From Limnothrix sp. FACHB-406 (GTDB lineage Bacteria; Cyanobacteriota; Cyanobacteriia; CACIAM-69d), in contig NZ_JACJSP010000005.1 in NCBI RefSeq assembly GCF_014698235.1, positions 186,001 through 250,000 on the forward strand: 64,000 bases of DNA, given 5' to 3'. A model generated the notes under the pieces. That model did no database searches. It was not told the origin of the DNA and saw only the letters and a list, made by a program, of their open reading frames with translations. The position numbers and the translations under genes are program-made. Shown here piece by piece: positions 1-64,000 of the stretch. How positions within the stretch are numbered: position 1 is the stretch's first letter; each line of letters opens with the position of its first letter.

Positions 1-433
1 GATCGTTGATCAGTCGATCTGGAGGAAAGGGGTTTTCGTGAACGAGGTCTGGTGAATTCAATTAGGCAATTGGTCTAGCGATTAGCTGATCTTGACTATT
101 CGATTAGTTGATCAAATTAAGCAATGGGTTGAGGACGTGGAGTTGAGCCACAGAATGAGAAACCGGCCCGTGCAAAATGACCGCGGCCCCTGGCAACAGG
201 TTAACGATCCCCCGAGGACTTGGTGGGGGTGAGGTTCCGGATCGGAAACCCACACCCGAAGCACGGGAAATGGGGCGATCGGCCCGCACTGTGGGTCATA
301 GAGTCTCGATCGGGGTCTGTCTCAGACGGGGTTAATTCGTAACGAGGGGTGGACAATTGTAAACTTCGCGTTAGAATTGCGCCAAAATACTTGCTTCAAA
401 CCACCACGATCTTCATTTTTCTTCAATAAACCT
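1..433. other. Left-end spacer, no gene recognised
   Basis: No open frame here looks like a protein and no RNA gene was recognised. The only supported signal is the promoter-like pair near its right end, listed separately, which points at the small gene starting at 434. Confidence 0.5.
350..377 (+). promoter_or_regulatory. Sigma-70-type promoter candidate
   Basis: TGGACA (350-355) and TAGAAT (372-377) each match the -35 and -10 consensus at five of six positions, with a 16-base spacer. The pair lies about 57 bases before the ATG at 434 and faces the small gene. It is a sequence match only. Confidence 0.45.
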
Positions 434-595
434 ATGGCTAGTGCGTCTTCTGTGGTAAGTAAACCGGCGGCGGCAGAGGCAGTGCAGTTGCCCTTCGATG
501 TCAAGCAACAAATTGAGTTCCTGCACCTGCAAGCGGATATCGAGTCCCTGTTGCAACAGTTGCAAGCCCTTTCGCGGCAGCGTCTCGACTCCTAA
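434..595 (+). CDS. Small conserved-looking cyanobacterial protein, unknown function
   Basis: This 53-residue protein has an Ala/Ser/Val-rich N-terminus and a C-terminal amphipathic helix rich in Gln and Leu (about residues 20-50) that may pair as a short coiled coil. I start at ATG 434; an in-frame ATG at 377 would add 19 residues that look like untranslated leader and would overlap the -10 box. A promoter-like pair lies upstream. It resembles small hypothetical proteins common in cyanobacteria, but I recognise no domain and propose no function. Confidence 0.6.
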   Translation: MASASSVVSKPAAAEAVQLPFDVKQQIEFLHLQADIESLLQQLQALSRQRLDS

Positions 596-931
596 GGTTC
601 TTTGCTCCGTTAGGTTGGTTATCCGCCTAGTTCAGTCCATCCTGCGATCGCGGCTTTGGTTCGTTCAATACCCAACTGTGGGTCTGCCATGCCTGCTCAA
701 CACTTGAGCGATCGCCCTGGAATACTGTGCTGGGCGGTTTATTTTTTCACCTACGCAAATTGGAGTCCACCTCCAAACAGCAAATCCGAAAGATCCGGCG
801 GAGCAGCTCGGAATCCTTCGGATTTTGGGAATGATTTTGGATCTGTTTAGATCTCTATTTGGATCTATTTGGATCCATTTAGATCTGTCTAGATTTGCCT
901 GGCTCTACTGAGAATTTCTGAGCCAGAAGCC
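596..931. other. Spacer between two convergent genes
   Basis: No gene was recognised. The stretch holds a short degenerate repeat at 837-897 and a few HIP1 octamers. It separates the small gene ending at 595 from the TerC-like gene, which is read from the other strand and ends at 932. Confidence 0.5.
837..897. repeat. Degenerate 10-12 bp tandem repeat (TTGGATCTAT-like)
   Basis: About six imperfect units built on TTGGATCTAT or TTAGATCTGT follow one another, with 10-base spacing in the right half. They lie just beyond the 3' end of the TerC-like gene. No coding or hairpin function is evident. Confidence 0.6.
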
Positions 932-1720
932 CTAGCGCTGGTCGATCGGCTCTGGCGCTGGTTGGTCTTGGGCTTCGGAGTTGGGGTTGGGGGCGATCGA
1001 CTCTGCGGTAACCGTTTCCGTTTGCACGGACTCCTTGCGCACCGAGAATCCCCAAATGAAGGTGATGGCGATGAAACTGATCGTCATCCAATCGGGCGGA
1101 ACCCAAAGATCGACCCCCAAGGCTCCCTCGATCGCCTTCAAAAACAGACGCGCACCGACAAACCCAACGGTGACGTAGCCAGCGGCCGCCAGGTTTTCAT
1201 ACTCATCCAACCAACGGATAAACAGCCCTGCCATGAAGCGCAGGGTGATGATTCCCAGGGTTCCCCCCGTCAGCACCAGCCAGGTGTGGTCAGAAATGGC
1301 GATCGCGGTGGTGACGCTATCCAGGGAAAAGGCCAGGTCGGTGAAGGCAATGGTGGGAACGGCTTGCCAAAGATTTTGGAACCGAAATGCCTTGTGGCCC
1401 TCGCCATCGTCGTCATTTTCCCCCGTGAAAAACTTGAAGCTGAGCCACAGGAGATAGAGGGCCCCCACCATTTCAATTTGCCAATAGCGGATCACCCAAG
1501 TGGCGAGCAAAATCAGGGCAATGCGCAGAATGAAAGCTGCCACTAGCCCAAAATTTAAGGCCCGGGTGCGTTGTTGGGGATCCTGCAATCCTTGGGCGAT
1601 CGCAGCGAGGGCGATTGCGTTGTCTGCCGAGAGCACGGCCTCCAACGCCACCAACACCAATAACAACAGCGCGGTGTCAACGCCAAAGCTGGGGTAAAAG
1701 TCGAGGAACTGATCGAGCAT
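932..1720 (-). CDS. TerC-family integral membrane protein
   Basis: The protein has about seven hydrophobic segments and the family hallmark LEAVLSADNAIALAAIA near the N-terminus, plus a second conserved acidic element, FTDLAFSLDSVTTAIAI. TerC-type proteins are linked to metal-ion efflux and, in chloroplasts, to thylakoid biogenesis; the exact substrate here is unknown. The C-terminal 35 residues are hydrophilic and Pro/Glu-rich, probably a soluble tail. I choose ATG 1720 (262 residues); an in-frame TTG at 1753 would add 11 residues but sits directly on an AGGAG. The gene diverges from psaM across about 146 bases. Confidence 0.85.
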   Translation of the reverse strand: MLDQFLDFYPSFGVDTALLLLVLVALEAVLSADNAIALAAIAQGLQDPQQRTRALNFGLVAAFILRIALILLATWVIRYWQIEMVGALYLLWLSFKFFTGENDDDGEGHKAFRFQNLWQAVPTIAFTDLAFSLDSVTTAIAISDHTWLVLTGGTLGIITLRFMAGLFIRWLDEYENLAAAGYVTVGFVGARLFLKAIEGALGVDLWVPPDWMTISFIAITFIWGFSVRKESVQTETVTAESIAPNPNSEAQDQPAPEPIDQR

Positions 1721-1866
1721 TTCGGGCCAATGGTCTGATGGCAAATTTTGCAACTCCTACTAGCCTAACGCTGTTATTACGCCTTGTAACGAACCTATTC
1801 CTGAATTGAGCCGGGTGGTTGAAAGTAGTGAAGTCAGTCCCTTTAACATCTGGAGTCTTTAGAGCG

Positions 1867-1959
1867 ATGCTTTCGGATACGCAAGTTTACGTCGCCCTAG
1901 TTATTGCCATCATCCCCGGCATTCTGGCTTTCCGCCTTTCGACCGAACTGTACAAGTAA
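1867..1959 (+). CDS. psaM: Photosystem I reaction center subunit XII (PsaM)
   Basis: This 30-residue protein was found by eye. It opens MLSDTQVYVALVIAII and ends AFRLSTELYK, which is the PsaM pattern: a short stromal start, one membrane helix and a conserved charged end. PsaM is a single-helix photosystem I subunit in the thylakoid membrane and helps stabilise trimers. The length is normal for the family. The gene is monocistronic, diverges from the TerC-like gene, and is followed by a C5/G5 hairpin at 2069-2100. Confidence 0.95.
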   Translation: MLSDTQVYVALVIAIIPGILAFRLSTELYK

Positions 1960-2068
1960 GTTCGAGTCCGTTCGAGTCCGTTGATCGGCAGCTAATCAAC
2001 AGCTCTCGATCATTGAGTTCTTGGTCTTGGGGGGTCGCGATCGCGAGCCTGTTCAAGATCGGTTGAGC

Positions 2069-2100
2069 AAACCCCCAGTGGCGATCGCGACCGGGGGTTT
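2069..2100 (+). terminator. Hairpin downstream of psaM
   Basis: An 8-base arm (AAACCCCC, 2069-2076) pairs perfectly with GGGGGTTT (2093-2100) around a loop holding a HIP1 octamer. Only three T follow, so it is an imperfect intrinsic terminator, but it sits at the expected place about 110 bases after psaM. Confidence 0.55.
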
Positions 2101-2315
2101 ATCATGTTTGGCTGCCGATCCCTGGCGGGCGATTGGGTGGCTGATGGGTTCTGAGCAAAACGTTCTTGAAGAAAGCACTCATCAAGAAAGCGTCCATGAA
2201 CAAACCGCTGATGAACAAACCGCTAGTGGGGCGGAAATACTGAGGGCGATCGAGCCAGCGCGTTACCCTAGAGGCGAAAACCATCAAGAATTGTGAAGCC
2301 TGAGGAGTTTGCTGG

Positions 2316-2951
2316 ATGTCTTCGCCACCTCCGAACTCGATCGCCCCGTCCTCGTCCGCAGCGGATCCCCAACCCCCGATCGCCCCAGAACTCCCCCTCC
2401 CCAAAACCTACCGAATTTCAATTTTGATTCGGCTCACCCTGGTTTTGCTTTATGGGGCCCTAACCCTTCCGCTGCCCTTTCTGACCCAGGTGAATGGGGC
2501 AGCCAACGATCCGAGCATTTCCCCAAGCATTTCGCCCTCGACACTGTGGGTTGGCCTGGCGATCGGGCTGGTGTTGTTGTGGGGGGCCTTATCTGAACAG
2601 GTGGAGCTAACCACAGAAGGGATCCGCGTCACCTATCCCGTTTGGTTTCGCTGGCTGATTCGCAAGGGTTGGTTTTTGCCCTGGAGCGATATCCAAGCGC
2701 TGAAACCCAAAACGACCGGTCAAGGTGGCTTGGTTTACTACTTCCTGAGTCGATCGGGCGAAGGCTATTTGCTGCCCATGCGGGTTGCGGGCTTTTCCCG
2801 TTTGGTGAAGCAAGTGCAAGGACAAACGGGCCTTGATATGCGTGATGTCAGGCCCTTGGCGCAACCTTGGATGTACATTGCCCTGCTGGGTTGCGCCCTG
2901 TTGCTATTGCTATGCGATGTGTGGGTGATTGCCACCTTGCACCAAGCCTAG
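2316..2951 (+). CDS. Membrane protein with a PH-like cytoplasmic segment, unknown function
   Basis: This 211-residue protein has a Pro/Ser-rich N-terminus (1-28), two hydrophobic segments (about 34-55 and 76-94), a soluble stretch of about 95-175 containing WSDIQALKPK, and one C-terminal membrane helix. The beta-rich stretch after a pair of helices resembles bacterial PH-like (bPH) membrane proteins, but I cannot assign a family firmly. GAGGAG lies 8 bases before ATG 2316 and supports the start. Both neighbours are spaced widely, so it is probably a single-gene unit. Confidence 0.7.
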   Translation: MSSPPPNSIAPSSSAADPQPPIAPELPLPKTYRISILIRLTLVLLYGALTLPLPFLTQVNGAANDPSISPSISPSTLWVGLAIGLVLLWGALSEQVELTTEGIRVTYPVWFRWLIRKGWFLPWSDIQALKPKTTGQGGLVYYFLSRSGEGYLLPMRVAGFSRLVKQVQGQTGLDMRDVRPLAQPWMYIALLGCALLLLLCDVWVIATLHQA

Positions 2952-3026
2952 GGGCACGGCAGGTCAAAAGGGCCAAGTCAAATTCTCTTTAACTTTTGCC
3001 CTGCTGAGCTAATCGCTGAGGAGTTA

Positions 3027-3650
3027 CTAAGTGTTGGTTTTGTCGAGCACCCCGTTGAGAAAAATATCAGCAATGCCTTCAGCCATTTCCTGAAGTTCTC
3101 GGGGGGAAATATTCGGCTCCATAATTGTCAACTCGCTGAAGCCGGCGATCGCGAACATGCCCAAAAAGACCCGCGCAATGATGCGGGGATTCATGGGGCG
3201 ATAAATTCCCCGATCGATCGCAGTTTGGAAAAAGGCTTCGGTCACATCCATCATTTTGGCAATCACCTCCACCTGGATCCGATCGCGCAATTCTGGGTGA
3301 AATTGAGCTTCCATGAAACAAACCCGCATCATGTCGGCGTTTTGCTTCAGGTTGCTCATCCGCTTGCGCATCACTTGCGAGATGGCTCGATAGCTGGCCA
3401 TTTCGCTGAGTTCCATCAACAGGTCTGTTAGGATTTCGACCCAACCTTGGGTGGCAATTTCCACCAAAATCGATTTTTTGTGATCAAAATGCCGAAACAG
3501 GGTTCCTTCGGCCACGCCAGCCGCCCGGGCCAGGTCGCGGGTGGTGGTGGCATCGTAACCCTGGCGGGCAAATAGCTGCTGAGCCGCTTGCAGAATGCGG
3601 GTGCGGGTTTCAGTTTCAGAAGGGGATGGGCGGTGAGCGATACGCAGCAT
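3027..3650 (-). CDS. TetR/AcrR-family transcriptional regulator
   Basis: This 207-residue protein has a typical TetR N-terminal DNA-binding domain: TRTRILQAAQQLFARQGYDATTTR, then DLARAAGVAEGTLFRHFDHKK, the recognition-helix region, within residues 12-60. The rest is an all-helical ligand and dimer domain with no recognisable ligand. I start at ATG 3650 because AAGGAG sits 8 bases before it; an upstream extension to 3746 looks untranslated. It is divergent from the M16 peptidase gene, and a partial dyad at 3846-3873 in the shared spacer could be an operator. Confidence 0.9.
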   Translation of the reverse strand: MLRIAHRPSPSETETRTRILQAAQQLFARQGYDATTTRDLARAAGVAEGTLFRHFDHKKSILVEIATQGWVEILTDLLMELSEMASYRAISQVMRKRMSNLKQNADMMRVCFMEAQFHPELRDRIQVEVIAKMMDVTEAFFQTAIDRGIYRPMNPRIIARVFLGMFAIAGFSELTIMEPNISPRELQEMAEGIADIFLNGVLDKTNT

Positions 3651-4082
3651 GGCTAGGACTCCTTGGACGCAAGCCAGTGGGATTAGGGGTGCAAAAAGGG
3701 GTGATCGACCATTAGGAAAAAAGATGGGTGAACAACAGAAGGTCAAGAGAAAATGGCAAGGGGCTAATTGATCGCTATTGTCAACGGGGCCAGGGGCTAC
3801 TGGGTCTGGAATTAAGGGAACGTTATAAAACTGATCCTTTGCCTACCGAAGTTCATGATTCCGTAAGTTTCGGCCGATGGCTTTGAATTACCCATGAAAT
3901 CCGGCGGCTCGACTATGCTGGAAGCTGCTCGCCAGCTTGGGTCACCAGGCTGGTGTTTCAATCAAGGCAATATTTCTTTAAATTTGCCTGAGGCGGGTGC
4001 GGCTGTTCTCCACCTTTAAACGCTCTTTGAACGCGATCGGCACTGTAATTCTCACTTCAACATATACCCACGATTGGCAGGC
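3651..4082. other. Divergent spacer with a candidate TetR operator
   Basis: This 430-base spacer lies between the TetR gene and the M16 peptidase gene. It holds an imperfect dyad (CCGAAGTT at 3846 against AAGTTTCGG ending at 3873) and a short hairpin CCAGC/GCTGG near 3935-3950. A 41-codon frame, ATG 3894 to TAA 4019, exists but has no recognisable product and I do not call it. Confidence 0.4.
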
Positions 4083-5888
4083 ATGTTGTCAGGCATAAAT
4101 CACGGCAAATGGCAGCAGTTAGGGCGATCGGGCGATCGCTTGGCATTGGTGCATCATCTGGGACAAGTCCTGCGGGATCAGGGTTTGGGCCTTGTCCGGG
4201 CGATCGGGCTGGTGGCCGGCTTGGCGGGTCTCACAGGATCCCTGTGGTTGGGTTCCGGTGTGGTTTCGGCGGCCTGGGCCCTGGACACATCGCCATGGTT
4301 CTCTGGGCCATCCATGACGACTGTTGCCCCCGATGCTGCTTCTAAAGTCATTTCTACTTCCCCCACGTCTGAGCCGATGAGCGGCCCGGTGGTTAGCAAC
4401 GTGATCAGCAAAGACGTAACGACGGCGGGGCTGAATGGCCACTCGGCCACAGCCAAGGCCGCATCGATTAAGCCCTACCTCGATCGGGTGCAACAGCAAA
4501 TCACTGAATTCACCCTCAAGAACGGGATGAAATTCATTGTGCTGGAGCGCCACCAGGCTCCGGTGGTGTCCTTCATGACCTATGCCAATGTGGGCGGTGC
4601 GGAAGAGCCGGACGGCAAAACAGGCGTGGCCCACTTTCTGGAGCATTTGGCTTTCAAGGGATCCAGCCGGATTGGCACAACGGATTTTGAGTCAGAAAAG
4701 GCGATTCTCGATCGAATGGATGCCTTGATGGCCCAATACGAAACGGTGCGCGACCAGGGCAAAACCGCCGAAGCCCAACAACTGCGCCAACAGTTGCTGG
4801 CCTTGGAACAGCAGGCCCAACCCTTCGTGAAACAAAACGAGTTTGGGCGGTTGGTGGAACAGGCGGGCGGCGTGGGGTTAAATGCCACCACTTCTGCGGA
4901 TGCCACGCGCTATTTCTACAGTTTCCCAGCCAATAAGCTGGAGTTGTGGATGTCGCTGGAGTCAGAACGCTTCCTGGATCCGGTGTTTCGGGAGTTTTAT
5001 AAGGAACAGGATGTGATCCTGGAAGAGCGCCGGATGCGCACGGATAACTCCCCGATCGGGAAGGCCGTGGAAGTGTTTTTGGAATCAGCCTTTAAGGTTC
5101 ATCCCTACCATCGGCCGGTGATTGGCTATGACGAAGACATCCGCAACCTGACCCGGTTGGATGTGCGCCGTTTCTATGAGGCCCATTACCCGCCCAATAA
5201 TCTGACGGCGGTGGTGGTGGGGGATGTGGTGCCGACGGAGGTGAAGCGGCTGGCGGAAATTTATTTCGGTCGATTCCAACGGCGGCCCCTGCCGAATTTG
5301 CCAATTCCGGTGGAGCCGCGCCAAACAGCCACGCGATCGGTCAATTTGCAGCTTGAATCTCAGCCTTGGTACTTGGAGGGCTATCACGCACCGGCCAAGA
5401 CGGATCCCGATTATGTGGTCTATGAGGCGATCGCTAGTTTGCTGTCGGATGGGCGCACTTCTCGCCTTTATCAGTCGGTGGTGCAGGAAAAGCAATTGGC
5501 CCTCTCGATCGCGGGTTTATACGGGTTTCCGGGCGATCGCTACCCGACACTGATGCTGTTTTATGCCCTGAGTGCGCCGGATCATTCTGTGGATGAAATT
5601 GCGGTGGAACTGCATCGCCAACTCGATCGCCTGAAAAATGAGCCGGTGAGCGAGGCGGAACTAGAGCGCGTGAAAACCCAAGCCAGGGCCAACCAACTGC
5701 GGGCGATCGACTCCAACAGCACCATGGCGGCCCTGCTGGCGGAATATCAAGCCAAAACGGGCAATTGGCGCAATTTGTTTGCGGAGCTAGATCGAATTGG
5801 CTCGATCTCGCCGGCCGATGTGCAACGGGTGGCTCGCAAGACCTTCACCCCTGAAAATCGCACGGTGCTGAAGCTATTGCCCAAATAG
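4083..5888 (+). CDS. M16-family zinc metallopeptidase, catalytic member of a pair
   Basis: This 601-residue protein belongs to the pitrilysin/mitochondrial processing peptidase family. The inverted zinc motif HFLEH is at residues 184-188, and a downstream VILEERRMR carries the third ligand glutamate. The N-terminal hydrophobic stretch ending VVSAAWA looks like an export signal, and the following 60 residues are low-complexity. Between the zinc motif and the NATTS element there is a Gln-rich insert of about 70 residues, probably a coiled coil. It is followed after 286 bases by a second M16 protein lacking HxxEH, which suggests a heterodimeric periplasmic protease. TTG 4074 is an alternative start. 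Confidence 0.9.
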   Translation: MLSGINHGKWQQLGRSGDRLALVHHLGQVLRDQGLGLVRAIGLVAGLAGLTGSLWLGSGVVSAAWALDTSPWFSGPSMTTVAPDAASKVISTSPTSEPMSGPVVSNVISKDVTTAGLNGHSATAKAASIKPYLDRVQQQITEFTLKNGMKFIVLERHQAPVVSFMTYANVGGAEEPDGKTGVAHFLEHLAFKGSSRIGTTDFESEKAILDRMDALMAQYETVRDQGKTAEAQQLRQQLLALEQQAQPFVKQNEFGRLVEQAGGVGLNATTSADATRYFYSFPANKLELWMSLESERFLDPVFREFYKEQDVILEERRMRTDNSPIGKAVEVFLESAFKVHPYHRPVIGYDEDIRNLTRLDVRRFYEAHYPPNNLTAVVVGDVVPTEVKRLAEIYFGRFQRRPLPNLPIPVEPRQTATRSVNLQLESQPWYLEGYHAPAKTDPDYVVYEAIASLLSDGRTSRLYQSVVQEKQLALSIAGLYGFPGDRYPTLMLFYALSAPDHSVDEIAVELHRQLDRLKNEPVSEAELERVKTQARANQLRAIDSNSTMAALLAEYQAKTGNWRNLFAELDRIGSISPADVQRVARKTFTPENRTVLKLLPK

Positions 5889-6046
5889 CCTTTGGGGCGA
5901 TCGGTTGAGGAGGCTGAATGGTGCAAAAGTTGCCCATTCAGTCACGATTCAAACGCTCCCAGCCAGCAGCGGCGATTCAACAAGTGGCGATCTACAAAGC
6001 GGCGATCCAAACGCTGTCGCCCAATAGCCAGCATTCCAACATCCAG

Positions 6047-6126
6047 GATCCAGAATTCAAGATCCAGAATTCAAGATCCAGAATTCAAGATCCAGAATTC
6101 AAGATCCAGAATTCAAGATCCAAAAT
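6047..6126. repeat. 14-bp tandem repeat, five full units
   Basis: GATCCAGAATTCAA is repeated with perfect 14-base periodicity at 6047, 6061, 6075, 6089 and 6103. A diverged partial unit begins at 6117. Each unit holds an EcoRI-type GAATTC palindrome. The array fills the spacer between the two M16 peptidase genes and ends about 50 bases before the second start codon. Confidence 0.95.
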
Positions 6127-6174
6127 CGAGAACAAAACGCAAGGCGCAAGGTTCATTGAGGGTACAGAGTAGCC

Positions 6175-7701
6175 ATGAAGGTTTTTCGTTCGATCGGGGC
6201 GCGCCGTTCCCCGCACCAGTTCGCAGCCCAGCCTCGGCGCGATCGGCGCTGGCGCTGGTTAACCATTGCCCTTTTAGTGGGGTTGTTGGTGTTGGGAGTG
6301 CGACAGCCGGCCGTGGCTGATACCCCCCTGCACTACACGGAGTTGCAATTACCGCCGCCGCCGGAGGTAAAGCTGCCGGATTACGATCGCTTCCAATTGC
6401 CCAACGGCCTGACGGTCTATTTGGTGGAAGATCATGAACTGCCACTGGTTGGGGGCCGAGCCATTGTGCGGACGGGATCCCGGTGGGAACCGGAAGACCT
6501 GGCCGGCTTGGCCGACGTGGTGGGGGATGTATTGCGATCGGGGGGTACTCAGCAGCATGATGCCGCCACATTGGATCAACTCCTGGAAGACCGGGCCGCC
6601 TCGATCGAGTCCGGCATTGGCATTGCTTCCGGTAGTGTCAGCTTCAGCGCCCTCAGCGAGGATTTGGAGTCGGTCTTCGGCTGGTTCACGGAAGTGTTGC
6701 GATCGCCCGCCTTTGCCCCGGAAAAAATTGCCCTCGCCAAAACCCAACTGCGGGGGAACATTGCCCGGCGCAACGACGACCCCGACGGCATCGCCAGCCG
6801 TGAATTTGACAAATTGCTCTACGGAGCCAACAGCCCCTACGCCCGCACGGTGGAATATGCCACGCTCGATCGGATCGATCGCCCGGCCGTGGAGTCGTTC
6901 TATCGGCGCTATTTCGTTCCCCAGAACATCATCTTGGGCATTTCCGGGGACTTCGATCGCACAGCCATGCGCCGCCTGATCGAAGCCCGCCTGGGCGACT
7001 GGCAGCCGGGCCCCAACCGTGAAAATCCGCTACCCGCCGTCAGCCAAGTGCAGACCAGCGGCGTGTTTGTGGTTGATCGGCCCCAGCTCACCCAAAGCTC
7101 CGTTGTTCTGGGTCACCTGGGCGGCCTCGTCAGCAACACCGACTACCCCGCCATGGCCGTCCTCAATGATGTGCTGAATGGCTTTGGGGGTCGCCTGTTT
7201 AACGAACTGCGATCACGCCAGGGCCTTGCTTACTCGGTCTATGGCTACTGGAGCCCGAATTATGACTTTCCTGGCACTTTCCAAGCCGGTGGCCAAACTC
7301 GTTCCGAAGGAACTGTGCCCCTAATTCAGGGCTTAAAGGCAGAAATTGCCAAAGTTCGTAGCCAACCAATTAGTAATCAAGAGTTGAACTTTGCCAAGGA
7401 ATCAGCCCTCAATTCCTTCATTTTCAACTTTGCTGACCCGTCTCAAACCCTCGGCCGATTAATGACCTACGATTACTACGGTTATCCTTCTGATTTTATT
7501 TTCCGCTACCAAAAAGCCGTTCAAGCTACCACCATTGAGGATGTGCAGCGGGCAGCACAGACTTATCTAAAACCTGATCAATTGGTGACCTTGGTGGTGG
7601 GAAATCAGAAGTCAATTCAGCCACCACTCAATCAATTAGGACAGCCGGTAACCGCTTTGGATGTCACAATTCCCGGTGTACCAACTGGCCGCAATTCTTG
7701 A
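6175..7701 (+). CDS. M16-family peptidase-like protein, non-catalytic partner
   Basis: This 508-residue secreted-looking protein has a basic N-terminus, one hydrophobic segment (about 28-45) and a VADTPL cleavage-like site. It has the two-lobed M16 fold by sequence: FQLPNGLTVYLVEDHELPLV at the front and a late NELRSRQGLAYSVYG, the Arg/Tyr element of non-zinc subunits. Where HxxEH should be it reads LADVVGDVL, so zinc binding is lost. In known pairs such a subunit supplies substrate-binding residues. It lies just after the catalytic member and the two are probably co-expressed. Confidence 0.88.
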   Translation: MKVFRSIGARRSPHQFAAQPRRDRRWRWLTIALLVGLLVLGVRQPAVADTPLHYTELQLPPPPEVKLPDYDRFQLPNGLTVYLVEDHELPLVGGRAIVRTGSRWEPEDLAGLADVVGDVLRSGGTQQHDAATLDQLLEDRAASIESGIGIASGSVSFSALSEDLESVFGWFTEVLRSPAFAPEKIALAKTQLRGNIARRNDDPDGIASREFDKLLYGANSPYARTVEYATLDRIDRPAVESFYRRYFVPQNIILGISGDFDRTAMRRLIEARLGDWQPGPNRENPLPAVSQVQTSGVFVVDRPQLTQSSVVLGHLGGLVSNTDYPAMAVLNDVLNGFGGRLFNELRSRQGLAYSVYGYWSPNYDFPGTFQAGGQTRSEGTVPLIQGLKAEIAKVRSQPISNQELNFAKESALNSFIFNFADPSQTLGRLMTYDYYGYPSDFIFRYQKAVQATTIEDVQRAAQTYLKPDQLVTLVVGNQKSIQPPLNQLGQPVTALDVTIPGVPTGRNS

Positions 7702-7764
7702 CCTATTTGGTTCACTCAGCCTGAGTTGCAATCAAAACTGTAGTGTTACCAAGAACCACAGGGG

Positions 7765-7784
7765 CAAGGGGCTTAAGCCCCTTG
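7765..7784. repeat. 20-bp perfect palindrome, copy 1
   Basis: CAAGGGGCTTAAGCCCCTTG is a perfect self-complementary 20-mer. It lies between the M16 gene (ends 7701) and the HAD gene (ends 7875), which converge, so it could act as a bidirectional terminator stem. An identical copy lies at 11833-11852. Confidence 0.9.
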
Positions 7785-7874
7785 TCTGGTTAGGTCGATT
7801 TTAGTTGGTAACGTATCAAGTTTGATTGCTCAAGTTCGATCGCTCAGGTTTGGTTCTTCAGAACTTTCTGAGAG

Positions 7875-8696
7875 TTAACGAGCTGCATTGGTTGCGGTTA
7901 ACCATTGGGAAAACGGTTGGGTAAATTGCTCAAGGCTGAGGCAATGAATCCGATCGCTCTGGGTCGCCTGGGTGCGATCGCTCTCGGTGTTATAGCCCCA
8001 ATTGGCTAGGAATAATTCCACTCGATCCAAGGCCGGTTCTTGGATCACTTTATTCAGGGTTGGCAGCATATCTTCCACAAACCAAATATTAGACTTTTGC
8101 CCAGTCCACTGCTTTAAGGTGCTGGCTTTCGGTTGACGAGTTGCCTTGCCAAAGATTGCTAAGGATTGATGATGAACCCCTGCCCGATCGAGCAGTTGCC
8201 GCACAAACCGCTCTTCCTTGGTGGTAATAATCACAACCTCTAAAGAAGAGTAGGCATTAGCTGGATTAAGCCAGGTTTTTAATTGCTCAATCACCCCTGG
8301 AAAAAAGCGATGCAACGCCAACCAGCCGTCCAAATCTTCCCGAATCCATCGATCGCGGTTGCTGTCTAATTGTTGTGAAAGTTGGGCCGCTGTTAATTGA
8401 TCGCGTTGCACAATGGTCTCTGCAATCGATCTCCAATGGGATTGAATGTCCGCGATTGAATGCCCATCCACCAAGGCTTGAATTAAAACGGGCATTTCCC
8501 AACCTGTTTCGATTACGGGCCGGAGCCGATAAAACGATTCCGCTAGCTCTGGGGCGATCGGGTCAGCGAATTGCCACAGTTCCTGATGGGTTTTGCGAGC
8601 AATTTCAAAATATTCCAACAGTCCATCACAGAGCACCCCATCAAAGTCCAAAGCTAATAAATCGGGTGACAGGATGGGTTCAGAACTAGAGATCAT
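7875..8696 (-). CDS. HAD-superfamily hydrolase
   Basis: This 273-residue protein opens with the HAD motif I sequence LALDFDGVLCDG (nucleophile Asp in DFDGV). It has a helical cap, then a motif II-like VVIITTKEE and a lysine-containing region (KATRQPKASTLKQW), and ends with an acidic IWFVEDMLPTLN element matching motif IV. This is the layout of phosphatase or phosphoglycolate-phosphatase-like HAD enzymes; the substrate cannot be told. It lies downstream of the K+ channel gene on the same strand, separated by 112 bases holding a direct repeat. Confidence 0.8.
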   Translation of the reverse strand: MISSSEPILSPDLLALDFDGVLCDGLLEYFEIARKTHQELWQFADPIAPELAESFYRLRPVIETGWEMPVLIQALVDGHSIADIQSHWRSIAETIVQRDQLTAAQLSQQLDSNRDRWIREDLDGWLALHRFFPGVIEQLKTWLNPANAYSSLEVVIITTKEERFVRQLLDRAGVHHQSLAIFGKATRQPKASTLKQWTGQKSNIWFVEDMLPTLNKVIQEPALDRVELFLANWGYNTESDRTQATQSDRIHCLSLEQFTQPFSQWLTATNAAR

Positions 8697-8697
8697 A

Positions 8698-8783
8698 GGT
8701 TGATTGGCTTAATGCTAATTGGGGCAAGACTAAACTGGAAATTTGGGGTTGATTAGCTTAATGCTAATTGGGACAAAACTAGT
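8698..8783. repeat. Two-copy 37-bp imperfect direct repeat
   Basis: Segments starting GGTTGATT at 8698 and 8747 share the core CTTAATGCTAATTGGG and are about 86 percent identical over 37 bases, with a 49-base period. They occupy the spacer between the channel gene and the HAD gene, just upstream of the HAD start, so they could be paired regulatory sites or a simple duplication. Confidence 0.75.
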
Positions 8784-8808
8784 TGAATTAATACCAAAAA
8801 ATCGTGAT

Positions 8809-9639
8809 TTACAAATCAGCAATGTCATCGGCAGAACTGGGCAAAGCTGCTCCACAACGACGGCAATAGCTGGCATCTGGGTCATGAAAAATCAGACCGC
8901 AGCGATCGCAAGCGTTCCGAATTTTATCGTTGGTGTTCACAAAGCTCTTGATCAAGTCACTAATTTGCCAAGGAATAATGGCAATTCCTGACAAAATCAT
9001 CAAAACAGTGACCAATTTTCCCACCTTGGAAACGGGTGTAATATCGCCATAGCCCACGGTGGTCATGGTAACCACCGCAAAATAAAAGGCATCTAGGAAA
9101 TTTTCAATGACGGTAGGATTTTTGGGATGTTCAACCTGATAAATCAAGCCAGAATAAATAAAAACAATGGAAAAAAGAGTAAACAAAATACGAGTGATAA
9201 TCAGGCGATCGTCCGCCGCCAGCCATTGGGGAAGGTAGCGGCGATCGAGAAAGCGCACCAGGCGCAACACTCGAAACCACCGCAACAATCGCAAAAACCG
9301 CACATCCCAAAACCCAATCAGCAGCGGCGCGATCGCGATCGCATCAATGATCGCGTAAGGACTAAAAACATAGCGCCACTTCTGTTCTGCGCACCACAGC
9401 CGCAGGGCATATTCCACCGCAAACACCCCGGCCAACATGCGGTTGCCTACGGTCAAAACCATCCGCAATTGATCATCAATTGTGAAGGTTTCAATTACGA
9501 AGGTCACGGCCGACAACAGAATTGAAACGGCAATGGCCCCGTTCACCCAACGGCTCAGGGGCGTTTCCAAATCATCCAGAACTGCGATCACTCGCTGTTG
9601 AACGGGAGTGCGCGATCGCCCTGCTTCTACTGCCGTCAT
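8809..9639 (-). CDS. Voltage-gated-type potassium channel with C-terminal zinc ribbon
   Basis: The 276-residue protein has a six-helix ion-transporter layout. An arginine-rich fourth segment (FLRLLRWFRVLRLVRFLDRR) is the voltage sensor, and the pore loop contains the K+ selectivity filter TVGYGD. After the last helix comes a short cytoplasmic tail with CDRCG and CRRCG, four cysteines spaced like a zinc ribbon, an uncommon ending for bacterial channels. I choose ATG 9639, four bases after the stop of the upstream gene; an in-frame ATG at 9684 would overlap that gene by 41 bases. It is probably co-transcribed with the upstream membrane protein gene. Confidence 0.9.
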   Translation of the reverse strand: MTAVEAGRSRTPVQQRVIAVLDDLETPLSRWVNGAIAVSILLSAVTFVIETFTIDDQLRMVLTVGNRMLAGVFAVEYALRLWCAEQKWRYVFSPYAIIDAIAIAPLLIGFWDVRFLRLLRWFRVLRLVRFLDRRYLPQWLAADDRLIITRILFTLFSIVFIYSGLIYQVEHPKNPTVIENFLDAFYFAVVTMTTVGYGDITPVSKVGKLVTVLMILSGIAIIPWQISDLIKSFVNTNDKIRNACDRCGLIFHDPDASYCRRCGAALPSSADDIADL

Positions 9640-9643
9640 GGGG

Positions 9644-10072
9644 CTAGTTGGCGGCGGCGGAATCACTATTTCCGCCATTCCCACCGCCTTTGGTCAAGTC
9701 CTCAAGGGTGTTCAAAATCAACCGCTTGGCTTGCAAACGCCATCCCCACTTTTGCACCGTCCAGGCGGCCAAGGTTCCGGCAATCACAAACACAAAGGCG
9801 GCCGGCTGTTCCATGGACACACCAATCAGCAACCCAAGACCCGTCACCCCCCAAAAGGGCAGGGCGATCGACTGGCGCTGTTTCTCCACAAACTCCGCCA
9901 ATTGTCCCCCTTCAGCCAACTCCGCTTTTAATTGCTCCTTGGCTTGGCGTTGTTCGGCAGCCGAGAGGGTCAGACCAATTTTGCGGCGCAATTTTTCGAC
10001 CTTGCGGGCATCAGTGCTGAACTCAGTGAGTTCGTCTTCGGCCATCACAATCAAACGTTCAACGGAATTCAT
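9644..10072 (-). CDS. Small two-helix membrane protein, unknown function
   Basis: The 142-residue protein has a charged helical N-terminal half (residues 1-70, rich in Glu, Lys and Gln, possibly coiled coil), two adjacent membrane segments (about 74-110), and a basic then Gly/Asn-rich tail. It looks like a conserved cyanobacterial hypothetical membrane protein. I start at ATG 10072; an upstream extension to 10360 lies in spacer. It is 4 bases from the K+ channel start, so the two form an operon and may work together, though nothing shows a direct role. Confidence 0.75.
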   Translation of the reverse strand: MNSVERLIVMAEDELTEFSTDARKVEKLRRKIGLTLSAAEQRQAKEQLKAELAEGGQLAEFVEKQRQSIALPFWGVTGLGLLIGVSMEQPAAFVFVIAGTLAAWTVQKWGWRLQAKRLILNTLEDLTKGGGNGGNSDSAAAN

Positions 10073-10367
10073 GATCTCGGGGTGGAATTTAAATCTGGGG
10101 TGGAATTTAAGGAGTTGGCAGCCTTGGGGAGCCATGGGAACTGAAAGCCAGCAACATAACCCAAGCCTAGGATCGACAATAGTGCAACTTGCGTGCAATT
10201 GGCGGGCAATTGACTTGTCCCCAGCGGGCAACCAAGCCACCTTTAGGCAAGCTTTGGGCGATCGGGCCCGGTTCCGGCCCGGAAGGCCCCAGCCAAGCCA
10301 TAATAGAAGCCACTGCCCAAAGTGAGTGCTCGCAAGCGTTCCAGCGAACTGAATCCGCAACCGCGTT

Positions 10368-11765
10368 ATGACTGACTGGCTGACCGATGCTCGTAACCGA
10401 CTGACTGAGGCGATCGCCCGCTACCGCGATCGGGTGGACTTTTTGGCCATCCGCCTCGAAGAATCTCAGGGAACCGATATTCTGCTGCGCGGGGGTCGCC
10501 TGGAAACCCTCAGCGAAAGCGTGGCGATCGGGGGGCAAGTGCGGGCTTGCCACAAGGGCGGTTGGGGCTTTGCCAGCTTTAACCGACTGGATACCCTTCT
10601 GGAACGATTGGAAGAGGCGATCGCGGCGGCCCATCTGGTGGGGGATGATGAAACCCTCCTGGCTTCGGTCGCGCCGGTTCAGACCACCTGCACCTTGCCC
10701 TTGGCCGGCACTGATCCCCGGCAGGTGTCCCTCTCGGACAAAAAGGCCCTTTGCGACCACTATGCAGAAATTTTGCGCGCCGTTGACGGTCGCATCGCCA
10801 CCACGATGGTGCGCTACGGCGACAGCACCCAACGCACCCTGCTAGCCACCTCCGAAGGCACAATGCTGGAGCAATCCTGGGTGGATATGGAGATGCGGTT
10901 TGCGGCCACGGCCCGCAATGGCGAAACGGTGCAAACGGGCCGGGAAACCACCGGCTCCCGCAACGGCTATGAAGACCTGACCCAATTAGATGACCAGGTG
11001 CGCGGGGCGGCCCGGCGGGCGGTGGATGCCCTGTCGCTCCCTTCGGTGAAGGCCGGAACCTATACGGTGGTGATTGACCCAATCTTGACGGGTTTGTTTG
11101 TGCATGAGGCGTTTGGGCATTTGTCCGAAGCCGATATGGCCTACGAAAATCCCGATTTGCTGGAAACCATGAGCCTGGGTCGCCGCTTTGGCCCCGAAAA
11201 TCTGCAAATTTTTGATGGTGCTGCACCTGCCGGCCATCGGGGCAGCTATGCCTACGATGACGAGGGCACACCGGCCAGCACCACCCAATTGATCACCAAC
11301 GGCGTGTTGACCGGGCGGCTCCATTCCCGGGAAACGGCAGGCCGACTGGAGGAACAACCCACGGGGAATGCCCGCTGCTTGAACTATCACTACGCCCCGA
11401 TCGTCCGGATGACCAACACTTGGATCGAGCGTGGCGAAACGCCCGCAGCGGAGTTGATCGCCGGGATCGAAGAGGGGGTTTATGCACGCAACTGGTTGGG
11501 CGGCATGACCAACGGCGAAATGTTCACCTTCACGGCCGGCGAGGCTTGGATGGTGCGCAACGGCGAACTGGCCGAGCCGGTGCGGGATGTCACCCTGTCG
11601 GGCAATGCCTTCAAGACCCTGGCAGATATTGAGGCGATCGGGGACGACTTCTATTGGGATGAGTCCGGCGGTTGCGGCAAGGGCGGCCAAAGTGGATTAC
11701 CGGTTGGTTGCGGTGGCCCCAGCCTGCGGATTCGCAATGTGGTTGTGGGTGGTGAAGCGGCCTAG
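10368..11765 (+). CDS. TldD/PmbA-family metalloprotease, third paralog
   Basis: This 465-residue protein carries HEAFGH (first His at residue 246), the zinc-binding HExxxH of TldD proteins. The C-terminus (SGGCGKGGQSGLPVGCGGPSL) matches the glycine-rich end of active TldD subunits. TldD usually works with PmbA to degrade unfolded or leader-bearing peptides through a closed chamber. A complete tldD-pmbA pair exists at 47.0-49.8 kb, so this gene is an extra, stand-alone member with no PmbA partner beside it. ATG 10368 is the only sensible start. The upstream gene is divergent. Confidence 0.9.
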   Translation: MTDWLTDARNRLTEAIARYRDRVDFLAIRLEESQGTDILLRGGRLETLSESVAIGGQVRACHKGGWGFASFNRLDTLLERLEEAIAAAHLVGDDETLLASVAPVQTTCTLPLAGTDPRQVSLSDKKALCDHYAEILRAVDGRIATTMVRYGDSTQRTLLATSEGTMLEQSWVDMEMRFAATARNGETVQTGRETTGSRNGYEDLTQLDDQVRGAARRAVDALSLPSVKAGTYTVVIDPILTGLFVHEAFGHLSEADMAYENPDLLETMSLGRRFGPENLQIFDGAAPAGHRGSYAYDDEGTPASTTQLITNGVLTGRLHSRETAGRLEEQPTGNARCLNYHYAPIVRMTNTWIERGETPAAELIAGIEEGVYARNWLGGMTNGEMFTFTAGEAWMVRNGELAEPVRDVTLSGNAFKTLADIEAIGDDFYWDESGGCGKGGQSGLPVGCGGPSLRIRNVVVGGEAA

Positions 11766-11832
11766 GGGCTGTCGTTATCGCCTAGGGGCAGGCTGAAGCG
11801 GCTGATTTTTCATGCCTCGATCACATCGTAGA

Positions 11833-11852
11833 CAAGGGGCTTAAGCCCCTTG
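11833..11852. repeat. 20-bp perfect palindrome, copy 2
   Basis: The sequence is identical to the palindrome at 7765-7784. It lies 67 bases after the TldD-like gene and before the Xaa-Pro aminopeptidase gene, which run the same way, so here it could be a terminator stem although no T run follows. Confidence 0.9.
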
Positions 11853-12015
11853 CTGCTCACGGTCTCTCAACGGCAACATCAGGATTTTGGGAATTTGGCA
11901 ACGGTTCCAAGGCCTTTGGGTTGCCAAAACGGCTCTCCAAACCTGATTGAACGTTTTAGATTTGTCGTGCCACCACTGTCTATCAGTTTTGGCTTGAGTT
12001 AGGAATCGCTTAAGG

Positions 12016-13425
12016 ATGCAATCGCCGATGGTCGCCACAGCAAGGGTTAGCAGCGGATCGCCCACGGGTTACATGGCTCCCGGTTGGGCAGAGGAATATC
12101 GATCGCACCGAGCCCGGTTGCTGGAAAAAATCGGCTCCGGCGTGGCCATTTTCCGCAGTGCGCCCCATGCGGTGATGCACAACGATGTGGAATATAACTA
12201 CCGCCAGGACAGCGATTTTTATTACGTGACCGGGTTTGATGAACCAGCGGCCGTAGCGGTGCTAGCTCCTAACCACGAGGAACATCAATTCATCTTATTT
12301 GTGCGTCCTAAGGATCGGCTGGCGGAAACTTGGTCGGGCCGGCGGCTGGGGGTGGAAGCGGCCAAAGAGGCGATCGGGGCAGACGTGGTTTACCCGATCG
12401 AAGAGTTAACCGCCAAGCTGCCGCAATACCTGCAAACGGGCGATCGCATCTTTTACAGTCTGGGTCATGATCCCCAGTTCGATGCGCAGATTCTGGATCT
12501 GTGGAAACAGCAGCGCCGGAGCTATTTCCGCAAAGGGCGCGGCCCGGTAGCCCTCGAAGACCCGATCGCCCGCCTGCACCAACTGCGAAACATCAAGTCC
12601 CCGTTGGAACTGGCGGCCATGCGCCAAGCGGCCGACATCGCCGCCGAGGCCCACCAGCGGGCCATGGAGATGGCCCGGCCCGGCGTTTGGGAATATGAAG
12701 TGCAAGCGGAACTCGATCGGCTTTGTCGATCGCGTGGTGGTTGGGGGCCGGCTTACCCGGCGATCGTCGCTGCCGGGGAAAACGCCTGCATCCTGCATTA
12801 CGTGGAAAACAACTGCCAACTTCAAGATGGCGATCTGTTGCTGATCGATGCCGGTTGCGCCTACGGCTACTACAACAGCGACATCACCCGCACCTTTCCG
12901 GTGAATGGCCGCTTCAGCCCCGAGCAACAAACCCTCTACGAGCTAGTGTTGGCGGCCCAGATGGCGGCGATCGCAGCGGTCAAACCTGGTGATCCCTACA
13001 GCAACGTCCATGACGCGGCCCTGAAAGTCCTGGTTGAAGGTCTACTAGACTTAGGGCTGATGGTCGGCAGCGTAGAACAAATTATTGAAAAAGAACTCTA
13101 TCGCCCCTTCTATCCCCACCGCACCAGTCATTGGCTGGGATTGGATGTGCATGACGTGGGGGTCTACACCTATGGCGATGATCCCTGCTATCTCCAGCCG
13201 GGCCAGGTGCTGACGGTGGAGCCAGGCCTCTACATTGCCCCGGACATCGAACCGAAGCAGCCCGGCGAGGAAGATGATTGGCCCGCTCAACCGGAAGTGC
13301 CGGAACAGTGGCGCGGCATTGGGATTCGGATTGAGGATGATGTATTGGTGACCGAGGGTGGCCATGACGTGCTGACGGCCGCTGTGCCTAAACAGGTTGC
13401 TGATCTGACTTGGGGCAATGGCTAG
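12016..13425 (+). CDS. pepP: Xaa-Pro aminopeptidase (M24B)
   Basis: This 469-residue cytoplasmic metallopeptidase removes N-terminal residues preceding proline. The N-terminal AMP-N domain spans about residues 20-150 (GVAIFRSAP, YRQDSDFYYVTGF). The pita-bread catalytic domain shows all five metal ligands: Asp278, Asp289, His372, Glu402 and Glu440, in DAGCAY, SDITRTFP, SHWLGLDVHD, VEPGLY and IRIEDDV. An acidic insert around residues 411-425 (PKQPGEEDDW) is common in cyanobacterial members. The start could be ATG 12016 or a nearby internal ATG at 12028. Confidence 0.95.
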   Translation: MQSPMVATARVSSGSPTGYMAPGWAEEYRSHRARLLEKIGSGVAIFRSAPHAVMHNDVEYNYRQDSDFYYVTGFDEPAAVAVLAPNHEEHQFILFVRPKDRLAETWSGRRLGVEAAKEAIGADVVYPIEELTAKLPQYLQTGDRIFYSLGHDPQFDAQILDLWKQQRRSYFRKGRGPVALEDPIARLHQLRNIKSPLELAAMRQAADIAAEAHQRAMEMARPGVWEYEVQAELDRLCRSRGGWGPAYPAIVAAGENACILHYVENNCQLQDGDLLLIDAGCAYGYYNSDITRTFPVNGRFSPEQQTLYELVLAAQMAAIAAVKPGDPYSNVHDAALKVLVEGLLDLGLMVGSVEQIIEKELYRPFYPHRTSHWLGLDVHDVGVYTYGDDPCYLQPGQVLTVEPGLYIAPDIEPKQPGEEDDWPAQPEVPEQWRGIGIRIEDDVLVTEGGHDVLTAAVPKQVADLTWGNG

Positions 13426-13877
13426 GCGGAAGCCAATCAGGTTGGATGGACGGGCTGATCGCTCCAGTGAGGTAGCTGGTCCGTTCGACTTGGAATCTGT
13501 CAAGCCCTAAAATGTAAAGAATTAAGAAAAACTTCTGATTTCCCGATCGATCCAGAATCGCGGATGGGTACGTTTGGGCTAAGTGCTTAGATCTTCCCTC
13601 AAGCCCTAGGCGATGCTCCGGTTTGGTTGCTCCCCTGAAGCGCGACACTTCAAGGCTGCAAGCCGATAATTTTTGGGCGGTTCAAGCACAGCCACCTGGC
13701 GTGGTTGGGATGGAACCGATTCGGAGCGCCGCCGGTCTAGGGACAGTGAGTCATGTTGGGGTAGCGAGAAACCGTTCTGAGATTGACGGTCACTCTCCAA
13801 CGCCCCGCCCTTTGCTGTAATGGGTGTGTTTCGGGTCAGTTTTTCAAGAACTCTCAGGCCAAGTTGGTAGAGCCAAT
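13426..13877. other. Leader region upstream of hpsA
   Basis: About 450 bases without a recognisable gene. A -10-like TAAAAT at about 13508 is the only promoter hint. No terminator with a clear T run was found for pepP, and I recognise no riboswitch. The in-frame GTG at 13824 is not preferred as the hpsA start. Confidence 0.4.
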
Positions 13878-16800
13878 ATGATGATCCTGCGGCGGCTAGT
13901 TTTGGCTATTTCGTTCCAATTGGGACGAACGATCGCGCAGTTCCAGCGACTGTTGCATCGTCGAGGGCGATCGGGCGATCGACCCCAAATCCTGGCTTCT
14001 AATCCCTATTGGCGACGGCTGCGATCGCAAGCGGGCTTCGTGTTGCCAACCACGGCCCTGTTGCTGGTGGTGGTGGCCCTTACGATTACTGCTCTCTCGT
14101 TGCGCACCCTCAACCGCACGGATCAAGTCGCAGCCGATCGGGCCCAAAAGGTGATCTACAACGCCGCCACCCCCGCAATCGATCGCGCCAGAGCGAAGCT
14201 TGAAAAGCTTTTTAGCGGAGAAGACCCAAGAATTACGACTAATGGCGTGCCCTCCGAAAAATACTTGCTCAGTATGTTGCTGAACAAAAACCTAACTGGC
14301 AGCAGCGCGTTTGATGCAGTTTTCAATCCTGCCCGGAATCAGTCTTACACCCTCCCTGACGAAACTCAGATTGATATGAATAGGGACGGAGAGCTAGATC
14401 CGGCCTGGCGGTTTCCCGTTGACACAAATGGTGATGGTGAGCAGGACGCTGATGTTGCCTACTCAATCGTTTTCAACTCGTTACCAGCCACTGCCAGCGG
14501 CGAGCTTGACACCGACATGAAGCGTGCTTCATTGCAAGCTCGTGTTGCAGCTTTGAGAACCCGCACAGGGCCCCTAATTCAACAAGAAGGGGCAGACAGC
14601 CCCTGCAATATCGCAGGCAAGCTGAATAAAATCAGTCCTGGCATCCTTCCTCCAATTGAAGCTGGCTGGTATCAAGACCAGAAGAAAACATCTACCCTCC
14701 GCAAGAACTTTCAGGTTGATGCAGTTGTGATTCCCCGAGCCAATACCGCTCGATCGGGAGGCGGAACAAACACCATTGCAACCCTTGAATTCCAGCAAGA
14801 CCGAATTGTAGAAAAGGGGAATAAATGGGGGGCATGGTTTCGTAACGACCTAGAGCTATTCTCTGGAGCACGCTTCAACTGGAATGGAGCTATGCACACT
14901 GAAGGATCTATGTTCTGGGCTGGAGCCAGTAACCCTACACGCTTGTTTTGGGTAAGCGCCCCTTCATCCTGCCTTTACCAAGACCCGGAAGCTTCCAGCA
15001 TTAGTGCCTCGCCAGCAAGCTCCTCAGGAAATTGCAAAAGCTATTCTGGTGAGGGAATTTGTAAAAATTTCCCAGGTGACCTGATTTCGAGTGCTGTGTC
15101 AGGGCCTCGCGGAAATTTTGCCGGCGATCCCAAATTATCAGTTGACTACAAGGCAACCAGTGGCTTGATCGTCCAAGGAAACAGCAACTTTACGACAGAA
15201 ACTGACTCGGTAAATTTCGGAGGCAAAGCAATTGACTTAGCCCTTGATCCGCTGCTCTTATACACTGAGGATGTTAGCGTTCGCCGAAAGTCTGTTAAAG
15301 CCCGTGCGGAAAACTGGCAAAAAGCTGAAGGAGCGGAGTACGCAGAAACACGGTTCAGCGGTCAATCCCTGCCTAAACCTTATTTGGATGATTTTTACCG
15401 GGCTGACAATCGTTACGGCCCTCGACCAACCTATGGCCGTTCCTCAGAGCTGAGGATGCCCGGCACTAAAAAGGTGGGTGACAATATTACTGCCGACGAA
15501 CGCTTAACCCGCAACACCAATACGGAACAACCGGCAGAAGTGGGAGCCGATGGCTACTGGGAGCGCCGCGCCATCAATGAGGGGACTCGAATCATTACCG
15601 GTCAGCGCCTAGAGCTGGAAAATCCCCTAGAAAATCCCCTGGGCTATCCCTCTCAAGCGGATGAATTTGATGCAACAACGCCGCTCCAGTCCTTACAGCG
15701 TCGTAGCTATAAAGATAATCCGGCCGCCGTCCAAGGCACGTTGCTTTTTCACAAAGGTGTTGGGCAAGGGGTAAAGCCGGTGGCTGCCCTGACGAGTACT
15801 GTTCACCCGGGGACTCCCGACACCCTGAAACAGTCGGCAACCTTTGAGAAACTTCCTATCGCGGCTGGTGTCAAGACCAAACCGGAATGGACAGCCTTTG
15901 GGGAGCGCTTTGGAGACGAATCAGAGGAACTTGCGATCGACTTTTTCCATGGCCGCGGCACGAACGGTTGGGAAATGGATGTGGATCGGCTCAATGAGCT
16001 AGTCAGTGTTAGCACTGGCCCCACCAGCACCCCGGTCAACTTAAACGCGACCTTGCGGAAAGCTTTGGAAAACCTGGCGACCTTTGCGGGGGACAAGGAT
16101 GGTGCATTTCCCGCCAAGCAGGAAGCAGGCAAAACTCACCCGCTCCCGCAGTTGGTGAAGTGGGGCGACTTTAGTAATTTGCGCCGGGCCCTCTATGACA
16201 CCAACAACAGTCCGGCTGATGCGACCACCCAGCAGACTGCGGCTCTGAGTACTGGAATGTTGGCTTACAACATTGCCTATTTGGATGCGATCGACTACAG
16301 CGATCCGGACTTCCAAACCACCGTTCTCGATAAGCTGGCGGAAGCCCTCGGCAAAATTGGGGACAACGATCCAGCCTGGAATAAAAAGGAAGACCCCTCC
16401 CGTGCGGATTGGCTCTCGGGAGCACGCACCGACAGCGCCAATGACCGCAAGTTGGGACGGGTTGACATTTTTCGCCCCGGAGACACCACGGGGCCCTTCT
16501 CTGTGCGGGTTTATCCAGGAAACTCCGGGCTGCGCAGTCCCTCTGACTTCAATAGCCGTAATCAGGAGGGTGCAGATTTTGTGGAAGTGCAGTTGGCTAG
16601 CCTCAAAACCCAGGGCGGTCAACCCCTGGCTAGTCCGCCCCTGCTGAAGCGGATTCCGGCTGCGGATCCGGCCCTGAAACCTGGTGAGAATCCGTTCGCG
16701 GCGACCACAGCTTCCACCGATGAAGTGACACCACTGGTTCCTCCGGAAGCCTATGTGGCGGCCTTGGCAGATAAGAGCACCAGCGGAGCGGCCCTCAACC

Positions 16801-19088
16801 GTTTGGACAGTAACCCCCTGAAGCCCACTGAGTTGCAACAATGGGCCAGGTTAATTGCACTCCGAGAGCAAATCCAGCGAGATCGCACCTTTGGCTTTGC
16901 CACCCACTTCGGCCGGGTCAAAAACACCGCTGGCAGCATCCCTGCGGAAACCGCCAAACATCACTACAGCTACACCGTCCAATATGACCTGACCCCCACA
17001 CCGCCCTCCGGATCATTAACCGTCGGCTATGCTTTTGGCGGCCGGGTGTATGAGCAAGCCAAAACCTATGAGTTTGGTTGTGATTTCAGCAAGACAACGG
17101 GAAATAACTACTTCGGCTACGGAGTTCCTGGAACGGTTGCGGAAGAGAAGCGGTTCTTGCACTTGGCAGGTACCCTCTGCCCCGTAGAACCCGAATATCC
17201 TGCGCTGTACTATCTGTTCCCGCGGCCTCTGTCTGAAGACTTCATCGCTCACGATGCGGATGGAGATAAAACGCTGATCCCCGACTTGGAAGTGGGCACT
17301 GCTACCCTGTCTGTGGAGGTAGATCATGCCCAACCTAGGGCTACGGATCCGTTCTATGCGCCTTACGACAAGCTGTATTTCGATCCCTATCTGACGGTTG
17401 CTCAGGGTAATTTCCAGGTGCTGAGTGATAAGGATCTGGAGTCAATCATGATCAAGCCTCGGAAATTGGCTGATTGGCTGCTACCTGTGGACGACAACCT
17501 CACGCCAACGGGTAGTTGTACCAATTCAGCTCCTAACTGCTCCCAGATGTTGTTTGTGGCAGTGGACAACGATGGGGCCAAAGCAGACAAGGCGATCGAG
17601 TATCACCGGGTTGCCTTCAAGGATGCAGCCTTGATGGACGGGCGAGAGCGTCTCGTAGAGCGGGTGCTGGATATCGATATCGATATGCTGCGGCAAAAAA
17701 CCTACGCTCCATCTGCCTTGGGAGATCTGTGGTTGACCTTTGGCAACCTGAAGAAGAACGAGGCAGGTGGCATCGTCTATGCATTCCGGGAGGACAATAC
17801 TCGGGAAGACGCGATCGAGCGATCGCCCTCTACCACCTGGTCGAGCTACAACATAGATACCGAAAGTGCTCGCATGAGCATCGGTCGCAGCAATCCCTTG
17901 GGGCAAGATCCGCCGATCAGCGATGTAACTGGCATTAGTCCTAAACCCGTGGACTACTATGCCGATCCCGATCGACGACCCCATGGGTTCCGATTGATCA
18001 ATGGTGCTTTGATTAAACGCGAAGGCGGTGGTGCTGACAATGCCAACATTTTTGGAATCTCCTTCATTACGGATAATCCTCTATTCGTGAAGGGTGACTT
18101 CAACTTGCACCGAGTGGGTGGAGTCTTGGCTGAAGAGTTCAACGCGCTTTTAAACCGGGACACTTACGGCAACTTCTATTCTCGAGGGAATCGTAGTCCT
18201 GGACAGGATCTGAACCAAGACTTTGCGAAACCTGACAAGGACACTTGGCGGCCAGTAGAGCTATTGGCTGACGCTATCACCCTACTGTCTGGCAACTACT
18301 GTGATGGCAGTATTCGCGATACCTTCCTTAGTGCTTCACCCAAACTCGCAGATTGGTATGGTTGCCAGCGGGTTGGCTCGCTTTCTTCGCCCACCACTTC
18401 GTTCTATGCCCAAAACCGTCCCCTAGAAATGTCTGATCAGGAACGGGATTTGGTGCTGGATTGGTGGCATGAAAACCGGTTTGATTTCACCAGTTCTGTG
18501 GCAGTGGATTACACTGGCAAGCCCCTACAGCGGATCAATGAAGACGCGGCCCGTCCGGAGTTTGGACGACCCGATCCCTACACCGGTAACTACCAAACAG
18601 TTCCCTTGGGCCAACGCTATGGTCGTGGTGCGAATGGTGTGTTACCCGGTGCGAGCACAACCGAAGCGAATGCCATCTTTATCAGCGGCATTGGCTCCAG
18701 CCGAGAAAACCAGAGCTATGGCGGTTTCCATAACTTCCTCCCCATGCTGGAAAACTGGGGAGGCAGTAGCTCCAGCCAGTCTCAAACCATTTCAGGAGCT
18801 TTCTTGCAGCTAAACTTCCGCACGTCCTCAACGGGCCCCTATGAGCACGATGCTTGGGAAATCAATCAGCGCCCAGTCGGCGGTCAGGATGATATTCCCT
18901 ACTACCAGACCCCAAGACGACTCTGGGGCTACGACGTGGGATTGCAATATGCTCCAGTGGGCCCCATTTCCAGTCGCTTCATAACGCCAGGTGAAGCTCG
19001 GAGCGAGTTCTACAACGAACCGGAAGCCGGTGATCCCTACATCTGTGCTTTACGACGTTCAATTGAGACCACCCCTGATGGTTGCTGA
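13878..19088 (+). CDS. hpsA: Hormogonium polysaccharide biosynthesis protein HpsA
   Basis: This 1736-residue protein has a basic N-terminal region, then a GF followed by a pilin-like hydrophobic helix (residues 53-76, FVLPTTALLLVVVALTITAL) and a very long extracellular part, which is the HpsA arrangement. The size fits the family. HpsA is needed, with the Hps pseudopilins, for secretion of the polysaccharide that supports gliding of hormogonia in filamentous cyanobacteria. Calcium-loop-like segments such as DMNRDGELD and DTNGDGEQD occur near residues 170-190. The start at ATG 13878 follows a weak GGTAGAG. hpsB and hpsC follow closely. Confidence 0.88.
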   Translation: MMILRRLVLAISFQLGRTIAQFQRLLHRRGRSGDRPQILASNPYWRRLRSQAGFVLPTTALLLVVVALTITALSLRTLNRTDQVAADRAQKVIYNAATPAIDRARAKLEKLFSGEDPRITTNGVPSEKYLLSMLLNKNLTGSSAFDAVFNPARNQSYTLPDETQIDMNRDGELDPAWRFPVDTNGDGEQDADVAYSIVFNSLPATASGELDTDMKRASLQARVAALRTRTGPLIQQEGADSPCNIAGKLNKISPGILPPIEAGWYQDQKKTSTLRKNFQVDAVVIPRANTARSGGGTNTIATLEFQQDRIVEKGNKWGAWFRNDLELFSGARFNWNGAMHTEGSMFWAGASNPTRLFWVSAPSSCLYQDPEASSISASPASSSGNCKSYSGEGICKNFPGDLISSAVSGPRGNFAGDPKLSVDYKATSGLIVQGNSNFTTETDSVNFGGKAIDLALDPLLLYTEDVSVRRKSVKARAENWQKAEGAEYAETRFSGQSLPKPYLDDFYRADNRYGPRPTYGRSSELRMPGTKKVGDNITADERLTRNTNTEQPAEVGADGYWERRAINEGTRIITGQRLELENPLENPLGYPSQADEFDATTPLQSLQRRSYKDNPAAVQGTLLFHKGVGQGVKPVAALTSTVHPGTPDTLKQSATFEKLPIAAGVKTKPEWTAFGERFGDESEELAIDFFHGRGTNGWEMDVDRLNELVSVSTGPTSTPVNLNATLRKALENLATFAGDKDGAFPAKQEAGKTHPLPQLVKWGDFSNLRRALYDTNNSPADATTQQTAALSTGMLAYNIAYLDAIDYSDPDFQTTVLDKLAEALGKIGDNDPAWNKKEDPSRADWLSGARTDSANDRKLGRVDIFRPGDTTGPFSVRVYPGNSGLRSPSDFNSRNQEGADFVEVQLASLKTQGGQPLASPPLLKRIPAADPALKPGENPFAATTASTDEVTPLVPPEAYVAALADKSTSGAALNRLDSNPLKPTELQQWARLIALREQIQRDRTFGFATHFGRVKNTAGSIPAETAKHHYSYTVQYDLTPTPPSGSLTVGYAFGGRVYEQAKTYEFGCDFSKTTGNNYFGYGVPGTVAEEKRFLHLAGTLCPVEPEYPALYYLFPRPLSEDFIAHDADGDKTLIPDLEVGTATLSVEVDHAQPRATDPFYAPYDKLYFDPYLTVAQGNFQVLSDKDLESIMIKPRKLADWLLPVDDNLTPTGSCTNSAPNCSQMLFVAVDNDGAKADKAIEYHRVAFKDAALMDGRERLVERVLDIDIDMLRQKTYAPSALGDLWLTFGNLKKNEAGGIVYAFREDNTREDAIERSPSTTWSSYNIDTESARMSIGRSNPLGQDPPISDVTGISPKPVDYYADPDRRPHGFRLINGALIKREGGGADNANIFGISFITDNPLFVKGDFNLHRVGGVLAEEFNALLNRDTYGNFYSRGNRSPGQDLNQDFAKPDKDTWRPVELLADAITLLSGNYCDGSIRDTFLSASPKLADWYGCQRVGSLSSPTTSFYAQNRPLEMSDQERDLVLDWWHENRFDFTSSVAVDYTGKPLQRINEDAARPEFGRPDPYTGNYQTVPLGQRYGRGANGVLPGASTTEANAIFISGIGSSRENQSYGGFHNFLPMLENWGGSSSSQSQTISGAFLQLNFRTSSTGPYEHDAWEINQRPVGGQDDIPYYQTPRRLWGYDVGLQYAPVGPISSRFITPGEARSEFYNEPEAGDPYICALRRSIETTPDGC

Positions 19089-19100
19089 TAATCTGTCCCG

Positions 19101-19895
19101 ATGAACTTGCGAGGCTTACCCGTCATGTCTAACGCCGCGTTCAATTACTGGGTTCGCCGCTGGCGCAGGCAGTCCCAAATCTCAGGCTCAGAATCTGGGC
19201 TGACGTTGCTGGAATGCATCGTGGCCTTGGTGATGATGTCTGTGGTGGCGGTGGCGATCACGCCTCCCCTATTTCTGGCAACAGCCTCGCGAGTCCAGAG
19301 CAACCGGGCAGAACAGGCCATTCAAGTAGCCCAGGGTGAAGTGGACAAAGTGCGCGTCACCATGGAGCGGGGAGATGTTCGTAGTGATTTGTCTCTCCTG
19401 CCCCAGGAAAGCAGTAACGGAGGCAATGAGTTTGAAAAAACGCCAGCACCTTCGGGGGTTCCCGATTTAAAAAATCTGGAGTCTACCCGGAATAGCTGTG
19501 ATAAAGGCGTGCCGTTCGTGGGCGCTTTGGAGTTGCGGCCAGTAGATGTGGACGGTGACTGCTTGCCCGATTTCGCGGTGCAGACATTTCGTAGCCCCGC
19601 ATCTGATCAAACTGCTATTCAAGGTGGTGTAGGTCTCATTCCTGTGGCTTTTCGGCTGGGGGTGCGGGTTTGGGCTTATCAGCCCATTCGGAGCGGAACT
19701 CAGCCCCTGGACATTAAAGCAGCTTCTCTGCAACTAACCAGTGGCACGGGTGAGCAGGGAATCAAGCCCTTGGCAGTGCTCTACACACAACTGGCCGTTT
19801 CGGACACCAAAGGTGCTTACGAAAAAATGTGCTATCTCCTCAACGGAGGGGCTGAAGACTGTAAGACGAAAACAAGTGGTGAAGAAACTCCATGA
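19101..19895 (+). CDS. hpsB: Hormogonium polysaccharide secretion pseudopilin HpsB
   Basis: The 264-residue protein has a long basic leader and a type III (prepilin) signal: Gly33|Leu34 with Glu at +5 in GLTLLECIVALVMM, followed by a hydrophobic helix. This is what prepilin peptidase PilD cleaves. The remaining globular part contains a calcium-like VDVDGDCLPD. It starts 12 bases after hpsA and overlaps hpsC by four bases, so the three form one operon. ATG 19125, preceded by GAGG, is an alternative start. Assignment as HpsB rests on the pseudopilin signature plus position directly after hpsA. Confidence 0.85.
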   Translation: MNLRGLPVMSNAAFNYWVRRWRRQSQISGSESGLTLLECIVALVMMSVVAVAITPPLFLATASRVQSNRAEQAIQVAQGEVDKVRVTMERGDVRSDLSLLPQESSNGGNEFEKTPAPSGVPDLKNLESTRNSCDKGVPFVGALELRPVDVDGDCLPDFAVQTFRSPASDQTAIQGGVGLIPVAFRLGVRVWAYQPIRSGTQPLDIKAASLQLTSGTGEQGIKPLAVLYTQLAVSDTKGAYEKMCYLLNGGAEDCKTKTSGEETP

Positions 19896-21064
19896 TTACC
19901 CTTCAACGAGTCCTCAAACGAGTTAAGCGCCGTTATCAAGCGATCCAACTGGCTTATGATCCTGGATTTGTGAGTAAACGCAAAGGCGCAATCCAAAACC
20001 GTCAGCTTGATTCAACCCAAACATCTGGATTTACGCTGATTGAATTGCTAATTTCAGCGTTGATTGCAGGGCTGATTATTTCAGGTTTGTTAGGAATTGT
20101 GGTGGAACTGGTTTCGACCAACCGCCGAGAGTTGGCACGATCAGAAACTATGCGTGATATGGGAATTGCTGCGGAGTTCATGAGTAATGAACTTCGGGAA
20201 GCGATTTATGTCTACACCGGTAAATGCCTATGGGAGGGGCAATCTTCTCCCGGAGAAACTGATTATTGTCCAGGTCTATTTGGTGGCGATGGAGGCTTGG
20301 AACCGCCTAAAGACAGCCTTCCGTTGATTGCTTTTTGGAAGCTGGAGCCACTTCCTGAGAGTTGCAATTCGGACAAATGTAGCGACTACAGCTTATCAGG
20401 TAGGACTTACACTCTGGTTGTTTACTTCTTAGATAAGGGTAATGAGGATAATAAGTGGGATGGTCGTGCTCGAATCTCGCGAGGTGTTCTCAAGCGGTTT
20501 AATGATGCTGGTAATGATCAAGATCCCTTCAATGATCCGTTAGATGTAAATTTGGGTTTGACGTTGCAAACTTGGCCGAAAACGGCTGAAGGTAATTGGC
20601 CTGATAGCAATAGACCGAAGCTTGATTCTAGGCAGATTCAGGCATTGGTGGATTTTGTAGACGATACGCGGGATCAAACGCTGAGTGCGGAACGAGAATG
20701 TCCGGTACAGTACCAGGTAACCCCAAGCTTGGCTTCATTGACGGGCGACTTTGAGGGCGTTCGTAGTGTCTATGCCTGCGTTTTGGATGAAACAGGCTCC
20801 GCTGAAAGCTTGCAGGAGCTGCAACAAAACAAAGGTAACCAAAACCAGAAGGTGATCCTGGCTGTTCGAGGTAACCCCGAGGGACGTTATGGTCTAGACC
20901 GGCGCAGTTGTTCTCAGGATGCGCCAGAGGCTGGAGAAACGAATCTGAGTACGGAGCTGGGGAAAGCAACTCAACAGACTACTTGTCGCTTGGCAGCAGT
21001 CAAAACGGAAGTTTTAAACCGAGGAACGGTGAACAAGGAGCCGCAAAACTTGGTAGACCCGTAG
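19892..21064 (+). CDS. hpsC: Hormogonium polysaccharide secretion pseudopilin HpsC
   Basis: This 390-residue protein has a 46-residue basic leader ending in Gly46|Phe47, with Glu at +5 in GFTLIELLISALIAG, the classic prepilin cleavage and helix sequence. The mature part is large for a pseudopilin and has several paired cysteines. The start codon overlaps the hpsB stop (ATGA), implying translational coupling. Hps pseudopilins are thought to form a type IV pilus-like or secretion-like device that exports polysaccharide. A G/C-rich hairpin follows the stop at 21072. Confidence 0.85.
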   Translation: MITLQRVLKRVKRRYQAIQLAYDPGFVSKRKGAIQNRQLDSTQTSGFTLIELLISALIAGLIISGLLGIVVELVSTNRRELARSETMRDMGIAAEFMSNELREAIYVYTGKCLWEGQSSPGETDYCPGLFGGDGGLEPPKDSLPLIAFWKLEPLPESCNSDKCSDYSLSGRTYTLVVYFLDKGNEDNKWDGRARISRGVLKRFNDAGNDQDPFNDPLDVNLGLTLQTWPKTAEGNWPDSNRPKLDSRQIQALVDFVDDTRDQTLSAERECPVQYQVTPSLASLTGDFEGVRSVYACVLDETGSAESLQELQQNKGNQNQKVILAVRGNPEGRYGLDRRSCSQDAPEAGETNLSTELGKATQQTTCRLAAVKTEVLNRGTVNKEPQNLVDP

Positions 21065-21071
21065 TAAAACT

Positions 21072-21137
21072 ATCTCCCTCGCTGCTGACCAGGGGATGCT
21101 TCTCGACTGATGGCTAACCATAGCAGGGGGAGATTTT
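21072..21137 (+). terminator. Hairpin after hpsC
   Basis: TCTCCC and CTGCT (from 21072) can pair with AGCAG and GGGAGA (ending 21133), followed by TTTT. The loop is long (about 35 bases), so the terminator call is moderate. It is placed directly after the last hps gene. Confidence 0.45.
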
Positions 21138-21557
21138 GGGGAGCCTAGAGGAGTCTGCCTGCCCAAGAATTTTGGTGCTAGTTGTTGTGGAATCTCTAGC
21201 TAGAAAAGCGTTTGGGGCGATCGCGCGGTTTCCTGACATGGCGTGATCCCAGAAAAATCTAGGGCATTTGCGATCGTATTGCCATTTTTTAAGTTATTTT
21301 AAGTAAAGAACGAGTTAACACTCGTCTGACTGTTTAAAGCGCCCAATTTTGCCTAATCTGCCCCGCTTGCTCGGGGGGCGATCGTGCGGTTAGGGTCAAC
21401 GCGTCATCCCATCAGAAAGGACGTATTGACTCTGCGGCAACACAGACGACCGCTATTCAAATAAGATTCCCAGCCGTGCAATCTAGATCGTGCTGCGGGT
21501 TTTCGGGGCTAACTGCGAGATTGGGTTTTGGTTGTTCATCCGTTACGAAGCGTACTC
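21138..21557 (+). promoter_or_regulatory. Long leader of the DEAD-box helicase gene
   Basis: About 420 bases separate the hps hairpin from the helicase start. The stretch contains an A/T-rich segment (21285-21310) and a small hairpin CGAGTTAACACTCG. Cyanobacterial cold- and redox-induced DEAD-box helicase genes are known to have long regulated leaders; that it applies here is inference. Confidence 0.35.
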
Positions 21558-23078
21558 ATGACCCTTTCCTTCCAAAGCCTCGGCCTCTCGGAAACCCGTG
21601 CTGCTCATCTGGAAACCCTTGGCTTTACTGAACCCACCCCCATCCAAGCACGCGCGATTCCCGCCTTGCTCGAAGGAAAAGATGTGGTTGGCTTGGCTCA
21701 AACTGGAACTGGCAAGACGGCGGCCTTTGGGCTGCCCATGCTGGAGCAGATTGATGATGCCAATCGCACTGTTCAAACATTGATTCTGGCCCCAACTCGT
21801 GAGCTGGCGTTACAGGTTTCCCAGGCGATCGAGAAATTTGTGGGCCCTGGTTCTCGTTTGCGAACCGTGACGGTCTACGGTGGCCAATCGATTGATCGGC
21901 AAATCAGCCAACTGCAACGGGGTGCGCAAATTGCGATCGGCACGCCCGGTCGGGTAATGGACTTGATGGATCGCGGTGCTTTGCGCCTCGACCAGGTGCG
22001 TTACTTTGTGTTGGATGAAGCCGATGAAATGCTGAATATGGGCTTCATTCAGGACATTGAAAAGATCTGTAGCTCGCTGCCCGCCGAGCGCCAAACGGCC
22101 TTCTTCTCCGCAACGATGAGTCCGACGATTCGTCGTCTGGTGGCGAACTTCCTGAAGGATCCGGTGTTTGTGACGGTGGAGCAGCCCCAAGCGACTCCCA
22201 CCCGAATTGAACAGGTGCTGTATACGGTTCCCCGGGGCTGCAACAAAATCCGGGCCTTGCTGCCGATCTTGGAGCTAGAAGATCCTGAGTCGGCGATGAT
22301 CTTCGTGCGCACCAAGCAGGGAGCTGCGGAACTGACCGTGCAACTGCAAGCGGCTGGCTACAGCGCCGATGAATATCATGGCAACCTGAACCAAGCCCAA
22401 CGCGAACGCCTGATCACGCGCTTCCGTCGGGGGCAGTTGAAGCTGATTGTGGCGACGGATATTGCTGCTCGGGGTTTGGATGTGGATCGGGTGACCCACG
22501 TGTTCAACTTCGATCTGCCCGATAACCTGGAAAATTACGTTCACCGGATTGGTCGGACGGGCCGCGCAGGTCGAACGGGGCGTGCGATTACCCTGTCTTA
22601 CAGCCTGGAGCGTTACCGGATTCGGCAGATTGAGCGGCACACGCGCCAATCGATGCAGCCGGTGAATTTGCCAACCCGTGCCGAGATTGAAGCGCGCCGG
22701 ATCGATCGCCTCAAGAACCGGGTTAAGGAAGCGCTGACCAGCGATCGGGTGGCCTCGTTCCTGCCGATCGTGTCGCAACTGGGTGAGGAGTACGATCCTC
22801 GGGCAGTGGCGGCGGCAGCGCTGCAAATGTTCTACGACATGGAACGGCCCGCTTGGCAAGTTGAAGGGGTCTTTGGTGACGATAACTTTGAAACTGAGCG
22901 TCCCGAACGGGGCGATCGCGGTGGCCGAGGCGATCGCGGTGGCCGTAACTACGGGGGTGGCTCCCGTCGTCGGGGTGCTGGTGGGGGTGGCGATCGCCGC
23001 CCGAACCCCAATCGTCCCCGTCCCGACGCGCCCGTGAAGATGAACGATCGCAACCGTTTCGCTCCCGTTGGCGAATAA
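21558..23078 (+). CDS. DEAD-box ATP-dependent RNA helicase
   Basis: This 506-residue protein has all superfamily 2 motifs in order: Q motif (FTEPTPIQ), Walker A (AQTGTGKT), PTRELALQ, DEAD in VLDEADEML, SAT, then the second RecA domain ending HRIGRTGRAGRTG. After a linker with an RNA-binding-like region, the tail (about 455-490) is rich in Gly-Arg-Asp repeats (GDRGGRGDRGGRN), typical of RNA chaperone helicases such as CrhR/DeaD. Start ATG 21558 aligns with the family N-terminus; a TTG at 21528 is rejected. It probably remodels structured mRNA or ribosome precursors. Confidence 0.95.
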   Translation: MTLSFQSLGLSETRAAHLETLGFTEPTPIQARAIPALLEGKDVVGLAQTGTGKTAAFGLPMLEQIDDANRTVQTLILAPTRELALQVSQAIEKFVGPGSRLRTVTVYGGQSIDRQISQLQRGAQIAIGTPGRVMDLMDRGALRLDQVRYFVLDEADEMLNMGFIQDIEKICSSLPAERQTAFFSATMSPTIRRLVANFLKDPVFVTVEQPQATPTRIEQVLYTVPRGCNKIRALLPILELEDPESAMIFVRTKQGAAELTVQLQAAGYSADEYHGNLNQAQRERLITRFRRGQLKLIVATDIAARGLDVDRVTHVFNFDLPDNLENYVHRIGRTGRAGRTGRAITLSYSLERYRIRQIERHTRQSMQPVNLPTRAEIEARRIDRLKNRVKEALTSDRVASFLPIVSQLGEEYDPRAVAAAALQMFYDMERPAWQVEGVFGDDNFETERPERGDRGGRGDRGGRNYGGGSRRRGAGGGGDRRPNPNRPRPDAPVKMNDRNRFAPVGE

Positions 23079-23142
23079 AAGCTTAGAGTCTGTCTCTTGG
23101 TTAATGACAGACTCGTAAGTTCCAGAAAAATTCCAAAATTCC

Positions 23143-23184
23143 AAAGGGTCTCAAGCAAATGATTAAACGCTTGAGACCCTTTTT
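23143..23184 (+). terminator. Strong intrinsic terminator after the helicase gene
   Basis: AAAGGGTCTCAAGC (from 23143) pairs with GCTTGAGACCCTTT (from 23169) around a 12-base loop, and a T run follows. A second hairpin, GAGTCTGTC/GACAGACTC, lies at 23086-23114 just before it. Confidence 0.9.
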
Positions 23185-23306
23185 GTAGTCTCTACTTTTC
23201 TGGACTGTGTTTTTTGGGCAAAGACCCAATTAAGCAAAGACCAAAAATGTGATGTTGAATCTATGGTTTCCCAGAGCTACAGAGCACTGAGACAGTGACA
23301 AAATCC

Positions 23307-24005
23307 CTAGGAATTGACCCAACGGCGACGCAAACCCAAAGCGGCGAATCCTGCTAAGCCAAACATGAGCGACGGCTCCGGTGTGCTGCGCTCTTCGGGC
23401 ACTTCACGAATTCGACCATAGAGATAGGCTTCGCTAGTTCCGCCTTCTTGGGAAATAAAGTCGGACACTAACTCACCATCGGGCGAAAGCTTAAAGCCGG
23501 ATAGCTCAAGGGTGTATTCCTTGCCGTCGTAGGAGAAGGAGCGATCGCCCAAGGCGTTATTCCAACTGATTTTGTCCGCACAAGGGGTCACGCTGAAGTA
23601 AGAACAAGTGCCCGAGTTCGTGGTCTCGTCAATGTTCATTGTGAAGTTAAAGATCTCATCAGCAATTTCTGCAAAATCGAGCGTTACTGATAACCCAACG
23701 GAGTTGGCTGCATCATAAATTGGGTTGTTGAAATGCCGCAAAGTTCCTAACTGAAAAATGCTGCCGAGGGTGATGGGCGTTGCACCGACACCGGTAAATC
23801 CCAGTCCGCTGGGGCCGGCCTCGCTTGCTGGAATACCCCACCGAACTTGGTTTTCAGCGCCCACCGTCTGGAAGCCATAAAAGGGTGTTCCCGATGGAGT
23901 GCCCCAAGAGCCAGAGCTATTTAGCAGTGTTAAAGCAGCCGCTGGATTGGCCGAGGCAATCGCTGTTGCAATTGAAATAATGGCCGCAGATATGGTGAGT
24001 CGCAT
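23307..24005 (-). CDS. PEP-CTERM sorted exported protein (choice-of-anchor/THxN-like)
   Basis: The 232-residue protein has an N-terminal signal peptide (ISAAIISIATAIASANPAAA) and a C-terminal PEP-CTERM signal: Pro-Glu-Pro in TPEPSLMFG, a hydrophobic helix, then a basic RRR end. Such proteins are processed by an exosortase, which is not in this window. The middle has the pattern FQLGTLRHFNNPI, like the THxN or choice-of-anchor K family of secreted cyanobacterial proteins of unknown function. Two cysteines in CSYFSVTPC may form a disulfide. It is monocistronic. Confidence 0.85.
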   Translation of the reverse strand: MRLTISAAIISIATAIASANPAAALTLLNSSGSWGTPSGTPFYGFQTVGAENQVRWGIPASEAGPSGLGFTGVGATPITLGSIFQLGTLRHFNNPIYDAANSVGLSVTLDFAEIADEIFNFTMNIDETTNSGTCSYFSVTPCADKISWNNALGDRSFSYDGKEYTLELSGFKLSPDGELVSDFISQEGGTSEAYLYGRIREVPEERSTPEPSLMFGLAGFAALGLRRRWVNS

Positions 24006-24126
24006 AGTGTTTTGATGGGTATTAAGGGTTAGTTGCTGACCCCATCAAACTAATTTGAATGAAGAAAAACGTCACGCATATTCACGAAATCTTTAAATAC
24101 TGCTGTTTGTAAATTTGAATTTATTG

Positions 24127-24179
24127 AAAAAACACAAAGCGCTGAATTTCCCAGTTAATGAGGAATGCAGCGCTTTGTG
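24127..24179 (-). terminator. Intrinsic terminator of the cobalamin operon
   Basis: CACAAAGCGCTG (24133-24144) and CAGCGCTTTGTG (24168-24179) form a 12-base perfect stem. On the minus strand it is followed by TTTTTT. It lies just downstream of the aminotransferase-like gene that ends at 24225. Confidence 0.85.
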
Positions 24180-24224
24180 AACTGGTAGCCTAGGCTACTG
24201 ATCGCAAAGATTGACTTGACAAAA

Positions 24225-25319
24225 TCATTTCTCGCAACTATTCAGGGGCGATCTGATCGCCTGCTGAAGCGATCGCAACAGTCGCTGATGATCGGCGGTG
24301 GTTCTGATCGCAACTCGAAAGAAGCGATCGCCCAATTCTGGGAAGCTGGAACAGTCTCGGATCAAGATCCGATCGCGCCGTAGCACTTGCTGCTGGAGCT
24401 GATTGCTGGGCAGGGCGGTTTTGACCAATAGATAATTGGCGGCGCTGGGATAGGGGATCAGGCCCGGTTGGGCTTGTAGACCCAGAAACAGTTCCGATCG
24501 GGCCGATTCCAGCCAAGTCCAGGTTTTTTCGGCAAAGGGGCGATCAGCAAGGGCGGCAAGGGCGGCGGCTACGGCTAAACCGTTAACAGACCAGGGGTCT
24601 CGCCATTGTTGCCAGCGTGTTAACCGATCGGGCTGGGCGATCGCGTAGCCTAGCCGGAGTCCCGGAATGGCGTAGAACTTGGTGAGCGATCGAATCACAA
24701 TCAGGTTTGGATAGTCCTGAACCCAGTTCACGACGGTGGGTTGCTTGATCGGGCGCAAGAAATCCATGAACGCCTCATCCACCACCACCAACCCAAAACG
24801 ATCGCAAAGGGGCCGCAAAAGATCGTGGCTCCACAGTTGCCCGGTGGGGTTGTGAGGATTGTTCAGCACCAAACCATAGGCGGCGCAATCGCGATTTAGC
24901 CAGTTGCCCCAATCCCAAACCCAAGGCTCCACGGGCGCGATCGGCACAATTTTGGCCCCAAATGCCCGCAAGGCTCGGCCGTAGTCAGCGAAGGCCGGCA
25001 CGGGCAGCACGGTTGCGGCCAACTGACTCAAATCCCGAGCGGCCCAAGTCAAGAGTTCCGCCGCTCCATTGCCTGGCAAAATCCAATCTGGGTCGAGGTT
25101 GTGGTGCTGAGCGAGGGCCCGGCGCAATTCGCCGTAGTTTGGATCCGGGTAAGCGGCCAGGGAGGGCAAGGCGGCAGTGAGGGCGGCCAAAATGCTGGGT
25201 GGCAAGCCCCCGGGATGGATACTGGCGGAAAAGTCCAGAATTTCAGAGGGCGCACAATGGGCGATCGCGGCGGCCCAAGCCAGGTTGCCCCCATGGATTG
25301 GGTGGGAAACAGTGGTCAT
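24225..25319 (-). CDS. cobD: Threonine-phosphate decarboxylase CobD (PLP enzyme)
   Basis: This 364-residue class II aminotransferase-fold protein begins HPIHGGNLAWAAAI and has the PLP features NPHNPTG, DEAFMDF and SLTKFYAIPGLRLGY (Schiff-base lysine in SLTK). The HGGN start and position beside cbiB identify it as the enzyme making (R)-1-amino-2-propanol phosphate for the cobalamin nucleotide loop, rather than histidinol-phosphate aminotransferase. I start at ATG 25319, whose ATGA overlaps the cbiB stop; an upstream frame to 25520 lies inside cbiB. A strong terminator follows. Confidence 0.88.
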   Translation of the reverse strand: MTTVSHPIHGGNLAWAAAIAHCAPSEILDFSASIHPGGLPPSILAALTAALPSLAAYPDPNYGELRRALAQHHNLDPDWILPGNGAAELLTWAARDLSQLAATVLPVPAFADYGRALRAFGAKIVPIAPVEPWVWDWGNWLNRDCAAYGLVLNNPHNPTGQLWSHDLLRPLCDRFGLVVVDEAFMDFLRPIKQPTVVNWVQDYPNLIVIRSLTKFYAIPGLRLGYAIAQPDRLTRWQQWRDPWSVNGLAVAAALAALADRPFAEKTWTWLESARSELFLGLQAQPGLIPYPSAANYLLVKTALPSNQLQQQVLRRDRILIRDCSSFPELGDRFFRVAIRTTADHQRLLRSLQQAIRSPLNSCEK

Positions 25320-26332
25320 GGCAAAAATCCTAGCGCCAATAGCCCGATCGCCCCGCATAACCACCCCAAAAAGACCACTCGGGTCAACCCCAAAGCCGAT
25401 CGCACGGTCTCCGGTTCGATCGGTCGCTGGGGGTCTCCCAACAGGGGCTTGTATTTCACTTGACCGCGATAGCGATTTTCGCCCCCCAGTTGCACCCCCA
25501 AGGCCATCGCATAGGCGCACTCGCTCCAGCCGGAATTGGGACTAGGATCCAGCGCCCCATCCCGCCGACAGCGACCCCAAACCTGCAAGGGCTTTCTTGA
25601 AATCAGGGCGATCGATCCCACGGTTAATCGACAGGGCAACCAAGTGAGGTGATCTTCCAGGCGAGCGCTGAACCAACCCAAATCCCGATGGCGTGAGTCC
25701 TTGTAGCCCACCATCGAATCGAGCGTGCTGGCGGCCTTGTAACCCAATGCCACCGCTGCGATCGCCCCAGGGCCCCACCCAAAAATTACCGTTGCCCCAG
25801 CACCCACCAAGGCCCAAAACAACGGCCCCAACACGCCATCCACGGCATTTTCCGCCACGGTTTCCAGCACAGCTCGCAAAATTTCTGGGCGATCGAGATG
25901 CTCTGTTTCCCGGCCCACGTAGCGACTGAGGCGCGATCGCGCTTCCGGCAAATCCTCACGGGCCAACGGTTCCAACACATCTTCCGCCGCATCCCGCAAG
26001 CTGCGACCCGCAAAGCAAGCCGCCACCATCACCGCCTCGACCCCTAAGCCCAAAATGGGGTTCAGCTTGCAGGCTAGCGACCCGATCGCCCCAGCCAGGG
26101 CCCCTGCGCCCCCGATCGTGGACAATGCCAGCCCCACCCCTAACCAGCGCTGAACCCGATCGGGAGTGGCCAAAGACCAAACCCAACGACGGTAGCGATC
26201 GATCCATGCCCCGATGACCTGCACCGGATGCACCCAACTCCAAGGGTCACCCACCAGCCAATCAATCACCGCCGCCAGTCCCAATACCAGGATTGATCGG
26301 GTTGGCTCTCCCATGCCAATCAATCCGTTCAT
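25316..26332 (-). CDS. cbiB: Adenosylcobinamide-phosphate synthase CbiB
   Basis: This 338-residue membrane protein has the family N-terminus LAAVIDWLVGDPWSWVHPVQ and the conserved ETVAENAVDGVLGPLFWALVGA and KAASTLDSMVGYK elements. CbiB attaches aminopropanol (or its phosphate) to cobyric acid in the inner membrane, so it uses the product of the downstream CobD. The two genes overlap by four bases and share a terminator. The spacer upstream leads directly into the decayed insertion sequence. Confidence 0.93.
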   Translation of the reverse strand: MNGLIGMGEPTRSILVLGLAAVIDWLVGDPWSWVHPVQVIGAWIDRYRRWVWSLATPDRVQRWLGVGLALSTIGGAGALAGAIGSLACKLNPILGLGVEAVMVAACFAGRSLRDAAEDVLEPLAREDLPEARSRLSRYVGRETEHLDRPEILRAVLETVAENAVDGVLGPLFWALVGAGATVIFGWGPGAIAAVALGYKAASTLDSMVGYKDSRHRDLGWFSARLEDHLTWLPCRLTVGSIALISRKPLQVWGRCRRDGALDPSPNSGWSECAYAMALGVQLGGENRYRGQVKYKPLLGDPQRPIEPETVRSALGLTRVVFLGWLCGAIGLLALGFLP

Positions 26333-26410
26333 TCCTAAATTTAGATAAAAAATTATCAGTAATCCAGCTTAAACCAACTCATTCGCCTATTTTTAGGATA
26401 CAGCCTTTGC

Positions 26411-27276
26411 CTATAACAAATAGCACGATATAGTTATCAGTGTAGTGGAGTTGTCATCAGGAAAACTCATGAGTCTTTATTCGCTGAACTTGCGCCGAAA
26501 AATCGTAGAAGCTTACGAGAAGGGAGACACTTCGATTCGGAAAGTAGCAAAACAATTTTCGATTAGCCCAGAGACAGTCAGATGGCTTCTAAACCTATAT
26601 CGCTCCACTGGAAGCTTAGCACCTAAAAAGTGTGGTACGAAGCGGGTGAGCATCTTATCTCAGCATGAAGAAGCTATTTTGGAAATTGTAGAGACTAATC
26701 CTGATTTTACATTGCGAGAGTACTGCGAAGAAGTTCAAAAAAATTGGGTGTCAGTTCTAACACAAGCATGATGCATCGATTTTTAAAGCAACATGACATC
26801 AGCCTCAAAAAAACTTACAGGAGCGAGAAAGTAATCACGGCGGAAGTGCAAGCAGAGCGTGTAGACTACTGGCAGCAAATTTTGAAGGTAGAAGCTGAAA
26901 GGCTTGTCTTCACTGAAGTTGTAACAATCAAAGGTTTGAAAGGCTCAATGAAAAAGGAAGGCTTTCTGGAGTTTATCAAAGTAAACTTGGTACCGCAGCT
27001 CAAAGTAGGTGATGTGGCTATCATGGACAACTTAAACTCTCATCATCGTCCAGAGGTAAGAGAAATGATAGAAGCAGTAGGAGCAACGGTAGAATATCTG
27101 CCAGTGTATTCACCAGACTTTAATCCTATAAAAATGATGTGGTCGCAGTTAAAAATCTTTTTGTGGAAATTCAGAACAGAAACTATAGAGGTGTTGGAAC
27201 AATTAACGAGACTAGCAGCCCGACTAGTGGATTTACAGTGCCTTAGAAACTGGTTTACTAAGTGCTGTTATTGTAC
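26411..27276 (+). mobile_element. Decayed IS630-type insertion sequence
   Basis: The element carries a broken IS630-family transposase. Its ends are approximate: TATAACAAATAGCAC near 26412 resembles the complement of GTGCTGTTATTGTA near 27262, consistent with degenerate inverted repeats. The segment is clearly more A/T-rich than its neighbours and has no HIP1 octamers, as expected for foreign DNA. Its right end abuts the truncated HepT-like gene. Confidence 0.65.
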
Positions 27277-27283
27277 CCAGTGA
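26469..27283 (+). pseudogene. IS630-family transposase, frameshifted and internally deleted
   Basis: The first part (from ATG 26469, after AGGA) has a helix-turn-helix, SIRKVAKQFSISPETVRWLLN. Near 26750 the frame shifts: SVLTQA ends one frame while VSSNTSMMHRFLKQHDISLKK continues in the next. The second part has DNLNSHHRP and LPVYSPDFNPI of the DDE domain, but the first catalytic region jumps from LVFTE straight to VVTIKGLKGS, indicating a missing block of roughly 40 or more residues, and the final acidic residue is Lys (NPIK for NPIE). It cannot be active. Confidence 0.85.
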
Positions 27284-27599
27284 TTGCGGCAAGAACTGTA
27301 TCTCAAAACCCGAAGACTTCTTGGCAACCAAGGCTGGACGCAGTAATTTAGATGCTATTTGCATGGTACTGCTTGCGGTTGGAGAAGCATTTAAAGCCAT
27401 TGACAAAAGAACAGAAGGAACATTTCTCGTTCAATATCCCGAAATTCCCTGGAAAAAGATTTTTGGACTCAGAAATTTACTAGCCCACACTTATTTTGAT
27501 GTTGACGAAGCTCAGATTTTTAACACTTGCCACCATGACATTCCAGAACTAGTGACTACGGTGCAAAAAATGATCCAAGACTCCCAAGACCAAGACTGA
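27282..27599 (+). pseudogene. HepT-like (DUF86) toxin gene lacking its 5' end
   Basis: The readable frame gives a HepT-like nuclease C-terminal part: KPEDFLATKAGRSNLDAICM, LAVGEAFK and the catalytic RNLLAHTYF (R-X4-H-X-Y). HepT RNases pair with a MntA nucleotidyltransferase antitoxin, but no MntA is present. A normal HepT would have roughly 25-30 more residues before PEDFL; that region is replaced by insertion-sequence DNA. A TTG at 27321 could start a 92-residue product missing the first helices. I treat it as a remnant of a toxin-antitoxin pair. Confidence 0.65.
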
Positions 27600-27686
27600 G
27601 CCAGACGACCGGCATCGCTAGACTCTGGCGCGATCGTATGATCAGCACGAAATCTTGATCCAGTGGGCTAGCCGCTGGACCTTGTC

Positions 27687-27733
27687 GATCGCCCCCCAAG
27701 AACCGATTACTTGGTTTGGATCTCGTCGAACAG
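27687..27733 (-). other. Duplicate fragment resembling the sbpA 3' end
   Basis: Over about 45 bases this stretch matches 28199-28243, the end of sbpA and its immediate downstream sequence, with the shared blocks GATCGCCCCCCAA and CTTGGTTTGGATCT. In the same frame it encodes LFDEIQTK-stop against IFDKIQTKQ-stop. It lies beyond the NIL-domain gene and looks like a leftover of a partial duplication. Confidence 0.5.
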
Positions 27734-27802
27734 AATGATGGAAGGGCGATCGAGTGGGTTCAGAACGCCATCAAAGCGGGGTGGTATGGTTCAGCTCAGA
27801 AC

Positions 27803-28120
27803 TCAAATTCCGTCCGGATCACCATCATCACGCCACACTTCCAGATCCAAATCGTTGAAATATAGCAAGGCGCTTTGAATTTGAGCGTTGGAGCCGCTGA
27901 GTTCTAGATCAAACCAACCATCGCTCTCTTGGTCAGATCCCAGCAGGGCTGCCAGCACATTCACCGTCAGCCCAAACCGGGAAATGATGGTGGAAATGAC
28001 GGGATCAGGGCGATAGTTACTGGGCACACGGATGCGCACCCGGACTTGTGATCGATGCCCCGATTCTGAGTCGATCGGGGAATTCGTGACCGGAGAATTG
28101 GTGTGGATGGGGTCAGTCAT
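27803..28120 (-). CDS. NIL-domain protein beside the sulfate-binding protein
   Basis: The 105-residue protein has a disordered Ser/Pro-rich start (1-25) and then a NIL domain (about 28-97, VRVRIRVPSNYRPDPVIST to YFNDLDLEVW), a small ferredoxin-like fold also found after MetN-type ABC ATPases, where it binds the substrate or a regulator. GGGAGG eight bases before ATG 28120 fixes the start. It follows sbpA by 94 bases on the same strand. A comparable small protein lies in sulfate-transport operons of other cyanobacteria, so a role in sulfate uptake control is likely but inferred. Confidence 0.82.
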   Translation of the reverse strand: MTDPIHTNSPVTNSPIDSESGHRSQVRVRIRVPSNYRPDPVISTIISRFGLTVNVLAALLGSDQESDGWFDLELSGSNAQIQSALLYFNDLDLEVWRDDGDPDGI

Positions 28121-28214
28121 CGGATTGCCTCCCGTCCAAAATCGGGATTGTGAGAATGGTGCGGGGCGATCGCGCTGGAGCCGTTGAGATCCGTGGGCGA
28201 TCGCCCCCCAAAAC

Positions 28215-29333
28215 CTATTGCTTGGTTTGGATCTTGTCGAAAATAGCTCCATCGGCAAAGAACTGCTTTTGGATGGCATCCCAACCGCCCAGTTCCTTAA
28301 CCGTGAAGAGTTTGGTCACCTTGCCAAAGCGATCGCTAAACTGCGCTTCAATGGCCGGGTCGATCGGGCGGAACCCTGCTTCCGCAAAGGCTTTTTGGGC
28401 TTCGGGGGTGTAAAGGAACTTCACGAAGGCTTCTGCTACCTCCCGAGTCCCCCGTTTGTCCACCACCTGATCCACCACGGCCACGGGGCTGTCGATCGAA
28501 ATATTCGTCGCCGGAACCACGTAATCGACCTTTTGGCCCTTGGCTTGGGCCAAAAGCAGTTCGTTTTCGTAGTTAATCAGCACATCGCCTTGGTTTTGCT
28601 TCAAAAACACGTCCGTGGCTTCTCGCGCATCCCGGGGCAAAATCGGCACATTGGCATACACCGACTTCACGAAGGATTCCGCCTTCTCCGGCGTGCCGCC
28701 CGTTTGGGTCACCGCGCCCCATAGCACCAGGAAGTTCCAGCGAGCCCCGCCCGAGGTTTTGGGGTTGGCGGTAATCACCTTCAAACCTGGTTTGGCCAAG
28801 TCGGGCCAATCTTTCACGCCCTTGGGGTTGCCCGGCCGAGTCACCAGCGCGGCCACGGACTTGTGAACAATCGCGTCGTTCGGCGCTTCCTGTTGCCAAC
28901 CGGGTTCAATTAACTTGGCCTTTTCAATTTTTTCCACATCCTGACCCAATGCCAGGGCCACCACATCCGCTTCCAAACCATCGATTACGGCACGGGTTTG
29001 GGAGCCAGAACCGCCATAGCTTTGGTTAATTTTGACCGTTTGGCCCCGTTCTTTTTGCCACTTTTCGACAAAGAGCGGAATGATTTTTTCATAGGCCGAT
29101 CGGGTCACGGCATAGGACACCAAGGTAATTTCGATCGGTTCGTTATTGGCAGCCGATGCGTTGGCCGCTGGTGTGCCCGTCGCGGGCGAGCTACCGGCAG
29201 CCGGGGAGCCGTTGGCGTTGGGATTGTTGGAGCCAGTGCAGGCGGAAATCATCCCACTCGCGAGCAAACCCATGCCCAAGCAGGCAAGCAGGCGGCGGCG
29301 GCTGGGGCGATTTAAGCGAAAAGGCACAGTCAC
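28215..29333 (-). CDS. sbpA: Sulfate-binding lipoprotein of an ABC importer
   Basis: The 372-residue periplasmic binding protein has a lipoprotein signal: basic RRR, then LLACLGMGLLASGMISAC with lipobox ISAC. A Ser/Asn/Ala linker follows. The mature protein has the SBP/CysP sequence VSYAVTRSAYEKIIPLF, INQSYGGSGSQTRAV and GARWNFLVLWG. The start is GTG 29333, nine bases after AAGGAG. The membrane and ATPase genes cysT, cysW and cysA are not adjacent, which is unusual. The NIL-domain gene follows in the same direction. Confidence 0.92.
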   Translation of the reverse strand: MTVPFRLNRPSRRRLLACLGMGLLASGMISACTGSNNPNANGSPAAGSSPATGTPAANASAANNEPIEITLVSYAVTRSAYEKIIPLFVEKWQKERGQTVKINQSYGGSGSQTRAVIDGLEADVVALALGQDVEKIEKAKLIEPGWQQEAPNDAIVHKSVAALVTRPGNPKGVKDWPDLAKPGLKVITANPKTSGGARWNFLVLWGAVTQTGGTPEKAESFVKSVYANVPILPRDAREATDVFLKQNQGDVLINYENELLLAQAKGQKVDYVVPATNISIDSPVAVVDQVVDKRGTREVAEAFVKFLYTPEAQKAFAEAGFRPIDPAIEAQFSDRFGKVTKLFTVKELGGWDAIQKQFFADGAIFDKIQTKQ

Positions 29334-29575
29334 GATGCAAAACTCCTTGCAATTAACCCTGTTTAAGCGTGGGTCGCAGGGTGGGGTAAAAAAATCGGGG
29401 GTGGGGTGATTGTACGCCCCGAATTGAATTTCCAGTAAATCAGTCGGTTTACCGGAGATTAAATCGCCTCTGAGAATAACCCATGTTGATCCAAAAGTCC
29501 AGATACCCGATCGAGTTACCGGTGTTTTGATTGCAAGGGGCTTGGTCAGGGCAGCCACACCAGTAAAACTCGCCC

Positions 29576-32152
29576 CTAAAACCAGCGATAGCGCATCAGA
29601 ATACTGAAACCGATGGCCACGGCGATCGCCCCCAGGAGCACCGATCGCAAGGGATGGGCATCGGGTGAAACCAGGCTGGTGGTGCTGGTGAGCCGACCCT
29701 GCACAAGATTCAGGCTTTCCACGTCAATCCAAGGAATGCCGCCCCGCCGCAGCCAACCGGTGACCATCACGGGGCTGCCGATCGGGAGTTCTTGGCGACT
29801 TTGACGGATCAGGGTTCCCAGCCAACCCCAACGGCTGGCCAGGTGCAAGGGCAAGAGGCCGCTGGGGGTTTGTAGCCACAGATCTTGCCATAGTCCATTG
29901 GCCCAGCCCGATCGCCCCAGGAGTCGTCCTGATACTTTCACCATCACCGCATCGATCGGGAGAGCGTTGGGTTCGGCCAAGGCGCTGGCCAAGGGCGGCC
30001 CATCCGCATTATTAAAGATCAGGGGTAAGCGGCCGCGAATTTCTGGAAAGAAGGCATTCAGCCGCAGGAAAATCCCCAGTCCACAGCCCATCCAGGCCAG
30101 GCCCCACAGCAGGGAGCGATCGGCCCACATCCAGCCGATCGGGTGGTTCAACAGCCGCCCCAATCCCCCAATCACCCACAGCAGCAGCGCCACCCCCACG
30201 CCGGCCACCATGCCCACCCAAGGCCCGGACTGTAGCCACAGGGTTTGAGGGGTGGTGGGTCGCAGGGGGCGAGCCCGGGGCAAGGGTGGCAGATAACGTT
30301 GTTGTTGGTCTTGGGCCGCTCGATCGCTGGCTTCAAATTCCGGTTCCAATCGCCAGCGCACTGCCAATTCCGCCAGGGTGGCCATTCGCTGGCCCGTGAG
30401 CGGATGGGTGTGATTGAGCTGGAGCCAAGTGCGATAGGGATTGCGTCGGCCCCAGGCCCACAGGGGTTCGGGGGGCGCGATCGGGTGGAAGCTGCCTTCA
30501 ATGGCGGCGCAGGTGGGGCTGAAGGGCAACAACAGTTCGATCGCCACCAACCAAGGGGATAGGGCCCGGTTCGCGATCGCCTGTTCCGCCACTGCCGCAC
30601 CGCACTTAACCAGGGCCCGCGCCAGGGCATTGGGATCCCCTGTTTCGGCGGCCCCGAGCCGATCGGCTTCGGCCTGGCGCGATCGACTCCAACCAAACAG
30701 GGCCCAACGCTCCACCCGATACAGCCCATAGGCCAGGGCCGACAAACCCACCGCCCCCAGCTTGGCGGGCCAAAGCTGCCAGGTTTCCGCCAATTGCGCC
30801 GCCCATTGATGCAAACCATAGGGCAGCAGCAACACCACCGTGGCCCAACTAGCGATCGCACTGTCGCCGCGATCAATCTGGCTATATTGAGCGGCCACCA
30901 AAGTTGCCAGTTCCCCATCACTCAGACCATCGATCGCCCCTTGACTAATGGCTAGGCGAGCTTGGGCCGGCAACCAACCGTAGACCACCACCACCGGCAG
31001 ATCCGTGGTTAGCAACCGGAGATAGGGAACCGGGCGATTGCGCGATCGCACCAGTCGCTGCAACAGGCGCGCCGTTTCCGGCCGCTGGGCAGACAGTTCT
31101 GAGAACTTGCGCGTTTGGCTGCCCCAACGGTGCATCACCTCATCCAACAGCCAGGGCAACCCCAAAAACAGCAGCCCCAAGGCGATCCAAGCCGAAACCG
31201 AGGGATCATCGGTGATGTAGGGCGTGGCCTCTCCCCAAATCGGCAACCAAGGCAACAAAACCGACAGCCAATCCAGCAGTTTGTTATAGGTGGCGGTTCC
31301 CAACAGGACAGACTGTTGCACGATCGAGGCCAAAAGCACGATCGCGATCGCCTGGCTCACCAACCGCTGTCCCCAAGGCCTTGGGGTCAAAGCCGTTCGG
31401 CGATCGGCTCGCCCCCCGTTGCGCCATTGAACGCTGTAGGGTTCGGGGGTTTGGGCATCCGTCGCCGCCGGAGGTTGCGTTTCCGGTGCAGTCGTCTCTA
31501 CCGTTGTCACCACCGCCATCACGGCCGGCGGGCGATCGGGATTGGAAGACAAGGACGGGGAACCGGCTACGGCACTTGGGGGAAGATCCGATTTCGATGG
31601 GGATGTTGGTGCGGTTTCGGGGGCGATCGCCGGATTCGTCCCCGGGTCAGCGCTCGCAGATCCCGATGAGGAGGCCAAAGCAGAAGACCCCGAGGCTGGA
31701 GACCCCAAAGCTGGCGATCCGGGATGAGGATTCAACGCCACCCGCACCACCTGGGTTCGCTTCCCGATCGCCTGGGGATCCGTTAGGGGCACAAATCCCG
31801 CATTTCCCGCTTCCAGGGGCACAAATCCCGGATCCTCGGCGGCTTTGGGTTTTGGGGTGAGCGGCGGTGGGGGCGGCGGCTTCAGTTGCGATCGCGCTTG
31901 GGTTGCCCATTGGCGCACCTGGGGGTTGGGATGGTTCAGCAGCAATTCACAAAGGGCGATCGCCTTGGTCCATTGCCCCACAGCTCGATAAGCCCCCACC
32001 AGGGCCGCCTGGGCCCGAGCCTGCTCTGCCCCCGTCAAGGTGGTGCTGGCCGTTTCCAATGGGGCGATCGCCGCCGCCGGTTGCCCCTGCTTCAGGGCCG
32101 CCAAACCCGCTTGGAGCTGCGATCGCGCCCCCTCTGCCCCCAACTCCGCCAT
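29576..32152 (-). CDS. TPR protein fused to an M48-like domain lacking the zinc motif
   Basis: This 858-residue protein has an N-terminal TPR-like helical repeat region (1-92), a long Pro/Ser/Ala linker (about 93-245), membrane helices near 265-340, and an M48 (HtpX/Oma1-type) peptidase-like part. Where HExxH should be it reads LVAAQYSQI (about residues 414-424), so the catalytic zinc site is gone, but the later SRSRQAEADRLGA and HPLTGQRMATL, typical of M48 proteins, remain. More helices and a beta-rich C-terminus follow. I infer a membrane scaffold derived from a protease. It ends 242 bases before sbpA begins. Confidence 0.78.
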   Translation of the reverse strand: MAELGAEGARSQLQAGLAALKQGQPAAAIAPLETASTTLTGAEQARAQAALVGAYRAVGQWTKAIALCELLLNHPNPQVRQWATQARSQLKPPPPPPLTPKPKAAEDPGFVPLEAGNAGFVPLTDPQAIGKRTQVVRVALNPHPGSPALGSPASGSSALASSSGSASADPGTNPAIAPETAPTSPSKSDLPPSAVAGSPSLSSNPDRPPAVMAVVTTVETTAPETQPPAATDAQTPEPYSVQWRNGGRADRRTALTPRPWGQRLVSQAIAIVLLASIVQQSVLLGTATYNKLLDWLSVLLPWLPIWGEATPYITDDPSVSAWIALGLLFLGLPWLLDEVMHRWGSQTRKFSELSAQRPETARLLQRLVRSRNRPVPYLRLLTTDLPVVVVYGWLPAQARLAISQGAIDGLSDGELATLVAAQYSQIDRGDSAIASWATVVLLLPYGLHQWAAQLAETWQLWPAKLGAVGLSALAYGLYRVERWALFGWSRSRQAEADRLGAAETGDPNALARALVKCGAAVAEQAIANRALSPWLVAIELLLPFSPTCAAIEGSFHPIAPPEPLWAWGRRNPYRTWLQLNHTHPLTGQRMATLAELAVRWRLEPEFEASDRAAQDQQQRYLPPLPRARPLRPTTPQTLWLQSGPWVGMVAGVGVALLLWVIGGLGRLLNHPIGWMWADRSLLWGLAWMGCGLGIFLRLNAFFPEIRGRLPLIFNNADGPPLASALAEPNALPIDAVMVKVSGRLLGRSGWANGLWQDLWLQTPSGLLPLHLASRWGWLGTLIRQSRQELPIGSPVMVTGWLRRGGIPWIDVESLNLVQGRLTSTTSLVSPDAHPLRSVLLGAIAVAIGFSILMRYRWF

Positions 32153-32228
32153 AGTTTCAACCCAAAACTAGCCAACCCAAGACGCAGAATTCGACGGTTG
32201 CTCAACCGTTCAACTTCCGAATCCAAAT

Positions 32229-32567
32229 CTAAAGGCTAGTGTGCCCATCAGGCTCCCCCGGCCGCCACCGATAGACCCGCAAATTGACCCGATCGGCTGC
32301 ATCAAACTGCACCCCCTCCCGTTCCAGCAACGCCCGCTGCAAATAATCATTGCCCTGCCGAAACGGTGAGTAGGAAATTTCCCCCCGCGCATTCACGACC
32401 CGTTGCCAAGGAATGTCTCGATCGTCCCCCGCCACCCGTGCCAGGGCATAGCCCACTAACCGCGCCTTGCCCGCCAAGTTGGCCAGCTCGGCCACTTGCC
32501 CATAGGTTGCCACCTTGCCTGGGGGAATTTGCTGAACCACCGCATAAATTTGGGCATAAACCGTCAT
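32229..32567 (-). CDS. Alkyltransferase-like DNA-binding protein (ATL)
   Basis: The 112-residue protein matches the C-terminal DNA-binding domain of O6-methylguanine methyltransferase: IPPGKVATYGQVAELA, then RLVGYALA. The active-site PCHRVV is replaced by PWQRVV, Trp for Cys. Such ATL proteins bind O6-alkylguanine without transferring the alkyl group and hand lesions to nucleotide excision repair. Start ATG 32567; GAGGAG lies about 15 bases upstream. The gene stands alone between the TPR/M48 gene and dnaB. Confidence 0.88.
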   Translation of the reverse strand: MTVYAQIYAVVQQIPPGKVATYGQVAELANLAGKARLVGYALARVAGDDRDIPWQRVVNARGEISYSPFRQGNDYLQRALLEREGVQFDAADRVNLRVYRWRPGEPDGHTSL

Positions 32568-32689
32568 TGAATTGCCATTGCTCCTCAACCGCCCGATCGC
32601 TATTCAAGCCGATACTCAAGCCAAGATCAAAGCCAAAATCTAAAATCAGACTTTCAATAATATTCGCTAAGATTTCAGCCAGGTTTCAC

Positions 32690-35341
32690 CTAGGGCTGAA
32701 AGCGGCCACCACCGCCGCCAGCCATATTTTTAAATTGCGTAAACTGCGAATCAAACAATAGACGAACTGTGCCCGTTGGGCCGTTACGGTGCTTGGTCAG
32801 CAACACTTCTGCAATTCCCCGATCGGGAGTATCTGGGTTATAATATTCTTCTCTATAAAGCATTAAGATTAAGTCCGCATCTTGCTCAATACTGTTATGA
32901 ACAATGATGTTATTTGCCACGAAATTGTGATGCTCTGGGACTGTTAAATCAAAAACCTCTTCTTCTCCATCTGGCTCGATCGAAACCACTTCATCCCAAT
33001 AGACATCGCTATTAGCCAGATTTTTTAAGCTGCTCGAATCCAGAACTTCTGCAATTCTATTCAAACGTTCACGACTGAGATTCTGTTGATAAAGTGCCGT
33101 TCCACAATATCGAGTACCCAAAGCATTTTGGAATTGTCGCTGAGTCATTCCAAACTCAGAAATTATTGCCAAGATCTGGTTTGACCAAACTCTAGACGGA
33201 ATGACATCTCGATTGGTATTCGCAGAATGTGAATCAAGGTATTCACAAACCGACTGTAGAGCAGTTTGTTTTCTAATGCCATAGGCTCCAACTTGTTGAA
33301 CAAAGCGGCAAAGATCTTCATGACCTGTAACAACCACATGATATTGATCTCGCCCTTTACCCTTCTGAGAAATTTTCTTGAGCCTTGCATTGATGCCTAG
33401 TCTAAGCAGAAGTGTTTGTACGCCTTCTGCCAAGTGCCAACTGCTGGAAGAATAATAAGCAAGGGGGCGTAGATTTTTCCCACGCAGGAGATGAATCGAG
33501 CCGTCGGTAGCCCATAGGTGTTTCAGAAATTTGGCAATGGTCAAATCATCCTGACGAAACATCAGCTCTGGGATGTATTTTTCCCATGACCGCAATCCAA
33601 AAATTCCAAACTGATCTAGCCACTCTGCTACTGGATTCCGAACACCATGCGTTAAAGGAGTGGCAGATGATAAATAGACTTGATACCAGTTTCGCTCAGG
33701 TTTAATGCGTGCTTGGATATCGTCGCCAAACACTTGAACCGCCAGTTTTTGAACAGCGGTTGCCAAATCTAAATCCACTGTTGTGTACTGAATCGCGTGG
33801 CGCGGAAGAGTACAACCATCACCAATGAGATGACCCATCAGGGCAACTTCTGGCTGTGTGATAGTCGTAGTTTGATTCGGGGCAAGCTGGCGCGGCAGAG
33901 CAATTCTCATGCGCTGTTGCAAGCAATCGAGCCGCAGCCAGCCATCTAAAGTTAGAAATTGGTGGTTAGCTGTTGCACGAATTTGACGACCCAGACGAGT
34001 GGTTAAACGGAAGACCGGTTTAATTCCTGTTGAAAAAGCATGGCTAACTCGCTTAGACTCTAGTTTCCAGGTAATTGGATTTAAAGCCAGTACAGAGAAG
34101 TTTTTTCGTCCAACAAGTTGACGAATGGGTACTCGCTGGCCGCTATCAGCCATGAGCACCAAAGTATCGCCGGTTAAGCAACCTGACTCGCGCAGATCCG
34201 ACATCATTGGTCGCTTATTTGTTCGTGATTCTACGCTACGACTGAGCTGAGATAGGGCCAAGATTGGCACATTTAATTCCCGAGCCAGGGCCTTGAGCGA
34301 TCGGGTAATTTTTGACAACTCCTGTACCCGGTTATCACCGCCTCCTTCCATCAATTGCAGGTAATCAATCACAATTAGTCCCAATGCGCCGCCGCGTTCC
34401 GCTTGCAGGCGACGGGCTTTTGATCGCATTTCTGTAATTGAAATATCCGCTGTGTCGTCAATATAAAGCTTCAGATTAGAAAGACCTTGAATGGCCGACC
34501 CAATTCGCCCCCATTCGTTTTCGCTAATCCGTCCCGATCGCAGGCGATTGCTTTCAATTTGCGCTTCGCTGGAGAGCATCCGATACATCAGTTGCTCTTT
34601 CGACATTTCTAGACTAAAAATGGCGATCGGGAGGTTATGAATTGCAGCCACATTGCGAGCCGCATTCATCACAAAACTGGTTTTGCCCATTGAGGGCCGA
34701 CCCGCCACAATGATCAAATCCGATCGCTGGAATCCCTGAGTCATCGCATCTAGATCATAGAAGCCGCTGCTCAGTCCCGGCATCTGAGATTCCAGGGCCC
34801 GACTTTCCAGCTCAAAGAATGCTTCCGAGAGAATCACCTCCGCAGAAGTCAAATCGTTTTTGGCTTTGGATTGGGTGATATTAAACAGGCGCTGCTCTGC
34901 GCGATCGAGCAATTTTGCCAACTCTTCCCTATTGTCAAATGCCAACTGCGCAATATCACCGCCCACGGAAATTAGCTGTCGCCGCACATATTTATCGGCA
35001 ATCAAAAGGGCATAGCGATCAATATTGACTGCGCTAACGGTGCGATCGAGCAGTTGCGATATTTTTTGTGAGCCGCCTACTTTTTCTAAGAGATCTCGAT
35101 CCTTCAACCAAGTGGTCACCGATAGCAAATCCGTAGGATTGCCTCGGGCGTGCAATTCACGCATGGCTTCAAAAATGGTGCGGTGGGCACTTAAATAAAA
35201 CGCCTCCGGTGTCAGAATTTCAGCAACGCGGTTCATCGCTTCCGGATCTAGCAAAATGCCGCCGAGGATCGACTCTTCCGCGTCAATATTTTGCGGCGGC
35301 AGTCGATCGCTCACGGTCGAAAAATCAAGCGACTCACTCAT
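32690..35341 (-). CDS. dnaB: Replicative DNA helicase DnaB with an intein
   Basis: The 883-residue precursor splices to a 454-residue DnaB. The N-terminal domain begins PPQNIDAEESILGGILLD; Walker A is GRPSMGKT (214-221); Walker B is LIVIDYLQLMEG. After RPMMSDLRESG (residue 387) a 429-residue intein begins, and the helicase resumes with SIEQDADLILMLYREEYY. DnaB is the hexameric fork helicase. The insertion point is the same one as in the Synechocystis DnaB intein. rplI lies upstream on the same strand, a common arrangement. A GGCTGAAA/TTTCAGCC hairpin overlaps the stop codon. Confidence 0.97.
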   Translation of the reverse strand: MSESLDFSTVSDRLPPQNIDAEESILGGILLDPEAMNRVAEILTPEAFYLSAHRTIFEAMRELHARGNPTDLLSVTTWLKDRDLLEKVGGSQKISQLLDRTVSAVNIDRYALLIADKYVRRQLISVGGDIAQLAFDNREELAKLLDRAEQRLFNITQSKAKNDLTSAEVILSEAFFELESRALESQMPGLSSGFYDLDAMTQGFQRSDLIIVAGRPSMGKTSFVMNAARNVAAIHNLPIAIFSLEMSKEQLMYRMLSSEAQIESNRLRSGRISENEWGRIGSAIQGLSNLKLYIDDTADISITEMRSKARRLQAERGGALGLIVIDYLQLMEGGGDNRVQELSKITRSLKALARELNVPILALSQLSRSVESRTNKRPMMSDLRESGCLTGDTLVLMADSGQRVPIRQLVGRKNFSVLALNPITWKLESKRVSHAFSTGIKPVFRLTTRLGRQIRATANHQFLTLDGWLRLDCLQQRMRIALPRQLAPNQTTTITQPEVALMGHLIGDGCTLPRHAIQYTTVDLDLATAVQKLAVQVFGDDIQARIKPERNWYQVYLSSATPLTHGVRNPVAEWLDQFGIFGLRSWEKYIPELMFRQDDLTIAKFLKHLWATDGSIHLLRGKNLRPLAYYSSSSWHLAEGVQTLLLRLGINARLKKISQKGKGRDQYHVVVTGHEDLCRFVQQVGAYGIRKQTALQSVCEYLDSHSANTNRDVIPSRVWSNQILAIISEFGMTQRQFQNALGTRYCGTALYQQNLSRERLNRIAEVLDSSSLKNLANSDVYWDEVVSIEPDGEEEVFDLTVPEHHNFVANNIIVHNSIEQDADLILMLYREEYYNPDTPDRGIAEVLLTKHRNGPTGTVRLLFDSQFTQFKNMAGGGGGRFQP
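32894..34180 (-). other. DnaB intein with LAGLIDADG homing endonuclease (429 residues)
   Basis: The in-frame insert begins with Cys (CLTGDTLV, block A) and ends with His-Asn (NIIVHN, block G), followed by Ser, the +1 nucleophile. Block B is TANHQFLTLDGW and block F is VFDLTVPEHHNFVAN. Between them lie two DOD-type endonuclease motifs, LMGHLIGDGCTL and FLKHLWATDGSIH. All splice residues are present and the endonuclease motifs look intact, so it may still home. The region has no HIP1 octamer and is A/T-richer than the exteins. Confidence 0.95.
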
Positions 35342-35620
35342 ATTGCAAACAAGTTTGATCGATGGGTTCGCGATCGCAAAAATAAAGAAAATAGGGAATC
35401 TAATAGGAAATTCAGGGCCATGCGCATTCTGATCGGCACTATGCCACAGAAATGGGGGCTGGAACTAGCCAGACCCCCATGGGCGTGAGTTGCTCGGAAT
35501 CCCGCTGGGGATCTGAGCGATGGATAGGATATTCAGGACAGGCATGATGGAGAGCGGGCCACCAGCGATCGACCATGAGCGATCGCCTAGCTGATGTGCC
35601 CAGACATCCCGGCGGCAATC

Positions 35621-36079
35621 CTACTCGGCAATCACTTCGATCGTCGCCGTTGCCACCACTTCCGGGTGCAACTTCAGCGACACCGTGTACTTGCCCAGCT
35701 TGTTAATTTCGGGCAAGGTCATATCGCGGTGATCCAAATCGATCCCGGCGTATTCCTTCACCTTGTCAGCCACTTCGCGGGTGGTCACAGTTCCAAAGAT
35801 CGCATCGCCTTCGCCCACCGACTTGGCAATCCGCAGCGTGCCCACGGTAGACAGAGCCGTTTTGTTGGCTTCTGCGCGTTGTTTTTCTTCAATCTTGCGT
35901 TGGCGCTCGGCCTCGCGGCGGCGCTCCACTTGCTTCAAAATTCCAGGGGTTACGTTAACGGCTGCCCCCTGAGGCAGCAGGTAGTTGCGGGCATAACCGG
36001 GAGCCACTTCTACCAAATCGCCGGTCTTACCCAGCTTGCTAACGTCTTTGCTCAGAACTACTTGAACTCGCTTAGCCAT
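35621..36079 (-). CDS. rplI: 50S ribosomal protein L9
   Basis: The 152-residue protein has the L9 N-terminal domain ([38 protein letters not shown], whose GYARNYL is diagnostic), the long connecting helix rich in Arg, Glu and Lys (about 48-80), and the C-terminal domain ending [13 protein letters not shown]9 binds 23S rRNA near the L1 stalk. Length is normal. dnaB is next downstream, after a 279-base spacer without a recognised gene. Confidence 0.98.
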
Positions 36080-36313
36080 GGTTGAGGATATCGTGTGTTG
36101 GGCTGTTGATGGGCGGGTCGCTGGGTAAGCACTCGGGCACTGCGCAATTACGGTGTAGGAGCGATGTCACGCGCACCGATCGCGCCCCACTCAACAAACT
36201 TTTAGACATTGCCAGACAAAAGGCAATTTCCAATATTAACAGCTATGTCGAGCTTGGCAGCAGTCTGAGGACGAAGATTCATCAGCGAAGCCTGGCGGAA
36301 ATTGTCTAAATCC

Positions 36314-36643
36314 TTAGCGTGTGCCCGATCCCTGGCTGCGGCTGGGGCCGCCGGAGTCTGGAGGGGTGGGCGCTGGCTGTTGGGCGGCCGCTCGCAGTAA
36401 CCAACTCTGCTCGGGAGAACCGGCCAGGGCAAAGCGCTGGCCCCGACCCAGCCAAGACCAGGGTTCCACCACCGCCAACAGCCCCCAAGCCAAAATCACC
36501 ATTCCTTTGATCAGGGGTTGCGATCGATCCAGGATCGCAGCGGATCGACTTTCGCCCATAACCAATCTTGCTGATTCCCCTTCCGATCGGTGCATGAGTC
36601 GTTGGGGGCGAACCACTGTCCTTCGATCGCAACAGTCCAACAT
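36314..36643 (-). CDS. Small single-helix membrane protein, unknown function
   Basis: The 109-residue product has a basic N-terminus with two cysteines, one hydrophobic segment (IKGMVILAWGLLAVVEPW, about residues 47-64), and a C-terminal Pro/Gly/Ser tail. No family was recognised. The start at ATG 36643 is well supported by GGGAGG six bases upstream, which is why I call it despite the lack of homology; the frame stays open upstream to 36700. It is 234 bases upstream of rplI on the same strand. Confidence 0.55.
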   Translation of the reverse strand: MLDCCDRRTVVRPQRLMHRSEGESARLVMGESRSAAILDRSQPLIKGMVILAWGLLAVVEPWSWLGRGQRFALAGSPEQSWLLRAAAQQPAPTPPDSGGPSRSQGSGTR

Positions 36644-36746
36644 CACAAACCTCCCTAGTGCTTCAAAAACACAAATTAAAGGGCGAAGCTTAACAAGCAA
36701 TCAAACCGAAACTGAATGGTTAATGGTGATTTTTGAATAGCAATGA

Positions 36747-36793
36747 TTCATTTCAGGCATTCATTTCAGTCATTTATTTCAGTTATTCATTGT
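36747..36793. repeat. 13-14 bp degenerate tandem repeat
   Basis: Three and a half units of TTCATTTCAGNCA follow one another (TTCATTTCAGGCA, TTCATTTCAGTCA, TTTATTTCAGTTA, TTCATTG) in the spacer between the small membrane protein gene and the next unknown gene. Confidence 0.7.
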
Positions 36794-37676
36794 TGCAATT
36801 CATTAAAATCATGAATTGCAAATCATCAATCGCAAATGATTGATCACAAGCGGCTGATTACAACGGTTAACAGCATGGTTCACAGGCTGATCACAGTTGG
36901 TCACGGTTGGTCAGAACCGCTACCACCCCAAAAAATTGATGACCTAGCAGGGGATGCTCCCGATCGTGATGTTGGTTTCCAAACAATCCATCAAATTACG
37001 AAACAATAAACAAACATCATGATCAGAGTGATCTTGACTGATCTTTGACGGTCTCAGCATGATGATGAAAACTAAGTTCATGGAACCTAATTGGCACAAA
37101 CTCAGTCGGTGGTCATCAAACTCAGGCTTTCAAAGGTTGCAATCAAGAGTCGTAACCCAAAATTGCAGCTTCAAGTTACAACTTGTAATCGCGACTCAGA
37201 ATCTTGACCCCGAATCTCAACTCAAGATTGCAACTCAAGATTGCGGCTTAAAATCGCAACTTTAGGGCTGCTTCTACGGTTCCGTGGGCAAGCTTTGGAG
37301 CTTCGGTTTTAGCACTGATTTTACGCATTGACCATAGCCCTCTAGTAGTACCGTAGAACGGATATGGGTAACTCATCAGATCTCTTGAGAATTCTGAAGA
37401 AAATCTTAATATCCACCATCATAGCCACTACTAGTCTGGTGAATTTCCTGTGCCTCGACCGCTAATTCACCTCAGCACAAAATGCCTGAAACCTTTACCA
37501 AAGCTGGGTTTCCAGGATCATCAGGTGGGCTTTCTTATATCTGATAAATTGCTCAATTAAACCCACAATCATTCCCGACTACGGCCCCATCGGGCCGAGC
37601 CGCAACCGTCGTCCAAGCTCCGTGCTCCTATTCCGTACCCCCGTTCCGTGCCCCTGTTGCGCCTAAGTTTCCCATT

Positions 37677-37734
37677 CCCAATCAGGGCTAATCATCGAAG
37701 AAAAATCCGGTTCATTAGCCCTGAGCGGGATTGG
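37677..37734. other. Large inverted repeat downstream of the 37.9-kb gene
   Basis: TCAGGGCTAAT (37682-37692) pairs with ATTAGCCCTGA (37714-37724), and CCAATC before it pairs with GATTGG (37729-37734). The stem has 11 perfect base pairs plus an outer helix. A TTTTT follows at 37741 on the plus strand only. It could be a terminator stem or a small structured RNA. Confidence 0.5.
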
Positions 37735-37891
37735 TTAAACTTTTTGAGCAATCCATGACATGGAATTAAAGAAAATACCAAATTTTGGCGAAAATTCGTA
37801 AAAATTCAGGGACGATCGCCTGTGGAAATCCTGCAAGTGATTAATGGTTGGCGATCGGCGCTTTTTGCTGCGGCTAGGCTGCTTGTTGCGG

Positions 37892-38461
37892 CTATTGATT
37901 TAACCACTCCATGAGTTCGGCGGGGCTGAGTCCCAAATCTTTGGCCAGGCGATCGGTGTCGCTGCTGCCGCCAGCATCGCGGATTTCGGCCAGTTCTTGC
38001 GCCGATCGCCCCACAATTCGGGCAATGTTTTTGAGCTGCCCGTCATTAATCGGCCGCCCTTCGTAAATATCCTTCAGCTCGGGAGGCGAAAGACGATAGG
38101 AATCGCAAAATTGCACAAACTCCTGGCTCCCCATGCCCAGGGCGGCTTGGCGATCGCGCAGCAGGTAGGCAATGGCACGGGGGCCGCTGGTGGGGCGAAT
38201 GGTGGTTTCCAAGTACCGCAACATCAGTTGGCCCACCTGTTGGGAGTTGCCGCCCATTTTGGCCACCATGTCGGAGCAAAGGCGCTTGAAAGCTAAGCGC
38301 AACACGGTGTTGGTCGCTTCTAGTTTCTTTTCGCGATCGAACAGCTCAGACAACTGGTTAGCAAATTCACTGGTGCACCATCCCACCTCTTCGCCGTTGA
38401 TGGTGAGGCTGGAATACCAACGCTGGGGGCCAAATTGCACCTTGGGGCTGTCTGTCGCCAC
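37892..38461 (-). CDS. Conserved-looking cyanobacterial protein, unknown function
   Basis: The 189-residue protein has an N-terminal beta-rich part (VQFGPQRWYSSLTINGEEVGW), a helical middle with AFKRLCSDMVAK and RYLETTIRP, and a C-terminal half of short helices resembling helix-turn-helix units (SPPELKDIYEGRPINDGQL, and GLSPAELMEWLNQ at the end). That suggests nucleic-acid or protein binding, but I recognise no family. The start is GTG 38461, six bases after AAGGAG; a longer frame to 38602 is spacer. No operon partner is close. Confidence 0.7.
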   Translation of the reverse strand: MATDSPKVQFGPQRWYSSLTINGEEVGWCTSEFANQLSELFDREKKLEATNTVLRLAFKRLCSDMVAKMGGNSQQVGQLMLRYLETTIRPTSGPRAIAYLLRDRQAALGMGSQEFVQFCDSYRLSPPELKDIYEGRPINDGQLKNIARIVGRSAQELAEIRDAGGSSDTDRLAKDLGLSPAELMEWLNQ

Positions 38462-38863
38462 GATCGTCTCCTTATGCAAACGCAGGTATATGCAGGGCCT
38501 GAAAATCCTGAAAACACTGAGCGGGTTGGGTCGATCGGGGTTCGGGGCGTTGGCGACGCAGAATTCTGAATTCGCAGCTTGCCTTGGCCTTGGTCGATGC
38601 AACCCTCTCCATCATCATCATCCATGATCAGCTCTGACCATTGAGAGATCATCCCCGGCCCTTCAGCATCATGGATGATCAAAACCAGGGACGATCAGAC
38701 GATTAAATGATTTTCTAACGATTTTATGGACGATTGAATGCTGATTGGATGATTTGTTAATGATTATGGGGATTTCAGGCGAAACTAGCCGCGCCCGCCA
38801 CCGAAAGCCCCAACCACGAGCGGCGGCCGAAACGCCCAAAACCGCTTTTTCGATGTTTTGCAA
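38462..38863. other. Spacer rich in GATGATT-like motifs
   Basis: The 400-base stretch has no recognised gene. From about 38605 to 38765 it repeats short variants of CATCATC, GGATGATC and GACGATTNAATGATT, without strict period. It lies between two minus-strand genes and would be the leader of the gene at 37.9 kb. Confidence 0.4.
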
Positions 38864-39268
38864 TTAACTCTCGGGCAAATTGGGTCGATCGAGGGGCCGA
38901 CAAAAGGTTTCGACTCCTTGATGGCTGACCCACAGAACCACGGGCAACAGCAACACGGCCGGACAGGGGGGCTGATCATCCAAATAGCCCAGGGTGGCTG
39001 CGATCGCCCCTTGGGCTAGGGATTGGCGAACCGGTTCTTGCACACAGAGCCGGGCGCGACATCGCTTGGCCAAGCCTTCCAACCAACCATCACTGCGATC
39101 GGGCTGTTGACCGGCCCGAATGGCCAGGGCGATCGCCGCATCTTCGAGATCGCCTTCGCAATCTTCAATCTCTGCCAGGGCCTCCAAAGCAGTGGGATAT
39201 TCTGCTAACTCAACCCGCAGTTGGGCGATCCTGTCCGTTGACACTACCAAACGATTTTCGTTGCTCAT
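38864..39268 (-). CDS. Hypothetical protein, cyanobacterial
   Basis: The 134-residue protein is acidic and helical in its first half (RIAQLRVELAEYPTALEALAEIEDCEGDLEDAAIALAI) and has a hydrophobic stretch near the C-terminus (PAVLLLPVVLWVSHQG). The composition and codon use look genuine, and its frame has no shadow competitor of quality. I recognise no domain; it resembles conserved cyanobacterial hypotheticals. Start ATG 39268; no strong ribosome-binding site. Confidence 0.65.
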   Translation of the reverse strand: MSNENRLVVSTDRIAQLRVELAEYPTALEALAEIEDCEGDLEDAAIALAIRAGQQPDRSDGWLEGLAKRCRARLCVQEPVRQSLAQGAIAATLGYLDDQPPCPAVLLLPVVLWVSHQGVETFCRPLDRPNLPES

Positions 39269-39436
39269 AAAATCCGCAATTCGTCCGCAATCGATCGGCC
39301 TGCCTCAGTCCAGCACCCGCGAGCTAGAGACTGGCGACCCCTTCTAGCAACCAACATCAACAGAAATATCAAACAGAAAAATCAACCAGAGGAAATATCA
39401 AACCGATCATCAACTCATCAACAAAAACGTTAGCCA

Positions 39437-39507
39437 AGCCCATGTACTCAACCATTGACTCAGCCCATGTACTCAACCATTGACCCAGCCGATGGACTAA
39501 ACCAACT
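39437..39507. repeat. 25-bp tandem repeat, three units
   Basis: Units starting AGCC at 39437, 39462 and 39487 repeat with an exact 25-base period. The first two differ at the junction only; the third is diverged (AGCCGATGGACTAAACC). They lie in the spacer between two minus-strand genes, upstream of the gene at 38.9 kb. Confidence 0.85.
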
Positions 39508-39572
39508 CAGTGATTTGGTTCGTCTAGTCCGCCGGTCAAGGCCAATGGTCAAGCCCATGGGCCGCTGTCCAT

Positions 39573-40196
39573 TTAGTACAAATACACTTCGCCCTGTTCG
39601 GTCACGTTCACGTAGTTCACATCGTGATCAATGTTGTCGGTGGCGGTTAACACCAGCTCCAGATCGCCTTGGGGGGTCACGGTGGGGCGAGCCAACAGAA
39701 AACCCCGATCGGCCCGATATAACACCAGATTGCTCGGGGTGGGCAACATCTCCAAAACGCTGGTGGCGCGATCGGGAGAGTCTAGCTGACCGGTCAACAG
39801 GCGATCGCCCGTTACGCCAATCACCTCAAAGGCCACCTTGGCATTGGTGAAATTCACTAACCGCACAGTCACCTTGCCACCCTTGAGGGCCAAGCGCGAG
39901 GCGGGCAATGGAAAACGAGCTGGCAAGGGCAGCCGGTTTGCTTCGGCGCGCGTGTTGGGGCTGTTGGGCACGGCGCGGGCCGGTGCGGGGGTGGGGGTTT
40001 GGGGACGGGCTGGCGGGCTGGCGGGCTGTTGGCCAGCGGCACAGGGACAAGCGCACTGGCATTGGCCAGCGGCCGGTGGCCGAGGCGGGGCTGTTTCCGC
40101 CGTCACGGACTGACTTAAACCCAAAACACCGCCATACAGAAGGGCCACCGCCCCGATCGCTCCCATGCCCGATCGCCCCAGAAAACGCCGTACCAT
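39573..40196 (-). CDS. Secreted or anchored protein with a Cys/Pro-rich linker, unknown function
   Basis: The 207-residue protein has a signal-like start (basic RRFLGR, then GMGAIGAVALLYGGVLGLSQSVTAE), a low-complexity part with five Cys residues (QCQCACPC) and Pro/Ala repeats (about 35-85), and a beta-rich C-terminal domain (about 95-207). GAGGAG lies seven bases before ATG 40196. The Cys cluster could bind metal or form disulfides in the periplasm. No family recognised. Confidence 0.72.
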   Translation of the reverse strand: MVRRFLGRSGMGAIGAVALLYGGVLGLSQSVTAETAPPRPPAAGQCQCACPCAAGQQPASPPARPQTPTPAPARAVPNSPNTRAEANRLPLPARFPLPASRLALKGGKVTVRLVNFTNAKVAFEVIGVTGDRLLTGQLDSPDRATSVLEMLPTPSNLVLYRADRGFLLARPTVTPQGDLELVLTATDNIDHDVNYVNVTEQGEVYLY

Positions 40197-40379
40197 CGCT
40201 TTACTCCTCAAAAATCGAAAAAAATCGAATACCCACCACAAGGTTGTCTCAATGCAGCATCAAGCGGCATCTGAATTCAATCAAACTCAAACCAGAATCA
40301 AACTCAAATCTCAACGAGGCCGATGAGGACCCTTGGGCCCATCCTCTCGCCAAGGCGGAATCAGGGTTTTGAAGACCCG

Positions 40380-40461
40380 ATCGAAGATCGTTAAATCGAA
40401 GATCGTTAATTAGCCCTCAAGATCCTAATCCTAGAGATCCTGAATCCGAGAGATCCTAGGG
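40380..40461. repeat. 15-bp tandem duplication plus GATCCT repeats
   Basis: ATCGAAGATCGTTAA occurs twice in direct tandem (40380-40394, 40395-40409). It is followed by GATCCT-based units of 15-16 bases starting at 40421, 40436 and 40452. They lie at and beyond the 3' end of the penicillin-binding protein gene. Confidence 0.75.
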
Positions 40462-42477
40462 CTTTTGGAACTCCCAAGGCTTCCGAAAATCTTCCGCCGG
40501 CACGCCTTGCAGCGCCTTCAGCATAAACTCCCGCCAGATGGGAGCCACATAGCTGCCCCCCGTGGCCCCATAGCCGATCGGGCGGTAATTGTCATTCCCC
40601 GCCCAAACCGCCACCGACAGTTGCGGCACATAGCCCACAAACCAAATATCCCGCTCTGAGTCCGTTGTGCCCGTTTTGCCCGCCGCTGGCCGGCCAATAT
40701 TGGCCGTCTTAGCCGTGCCGTTGGTAATCACCCCCCGCAGCGTATCCGTGAGGGTTGCCGTCGCCCAAGGATCCAGCACCAGTTGCGGCCGGGGCGTGTT
40801 GTCTAAGAGCACTTTCCCGCTGCTGTCGGTCACCTGCACAATAAACGTGGTGTCCGAATGCCAGCCATTATTGGCAAACGTGGCATAGGCTCCCGCCATT
40901 TCCAACGGGGTCACGTCCTCCGACCCCAACGGCAAGGACAGCACCGGCTCCAGCGGGCTTTGGAAACCCAACAGCCGACAGGTTTCAATCACCTTGTTCA
41001 GCCCCACCTCCTGGCCCAGGCGCACCACGGGAATATTCAACGAAATTTCCAAGGCCCGCCGAATCGAAACCGAGCCGGAAAAGCCGCCCCCGTAGTTTTT
41101 GGGTCGATACATCACGCCCCCATCGTTGTAGCTGACGGGTGTGTCATTCACGGCGGAGTTGGGCGTGTAACGGCCGGTGGCAAAGGCCGCGTAATACACA
41201 AAAGGTTTGAAGGCAGATCCCGGCTGGCGCATGGCCTGAATGGCCCGGTTGAACTGGCTCTTGCGATAGTCCACGCCGCCCACCATGGCCTTCACGAAGT
41301 GGGTGCGCGGATCCACCGCCACCAGGGCCACTTGATCCGCTCGCAACCCGCGCGATCGCATCCGGGCGTGGGCAGCGCTGACGGTGGCCTCAGCCATGGT
41401 CTGAAAATCAAAGTCCACGGTAGTTTGGATCCGCATCCCCCCCTTGAACAGATCTTCGCGCCGGAAGCGTTTCTTCAGCTCTTGGGTCACCGCCTCGGTC
41501 ACGTAGGGCAGCTTACTGGACTGGAAGGAAGTGCTTTTACCTAAATTCAGCGGTTGATTGCGGGCGGCCAACTCCTCGGCGGGCGTGATCCAACCCAAGT
41601 CCAGCATTCGCCCCAGTACGATCGCCTGGCGTTGCTTCGCTCGCTCGAAGTTCAGAAACGGACTGTAATCTTCGGGAGCTTGGATCAGGCCCGCCAGCAT
41701 GGCGCTCTCGGCCAGGTTCAAATCGGCGGCCGCCTTGCCAAAGTAGCTGCGGGAGGCGGTTTCAATGCCGTAGTTATTGTGGCCCCAATAGACTTGATTG
41801 AGATATAGCTCTAGAATTTCGTCCTTTTTCAGGATTTGTTCCAAGCGCAGCGACAAAACCGCCTCGGCCACCTTTCGGCTAATTCGGCGCTGGGGTGACA
41901 GAAACAAGTTTTTGACCAACTGCATGGTCAGGGTGGAGCCACCTTCAGAGGTGCGCCCTCGCTCCAGGTTGGTGACCAGGGCCCGCATGATGCTGCCGGG
42001 GTTGATGCCAGGGTGCTGATAGAAGCTGCTGTCTTCGATCGCGATGACGGCTCGCTTGAGGTGGGGCGAGATTTGATTTAGGGGGACCACGACCCGGTTG
42101 GCTTCGTCGTGCAAGCTGGCCAGCACACGCCCTTTGATGTCGTAGATATAGCTGGTTTCGCTGGGAGTGTAGGTTTGCAGAATCCGCACGTCCGGTAGGT
42201 TGCGGAAGCTAACGGCCAAGCCCACCAAGGCTCCGGCCACGGCGGCGCTGCCCAGCATGGTGACGGTCAACAGGGTGCCGCCGGTAATTTGCCCCGCTCC
42301 AACGACCAAACGCCACAGGCCCGGGCTGGGAGGCTCGATCGGGGGAGATGGGGCGGGTGTTGATCGGGGCAAGGGGCGAACTCCCGATCGGGGACGACGG
42401 GGAGAAGGCTTGTGTGAAACGTTGGAAGACACAGGCGAAAGCAGGCTCCTAACCGATCGCGATCGATGGAATTGCAC
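40456..42477 (-). CDS. Class A penicillin-binding protein (PBP1A-type)
   Basis: The 673-residue bifunctional peptidoglycan synthase has a basic Pro/Ser cytoplasmic tail (1-50), one membrane helix (about 62-90), a GT51 transglycosylase domain (EDSSFYQHPG with catalytic Glu148, then GGSTLTMQLVKNLFL), and a transpeptidase domain with SxxK Ser421 in PGSAFKPF, SLN, and KTGTT near residue 594. It polymerises and cross-links glycan strands at the plasma membrane. It ends in a repeat-rich region and has no close same-strand neighbour. Confidence 0.96.
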   Translation of the reverse strand: MQFHRSRSVRSLLSPVSSNVSHKPSPRRPRSGVRPLPRSTPAPSPPIEPPSPGLWRLVVGAGQITGGTLLTVTMLGSAAVAGALVGLAVSFRNLPDVRILQTYTPSETSYIYDIKGRVLASLHDEANRVVVPLNQISPHLKRAVIAIEDSSFYQHPGINPGSIMRALVTNLERGRTSEGGSTLTMQLVKNLFLSPQRRISRKVAEAVLSLRLEQILKKDEILELYLNQVYWGHNNYGIETASRSYFGKAAADLNLAESAMLAGLIQAPEDYSPFLNFERAKQRQAIVLGRMLDLGWITPAEELAARNQPLNLGKSTSFQSSKLPYVTEAVTQELKKRFRREDLFKGGMRIQTTVDFDFQTMAEATVSAAHARMRSRGLRADQVALVAVDPRTHFVKAMVGGVDYRKSQFNRAIQAMRQPGSAFKPFVYYAAFATGRYTPNSAVNDTPVSYNDGGVMYRPKNYGGGFSGSVSIRRALEISLNIPVVRLGQEVGLNKVIETCRLLGFQSPLEPVLSLPLGSEDVTPLEMAGAYATFANNGWHSDTTFIVQVTDSSGKVLLDNTPRPQLVLDPWATATLTDTLRGVITNGTAKTANIGRPAAGKTGTTDSERDIWFVGYVPQLSVAVWAGNDNYRPIGYGATGGSYVAPIWREFMLKALQGVPAEDFRKPWEFQKP

Positions 42478-42546
42478 CGTATCCTAGCATTTGAATTTGT
42501 GGGTCAAGTTTAAGATCTCAGCCCTGCGGGGCCAGGAGCGCGATCG

Positions 42547-42915
42547 GTGACGATTCAGGAATTGGGTTTGCTGTTGGGGTCAATTGTGGCCAGCGTGGTG
42601 GGGCAATTTTTGCTAAAAGCGGGGGCCCTGCGCTTGGGCAAAGTGACCGGCGACAACTGGCTCAGTCACTTGCTGTCCATGGTCACCACCTGGGAACTGG
42701 TGGCAGGGCTGACGGCCTACGGCCTCGGGGCGATCGCCTATATCCTGCTGTTGACCCGGGTTAAGCTCAGCATTGCCGCCCCTTCCGTTTCCCTGATCTA
42801 CGTGTTCACGGTGCTGATTGGGGTGGTGGCTTTTGGGGAATCCCTCCCGATCGCTCGGCTCGTCGGCGTTGGACTGATTATGACCGGGGTGGTTTTGGTG
42901 GCCTCTCAGTCCTAG
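42547..42915 (+). CDS. Small multidrug resistance/EamA-like membrane protein
   Basis: The 122-residue protein has four hydrophobic helices, with GQFLLKAGALRLGKV near the start and SIAAPSVSLIYVFTVLIGVVAFGE then LVGVGLIMTGVVLV at the end, the pattern of four-helix SMR or half-size EamA transporters that act as dimers. The substrate is unknown. Start GTG 42547. Its last four bases overlap the end of the convergent large membrane protein gene. Confidence 0.82.
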   Translation: MTIQELGLLLGSIVASVVGQFLLKAGALRLGKVTGDNWLSHLLSMVTTWELVAGLTAYGLGAIAYILLLTRVKLSIAAPSVSLIYVFTVLIGVVAFGESLPIARLVGVGLIMTGVVLVASQS

Positions 42916-44960
42916 GGAACAGCTTGAGCCTTTTGGGTTTTGGATCCTGGGGTCTCGACGGCTCCCCGACCCGGCCACCAAAACTGATTGGGCAAGCGAT
43001 AGGCCCGCGCCTGATTGGTATCAAAGGCCCAAGCACTCAACTCCGTTGGCTCCGCTGGCAATTCCTCCGGCGTGAAAGCCGCTTGCCAACCCGAAACCCG
43101 AAAATCAGCCCCAAGCTTGCGGGCCACATCTGGCCGCGATTCCGTTACCCAAGCGAGGGCGATCGGGCGATCGACCTGGGTTTTGGGATCCCGCGCCGCC
43201 AGAATCACCACATCAGCCGATCGCCCCGATCGCTGCAAAATCGCCCACCCCTTCGCCACCCAATGGGGCGATTCAGGATGACTCAAGGGGCGTTGTCGAT
43301 CCTTTAACACCACCTTCGATTCCCAAGTCCAGCTATCCCACTGTCCTTCAGCCGCACCCGCCAAATCCCGAGAGCCAAACGCTGCCAAATTGGGTGTTTC
43401 GATCAGGGGAGGATTAATCACCCCCAAATCATTCAGCGGTCGCAAATATTGCCTCAACAATTGCAGATCCGGGTGAATCTGCTGCAAACCAAATGAATCA
43501 TAAACAACGGGAAATAAAGTGATACAGGCTTTACCCAACCGTAATTGTCGATTCAAGATTTGCATTCCTCCCAAACCCGCGCGGTAGCTGTTAGATTCCA
43601 AAATTAGCCACACCCCCAATAGAAAAGCAGCTCCCCAAGAGAACCAGCGCCAAAGTTGGTTGATTTTTAGGCCGTTGAAACCAGCTCTAGAACTCGTTCT
43701 GGAAGCGATTGTTGAATCGGCTTCAGCAGCAATCCCTTGCGCAGGTCTCAGAGCATATAAATTGCTTCGACCCAGGCTAGTGACAATCAGTCCAGTAATA
43801 GCAACCCACAAATAATTAGAAACCGTAATATAGCGCGGAGAAAACGCCTGCTCAATCCCAAAGCCCACTCGCCCCAATGACGTAATGGTTCCACTCAGAA
43901 GGCTATAGCTGCCCAAAGACAGCCAAGGGATCATGGCCATCAAAGTACTGTGGAAATTTGGGCGATCGCCTGATTTCTGAAATTGTTGCCAAGCACTCCA
44001 AGCGTAAACAGCCACACCCCCCACAAAAGCGATCAGCGCAAAGGCTCCCAAGACCTGAGCCAATTGCTGATCAGAAAAGCTCAAGGGCGCACCCAGAAAA
44101 CCCAAAAAATATTGCACGAGCTTGAATGGATCTTCTAAGCCCGACAACAAACTTGGTGAATCAGGTGGTTTCACATAGCCATGAAAATAAAAAATCAACG
44201 TCCCAGAAAAGCAGGCCAGCCAACCCAAAAGAAAAGCCCATGCCTTGCGATTAGGTTGTTGCCAAATTCTAAAACCGATCGGGATTAGGGAAATTAACCA
44301 AAAGGTCATGCCATTGGCAAATGTGAAGGTGGCAAACCAAGCCAAACTCACCATGGTCAGGAAAATTTGCCATTGGGGTTGATCTCCCCGCATCAACAGC
44401 AACATGCCCACCAAGCAAGCAGGTGTCACAAACATGATGTATTGCAGACCCCACAGCAGATTTTCATACTGCAATGGACTACAAAGAATTGTGGCAGTTA
44501 CGGCGGCGGCAACAGCAACTAGACTCGGTTCGTTAGGAATTGAAAATCTGAGCAGGCGATGAATACCCAACAGAATGAGTAATAGAAGCGTGATCGTTAG
44601 GCCCACTTCGTAAGCAGCGTTCCAGTGAGTTAATTCTGCTAACCCAACAAGTATTAGGCGTGGGAAAAATTTGCGACTTTCATTGTGTTGAGCAAACAAA
44701 CTTTCAAGCGTTATGTTCCCATGCTTCCAAGCATGAAAATAAACTCCGATCATCCAACCATCAAAAAAGGGAATATTAACGACATATTTGGCTAGCCAAT
44801 GCAGCAGCAGTGCAACGGGTACACCAGCCATTCCATAAATCAAGAGGTTGGCTGAAGAAATTCCCATGAAGTGGGCTTGATTGACCCGGTTTTGCAAAAT
44901 CGAAAAATATTGAAGGCGTTTTTTGAGAGCAATTAACCAAGAATTTAGGGTGGTCAACAT
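42912..44960 (-). CDS. Large multi-spanning membrane protein, possible glycan enzyme
   Basis: The 682-residue protein has about ten to twelve membrane helices over residues 38-450, then a soluble C-terminal domain of about 200 residues (from LILESNSYRAGLGGMQ to the end). An early FFDGWMIGVYFHAWKHGNI and HNESRKFFPRL lie between helices, a layout like membrane glycosyltransferases of the GT-C type, but I see no secure catalytic signature. Start ATG 44960; ATG 44867 is an alternative. The gene is locally lower in G+C than most neighbours. Confidence 0.72.
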   Translation of the reverse strand: MLTTLNSWLIALKKRLQYFSILQNRVNQAHFMGISSANLLIYGMAGVPVALLLHWLAKYVVNIPFFDGWMIGVYFHAWKHGNITLESLFAQHNESRKFFPRLILVGLAELTHWNAAYEVGLTITLLLLILLGIHRLLRFSIPNEPSLVAVAAAVTATILCSPLQYENLLWGLQYIMFVTPACLVGMLLLMRGDQPQWQIFLTMVSLAWFATFTFANGMTFWLISLIPIGFRIWQQPNRKAWAFLLGWLACFSGTLIFYFHGYVKPPDSPSLLSGLEDPFKLVQYFLGFLGAPLSFSDQQLAQVLGAFALIAFVGGVAVYAWSAWQQFQKSGDRPNFHSTLMAMIPWLSLGSYSLLSGTITSLGRVGFGIEQAFSPRYITVSNYLWVAITGLIVTSLGRSNLYALRPAQGIAAEADSTIASRTSSRAGFNGLKINQLWRWFSWGAAFLLGVWLILESNSYRAGLGGMQILNRQLRLGKACITLFPVVYDSFGLQQIHPDLQLLRQYLRPLNDLGVINPPLIETPNLAAFGSRDLAGAAEGQWDSWTWESKVVLKDRQRPLSHPESPHWVAKGWAILQRSGRSADVVILAARDPKTQVDRPIALAWVTESRPDVARKLGADFRVSGWQAAFTPEELPAEPTELSAWAFDTNQARAYRLPNQFWWPGRGAVETPGSKTQKAQAVP

Positions 44961-46264
44961 TGATTCTTGAGCTGAGTTACTGAGTCTCAGAGTTGTCTAA
45001 TTTTTAGAGAAGGTTTGAACAGTGTCAGATATGAATTTTTGAACCATAGGCACAACAAAGCCAGGGATCTACATCCCTTGTCTGAGTTAGTTACTTGCGC
45101 AATTACGGGCTTAGGATTAGCCGTTTAGACATTTCCTAAGTCCGTGAGTTCCCGTCACTGTAGCGCGAGTTCTGTCCCTTCACCGATCGCAACTCGAAAA
45201 AAAAACGCCACCGAGTCAAACTCGATGGCGATTTGCTTCCCTGGGTCAAGCCATGGATCCCGAAAAAGCGGGTGAATGTGCCTAAAATTTCACTCCGATT
45301 TTCTGGGTCTTAATGGCTTTGAATGCAATCAGAACGCTGACTGAGCCATGATCTAGTAGGAACTGAGACCCCTTGAATGGAGCACCCGATCGCCCTGTTA
45401 TGCACCCTGACGGTCAACAATTGAGGGTCGATCAAGGTCGATCGCGGGGCCAGTTCCTCAGATGGCAGACAAAGTGAGATGCGGTAGATGCACGATGCAC
45501 CCCGATTGAGAGGCAGAATCAGAGCTTGCGATCGCCTGAGTGATCGATCGCAATTAATGGAGGAGTCGGGCCTGCATTCACGGTTCGATCGGGCAGGCCA
45601 ACTCCAGGCAGATACAGCTTGGCAGATGCAGAAGAAGGGAATGAACCCGAACTTTGGCGGAGACTGTGTAGATGCAAAAGTCGCCTGAGCGAACCTGATG
45701 AGTGGGAGAGCCTTGGCGACCATCGTGCTCAACGGCTCATTTGCGGAGGCTGGTTGAGGACGCAGAACCTTATGAACCCAAGATTTTGAACTCAAGAACT
45801 GGCCGGCTAAACCGCAATTCCGCAAGGGCGTTGCTGACGATGACCCCACACTTCAACTCAAAACGCCCACCCCTTTTGGGGAATGGCAACGGCGTTGAGG
45901 CAATTGACCCTAAACCCTCATTCAGCAACTTCCCAAGGAATTTGCAAGAAGTTTGAGTTAGTGTTTTGCCTTGGGTTTGAGTATAGCAACTTTTTTCCGA
46001 GAATTTACGGAGATTACTCAATTTTTTTGAGAAGCCCCGGCAAAGCCTGCTGCTTTTCTCCGTACAGATTCTGGGGGCGATCGCACAGTCTAAGGCGCAA
46101 AAATTGTTACCGGTCAATCTTTTCGGGCTTTTAGCTGTGCGATTCAGCATTCATCACTCATTTCTTGGCGAACGATGCATGTATTAAAAATTACTTCAAA
46201 AACCGTTACAAATTTCACACCCCATGAACGGGATGAGCGGGATGATCTGCCCGCCCTGGCATCC
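44961..46264. other. 1.3-kb spacer, possibly with an unrecognised minus-strand RNA
   Basis: No convincing protein gene was found; the minus-strand frame 45310-45849 lacks a good product, domain or ribosome-binding site. A strong minus-strand terminator at 45197-45230 implies that a transcript from the right ends here. AGGGAT/ATCCCT also forms a short hairpin at 45063-45078. I did not recognise tmRNA, RNase P RNA, SRP RNA or 6S RNA. Confidence 0.4.
45197..45230 (-). terminator. Intrinsic terminator on the minus strand
   Basis: CGCCACCGAG (45206-45215) pairs with CTCGATGGCG (45221-45230) with one mismatch and a five-base loop. Nine consecutive A precede it on the plus strand, which is a T9 tail on the minus strand. 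The nearest upstream minus-strand gene ends 1 kb away at 46265. Confidence 0.8.
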
Positions 46265-46762
46265 TTACCATCCCCAAGTGCCGGGCGATCCTTTGAAGGG
46301 GCCAACAATCTCAGAGGTGATCCAGCCGCCATAAAAATCACCGGGCTGGGCCTGCACCTGCTCGCCATCCACATAACAGGCATCCACATAGCTGGGGTAA
46401 ATCGCCACGTAGTTTTGGATCTCGGCAAAGGCGGGAGTCGGCGCGGGATAGAACCAAGCAGCGGCCTCGGCCCGGCGATCGCCCACTTGAATGCTGTAGT
46501 ACCGGGCGGCCCCTTTCCACTCGCAAAAGGTCGATCGGGCAATTAGCTCAAAATATTCCTGCCGCAAATCCTCTGGGGGAATGTAATAAACCGGCGGGTG
46601 GCTGGTTTCCAAAACCCGTTTCGCTTGGTGGGTTTCGGCAATCACCACACCATTGAACTCCACCCGAATTTGCTTACCCGAGTCTTCCAAGCGCGGCGGC
46701 CGGGGATAGTCCCACACGGATTCTTGGCCAGGGCCGGGAACCATTCGATCGGGATGTGCCAT
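46265..46762 (-). CDS. DUF427-domain protein
   Basis: The 165-residue protein contains IRVEFNGVVIAETHQAKRVLETSHPPVYYIPPEDL, then STFCEWKGAARYYSIQVGDR and AAAWFYPAPTPAFAEIQNYVAIYP, the conserved order of DUF427 proteins. These are small beta-rich proteins widespread in bacteria; biochemical role not established. The start is ATG 46762; a GTG at 46765 immediately precedes it. The gene is isolated, with a 1.3-kb empty stretch downstream. Confidence 0.92.
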   Translation of the reverse strand: MAHPDRMVPGPGQESVWDYPRPPRLEDSGKQIRVEFNGVVIAETHQAKRVLETSHPPVYYIPPEDLRQEYFELIARSTFCEWKGAARYYSIQVGDRRAEAAAWFYPAPTPAFAEIQNYVAIYPSYVDACYVDGEQVQAQPGDFYGGWITSEIVGPFKGSPGTWGW

Positions 46763-47019
46763 CACTCAAAACCCCAGTTGAATCGTTTTGTTGAATTTTG
46801 CCGCTGAATCCTTTGAAAGTCACTGGGAATGGCCTGAGTGCAACCACCCCCAGCCCAAACACTGCTACGACATCGCTTTGCTAGACTGAGAACCGGGGCT
46901 TAACGTTTCTTAAAACCCAAGCCCACAGCAGAAAATTTTCATCGGTTTCCTGGGGCCACCCCCCTTGATCACCCCCTAATTCTGTTTGCTGCCCTTCGCA
47001 CCGTTTGAGGAATCATTAC

Positions 47020-48489
47020 ATGGCTCCAACTTTGCTGCTGTCTCGGGATGTGCCCGAGTTGCGTTACCTGCCCACGGTCGATCGCTTCGATGAAAGCTGG
47101 CGATCGCCCCTTTCGACCTTGCTGGGTTGGGGGCGCGCCGCCGGAGCCGATTTTGTGGAATTTTTCCTGGAGCGCAGCAACTACATCAACTGCCTGGCCG
47201 AAGACGATGCCATCACCAGCATTGCCCCCCGACTGGCCACCGGCGCGGGGGTGCGCGTGTTTCGCGGCCATGCCGACTGCTACGTCAGCACCAATGATCT
47301 GACCTTTGCCGGGTTGCGATCGGCCTTGGAAAAAGCCCTGGCCATCCTGGGGTTGAGCCTGCCGGGCCCCAATGCCTACATCCCCGAAGTAAACCTGGAA
47401 CCCCTACGGGACTACGTGGCCACCAAGGGCAAGGATGCTTGGTTGGGCCAATGCAGCTCCATGAAGGAAATGGGCGAGGTGCTGTTGGCGGCCAACGATG
47501 CGCTGGCCAAGCAAGGCAGCCATGTGCAATCGCGGCGATCGAGCTATTTTCGCGACTGGCAAGAAGTGTTGGTGGCCGCCAGCGATGGCGTGTTTGCCCA
47601 TGACATTCGCCTGACCCAATCGGTGGGGTCAAGCTTGCTCTGTGCCGATGGGGCCAATCGATCGTCCATTGGTCAGCGGGCCGGCGATGCCAGCAATCCC
47701 CAATTCCTGCGAGATTGGGACTACGAAACCTTCACCAGTGGCATTGCTGAATCGGCGGGCAAAATGCTCTACGCCGACTATGTGGAGTCGGGTAACTATC
47801 CCGTGGTCATGGCCAATGCCTTTGGCGGCGTGATTTTCCACGAAGCCTGCGGCCACCTGCTGGAAACCACCCAGGTGGAACGCAAAACCACGCCATTTTG
47901 GGACAAGAAAGGCGAAAAAATCGCCCATGAGAATTTGACCGCTTGGGATGAAGGCTTGAGTGACAACGCCTTTGGAACCTTGGATATGGACGATGAAGGA
48001 ATGCCAGTGCAGCGCACCTTGCTGATTGAAAACGGCATTCTGAAAAACTTCATTTCCGATCGCGCGGGCTTTGTGAAAACCGGCCATCCCCGCACCGGCA
48101 GCGGCCGCCGTCAGGGCTACACCTTCGCCGCCGCCTCGCGGATGCGGAATACCTATATTGCACCGGGCGAATTCTCGATCGATCAGTTGTTTGGCTCGAT
48201 CGATCGCGGCATTTATTGCAAGCGGATGGGCGGCGGCAGTGTCGGCCCCACCGGTCAATTTAACTTCGGCGTAGATGAAGCTTACCTGATTGAAAATGGC
48301 CAGCTCACCAAACCGCTGAAGGGCGCAACCTTGATTGGGGAAGCCGTAGAAATCATGCAGAAAATTTCCATGTCTTCCAATGATTTGGCCCTGTCGCCGG
48401 GGTTCTGTGGATCGGTCAGTGGCAGTGTCTATGTCACCGTGGGTCAACCCCACATCAAAGTGGATGCAATTACCGTGGGAGGTCGCTAA
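47020..48489 (+). CDS. tldD: TldD metalloprotease subunit
   Basis: The 489-residue protein has the zinc motif HEACGH (first His at residue 274) and the TldD C-terminus ([28 protein letters not shown]). With PmbA it forms a heterodimer whose closed chamber cleaves peptides, for instance leader peptides of RiPPs or unfolded protein fragments. Start ATG 47020 with GAGG ten bases upstream. pmbA begins three bases after its stop. A third family member lies at 10.4 kb. Confidence 0.95.
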
Positions 48490-48492
48490 GTC

Positions 48493-49830
48493 GTGGCAAT
48501 TTCAATTGAACAATTGGCAACGGATGCCCGCGATTTGGCAACCAATTTGGGCATCAAACAATTTGATTTGTACGGATCATCAGTGGATGAAACCAGCGTC
48601 AAAGTGCGCGATGGCGAGCCGGAACAGGTGAAAGCCTCCCAGCGATCGGGCGTGACCGTGCGGGTTTGGAACCAAGACGGGCGCGTGGGCATCACCTCCA
48701 CCACCGACATCGATCGGGCCGGGCTGGCACTGGCCCTGCGCACCGCCAGCGAGGCCAGCGCCTTTGGAGCCACAGACAATGTGCCGGACTTCAGCCCCGA
48801 AGCCACCCAGCCGATTGATGGCAACACCAGCGACATGGCCCCGCCCGCCCCGATCAACACCCTGATCACGGCCCTGGCCGATGCCGAAAAACGGCTGCTG
48901 GATGCCCACCCGGCGATCACCTCCGTGCCCTACAACGGCCTCTCCCAAAGCGACACGGAACGGTTTTATCTGAACAGCGAAGGGGCCCTGCGGCACGAGG
49001 CCCGCTCGATCGCCTCCATGTACCTCTACGCCAAAACCGAGCAGGAAGGGCGCAAACCCCGCAGCGGCGGCGCATTCCGCATGGCCCGCAGCTTCGATCG
49101 CCTCGACCTAGAAGGCTGCCTGCAAGAGAGCACCGAAAAAACCCTCAGCCACCTGAACTACGACAAAATTCAGTCGGGCAAATATCCGGTGGTCTTTTCG
49201 CCCGAAGCCTTCCTCAGCTTGCTGGGAGCCTTTTCCAATCTGTTCAACGCCCAGAGCATTTTGGATAAGCAAAGCCTCTCGACCCCGGATTCGCTGGGGC
49301 AAACCCTGGCCGCGTCGATCCTGTCGCTGGCGGACGACGAACACCACCCCGGCAACATTGGCGCAAGCTGGTTTGACGGCGAAGGCACCCCCACCCGCCG
49401 CATCCCGCTGATCACCGATGGGCAACTGACCAACTTCCTGCACAGTGCCGGAACCGCCAAACGCCTGGGCGCACAACCCACGGGCCACGCCAACATGGGC
49501 GCAAAAGTGACGGTCAGCCCCGGCTACTGGCACGTGTTCTCGAACCAACCGGGCGACCTGCGCTTGGCCGATGCCGAGCAGGTGATCTTGGTGGACGACG
49601 TGACCGCGCTGCACGCGGGGGTGAATGCCCTGGAGGGATCGTTCTCGCTGCCCTTTGATGGCTGGCTGGTGAAACGGGGCGATCGGGTCAGCATCGAGTC
49701 CGCCACGATCGCGGGCGACATCCACGACCTGCTGAAGTCGATCGTTTGCGTGGAACCGGAAGCCGAAGTGCTCCCCGGCGGCACTTGCCCCCGAATTTGG
49801 GTGGCGGAACTGTCGATTACGGGCGACTAG
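48493..49830 (+). CDS. pmbA: PmbA/TldE partner subunit
   Basis: The 445-residue protein is homologous to TldD in fold but lacks HExxxH, as expected for the regulatory PmbA/TldE subunit. Signatures are QRSGVTVRVWNQDGRVGITSTTD near the front and SSILDKQSL-like and GEGTPTRRIPLITDGQLTNFLH elements in the middle. The start is GTG 48493, three bases after tldD, so translation is coupled. It ends with a conserved PGGTCPRIWVAELSITGD. Confidence 0.93.
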   Translation: MAISIEQLATDARDLATNLGIKQFDLYGSSVDETSVKVRDGEPEQVKASQRSGVTVRVWNQDGRVGITSTTDIDRAGLALALRTASEASAFGATDNVPDFSPEATQPIDGNTSDMAPPAPINTLITALADAEKRLLDAHPAITSVPYNGLSQSDTERFYLNSEGALRHEARSIASMYLYAKTEQEGRKPRSGGAFRMARSFDRLDLEGCLQESTEKTLSHLNYDKIQSGKYPVVFSPEAFLSLLGAFSNLFNAQSILDKQSLSTPDSLGQTLAASILSLADDEHHPGNIGASWFDGEGTPTRRIPLITDGQLTNFLHSAGTAKRLGAQPTGHANMGAKVTVSPGYWHVFSNQPGDLRLADAEQVILVDDVTALHAGVNALEGSFSLPFDGWLVKRGDRVSIESATIAGDIHDLLKSIVCVEPEAEVLPGGTCPRIWVAELSITGD

Positions 49831-49849
49831 CAATACGAGAGGAACCGAT

Positions 49850-51784
49850 CTAGACCAGTAGGAATCGACTGGCGATCGCGCTGGCTTCCGCCGTTGAGCG
49901 ACCGCGCAACACCCCAATCAGTTCATCACCGCCGCTGAGGCCCGCCGTGCCGTCATTGTCGATGAACAGACCCAGGGCCGCCGCATCTACGGTGGTAATA
50001 CCGAGAACGTAGGTGGCTCCGCTGGCCAGTTGCAGGCGATCGTCCGTGGGGCTGAAGTCCGTGATCAGGGCGTAGTCACCTAAGCCGGGGTTGCTGTTGT
50101 TGGTGTTGCTGTAAAACGCGCCGCTGCTGTTGCCCAACACAAACAAATCGCTACCGGCTCCGCCGACGAGGGTGTCGATTTCGCCAGCGCCCCGGAGACT
50201 GTCGAGGCCCGCGCCCGTCAGGGTGTCGTTGCCTTGGTCGCCCGACAGGGAGTCGCTGCCCAGGTCGCCAAACAGTTGGTCATCGCCCTGGCCGCCAAAC
50301 AAGACATCGACATCTTGGCCGCCGCGCAGGAAATCGTTGCCCTGGTTGCCGTAGAGGGTGTCGTTGCCCTGGTTGCCCGCGAGGCTGTCGTTGCCCTGGT
50401 TGCCGAAAACTAGGTTGTCGCCACCCCGTGCATCGAGTCGATCGGCGGCGTTGGTGCCGCGAAATTCTCGCGCTACGGGCAGGGCCTCATCAAACCGAAT
50501 CAGGCCCAATCGCACGGGGGTGACTTCCGTTTCAAAGGGCACGGTTCCGTTGCCGGGCAGGGTGTCGGCCGCCAAGCCGAAGTCGTTGTCGTTGACGATC
50601 GCGAGGGTGTTGGCATCAACCCGCGCCAGGCCTTCGGGTTTGTCCACGTTCACATAGCCCGCTTCGGCGGCGTTCACGAGCAGCCGCTTGGCAACGGGTT
50701 CAATGCCGGCCGCTTTCAGTTCTGCGTAGGTTAGCTGCTCGATCGTTTTGCCGGGGGGCAGTTGACGCAAGTTGGCGGGGGAGTTGATGTTGGTCGCGCC
50801 GGCCAGGTCGATCTGATAGATCAATTTGTTGGAGCTGGTGTCGGTCAGGTCGTCGCGTTCAATGACGGCAAATTGACCGCCCCCGATCGCCACGGCATCC
50901 CCAATTTTGTCGGTGCGGCCATCGCCACTGCGGGTGATGTCATCGAGGATGTAGAGATATTCGGCGGTCACTTCGCGGGTGCTGATGTCCAACTGCACAA
51001 TCCGCAGGTTGCGCGATCCTCGGGAGGTGGTGTCGGCGGTGCTGTCGGGATTGTCGATCGCGCTTTGGATGAAGGCATAGAGTTTGTTGCCATCCAGCGC
51101 CACGGCTTCAAACCCTCGATTGGCCCGGCGCGACCCATAGACGGCGGGTAAGATTTCCGTGCCGAATGTGCCGGCGGGTTGTTGAGCGGCGGCGGCGGTT
51201 CCTTGGGGAATGAAGCGGTTGAGGAGTTTGCCGGTGCGATCGAACTGATAGATGGCGGGGCGATATTCATCCACCATCCAGAACGACCCATCGGGGGCCA
51301 CCACCACTCCTTCCGAGTCAATGCCTACGGGGTCGTTTGTGAGTCGGTTGCCAAACAAGTCCACGGGCACTTCGTCCGTGTAGGCTGCACCGGAGGCGGC
51401 CGCTTGCACGTTGGGCAGACCGGTGATCGGGCGATTGTCGGCGGCCTTCAGCCCGATCGTCTCGGTGAGGGCGAAGGTGCGAGTGGCCGGATCCAAGGAA
51501 AAGCGAATTAACTGCGGCTGAAAATCGGGCAGCGCAAAGGGGCGCTCGTTGCCGGGCACGTCGCGCAACAGGTTGGTGGGTTCACCATTGGGGCCGCGAT
51601 CGGTATGGGTCAGGAATTGCAACCGCCCGTTGGCATCTCTTCCCTCGAAGGCTAACCCGGAAAACCCGCCCAGAAAAATCTGTTGACCGGGCGTGGTTTG
51701 GGAAGGGTTGCGGGGGTTGGTCGTGGCTGTTGTGCCCAACAGCGGACGGTTATTCCAATCGAAGGTTGAAATTGTGGTGGCCAT
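49850..51784 (-). CDS. Esterase-like (phytase-type) domain with RTX calcium repeats
   Basis: The 644-residue protein begins with a domain of about 440 residues with GGFSGLAFEGRDANGRLQFLTHTDRGPNGEP and GVDSEGVVVAPDGSFWMVDEYRPAIYQFDRTGKLL, matching the esterase-like activity-of-phytase beta-propeller family. It continues into nonapeptide GGxGxDxLxG-type repeats (about 475-575), which bind calcium and mark secretion by type I systems, and a C-terminal cap. No classical signal peptide is visible. I start at ATG 51784; the frame to 51874 is upstream. A phosphatase or lipase-like extracellular role is likely. Confidence 0.88.
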   Translation of the reverse strand: MATTISTFDWNNRPLLGTTATTNPRNPSQTTPGQQIFLGGFSGLAFEGRDANGRLQFLTHTDRGPNGEPTNLLRDVPGNERPFALPDFQPQLIRFSLDPATRTFALTETIGLKAADNRPITGLPNVQAAASGAAYTDEVPVDLFGNRLTNDPVGIDSEGVVVAPDGSFWMVDEYRPAIYQFDRTGKLLNRFIPQGTAAAAQQPAGTFGTEILPAVYGSRRANRGFEAVALDGNKLYAFIQSAIDNPDSTADTTSRGSRNLRIVQLDISTREVTAEYLYILDDITRSGDGRTDKIGDAVAIGGGQFAVIERDDLTDTSSNKLIYQIDLAGATNINSPANLRQLPPGKTIEQLTYAELKAAGIEPVAKRLLVNAAEAGYVNVDKPEGLARVDANTLAIVNDNDFGLAADTLPGNGTVPFETEVTPVRLGLIRFDEALPVAREFRGTNAADRLDARGGDNLVFGNQGNDSLAGNQGNDTLYGNQGNDFLRGGQDVDVLFGGQGDDQLFGDLGSDSLSGDQGNDTLTGAGLDSLRGAGEIDTLVGGAGSDLFVLGNSSGAFYSNTNNSNPGLGDYALITDFSPTDDRLQLASGATYVLGITTVDAAALGLFIDNDGTAGLSGGDELIGVLRGRSTAEASAIASRFLLV

Positions 51785-51956
51785 ACAGCACAGGAAACAA
51801 TGGTGGGCAGAGGCTCCCAAGTGATCGAATCGCGCCTTGGAGCTTGGCCACTCTATCGGTCTGGGCTTAAGCAACCATTAACACTGGATTGCTGTTTGCT
51901 TAATCTGCGCATTCCGGCTCAAGGCCACTGACCCCAGAGCAACCGATCGCCTCTGC

Positions 51957-53144
51957 TCAGACCTGCACCAAGGCATCCCAACGGCGGAGCGTTTTTGCCG
52001 ATTGCAGCAAGCGCCGAGGGAGCGATCGCCCGGTCAGGAAGTTCATCAACCAGGGGGACTGGTTCCAGCGATTGATCCGACGGGACAGGACAAACTCCTG
52101 ATCAAACAGTCGTTGCAAGTCGCGATCGTAAGCGGAGAGGGCTGCGCGATCGAACTGGCCAACCCGGATGGCCGTTGCGGCCACGGCCGCCGCCAGCCGC
52201 CCCGAGTCGATCGCCTTGGCCGTACCAAACCCCGTTAGCGGATTGCACAGGCCGGCCGCGTCGCCCGCCAGCAACACCCGATCGCCCGATCGGCGGATCT
52301 GGGCCGAGCCGCCAAAGGTCATCGGCCAGGTTTCCGGCTCACTGATGGGTTCTGCGGTTGCCAAGCGTTCCCGCAACCAGGGTTTGGCGGCAATCACCTC
52401 CGACAGCAACCCGGACAGGCGGGCAGGGTCGTTGCCAATTCGATCGGCCCTAGTGCCCAAGCCAACTTTGAACCGCCCATGGGCCAAGGGAGCGATGAAC
52501 AAAAAGCCCGGCAAGAGGGGCTGAATATAGTGTGCTTCGATGTGGGGCTGCTCGAAGCCGGCCACGTTGCGATAGTAGCGGTGGAGTGTCAGGGCCCGAT
52601 CGGTGGGGTCTTCGGTTTGGTTCAGCAACAGACTGGCCACGCGCGATCGGGCCCCATCGGCTCCAATGACGAGCTTGGTGTGCAGGGTTTCCGTTTGCTC
52701 ACCGATTTTCACCACGGCCGCCAACCGATCGCCCGCCGGTTCTAGGGTCACCAATTCACAGCCCAGCCGCAGATCCGCAGTCGATCGATCCACAAACCCT
52801 AACAGCAGGGCATCCATGGCCTGGCGATCCATGGTGTAAATCGGGGCTTGGTCGCCCGGGTGGGGCAAGGGGGGTTGGTAGCGATCGCCCCGATCGCTGA
52901 AAATCCAAGCGCCGGCCGGACAGGGCAACAGGTCGGGGCTGGCGAGGAGGGCTGCTGCCAAATCAGGGCGATTGAGGCGATTGAGCGCCGCCAACAGATC
53001 CTGGCCAAAGGCGTTGCCGTCCACTTTGTCGCGGGGAAAAACGGCGCGATCGATCAGCACATGGTCAATTCCCCGCTGACTGAGGGTGATTGAGCTGGCC
53101 ACGCCTGCCGGCCCAGCTCCGACGACTAAAACATTGGTTTCCAT
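51957..53144 (-). CDS. Geranylgeranyl reductase-family FAD oxidoreductase
   Basis: The 395-residue flavoprotein has the N-terminal Rossmann motif VLVVGAGPAGVASS (GxGxxG), the VIGADGARSRVA element, and the FAD-binding VLLAGDAAGLCNPLTGFGTAKAIDSG of the geranylgeranyl reductase branch of the PHBH superfamily. These enzymes hydrogenate isoprenoid double bonds or oxidise lipids. The paralogous chlorophyll enzyme ChlP is usually close in length, but the sequence is not clearly ChlP, so I leave the substrate open. Start ATG 53144. Confidence 0.88.
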   Translation of the reverse strand: METNVLVVGAGPAGVASSITLSQRGIDHVLIDRAVFPRDKVDGNAFGQDLLAALNRLNRPDLAAALLASPDLLPCPAGAWIFSDRGDRYQPPLPHPGDQAPIYTMDRQAMDALLLGFVDRSTADLRLGCELVTLEPAGDRLAAVVKIGEQTETLHTKLVIGADGARSRVASLLLNQTEDPTDRALTLHRYYRNVAGFEQPHIEAHYIQPLLPGFLFIAPLAHGRFKVGLGTRADRIGNDPARLSGLLSEVIAAKPWLRERLATAEPISEPETWPMTFGGSAQIRRSGDRVLLAGDAAGLCNPLTGFGTAKAIDSGRLAAAVAATAIRVGQFDRAALSAYDRDLQRLFDQEFVLSRRINRWNQSPWLMNFLTGRSLPRRLLQSAKTLRRWDALVQV

Positions 53145-53275
53145 AGCAGTGGATTGAAGGGCAAATCTTTTTTGAAGCTTGAATACTGTCTATTGATCTT
53201 CTTAGATTGCCCGATCGTCAACTTGCCAAAATTGGAGGCGCTGGGGGCTAAAAACTCAAAAAAATGGGCGATCGG

Positions 53276-53506
53276 CTATTCCACGATTTCGCCCAAATAT
53301 AGCCGCACGAAATCCCGCGCTGCTTCTGGATTTAGCCTTTTTAAGGCTGTGACGATCGCCACGATCGTTGCGCCTGTGGGATCGCTCAGCCCATGAACCC
53401 AACGATAGGGCACTGATCGCCGCAACCCCAGCTCAATAGCCAGTCGATTTTGGCTGATGTTGTGGATTTTGAGAATTGCTCTCAGTGCTTGTCCGGCACG
53501 TCCCAT
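53276..53506 (-). CDS. HTH (XRE-like) regulator, tandem copy 1
   Basis: The 76-residue protein is a helix-turn-helix domain: LKIHNISQNRLAIELGLRRSVPYRWVHGLSDPTGATIVAIVTALKRLNPEAARDFVRLYLGE. The C-terminal AARDFVRLYLGE is shared with copies 2 and 3. At DNA level its 3' half is nearly identical to copy 3, with offset 568 bases, pointing to recent duplication or gene conversion. It differs in the recognition helix (RRSVPYRW), so it may bind another site. A 50-base gap precedes copy 2. The family is common in cyanobacteria; targets unknown. Confidence 0.85.
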   Translation of the reverse strand: MGRAGQALRAILKIHNISQNRLAIELGLRRSVPYRWVHGLSDPTGATIVAIVTALKRLNPEAARDFVRLYLGEIVE

Positions 53507-53556
53507 GCCCTCGATCGTCGTAAAGGTTGGAGTTTCCGTAAATGCGATCCCGATCG

Positions 53557-53793
53557 CTAACGCTCCTCTAAGAATTCGCCCAAATATAACCGCACAAAGT
53601 CCCGAGCGGCGGCTGGATCAATCTCCTGAAGTGCCTGAGCCAATTCGTAAACCCGTTCAGCGGTTGGGTCGCGCACCTCGTTGCACCAGCGATAAACGTT
53701 CGAGGTGCTAATTTCCAGGGCTGAGGAGACCTTTCCCTGAGTAATTCCGTAAGTCTCGAGGACTTGCTTGAGTGCTTTGCCTGCTTTCCCCAT
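53557..53793 (-). CDS. HTH (XRE-like) regulator, tandem copy 2
   Basis: The 78-residue protein begins MGKAGKALKQVLETYGITQGKVSSALEISTSNVYRWCNEVRDPTAERVYELAQALQEIDPAAARDFVRLYLGE. It is the most diverged of the three paralogs at DNA level yet keeps the same length and the same C-terminal element. The HTH residues ISTSNVYRW differ from its neighbours. It lies 50 bases from copies 1 and 3 on the same strand. Its C-terminal EER extension is unique. Confidence 0.85.
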   Translation of the reverse strand: MGKAGKALKQVLETYGITQGKVSSALEISTSNVYRWCNEVRDPTAERVYELAQALQEIDPAAARDFVRLYLGEFLEER

Positions 53794-53807
53794 TCCCCAA
53801 TCTTGCC

Positions 53808-53828
53808 GTTGTCGTTGAGTTGAACAGT
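53808..53828. repeat. Fragment matching the 3' end of the 54.3-kb gene
   Basis: These 21 bases match 54558-54578 at 20 of 21 positions, with 16 exact in a row (GTTGTCGTTGAGTTGA). The full-length counterpart is the end of the small gene at 54305-54574 including its stop codon. Here there is no gene, only the fragment, placed between HTH copies 2 and 3. Confidence 0.6.
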
Positions 53829-53843
53829 GGGTGGGGCGATCGG

Positions 53844-54074
53844 CTATTCCACAATTTCGCCCAAATATAGCCGCACGAAATCCCGCGCTGCTTCTGGATG
53901 TAGCTTTTTTAAGGCTGTGACGATCGCCACGATCGTGTCACCGCTAGGGTCGCGAACGCCATTGCACCAGCGATATACGGTGGTTCGCTCGATATTCAAT
54001 CTGGCAGCGAGAGCATACTGACTGACCTCGTGCGAGGTCAAAACTTGCTTTAAAACTTGTCCGGCTTTCCCCAT
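53844..54074 (-). CDS. HTH (XRE-like) regulator, tandem copy 3
   Basis: The 76-residue protein begins MGKAGQVLKQVLTSHEVSQYALAARLNIERTTVYRWCNGVRDPSGDTIVAIVTALKKLHPEAARDFVRLYLGE. It is first in the direction of transcription and faces the 230-base spacer that holds three TTGGACT boxes, so it probably starts the unit and may control it. Its 3' portion (53835-53943) is nearly identical in DNA to the same part of copy 1, but the DNA-binding helix (NIERTTVYRW) differs. Confidence 0.87.
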   Translation of the reverse strand: MGKAGQVLKQVLTSHEVSQYALAARLNIERTTVYRWCNGVRDPSGDTIVAIVTALKKLHPEAARDFVRLYLGEIVE

Positions 54075-54122
54075 AGGCTCAATCCTCTCAAAAGCCTATA
54101 GGTTTCGTAAATTGGCTACCAT

Positions 54123-54186
54123 TTGGACTAGTAAATTGATCGGTTGACGTATACAGATTGGACTATTAAACTTAAGACAAGTCCAA
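54123..54186. promoter_or_regulatory. Three TTGGACT boxes in the HTH divergent promoter
   Basis: TTGGACTAGTAAA (54123-54135) and TTGGACTATTAAA (54158-54170) are direct repeats 35 bases apart, and AGTCCAA (54180-54186) is the same box inverted. The last two form a dyad around 15 bases. They lie between the minus-strand HTH gene (start 54074) and the plus-strand small gene (start 54305), as expected for binding sites of a divergent regulator. Confidence 0.55.
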
Positions 54187-54304
54187 GTAAGTGAGATTTG
54201 ACAAAGCTGTTGTACATCCCACATTCAACGGGTGATAGAGACTGATGCCTCATTGATCTTGCTTTGCTTGTGCCGACGGCCAATTCATTTCAGGAGGAAC
54301 GGCC

Positions 54305-54574
54305 ATGACGACTGTAACTGACTTTGTGGAAACGCCGATCGCCCCGGAATCCTTGACTGAGGGGCAATCCGCGCTCGATTCCCTGCCCGCGCGATTGGAT
54401 GGGCGCGAAACGGTGAAGGTGATGGTGATTGGGTCGCCGCGTGCGGTGGAAAACACGATTCGGGTGTTGTATCTGCGCGGCTTTGCGGAGTTGTATGAGT
54501 GGTCACCGATGCAGCCGACCCAAAATCCCGGTGAGGTGATGAGCTTGCTGAGGCGGCTGTTGTCGTTGAGTTGA
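54305..54574 (+). CDS. Small conserved cyanobacterial protein, unknown function
   Basis: The 89-residue protein has a flexible acidic start (1-30), then a compact alpha/beta part: RETVKVMVIGSPRAVENTIRVLYLRGFAELYEWSPMQPTQNPGEVMSLLRRLLSLS. The strand-turn VMVIGSPRAV and the closing SP-QPTQNPGE look like a widely distributed cyanobacterial family, but I know no function. AGGAGGA lies ten bases before ATG 54305, a strong ribosome-binding site. It is divergent from the HTH trio, and its 3' end is duplicated as a fragment at 53808. Confidence 0.75.
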   Translation: MTTVTDFVETPIAPESLTEGQSALDSLPARLDGRETVKVMVIGSPRAVENTIRVLYLRGFAELYEWSPMQPTQNPGEVMSLLRRLLSLS

Positions 54575-54658
54575 GCAGTCTAGAGTAAGGCTCGAATTTG
54601 ACCGATCGCGTTGCTGAGGAGTTGAGCAGCGCGATTCGCGTTATCGCCTGCCAACTAT

Positions 54659-55858
54659 TTATGGTTTGTAAGTCCACTCACCAATAAAGCCTTGCTGGTT
54701 AGCGAGGGATAGTAATGGCTCTAGGGTTCGACGATAGGACATTTGAAGATGCTCAAGAATCAATAGATCTGGAGCTGATATTCTCAAGTCTGAGATGTAT
54801 GAACTGATGTGCTTATCCCATTTTCTCGATGTCATATGCTGATAATGAAAAACAAGAAATTTGTGTTGAAGTCCGATAAAGAAATCCAGATAATTTACAC
54901 TGGGCAAATGATTAGACTTCATTAGATTTGCACGACTATCAACAGGAATTAGATTCCATGGCAGATCATGAGCCACAAAAGACCATGGCAGAAAATGATC
55001 AATCGCAGAGGTCGTATCTTGGAGAGACTGACCAGAGTAGATACAGGATAAATTCTCAGATTGAATTACTGGCTCCCAGAGCTTTGAAATCTGGTCAAGG
55101 GAGCTTCTGCGAATAGGAGGAAATATTTTAGAAACAATATTAGGCGTTGATGGGTTTCGCTGTTGCATATACATCAGCCATTGCCAAGTTGCCCAACCTC
55201 GAACAATGGGGAAATTTTCCCGAAAGTAAATAATCCAATCTTGATGAAGAATAATAGACTGACAAAATGTTGCTTGATCAGATTTAAAACAATACAATGG
55301 CTTGATATCCTGGAATTTTTCTCTAGACAAGTCTACAATTGCTTGGTTGATTTTTGTATCCTTGATTCCGCGCAAAAATTCTTGAAAGAAAGGGTAAATT
55401 AGGCGAAAAGGAACATATCGAAGAATATCTTTGGAAATGTCATCTAAATTTTGTGCTTGAATCGATTTTCTGATTGAGTTTCTCTCGAAATTGGCAAGAT
55501 TGAGAGCCGATTTCAAGAAAACAGGAGCGAGATGATCTAGCTTCTTGGCAATTCGATCTTGGGAGCCAAAAGAGAGCTTGAAGTAACTATGAGGATACCA
55601 AGCACTAATTAACATTTCAATAATCACTTCTCTCAAGTTAATCTCAAGAGGGCATTCAAATGCATGGCGCTCTAGAATATCAAGGAGCGATAAAAAGAAT
55701 AGATATTTGTAAGAGGTGGTAGTACTGTTGAATAGTTGCGAGAGGATGCCAATATTAACCCCGCTCGACTGTGGTAGTTGCTGTGGGATAAAACTAAAAA
55801 TTTCATCGCTCATTATTTTTGAAGTTAAGTGTTGATTGGAGTTTTTTGAAGCCATCAT
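54659..55858 (-). CDS. HNH-endonuclease-like protein, AT-rich
   Basis: The 399-residue protein has a long helical N-terminal region (1-265) without recognised domain and a C-terminal HNH-type part: CIYSGQSL (Cys272), AIDHFLPWSFVAHD (Asp287-His288), WNLIPVDSRANLMKSNHLP (Asn302, Asn311). The DHFLPW/WNL/N pattern is the HNH nuclease core of restriction- or defence-type enzymes, though the usual second Cys pair is missing. The gene is A/T-rich and has no HIP1 octamer, suggesting transfer. ATG 55858 is used; ATG 55813 is possible. No methylase or helicase partner is adjacent. Confidence 0.75.
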   Translation of the reverse strand: MMASKNSNQHLTSKIMSDEIFSFIPQQLPQSSGVNIGILSQLFNSTTTSYKYLFFLSLLDILERHAFECPLEINLREVIIEMLISAWYPHSYFKLSFGSQDRIAKKLDHLAPVFLKSALNLANFERNSIRKSIQAQNLDDISKDILRYVPFRLIYPFFQEFLRGIKDTKINQAIVDLSREKFQDIKPLYCFKSDQATFCQSIILHQDWIIYFRENFPIVRGWATWQWLMYMQQRNPSTPNIVSKIFPPIRRSSLDQISKLWEPVIQSENLSCIYSGQSLQDTTSAIDHFLPWSFVAHDLPWNLIPVDSRANLMKSNHLPSVNYLDFFIGLQHKFLVFHYQHMTSRKWDKHISSYISDLRISAPDLLILEHLQMSYRRTLEPLLSLANQQGFIGEWTYKP

Positions 55859-55873
55859 CGGCTCATGGCTTCC

Positions 55874-55915
55874 ATCACGTATCTTGCATGTTTTATCACG
55901 TATCTTGCATGTTTT
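55874..55915. repeat. Perfect 21-bp tandem direct repeat upstream of the HNH gene
   Basis: A 21-base unit, starting ATCACGTATC and ending TTGCATGTTTT, occurs twice in perfect tandem at 55874-55894 and 55895-55915. The array ends 16 bases before the HNH-gene start codon (read leftward), inside its promoter or leader. The period of 21 equals two turns of B-DNA, so bound proteins would sit on the same face. Confidence 0.95.
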
Positions 55916-56086
55916 ATTTTGAGTAATCTAAGAAAGCCTTGGCAAGTCATTTGCTGCTTGAATGGAGTGCTTAAATAGTCAGCCCTCAGCCGATCGCCCT
56001 GAGAGCAGCGTGGCCGGGCGATCGATGGCCAAGCCAGACAGTCGCCCTAAACTAGGAAGAGTTCGCCCATTCTCCAGCCCGTTCCC

Positions 56087-56866
56087 ATGGCCAATCTTGC
56101 GGATTCTCGATTAGGACGGTGGGCCCAGCGCGTGCAAGCGGCCGCCCTAATTGGTGGTCAAACCCTGGTTCACCTCAGCCGTGGCAAAATTCACCGCCGC
56201 AACACGATCGAACAAATGCACCTGGTGGGGCCCGACTCCTTGGGCATTGTGCTGCTGGCCGGCGTGTCGATCGGGGCGGTGTTTACGATCCAGGTGGCCC
56301 GCGAATTCATCAAATATGGAGCCACCTCCGCGATCGGGGGTGTGATGGCAGTGGCCATGGCGCGGGAACTGTCGCCGGTTTTTGCCGCCGTGATTTTGGC
56401 CGGGCGAGTGGGGTCGGCCTTTGCGGCGGAAATCGGCACGATGCGCGTGACGGAGCAAATTGATGCGCTTTATGTGTTGCGCACCGACCCGATCGACTAT
56501 TTAGTCGTGCCTCGGGTTTTGGCCTGTTGCACCATGCTGCCCCTGCTCACGGAATTGGGGTTGCTGGCGGCCATGCTGGCGGGACTGACCATTTCGGAAC
56601 TGGGCTTTGGCATCACCCGCTACGAGTTTCTCGACTCCGTGAAAACCTTTTTGGAAGTGCGGGATCTGTTTTGCGCTGCCATCAAAGGCGCTTGCTTCGG
56701 GGGGCTAATTGCCGCGATCGGCTGTGGTTGGGGTCTCACCACCAGCGGCGGGGCCAAGGGCGTGGGCCAAGCCACCACCTCCGCCGTGGTCACCTCTTTG
56801 CTGGCGATTTTGATTGCCAATTTCTTTTTGTCCTGGCTGATGTTCCGCAGTGCTCCCACGCTCTAG
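56087..56866 (+). CDS. mlaE: MlaE-family ABC lipid transporter permease
   Basis: The 259-residue membrane protein has the family motifs GIVLLAGVSIGAVFTIQVAREF, MARELSPVFAAVILAGRVGSAFAAEIGTMRVTEQIDAL and the C-terminal AIGCGWGLTTSGGAKGVGQATT. MlaE (TGD1 in chloroplasts) forms the membrane core of an ABC complex moving lipids between membranes. The ATPase and MCE-protein genes are not adjacent, which is usual in cyanobacteria. Start ATG 56087. Confidence 0.95.
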   Translation: MANLADSRLGRWAQRVQAAALIGGQTLVHLSRGKIHRRNTIEQMHLVGPDSLGIVLLAGVSIGAVFTIQVAREFIKYGATSAIGGVMAVAMARELSPVFAAVILAGRVGSAFAAEIGTMRVTEQIDALYVLRTDPIDYLVVPRVLACCTMLPLLTELGLLAAMLAGLTISELGFGITRYEFLDSVKTFLEVRDLFCAAIKGACFGGLIAAIGCGWGLTTSGGAKGVGQATTSAVVTSLLAILIANFFLSWLMFRSAPTL

Positions 56867-57067
56867 GCGTAATTGATCAGCGCGGTCGATCGGTGCAGTT
56901 GAATGGTCACCAGGTGCTGCGTCAAAAATCCCAATTTTCCTGAAATCTCTGGCGCGGGATGGGGCTTTTTCGATCGGGTCAGCTCGCCCCAAGAAATCTG
57001 TCACAATAGAAGGGATTTCTGGCGCAAAACAGCCGCCGTTTTTAACCCCCCAATTTCGTTCTTGATC

Positions 57068-57463
57068 ATGGCTTTTAAGATTCAAAAAACCGATGCCGAA
57101 TGGCAATCGCAACTGACTCCGGAACAGTTTCAAGTGACGCGCAAGCATGGCACGGAACGCGCGTTCACGGGAGAACATTGGGATAACAAGGCTCCCGGAA
57201 CCTACAACTGCGTTTGCTGTGGAACGCCCCTTTTTATTTCAGATACCAAATATGATTCGGGAACTGGCTGGCCCAGTTTTTGGCAGCCGATCGCCCCGGA
57301 AAATATTGAAACTCAGGTCGATCGCACCCTGTGGATGACCCGCACCGAAGTGCATTGCGCCAACTGTGGGGCCCACTTGGGCCATGTGTTTGAAGATGGC
57401 CCGCCGCCCACCGGTCTGCGCTATTGTATGAATTCTGCTTCCTTGAAATTTGAGCCAAATTAA
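57068..57463 (+). CDS. msrB: Peptide methionine-(R)-sulfoxide reductase MsrB
   Basis: The 131-residue enzyme has four zinc cysteines in two pairs (Cys48, Cys51, Cys97, Cys100), the conserved [20 protein letters not shown], and catalytic Cys120 in RYCMNSASL. It repairs methionine-R-sulfoxide in oxidised proteins using thioredoxin. Start ATG 57068; a longer frame from 56903 is leader. It converges with ftsH, with a terminator between. Confidence 0.97.
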
Positions 57464-57600
57464 GGGCCAGATTAAGGGCCAAATTGAGCTTGAATGGCGA
57501 TCGGTTGTTCTCAGTTGTGGTTGAGTGATCGCTGAGGTTTCGATCAAACCGTTTGATTGGGTTTTTGGGTCTTGTTTCTCGATCGCATTTTGAGCTAAGA

Positions 57601-57637
57601 AAAAATCCCCCGCAATCGATCGACTGTGGGGGATTTT
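57601..57637. terminator. Bidirectional terminator between msrB and ftsH
   Basis: AAAAATCCCCC (57601-57611) pairs with GGGGGATTTT (57628-57637) around a loop. T-runs occur on both strands, so it can stop msrB on the plus strand and ftsH on the minus strand. A second stem, GATCAAAC/GTTTGATT at about 57542-57558 followed by TTTTT, may assist for msrB. Confidence 0.85.
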
Positions 57638-57769
57638 GCTTGAAGATGAAAGCTTTGCTGAATTCAGGCCATGAAGTTTAACACTGATTCTGAACTTTGG
57701 GGGTGATTTCCAGGTCAATTTCCTGTGATCACCCCCCTTGAATTGCAGCGCTTCAGGGCAGGTTGCAAT

Positions 57770-59608
57770 CTAGGCGATCGCGGCCATTTTCACATCGCTT
57801 TCGTTCAGCAGGTCTTGCAATTCCTGGGCATCAACGGTCTCTTTTTCCACCAGCATTTGAGCCAGGCGATCGAGCACGGAGCGGTTTTCTTGCAGCACTT
57901 GCTTGGCGCGGCGGTAGGCTTGATCCACCAGGTTGCGGACTTCCTCATCGATCGCGGCGGCCGTCTCTTCCGAGAAGTCGCGCTCGGAGGCAATGTCGCG
58001 ACCCAGGAACATGTTGCCTTGCTGGCGACCCAGGGCCACCGGGCCCAGGCGATCGCTCATGCCAAAGCGGGTCACCATTTGGCGTGCCACACGGGTCACC
58101 TGCTGCAAGTCGTTGGAAGCGCCCGTGGTCACTTCCTCTTCACCGAAGATGATTTCTTCCGCCAGGCGACCGCCCAGGGCCACCGCCATTTGGTTTTCCA
58201 GATAGGAACGGGAATAGAGACCCGAATCCATCCGATCTTCGCTAGGCGCAAACCAGGTCAAACCGCCGGCCTGACCGCGCGGGATGATGCTGATTTTTTG
58301 CACGGGGTCGTAGTCGGGCATCAGCGCACCCACTAGGGCGTGGCCGGCTTCGTGGTAGGCCACCAGGGTTTTGCGCTTTTCGCTCATCACGCGATCTTTC
58401 TTTTCGGGGCCGGCCAAAATCCGGTCGATCGCGTCGTTGATTTCGTCCATCGAAATTTCCGTCAAGTTGCGACGGGCGGCCAAAATTGCCGCTTCGTTCA
58501 GCAAGTTTGACAGATCCGCACCGGTAAAGCCGGGGGTGCGGCGAGCAATCCGCTCCAGATCCATATCCTTCGAGAGGGACTTGCCGCGCGCGTGGACACC
58601 CAGAATTTCCAGGCGGCCGTTGAAGTCGGGGCGATCGACCACCACTTGGCGATCGAACCGGCCGGGACGCATCAGCGCCGCATCCAACACGTCGGGGCGG
58701 TTGGTGGCCGCAATCACAATAATCCCCGTGTTGCCCTCAAAGCCGTCCATTTCGGTCAGCAATTGGTTCAGGGTTTGTTCGCGCTCGTCGTTGCCGCCGC
58801 CGAGACCTGCGCCCCGCTGACGACCCACCGCGTCGATTTCATCGATGAACACAATGCAAGGGGCGTTTTGCTTGGCCTGCTCAAACAGGTCGCGCACGCG
58901 GGACGCACCCACACCCACGAACATTTCCACAAATTCCGAACCGGAGATGCTGAAGAAGGGCACACCCGCTTCGCCAGCCACAGCCCGCGCCAGCAGGGTT
59001 TTACCGGTTCCCGGAGGGCCCACCAGCAGCACGCCCTTGGGAATCTTTGCACCCACGGCGGTGAAGCGATCGGCATTTTTCAGGAAGTCCACCACTTCCG
59101 TCAGCTCCAACTTGGCTTGCTCAATGCCGGCCACGTCGTTGAAGGTGATTTGGGTTTGGGGTTCCATTTGCACCCGGGCCCGCGATTTGCCAAAGTTCAT
59201 GGCCGGGTTGCCCGCGCCCCCTTGGGCCCGCCGCAACAGGAAGAACAAACCCACCAACAGCAGAATCGGCAGGAACAGGCTGCTCAGGGCCCGGAACCAG
59301 AAGCCTTCGTCGCTGGGCGGTTGCACGGAAATATCAACGTTGTTGCTGGTCAGAATGTTGATGATTTCCGGGTCGTTGGGCAGGTTCACCAACACGGTGC
59401 TGCCGTCTTCGGTGGTGGCCAAGGCCCGGGAGCGATCGGCGCTAATCCGCACGCGATCAACCTTTTTAGATTGCACTTCCTGCACGAATTGGCTGTAGCG
59501 CCAGGTTTCGCGGGTTTGGGGCTGTCGATCGAAGAACGCTGTACCCAGGGCGATGATTACGATCGCCAACAGGGCATAGAGTCCGGCATTTCTCCACCGT
59601 TTATTCAC
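57770..59608 (-). CDS. ftsH: ATP-dependent zinc metalloprotease FtsH
   Basis: The 612-residue membrane protease has a cytoplasmic start, a first helix (10-25), a lumen-side domain, a second helix (about 110-128), an AAA+ domain with Walker A GPPGTGKT (197-204), and the zinc protease motif HEAGH (419-423). FtsH hexamers extract and degrade membrane proteins; in cyanobacteria this includes damaged PsbA. The start is GTG 59608, nine bases after AGGAGG. Which of the several cyanobacterial FtsH paralogs this is cannot be decided here. Confidence 0.96.
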
Positions 59609-59898
59609 TGGTGCATCCTCCTAAAAGGCGTTCTGCCAGGGCGTTTGTTATGCCAGGGCTGTACTTGCCGTAGCTCAAAAATTAACTGGTTGTTAACTAA
59701 TGTTAACGCAATGGCTTCCAGTCCGTCGCCATGGCTGCTATTAACGATTATGCGGATTTCCGACTCAGGATGGGTGTGGACGAAATCGCTTGGTGGGTGT
59801 AACAGCGCGATCGCCCCGCAGACTAAGGGTTATGCGGTCGTCGCCGCCAGTCGGTCTAGCCGGTCTAGCCGTCAGTGGGTTGAAGTGTTTGGGGAGAA

Positions 59899-60858
59899 AT
59901 GAAGGAAATGCAGGCATTTGGCGGCCCGAGGGCCACAGAATTTCCGATGCCGCTGGAGCCGGGCGATCGGGCGTGGGTGATTGCCCCCAGCGGGCCAGTT
60001 TTGGATCCGGCGGCGATCGCCCGGGGGGTGGAAATTTGGCAAGACCGGGGCTTTCGGGTGCAGTTTGCGGCCGGTTGGGATGCGCAAACGGGCTTTTTGG
60101 CGGGCACTGATGCCCAACGTCGATCGCAACTGGCGGCGGCCTTGGCGGATCCCGGTTGCCGAGCGATCGTCTGTGCGCGGGGGGGCTATGGTTCGGCCCG
60201 ACTGCTGGAGGATTGGGATTGGCCGCTGTTTGCCGGTCGAGGGGCGGGGCTGATGGTGGATCCAGCGCGATCGCCCCTGTGGTTGATTGGGTTTTCAGAC
60301 ATTACGGCCCTGCTGTGGAGTTTGGCCCGGCAGGGGGTGGCGGGTGTGCATGGGCCCCTGCTCACCACCTTGGGCCAGGAACCGGCCTGGACGGTCGATC
60401 GCCTGTTTAATCTATTGGCCGGTCAGCCCCTGGAACCGCTTCAGGGTCAGGGTTGGGGCGGTGGGGCCGTGGTGGGTCGCCTGTTTCCGGGGAACCTGAC
60501 GGTGATTGCCAATTTGCTCAATACGCCTTTGCAGCCCGCTTTGGAAGGGGCCATTTTGGCGATCGAGGACGTGACGGAATATCCCTACCGGATCGATCGG
60601 CTGTTGACCCAGTGGCGTTTGAGCGGTCTGTTGCGGGCGATTGGGGGCATTGCGATCGGCCATTTCACCGCCTGCGATCCGCCGCCCAACCGGCCCAGTT
60701 GCTCCATGGCGGAAGTGCTGCGCGATCGGCTGGGAGATTTGGGCCTGCCGATCGTTTCCGGGTTGCCCTTTGGCCATGAACCCCCGAATGCGGCCTTGCC
60801 CGTGGGCACGCTGGCCCGGTTGGATGGGGAGGCGGGCACGCTGGAACTCTTGAGCTAG
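59899..60858 (+). CDS. LD-carboxypeptidase (S66 family)
   Basis: The 319-residue serine peptidase has GDRAWVIAPSGP near the front, CARGGYGSARLLEDWDW, the nucleophile-containing GFSDIT, a catalytic Glu in AILAIEDVTEYPY, and a C-terminal GHEPPNAALPVG with the triad His. It cleaves the D-Ala from muropeptide tetrapeptides in recycling. ATG 59899 or ATG 59911 or ATG 59947 could be the start; homologs begin near the last. It is divergent from ftsH. Confidence 0.88.
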   Translation: MKEMQAFGGPRATEFPMPLEPGDRAWVIAPSGPVLDPAAIARGVEIWQDRGFRVQFAAGWDAQTGFLAGTDAQRRSQLAAALADPGCRAIVCARGGYGSARLLEDWDWPLFAGRGAGLMVDPARSPLWLIGFSDITALLWSLARQGVAGVHGPLLTTLGQEPAWTVDRLFNLLAGQPLEPLQGQGWGGGAVVGRLFPGNLTVIANLLNTPLQPALEGAILAIEDVTEYPYRIDRLLTQWRLSGLLRAIGGIAIGHFTACDPPPNRPSCSMAEVLRDRLGDLGLPIVSGLPFGHEPPNAALPVGTLARLDGEAGTLELLS

Positions 60859-61014
60859 GCAATTGGCCCGGCGCGTCAGTCAAGGGGCCAAGGGGGCGGG
60901 CAAAGTACACCTTGAACCCACTGCTCAACGAATCGGATCTCCATCCTGGATCCCCATCTTGGATCCCCATTGAGGAGCAGGGCCCGGTTGAGTTTTGGGG
61001 TCTGGTTTTGGGGT

Positions 61015-63336
61015 CTAGCGATCGTCGCCCCGCAAGGCCAAGGGCGATCGGGGTAACTCAAAGGTTTTCAGCAGCAATTGCCCCGTCGCTTCCCCATCGA
61101 TCGGGCGGGAAAACCAATAGCCCTGACCATAGGAACAGTCCATCGATTGCAACTGCCGCAACTGCTCGATCGTCTCAATCCCTTCCGCCACCGTATCCAT
61201 CCCCAGGGATTCCGCCAGGGCAATAATTGCCCGGACAATGGCCCAATTGCTTTCCTGGTCTGGACTGCGGGTGACAAAGGAGCGATCGATCTTGATGGTA
61301 TCGATCGGGAAGCGTTGCAAATAGCTGAGGGATGAATAGCCCGTGCCAAAGTCATCAATGCTCAGTTGAATGCCCCGATCGCGCAGTTTCCGCAACAGGG
61401 CCTCCGCCGTTTTGGCATCCGCCATCACCACGCTTTCGGTAATTTCCAACTTCAGGTGCTGCGGCGGCAGTCCCGTTTCCGCCACAATTCCTTCAATGGA
61501 CTGGGCCAAGTTGGGCTGGGTAAACTGCCGCGCCGACAGGTTCACACTCACACTTAGCCCGGCCCACCCATGGGCCGATCGCAGGCTGGGAATGGCCTGT
61601 AACCAAACCATCATTTGCTGGCAAGCTTCCCGCAAAATCCATTCGCCCAGGGGAATAATCGTGCCGGTTTCTTCCGCCATGGGAATAAATTCCGCCGGAC
61701 TCACCAACCCCCGATCGGGATGATGCCAACGCACTAGGGCTTCCAAGCTGGCAACCCGGCCCGTAGCCAAATCCACGATCGGTTGATAAGTCAGGAAAAA
61801 TTCTTGCCGCTCCATGGCCCGGCGCAAATCGCGCTCCAGGTGCAGTTGCGCAATCACCCGCTCGCGGAAGGAGCGATCGAACGCCGCGTAGCAGTTGCGG
61901 CCCAACTCCTTCGCCCGATACATGGCCAAATCTGCATCCCGCAGCACATCCCCCGGCCGGGCATATTCCGGCGTGCCGAACGCAATGCCAATGCTGGTGG
62001 TGATGGTGAATTCGTGGCCATCCACATCAAAGGGAGCTTTCAGGGCCAACTGCACCCGCTCGGCGGCGCGGGTGGCAATTTCCGGCTGATCCAAATCCGT
62101 CAGCAAAATGGCAAATTCATCGCCCCCCAGCCGCGCCACCGTATCCTGGGGCCGCACGCAGGTGCGCAACCGGTTCGCCAGTTCCACCAAGAGCCGATCG
62201 CCACAGAGGTGACCCAAGCTATCGTTCACCACCTTGAAGCGATCGAGATCTAAAAACAGCACCGCAAAATGGTGATTGCGTTGGCGACGGGCGATCGCCA
62301 TGGTTTGACCCAACCGATCGATAAACAGGGCCCGATTCGGCAGCCCCGTCAGCGCATCATGGAGCGCGTCATGCAGCAACCGCGACTCCACCAACTTGCG
62401 CTCATGGATATCCGCCAAGGATCCCGCCATCCGCAACACATGGCCCCGCCCATCCCGAATCGCCAACCCCCGACAGAGCACCCAGCGCACGGAACCATCC
62501 GCATGGCGAATGCGATGCTCACTTTCAAAGTGGTCACTGCGGCCCTGCAAGTGGGCATCTAGCTCCGCTCGCAATTGGGCTTGATCATCCACATAAACCC
62601 GATCGAGCCATTCCTGGGGTTGGTCACCCACTTCCGAATCGCGGTAGCCCAACAACGCCTTCCATCGGGGCGAAAAATAAACCCGATTGGTCAAAAAATC
62701 CCAATCCCACAGCCCGTCATTGGCCCCCCGCACAGCCAACGCGTACCGCGCCTCACTTTCCCGCAAAGCCGACACCAATTGGGATTGTCCCAAGGCCACC
62801 CCCGCCTGCACCGCAATTTGTTGCAACAAGTCCTGCTCGAAGGGTTGCCACTGGCGCGGCCCCTGGCAATGGTGAGCCAACAGCAGTCCCCACAATCGGT
62901 TTTGAGAGCGGTCTGGCTCAATCACCGGCTGCAAAATTGGTACGACCAAATTGGCCTGCACACCGAACTGGCGCAGCAGTTGGCGATGGCAAACCGAAAT
63001 CCGAGCGGTTTCCACATCGTCAATGGCCGAGGTGCGCCCTTCAAGATATTTCTGGTGATAGTGGGTCGTGAAGCAGGGGTCGGAAACGGTTTTGCCCAAC
63101 AGGGAATAGGGGCCATTGCCGGTAGCCTCCACCACAAAGGAGCCTTGCCGCTGTGCATCGAATTGGTAAACCAAGACCCGATCGCACTGCAACATCCGCT
63201 GCACTTCCGTGACCATGGTTTGCAGGATCGTATCCACCCGTGATGACTGGTGAATTTTGAGGGCGATTTCTGCGAACAGTTTCGATCGCCAGTATTGACG
63301 CTGTAGCTCGACTTCCGCCTCCATTCGATCGATCAC
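61015..63336 (-). CDS. DXCF cyanobacteriochrome-like GAF - PAS - GGDEF - EAL protein
   Basis: The 773-residue protein has GAF (about 20-185), PAS with PAC (195-315), GGDEF (about 325-480) and EAL (about 500-755). In the GAF, Asp86-Pro-Cys88-Phe89 and Cys116-His117 lie 28 residues apart, the spacing of the DXCF and canonical chromophore cysteines. GGDEF (404-408) is intact with an RxxD product site, RPQD at 395-398, and EAL has Glu532-Ala-Leu in LEALVRW plus DDFGTGYSSL. So it can both make and break cyclic-di-GMP, and the GAF may sense light. No partner gene is adjacent. Confidence 0.93.
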   Translation of the reverse strand: MIDRMEAEVELQRQYWRSKLFAEIALKIHQSSRVDTILQTMVTEVQRMLQCDRVLVYQFDAQRQGSFVVEATGNGPYSLLGKTVSDPCFTTHYHQKYLEGRTSAIDDVETARISVCHRQLLRQFGVQANLVVPILQPVIEPDRSQNRLWGLLLAHHCQGPRQWQPFEQDLLQQIAVQAGVALGQSQLVSALRESEARYALAVRGANDGLWDWDFLTNRVYFSPRWKALLGYRDSEVGDQPQEWLDRVYVDDQAQLRAELDAHLQGRSDHFESEHRIRHADGSVRWVLCRGLAIRDGRGHVLRMAGSLADIHERKLVESRLLHDALHDALTGLPNRALFIDRLGQTMAIARRQRNHHFAVLFLDLDRFKVVNDSLGHLCGDRLLVELANRLRTCVRPQDTVARLGGDEFAILLTDLDQPEIATRAAERVQLALKAPFDVDGHEFTITTSIGIAFGTPEYARPGDVLRDADLAMYRAKELGRNCYAAFDRSFRERVIAQLHLERDLRRAMERQEFFLTYQPIVDLATGRVASLEALVRWHHPDRGLVSPAEFIPMAEETGTIIPLGEWILREACQQMMVWLQAIPSLRSAHGWAGLSVSVNLSARQFTQPNLAQSIEGIVAETGLPPQHLKLEITESVVMADAKTAEALLRKLRDRGIQLSIDDFGTGYSSLSYLQRFPIDTIKIDRSFVTRSPDQESNWAIVRAIIALAESLGMDTVAEGIETIEQLRQLQSMDCSYGQGYWFSRPIDGEATGQLLLKTFELPRSPLALRGDDR

Positions 63337-64000
63337 ATCCTACCCAGTCTTCATTGAGTTAAACGTTTGATTAAACTGCTCAAATTGGTTCTGTTTTGAG
63401 CATTAGCGGGCGATCGCCTGACGAAATCATGACAGCAGCCACCGCCCAACCTTGATGAGCATTCGATGGTGATCCTAACGAAAGGGGGTTGCTGAAACCT
63501 CAGCTCAGTGCCTTCGGGCGCAGAATAGCAAATGGGTTTTGAGCCATGGCAATGATGGATCAAAGGCTGTCTAGGGTTTGTGATGGCTAGCTGGGAGCCA
63601 GTCGCCTCTCCGGGGTTGAGGTAGAGAGTTTGGGCCCGGCTAACGAAACCGGTGTCTTAGGGTGGCACTGGGGCTGGGTGAGGGTAATGGTGGTTTGAGA
63701 GTAACGATTTTGATGCGATCGTAATCGACAAACCCAATTCAAGAAAAGGCGGCCGCGCGATCATTCCTTTCGTTAACCCCTTGATTTACGTTGATTTACG
63801 CCACGCTCCTCTAAATGTTCCCGCCAAGCGCCTCCAGCCCATCCCAAGTCGCTTCCCCCACACCGAAAGCGACCATTTGATCATTTGATCGGGTCAGCCC
63901 ATTCCAGACAGGTCACACCTAAGCCACTTTTCAACGCGAAAGTATCTTAGGGTGTCGTCCTATCCTCCAAAGCCTAGTCTAAAACCCTGTGAATCTTTTA
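63337..64000. other. Right-end spacer, no gene recognised
   Basis: The 664 bases hold no convincing frame. They include the leader of the GGDEF-EAL gene (to about 63.5 kb) and HIP1-like motifs; GATTTACGTTGATTTACG near 63783 is a direct repeat of TTGATTTACG. No terminator or RNA was recognised. A gene may begin beyond 64000. Confidence 0.5.

Follow-up and report, generated by a model that had tools for sequence, protein, structure and literature searches.

Among the described systems closest to the genes reported here are the controller (C) proteins of restriction-modification (R-M) systems. Their genes are commonly leaderless, carry palindromic C-boxes in their own promoters, and are autoregulated; a fusion of a C protein with its endonuclease is known in one case (PMC4824078, PMC2997769). 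Other systems that invite comparison are the phage-type XRE repressors (P22 c2, ImmR), the antitoxins of type II toxin-antitoxin pairs, whose cognate toxin is encoded in the same operon, and the cyanobacterial proteins that join an HTH domain to an HNH_4 nuclease, such as SGL_RS00075.

The locus lies in a window of 64,000 nucleotides from Limnothrix sp. FACHB-406 (contig NZ_JACJSP010000005.1, positions 186,001 to 250,000), a Limnothrix-like cyanobacterium. It comprises three small HTH genes (g1, g2, and g3), a divergent gene that we call SM, and an HNH_4 nuclease gene (Table 1). On balance, we think it rather probable that g1-g3 are single-domain XRE regulators that work like R-M C proteins, and that they arose from duplicated SM/HTH modules with one conversion from g3 to g1. 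Each HTH copy would then dimerise, bind to an operator at the leaderless promoter of its own gene, and so regulate itself; in the ancestral arrangement it would also control the divergent SM. Duplication of the SM/HTH module would have given a tandem array, from which the internal SM was lost except for a 3' remnant between g2 and g3. The DNA-binding halves of the three genes would have diverged over a long time, and before the split of two Limnothrix species helices 4-5, the stop codon, and a 10 bp flank would have been copied from g3 to g1.

Table 1. Features of the HTH array and its surroundings, in window coordinates.
Feature	Position	Strand	Description
g1	53276..53506	-	XRE HTH gene, 76 aa, distal; tract recipient
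g2	53557..53793	-	XRE HTH gene, 78 aa, middle; promoter probably truncated
g3	53844..54074	-	XRE HTH gene, 76 aa, adjoining SM; tract donor
Shared tract in g1	53266..53368	-	codons 47-76, stop, and 10 bp flank; 3 differences from g3
Matching tract in g3	53834..53936	-	offset 568
Putative remnant of SM 3' end	53805..53843	+	TTGTCGTTGAGTTGA and flank, between g2 and g3
Predicted leaderless promoter of g3	54075..54112	-	TTTACG-N17-GAGGAT, then 7 nt to ATG
Two direct repeats, TTGGACTANTAAA	54123-54135, 54158-54170	+	between SM and g3; candidate operator
SM	54305..54574	+	89-aa protein, unannotated cyanobacterial family; divergent from g3; SD sequence
HNH_4 nuclease gene	54659..55858	-	399 aa, beyond SM

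Three XRE genes and their probable likeness to C proteins

The three genes are all on the minus strand, separated by gaps of exactly 50 bp, and transcription runs from g3 through g2 to g1. The original prediction of three small HTH genes on one strand with 50-base gaps agrees exactly with the ORF coordinates. It also placed a common motif at the very end of all three proteins: AARDFVRLYLGE is indeed present in each, but it is followed by 3-5 more residues (IVE or FLEER). Taking a Pfam HTH_3 match above the curated cut-off of 23 as membership, g2 (34.2 bits) and g3 (38.3 bits) are XRE/Cro-C1 HTH proteins, while g1 taken alone scores 20 bits, below that cut-off. The three are old duplicates within a family that has 7 copies in this Limnothrix genome and at least one member in 139 of the 390 sampled genomes of the class.

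For g3, AlphaFold predicts five helices (pLDDT 94). In the PDB, this model is matched best by C.Esp1396I, C.BclI, and C.AhdI, with TM scores mostly of 0.58-0.71 and a probability of about 1; the Foldseek E-values are 0.02 or worse, for a small domain and a monomer model, and sequence identity to the solved C proteins is about 17-33%. The likeness to the R-M C proteins (C.Esp1396I, C.BclI, C.AhdI, C.PvuII, C.Csp231I) would lie in the predicted XRE fold, a single domain of five helices in about 75-80 aa, in a promoter placed for a leaderless transcript (predicted here), in palindromes beside the promoter, here at some loci, and in the fusion or adjacency of some family members to an endonuclease. 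The difference is that the usual partner here is a divergent SM gene and not a restriction enzyme. Because no methyltransferase is linked to the locus (the main ORFs around it, from 46 to 63 kb, include neither one nor a complete R-M system), the three proteins are described as working like C proteins and are not filed as members. The phage-type XRE repressors P22 c2 and ImmR are among the best PDB sequence-profile matches and share Pfam HTH_3, but g1-g3 have no second domain. A phage origin was considered and dropped, as a search of 50,697 phage records gave no match; the neighbours that were scanned do not include phage genes either.

The tract shared by g1 and g3

A repeat finder aligns g1 and g3 over 142 bp at 87% (53266-53407 against 53834-53975). 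Within this match is a core of about 103 bp, and from about 53370 on identity falls to background; upstream of the tract, the two genes are only 51% identical. Thus the near-identity of their 3' DNA at offset 568, proposed from the letters of the window, stands. So does the claim that they differ in the DNA-binding helix, since the AlphaFold model puts the tract on helices 4-5, and helices 1-3, among them the recognition helix (30-37), in the divergent part outside the tract. At fourfold sites, g1 and g3 differ at 1 of 17 in codons 45-76 and at 5 of 9 in codons 1-44. In each of the two Limnothrix genomes, a GENECONV-like permutation test reaches its lowest attainable value, p = 5e-5. There is no such tract in g2: the repeat finder reports a 57-nt 3' match to g1 at 79%, and the g2 3' half is 58-59% identical to both g1 and g3 despite having the same conserved C-terminal motif. 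As the tract includes the stop codon and 10 bp of 3' flank, constraint at the protein level is insufficient to account for it, and the contrast in fourfold sites together with g2 means that selection on the protein does not explain it either. The C-terminal segment is conserved across the HTH family, which could be invoked to ascribe the similarity to protein constraint or to a recent duplication of the whole gene, with no conversion. This explanation is hardly credible, because silent sites and 3' flank are common to g1 and g3 next to a 5' half at 51%, because the tract is not common to g2, and because it is already contradicted by the discordant halves of an ortholog in a third species of the genus.

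That ortholog, C74a in genome G002, lacks the copied tail. Its 5' half is 80% identical to g1 and 50% to g3. The 3' half of g1 is 64% identical to C74a and 94% to g3. Since the identities of the two halves are discordant, g1 is taken to be the ortholog of C74a in which the 3' end of g3 has displaced the original one; judged from these sequences, the direction of the conversion-like transfer is from g3 to g1. Both flanks of the tract differ and g2 lies in between, so a non-reciprocal, conversion-like transfer fits better than crossing over. The sister Limnothrix genome (G001) is collinear at about 95%, with all three genes and the same copied tail. Differences among the four copies of the tract (g1 and g3 in two species) are all singletons, which points to one event before the species split, and these four copies give no sign of continuing homogenisation of g1 and g3. 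Duplication followed by a conversion-like transfer at the C-terminus, as first proposed, is therefore upheld by the tract, the permutation test, and the discordant ortholog halves, and the excess 3' similarity, whose absence from orthologs would have counted against it, is present in the sister genome too. In the stronger form, with conversion at the C-terminus going on, the proposal keeps one old transfer but loses the recurrence, as the tract differences are singletons.

A second tandem HTH pair is found elsewhere in the genome (C1:93k; L050 3103-3630 in G000:C1:93k, L055 3099-3626 in G001:C1). Its first gene is 97% identical to the ortholog in the 5' half and 79% in the 3' half, and the permutation test gives p of about 0.02, and 0.002 for the breakpoint. 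By sequence, this is suggestive only of another segmental replacement, with a breakpoint at about the same place as in g1/g3.

The divergent SM gene, promoters, and probable origin of the array

The start codons of SM and g3 are 230 bp apart. Between the two Limnothrix genomes (G000 and G001), SM has 8 synonymous changes and 1 nonsynonymous change; since it also has a good SD sequence and a confidently predicted core fold, it is taken as a real gene. No family match was found in Pfam, NCBIfam, PHROGs, or PADLOC, and a PDB fold search with the b-a-b model of SM returned no match at E<=0.001. Among the best 150 HTH places, a divergent SM is upstream of the HTH gene in 73, from at least 37 genomes, and an SM on the same strand beside the HTH in 0. 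The chance expectation of such pairing is about 6e-4 per gene, and the observed pairing is a lower bound. In the 73 divergent pairs the gap is 65-659 bp, mostly 90-140. Of the 390 genomes of the class, 141 contain members of the SM family, frequently ten or more each, so that the HTH and SM families are each found in about a third of the sampled cyanobacterial genomes. Together with SM, the HTH family forms a two-gene module that is widespread in cyanobacteria and had not been annotated before; no published description of the pair was found in the literature searched, the coverage of which is incomplete. What began as a small oddity becomes a testable system, a multi-copy divergent SM/HTH module with an uncharacterised partner family.

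Many SM copies have no adjacent member of the g1-g3 HTH family, and regulation of SM by the HTH is hence not universal. On a Scytonema plasmid, SM is once found beside another XRE gene. As to function, our guess is that SM is a modulator or effector partner of the HTH. The small size of the proteins, their conserved pairing, their occurrence on plasmids, and HigA-like matches among the weaker fold matches would also suit a toxin-antitoxin pair, with SM as toxin and the HTH as antitoxin-repressor. We consider such a pair highly improbable: the arrangement is divergent and not operonic in 73 of 73 pairs among the matches listed, here as elsewhere departing from the same-operon toxin of type II antitoxins, many SM genes are solo, and SM has no match to a known toxin family.

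A pattern TTTA-N17-TGNNANNAT ending 6-7 nt before the ATG is found in 40 of 65 non-redundant HTH genes (shuffle mean 0.035), and an SD sequence in 1 of the 65. This placement near the ATG, together with the scarcity of SD sequences, predicts leaderless HTH transcripts. The -35 and -10 positions of this pattern are matched by g3 and by g1. Having kept only a -10-like piece, g2 is probably transcribed from the promoter of g3. A general operator palindrome upstream of HTH genes was also considered, and it is found at some loci only and does not amount to a rule: convincing palindromes are present at a minority of loci (9 of 65 at p<=0.05, 4 of 26), and the long palindromes beside the -35 at some loci differ between loci. 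A palindrome, GTTATCATATATGATAAC, is just upstream of the HTH-HNH gene of Synechocystis 6803 pSYSM. Rfam has no known RNA at the locus.

The remnant of the SM 3' end between g2 and g3 matches at 92% over 39 bp against G001 (E = 1e-10). It is the footprint expected of a duplicated array minus its internal SM, from which we infer the loss of this gene. Tandem SM/HTH modules (HTH-, SM+, HTH-, SM+) are found in three genomes (G345, G219, G232), and another genus has a triple HTH array with one SM (G319). The array thus probably arose by duplication of the SM/HTH module and subsequent loss of the internal SM.

Segment exchange and the HNH nuclease

Across the family, the 3' half is more identical than the 5' half in only 22 of 50 within-genome HTH paralog pairs, and the medians are equal. 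Two pairs show the reverse (5' 91-92%, 3' 67-77%). The g1/g3 pattern is repeated in G219, where the HTH 5' half is 57% and the 3' half 91% identical, with SM at 98%, and in eight genomes SM copies 87-98% identical are beside HTH 5' halves 54-75% identical. Segment exchange in the HTH family is supported by these comparisons. The idea that recognition diversifies while C-termini are homogenised fits g1/g3, but it is not a rule of the family (22 of 50 pairs, equal medians), and preferential C-terminal homogenisation with adaptive diversification of recognition is not established. The module as a whole may be an unrecognised cyanobacterial regulatory or conflict system evolving by segment swapping, in which paralogous modules exchange or homogenise their SM genes and C-terminal (helix 4-5) halves, while their recognition halves and the operators between the genes become more diverse. 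A single genome would thereby contain several C-protein-like circuits insulated from each other, and HTH-HNH nucleases would be an offshoot; this is possible, and we offer it tentatively. Within-genome mosaics having the same partner or dimer half and a different recognition half provide a natural series on the insulation of paralogous repressors. At L117, L118, and L119, duplicated HTH/SM modules have SM copies 94-98% identical in DNA, with HTH 5' halves and intergenic regions diverged to about 60%.

The g1 gene carries a proline in its recognition helix, and its copy in the sister genome (G001) has a premature in-frame TGA. With its sub-threshold Pfam score, g1 looks to be decaying, which weakens, for this gene, the suggestion of a family learning different operators. 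These signs, and the lack of preferential 3' homogenisation across the family, would be expected if the array were made up of neutral, decaying duplicates of which only g3 (perhaps g2) is functional, the conversion being a recombination accident without regulatory meaning. Such neutrality is unlikely, however, since g2 differs from its sister-genome copy by synonymous changes only, g1 and g3 keep full promoters, and a triple array persists in another genus (G319).

The HNH_4 gene beside the array is the only copy in the Limnothrix genome. The HTH domain of g1-g3 is found at the N-terminus of about a dozen homologs of this protein and of SGL_RS00075 on pSYSM of the model Synechocystis 6803, and on a plasmid of NIES-970 the HTH is adjacent to HNH_4. 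Here, unlike in these fusions, g1-g3 are free-standing, and the HNH protein has its own gene with no HTH attached. It could be argued from the fusions, from the NIES-970 plasmid, and from the position of the genome's only HNH copy that the HTH genes regulate or target the neighbouring nuclease, as a C-protein/endonuclease pair or a split HTH-HNH protein, with SM being incidental. We regard this as quite improbable. Neither G001 nor G002, the other two Limnothrix-genus genomes, has the HNH_4 gene, yet both have HTH arrays, so the HNH is not needed for the array; moreover, most HTH genes are beside SM without an HNH, and many HNH homologs have no HTH at all.

Three architectures of the HNH_4 family occur in cyanobacteria: the fusion with this HTH, an HNH gene next to some other XRE gene, and an HNH gene by itself. 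In several copies the frame is broken. SGL_RS00075 is near a DNA-phosphorothioation-associated gene and toxin-antitoxin pairs. In the sister genome (G001:C90; L053 1-270), a CRISPR-like array with the repeat GTGCCCAAACCTCTGATGCCGTAAGGCGTTGAGCAC, which is not in the window, occupies the position next after SM that the HNH gene has in the window. A perfect 21 bp tandem direct repeat (ATCACGTATCTTGCATGTTTT twice, 55874-55915) lies a short way upstream of the start codon of the HNH gene and is a possible operator.

Follow-up and report, generated by a model that had tools for sequence, protein, structure and literature searches.

The window analyzed here is a stretch of 64,000 nucleotides from Limnothrix sp. 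FACHB-406, whose assembly (4.50 Mb) was scored 100% complete. On its minus strand, from 63336 down to 61015, a single open frame codes for a protein of 773 aa with the architecture GAF-PAS-GGDEF-EAL (61015..63336). The start is a GTG located one codon past an in-frame TAG, and Met5 is an alternative start; a longer protein with an upstream start was ruled out since this TAG immediately precedes the GTG. Pfam identified the four domains, all above their own curated cut-offs: a GAF (residues 34-182, 62791..63237, E 8.4e-22), a PAS of the PAS_3 family (residues 219-305, 62422..62682, E 5.2e-22), a GGDEF (residues 324-481, 61894..62367, E 5.6e-50) and an EAL domain (residues 502-745, 61102..61833, E 1.4e-80), all of them on the minus strand. 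The protein (P0001) falls outside the Tlr1612 family, whose cut-off of 1600 bits it misses with a score of 571. A scan for promoters and terminators at this gene gave no signal above chance, and the full-length structure model was unusable (pLDDT 47).

The initial annotation had described a DXCF-type GAF with Asp-Pro-Cys-Phe at residues 86-89 and Cys116-His117 exactly 28 residues later, and the minus-strand sequence bears this out (DPCF at 63070..63081, Cys-His at 62986..62991). In the alignment the first cysteine, Cys88, coincides with Cys494 of TePixJ and is the predicted second, labile ligand at C10 of the bilin; Cys116-His117 coincides with Cys522-His523 and is the predicted stable attachment site. 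The 28-residue distance that had been quoted for TePixJ is seen in the sequence of 3vv4 as well. The pocket residues described for TePixJ are Asp492, Cys494, His498, Trp499, Cys522, His523, Gln526 and Asn535 (PMC6955287). By our own mapping six of them are kept (Asp86, Cys88, His92, Cys116, His117 and Asn129) and two are changed, Trp499 to Tyr93 and Gln526 to Leu120. When the GAF was used to search the PDB by sequence, the top matches were the dual-sensor kinase 6oap, RcaE, miRFP670nano and TePixJ. A fold search with a weak model of the domain (pLDDT 65, built from three close sequences) gave as its twelve best rows dual-sensor kinases of the 6oap type and cyanobacteriochrome derivatives of the miRFPnano kind.

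A tree built from 33 GAFs places the domain and its two orthologues together with RcaE and four DXCF relatives (support 96/97). Forcing it together with five GAFs that have no canonical Cys was rejected (p-AU 0.0074), with the reservation that three of those five rows were chosen by eye and that the four long branches of the tree all lie within them. A larger tree of 62 rows resolved little around the domain except its own orthologues. The DXCF and CH motifs are conserved in an orthologue with 66% GAF identity, and the dN/dS values of the GAF (0.08 against G001; 0.10 against G002, where dS was 2.6 and near saturation) indicate that it is under purifying selection. The tree test, with its long-branch caveat, and the conservation of the motifs speak against a chromophore-free GAF, and the phylogeny, one of the tests by which the initial annotation would have let itself be refuted, came out on the side of a cyanobacteriochrome GAF. 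Pfam, PDB matches, alignment, tree and the bilin genes of the host all support the assignment of the domain as a DXCF-type cyanobacteriochrome GAF on a GGDEF-EAL enzyme.

The pairing of DXCF with a Cys at this distance is, judging from related sequences, not due to chance. Searched against its own genome, the GAF gave 29 matches at E 0.001 or better in 17 open frames, a count derived from the listed match positions and frame lengths in which two frames (L148 and L157) were covered in part, minus 45 and 175 residues. DXCF with a Cys exactly 28 residues later was found in 7 of the 17: the gene studied here, L002, L142, L144, L145, L146 and L147. Two other DXCF strings of this genome (in L146 and L155) have no Cys at 28. 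The remaining six appear to be histidine kinases, judged by Pfam for five and by eye for L002, which leaves our protein as the sole one among the seven with GGDEF and EAL domains attached. Among aligned GAF relatives from the phylum (28, drawn from at least 95 listed matches with up to 16 candidates per genome scored) DXCF and the canonical Cys were present in all, with a spacing of 28 in 27 of them and of 29 in G194. A further relative, in G180 (L117), resembles RcaE, and both DXCF and CH are missing from it. One of the kinase-like carriers, L142 (1281-3551, minus strand, G000:C16), codes for a protein of 757 aa in which an ethylene-receptor N-terminus (ETR1_N) is combined with a DXCF GAF and the ATPase domain of a kinase; it resembles UirS/SynEtr1, which senses ultraviolet light and ethylene in Synechocystis.

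The host genome contains one match to ferredoxin-dependent bilin reductases, presumably PcyA, and two to heme oxygenases. For the receptors of cyclic-di-GMP, Pfam found no PilZ match in the genome at E 0.001 and two ComFB matches (G000:C9:47388-47630 and G000:C10:90669-90908), one of them within a frame of 877 aa. In cyanobacteria, both cyclic-di-GMP and cyclic-di-AMP have been reported as ligands of ComFB/CdgR (PMC12313861), and in Thermosynechococcus aggregation is described as dependent on the PilZ domain carried by a cellulose synthase (PMC5871770). With no PilZ and two ComFB matches, the downstream route in Limnothrix is probably unlike that of Thermosynechococcus, and a link of our protein to motility or aggregation can be proposed by analogy only. 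The hps genes that the initial annotation had mentioned in this connection were recovered in part: at 13824-21064 of the window, on the plus strand, hpsA scored above its NCBIfam cut-off and is followed by weaker matches to hpsB and hpsC, which are recognisable yet below theirs.

Very probably, the protein senses blue light through a bound pigment and makes or destroys cyclic-di-GMP. The complete explanation, a GAF-bilin photoreceptor switched by light and controlling both the making and the breaking of this messenger, we consider well favoured, and what follows is the scheme that we infer beyond the domain assignment. The protein would be a soluble one-component photoreceptor. Its GAF, for which the residue and the family are observed, would bind phycocyanobilin via Cys116 and probably convert it by isomerisation into phycoviolobilin. 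The dark state would absorb blue owing to a further bond between Cys88 and the C10 atom of the pigment; on illumination with blue light the 15,16 double bond would flip and the Cys88 bond would be broken, giving a state that absorbs green or teal, from which green or teal light or darkness would restore the blue-absorbing one. The change would be relayed via a helical linker and the PAS to the GGDEF and EAL domains, shifting the balance between the making and the breaking of cyclic-di-GMP as in SesC. Blue light would, on the model of SesC, lead to synthesis and green or teal light to breakdown. Since no PilZ match was found, we propose that cyclic-di-GMP probably acts via receptors of the ComFB/CdgR type on pili, surface behaviour or cell size.

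The colour of the photoproduct is the step at which a rival comes closest. At the two positions involved in the trapped-twist rule, on strand beta-2 and helix 4, our protein has Phe67 (63136..63138, minus strand) and Phe124 (62965..62967, minus strand), as do G001 and G002 and the red/green proteins NpR6012g4, AnPixJg2 and Slr1393g3. In contrast, Val and Leu occupy these positions in TePixJ, SesA and SesC, the three references reported to be blue/green (PMC6955287, PMC8846402). The two Phe might trap the D-ring twisted after isomerisation and move the photoproduct to teal, a reading to which we give slightly less than an even chance. Against it, SesB carries Met and Tyr in the alignment while being described as blue/teal (PMC8846402), for which reason the rule must be incomplete, and Phe at position 67 was found in none of the 28 aligned relatives of the phylum. 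Other DXCF rows with Phe at the first position came only from the same genome (L007 and L008), L008 having both. As Phe67 and Phe124 differ from the residues of the three blue/green references, a teal photoproduct seems about as likely as a green one on these alignments.

The initial annotation had reported intact GGDEF, RxxD and EAL motifs, and the output end indeed carries all three on the minus strand: RPQD, the RxxD product-inhibition site (residues 395-398, 62143..62154), which ends five residues ahead of the GGDEF motif (residues 404-408, 62113..62127), and the EAL motif (residues 532-534, 61735..61743). The DLDRF metal-site region of the GGDEF domain is also intact, and after the EAL motif we found Asn599, Glu631, Asp661-662, Lys682, Glu718 and Gln738, which we take to be the EAL active-site residues. 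The active-site residues of both output domains are therefore present and, judged from these motifs, both the cyclase and the phosphodiesterase would work. Dual GGDEF-EAL proteins often have just one functional activity, and this one-enzyme situation is common enough for such pairs to consider a GGDEF domain that acts as a GTP-sensing regulator of a light-switched phosphodiesterase, in the manner of SesB. SesB is reported as a phosphodiesterase only (PMC5871770, PMC8846402), raised by teal light and GTP (PMC5871770). For our protein we regard this arrangement as rather unlikely, given the intact GGDEF, DLDRF and RxxD, and given that SesC has been reported as bifunctional (PMC5871770) despite the SGDEF found in both SesC genes. 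The preferred reading keeps both activities. The genome has 21 GGDEF matches by Pfam, which makes this enzyme one among many.

A third possibility concerns the pigment, as the GAF could keep phycocyanobilin unisomerised and convert between a blue-absorbing state and an orange- or yellow-absorbing one. Partial or full binding of phycocyanobilin is known from certain DXCF proteins, and RcaE, which belongs to the same tree group as our domain, binds it too. The positions that have been tied to phycoviolobilin formation, Cys1015, Val1018 and Ile1076 (PMC11284453), correspond in our own mapping to Val84, Pro87 and Leu153, near the Ile, Pro and Ile of TePixJ and unlike the Trp, Thr and Ala of phycocyanobilin binders. 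With A-ring residues resembling those of TePixJ, phycoviolobilin is favoured as the likely chromophore, and we consider the unisomerised pigment improbable. That the GAF no longer binds bilin at all and serves as a structural or ligand-sensing domain, as the orthologue in G005 with neither cysteine might suggest, is very improbable when motifs and pocket are conserved at 66% GAF identity, dN/dS is low and the grouping with GAFs that have no canonical Cys was rejected.

The gene of G005, a genome of a third genus of the family (L030, 259-3489, plus strand), has the orthologous output module (support 98/99) behind a GAF with neither of the bilin cysteines, and SGDEF in place of GGDEF. Judged from its sequence it is a natural blind version of our protein, indicating that the enzyme family tolerates the loss of the bilin cysteines and that its output module does not need light. 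Among the six genomes of the family that were searched, the whole gene is present in the three that belong to the genus of the window and no whole-gene match was found in the two of the second genus. The metagenome assembly CACIAM 69d of Limnothrix contains a gene 99% identical to it, and the Oscillatoriales assembly PH2015_14S one that is 80% identical.

The surroundings were compared between 56087-60858 of the window and the two loci L022 (8320-14319) and L023 (8317-14295). A carboxypeptidase-like gene and ftsH lie downstream of our gene in the window (within 56087-60858), and neither was found in the 6 kb covered downstream, be it in the Limnothrix locus of 99% identity or in L023. L023 has msrB close by, and of the two loci L022 alone retains the hydrolase gene located upstream. 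These differences are either rearrangements or assembly joins. About 4 kb upstream there is a second PAS-GGDEF-EAL gene (G000 C5:253419-255071, minus strand; L026 9243-11150), found also in G001.

The two ends of the protein have different relatives. Of the 13 phylum relatives of the GAF that were examined besides SesA, 12 are histidine kinases (11 with DXCF) and one is a GGDEF protein, assigned by eye. The closest relatives of the output end outside its own family, by identity, carry FHA (L139), HAMP and PAS (L160), CHASE2 (L161) and PAS (L162); in the output-end tree, which is mostly unresolved, the nearest by path is G058 (L166), with a GAF that has no DXCF. A grouping with SesC is absent from both best trees but was not rejected at either end (p-AU 0.134 for the GAF, 0.149 for the output), so that direct orthology with SesC is neither supported nor excluded by these trees. 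As the GAF groups with those of DXCF kinases and RcaE while the output relatives carry FHA, HAMP, PAS and CHASE2, the data suggest that this may be a separate fusion, independent of SesC. In 146 sampled genomes (up to 7 candidates scored per genome) at least 38 matches to the protein were found at 1e-148 or better, and 7 of them cover GAF through EAL, beginning no later than residue 10 and reaching at least residue 748. Four of these have DXCF (the gene itself, the G001 orthologue, G043 and the SesC of G085) and three do not (G000 C6, its G001 counterpart on C96 and G058), so that the architecture looks uncommon but not unique. A bolder version would be a separately assembled analogue of SesC in the Limnothrix line, in which a PAS-GGDEF-EAL enzyme acquired at its front a DXCF GAF of the kinase/RcaE kind that gained Phe67, making a blue/teal bifunctional switch that signals through ComFB/CdgR without PilZ proteins; as a whole we find it doubtful.

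As it alone, among the seven DXCF GAF proteins found in its genome, is joined to cyclic-di-GMP enzymes, light control of cyclic-di-GMP could be tested cleanly with a single gene, here in a filamentous, hps-bearing cyanobacterium without a PilZ match. With the Phe67/Phe124 pair, the trapped-twist colour rule could be put to the test directly within the dual-cysteine group. The predicted colour, the lack of a PilZ route and a fusion that may be separate add refinements that can be tested, and none of them comes as a surprise. A literature search for Limnothrix together with cyanobacteriochromes or cyclic-di-GMP found nothing on the subject.

Among known systems, RcaE (8k9o, 7ckv), a green/red sensor, shares 44% GAF identity and the same supported tree group with our protein, but it has no DXCF cysteine and shows Cys-Leu in place of Cys-His. 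The DXCF histidine kinases (G064, G162, G070 and others) provide the closest listed GAFs, at 54% identity or less and with both motifs, on a kinase output instead of GGDEF-EAL. The TePixJ GAF (3vv4, 4glq, 6pru) shares the DPCF and CH motifs 28 apart and the equivalents of Asp492, His498 and Asn535; it differs in its 35% identity, in being deposited as a chemotaxis protein and not a cyclic-di-GMP enzyme, in Val/Leu where ours has Phe/Phe, and in Gln526 and Trp499 against Leu120 and Tyr93. SesB (Tlr1999) has a DXCF GAF with the same GGDEF-EAL output, but no PAS was seen by eye between its GAF and GGDEF, its activity is phosphodiesterase only and its trapped-twist residues are Met/Tyr. The nearest counterpart is SesC (Tlr0911), reported as a bifunctional enzyme with synthesis of cyclic-di-GMP under blue light and breakdown under green (PMC5871770, PMC9090330, PMC8846402). 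The SesC sequences used came from G174 and G085, taken to be Thermosynechococcus because they hold genes that fit in order and spacing the locus tags given for sesA, sesC and cikA (PMC9090330). SesC is collinear with our protein over residues 4-746, GAF(DPCF, CH)-PAS-GGDEF-EAL, at 37% identity (G174). It differs by extra PAS domains in front of its GAF, by SGDEF in both genes against GGDEF and by Val/Leu against Phe/Phe at the trapped-twist positions. The kind is already known, SesC being a measured blue/green bifunctional enzyme, and the Limnothrix protein is a further member, a good but ordinary addition to a type of sensor studied in the laboratory.
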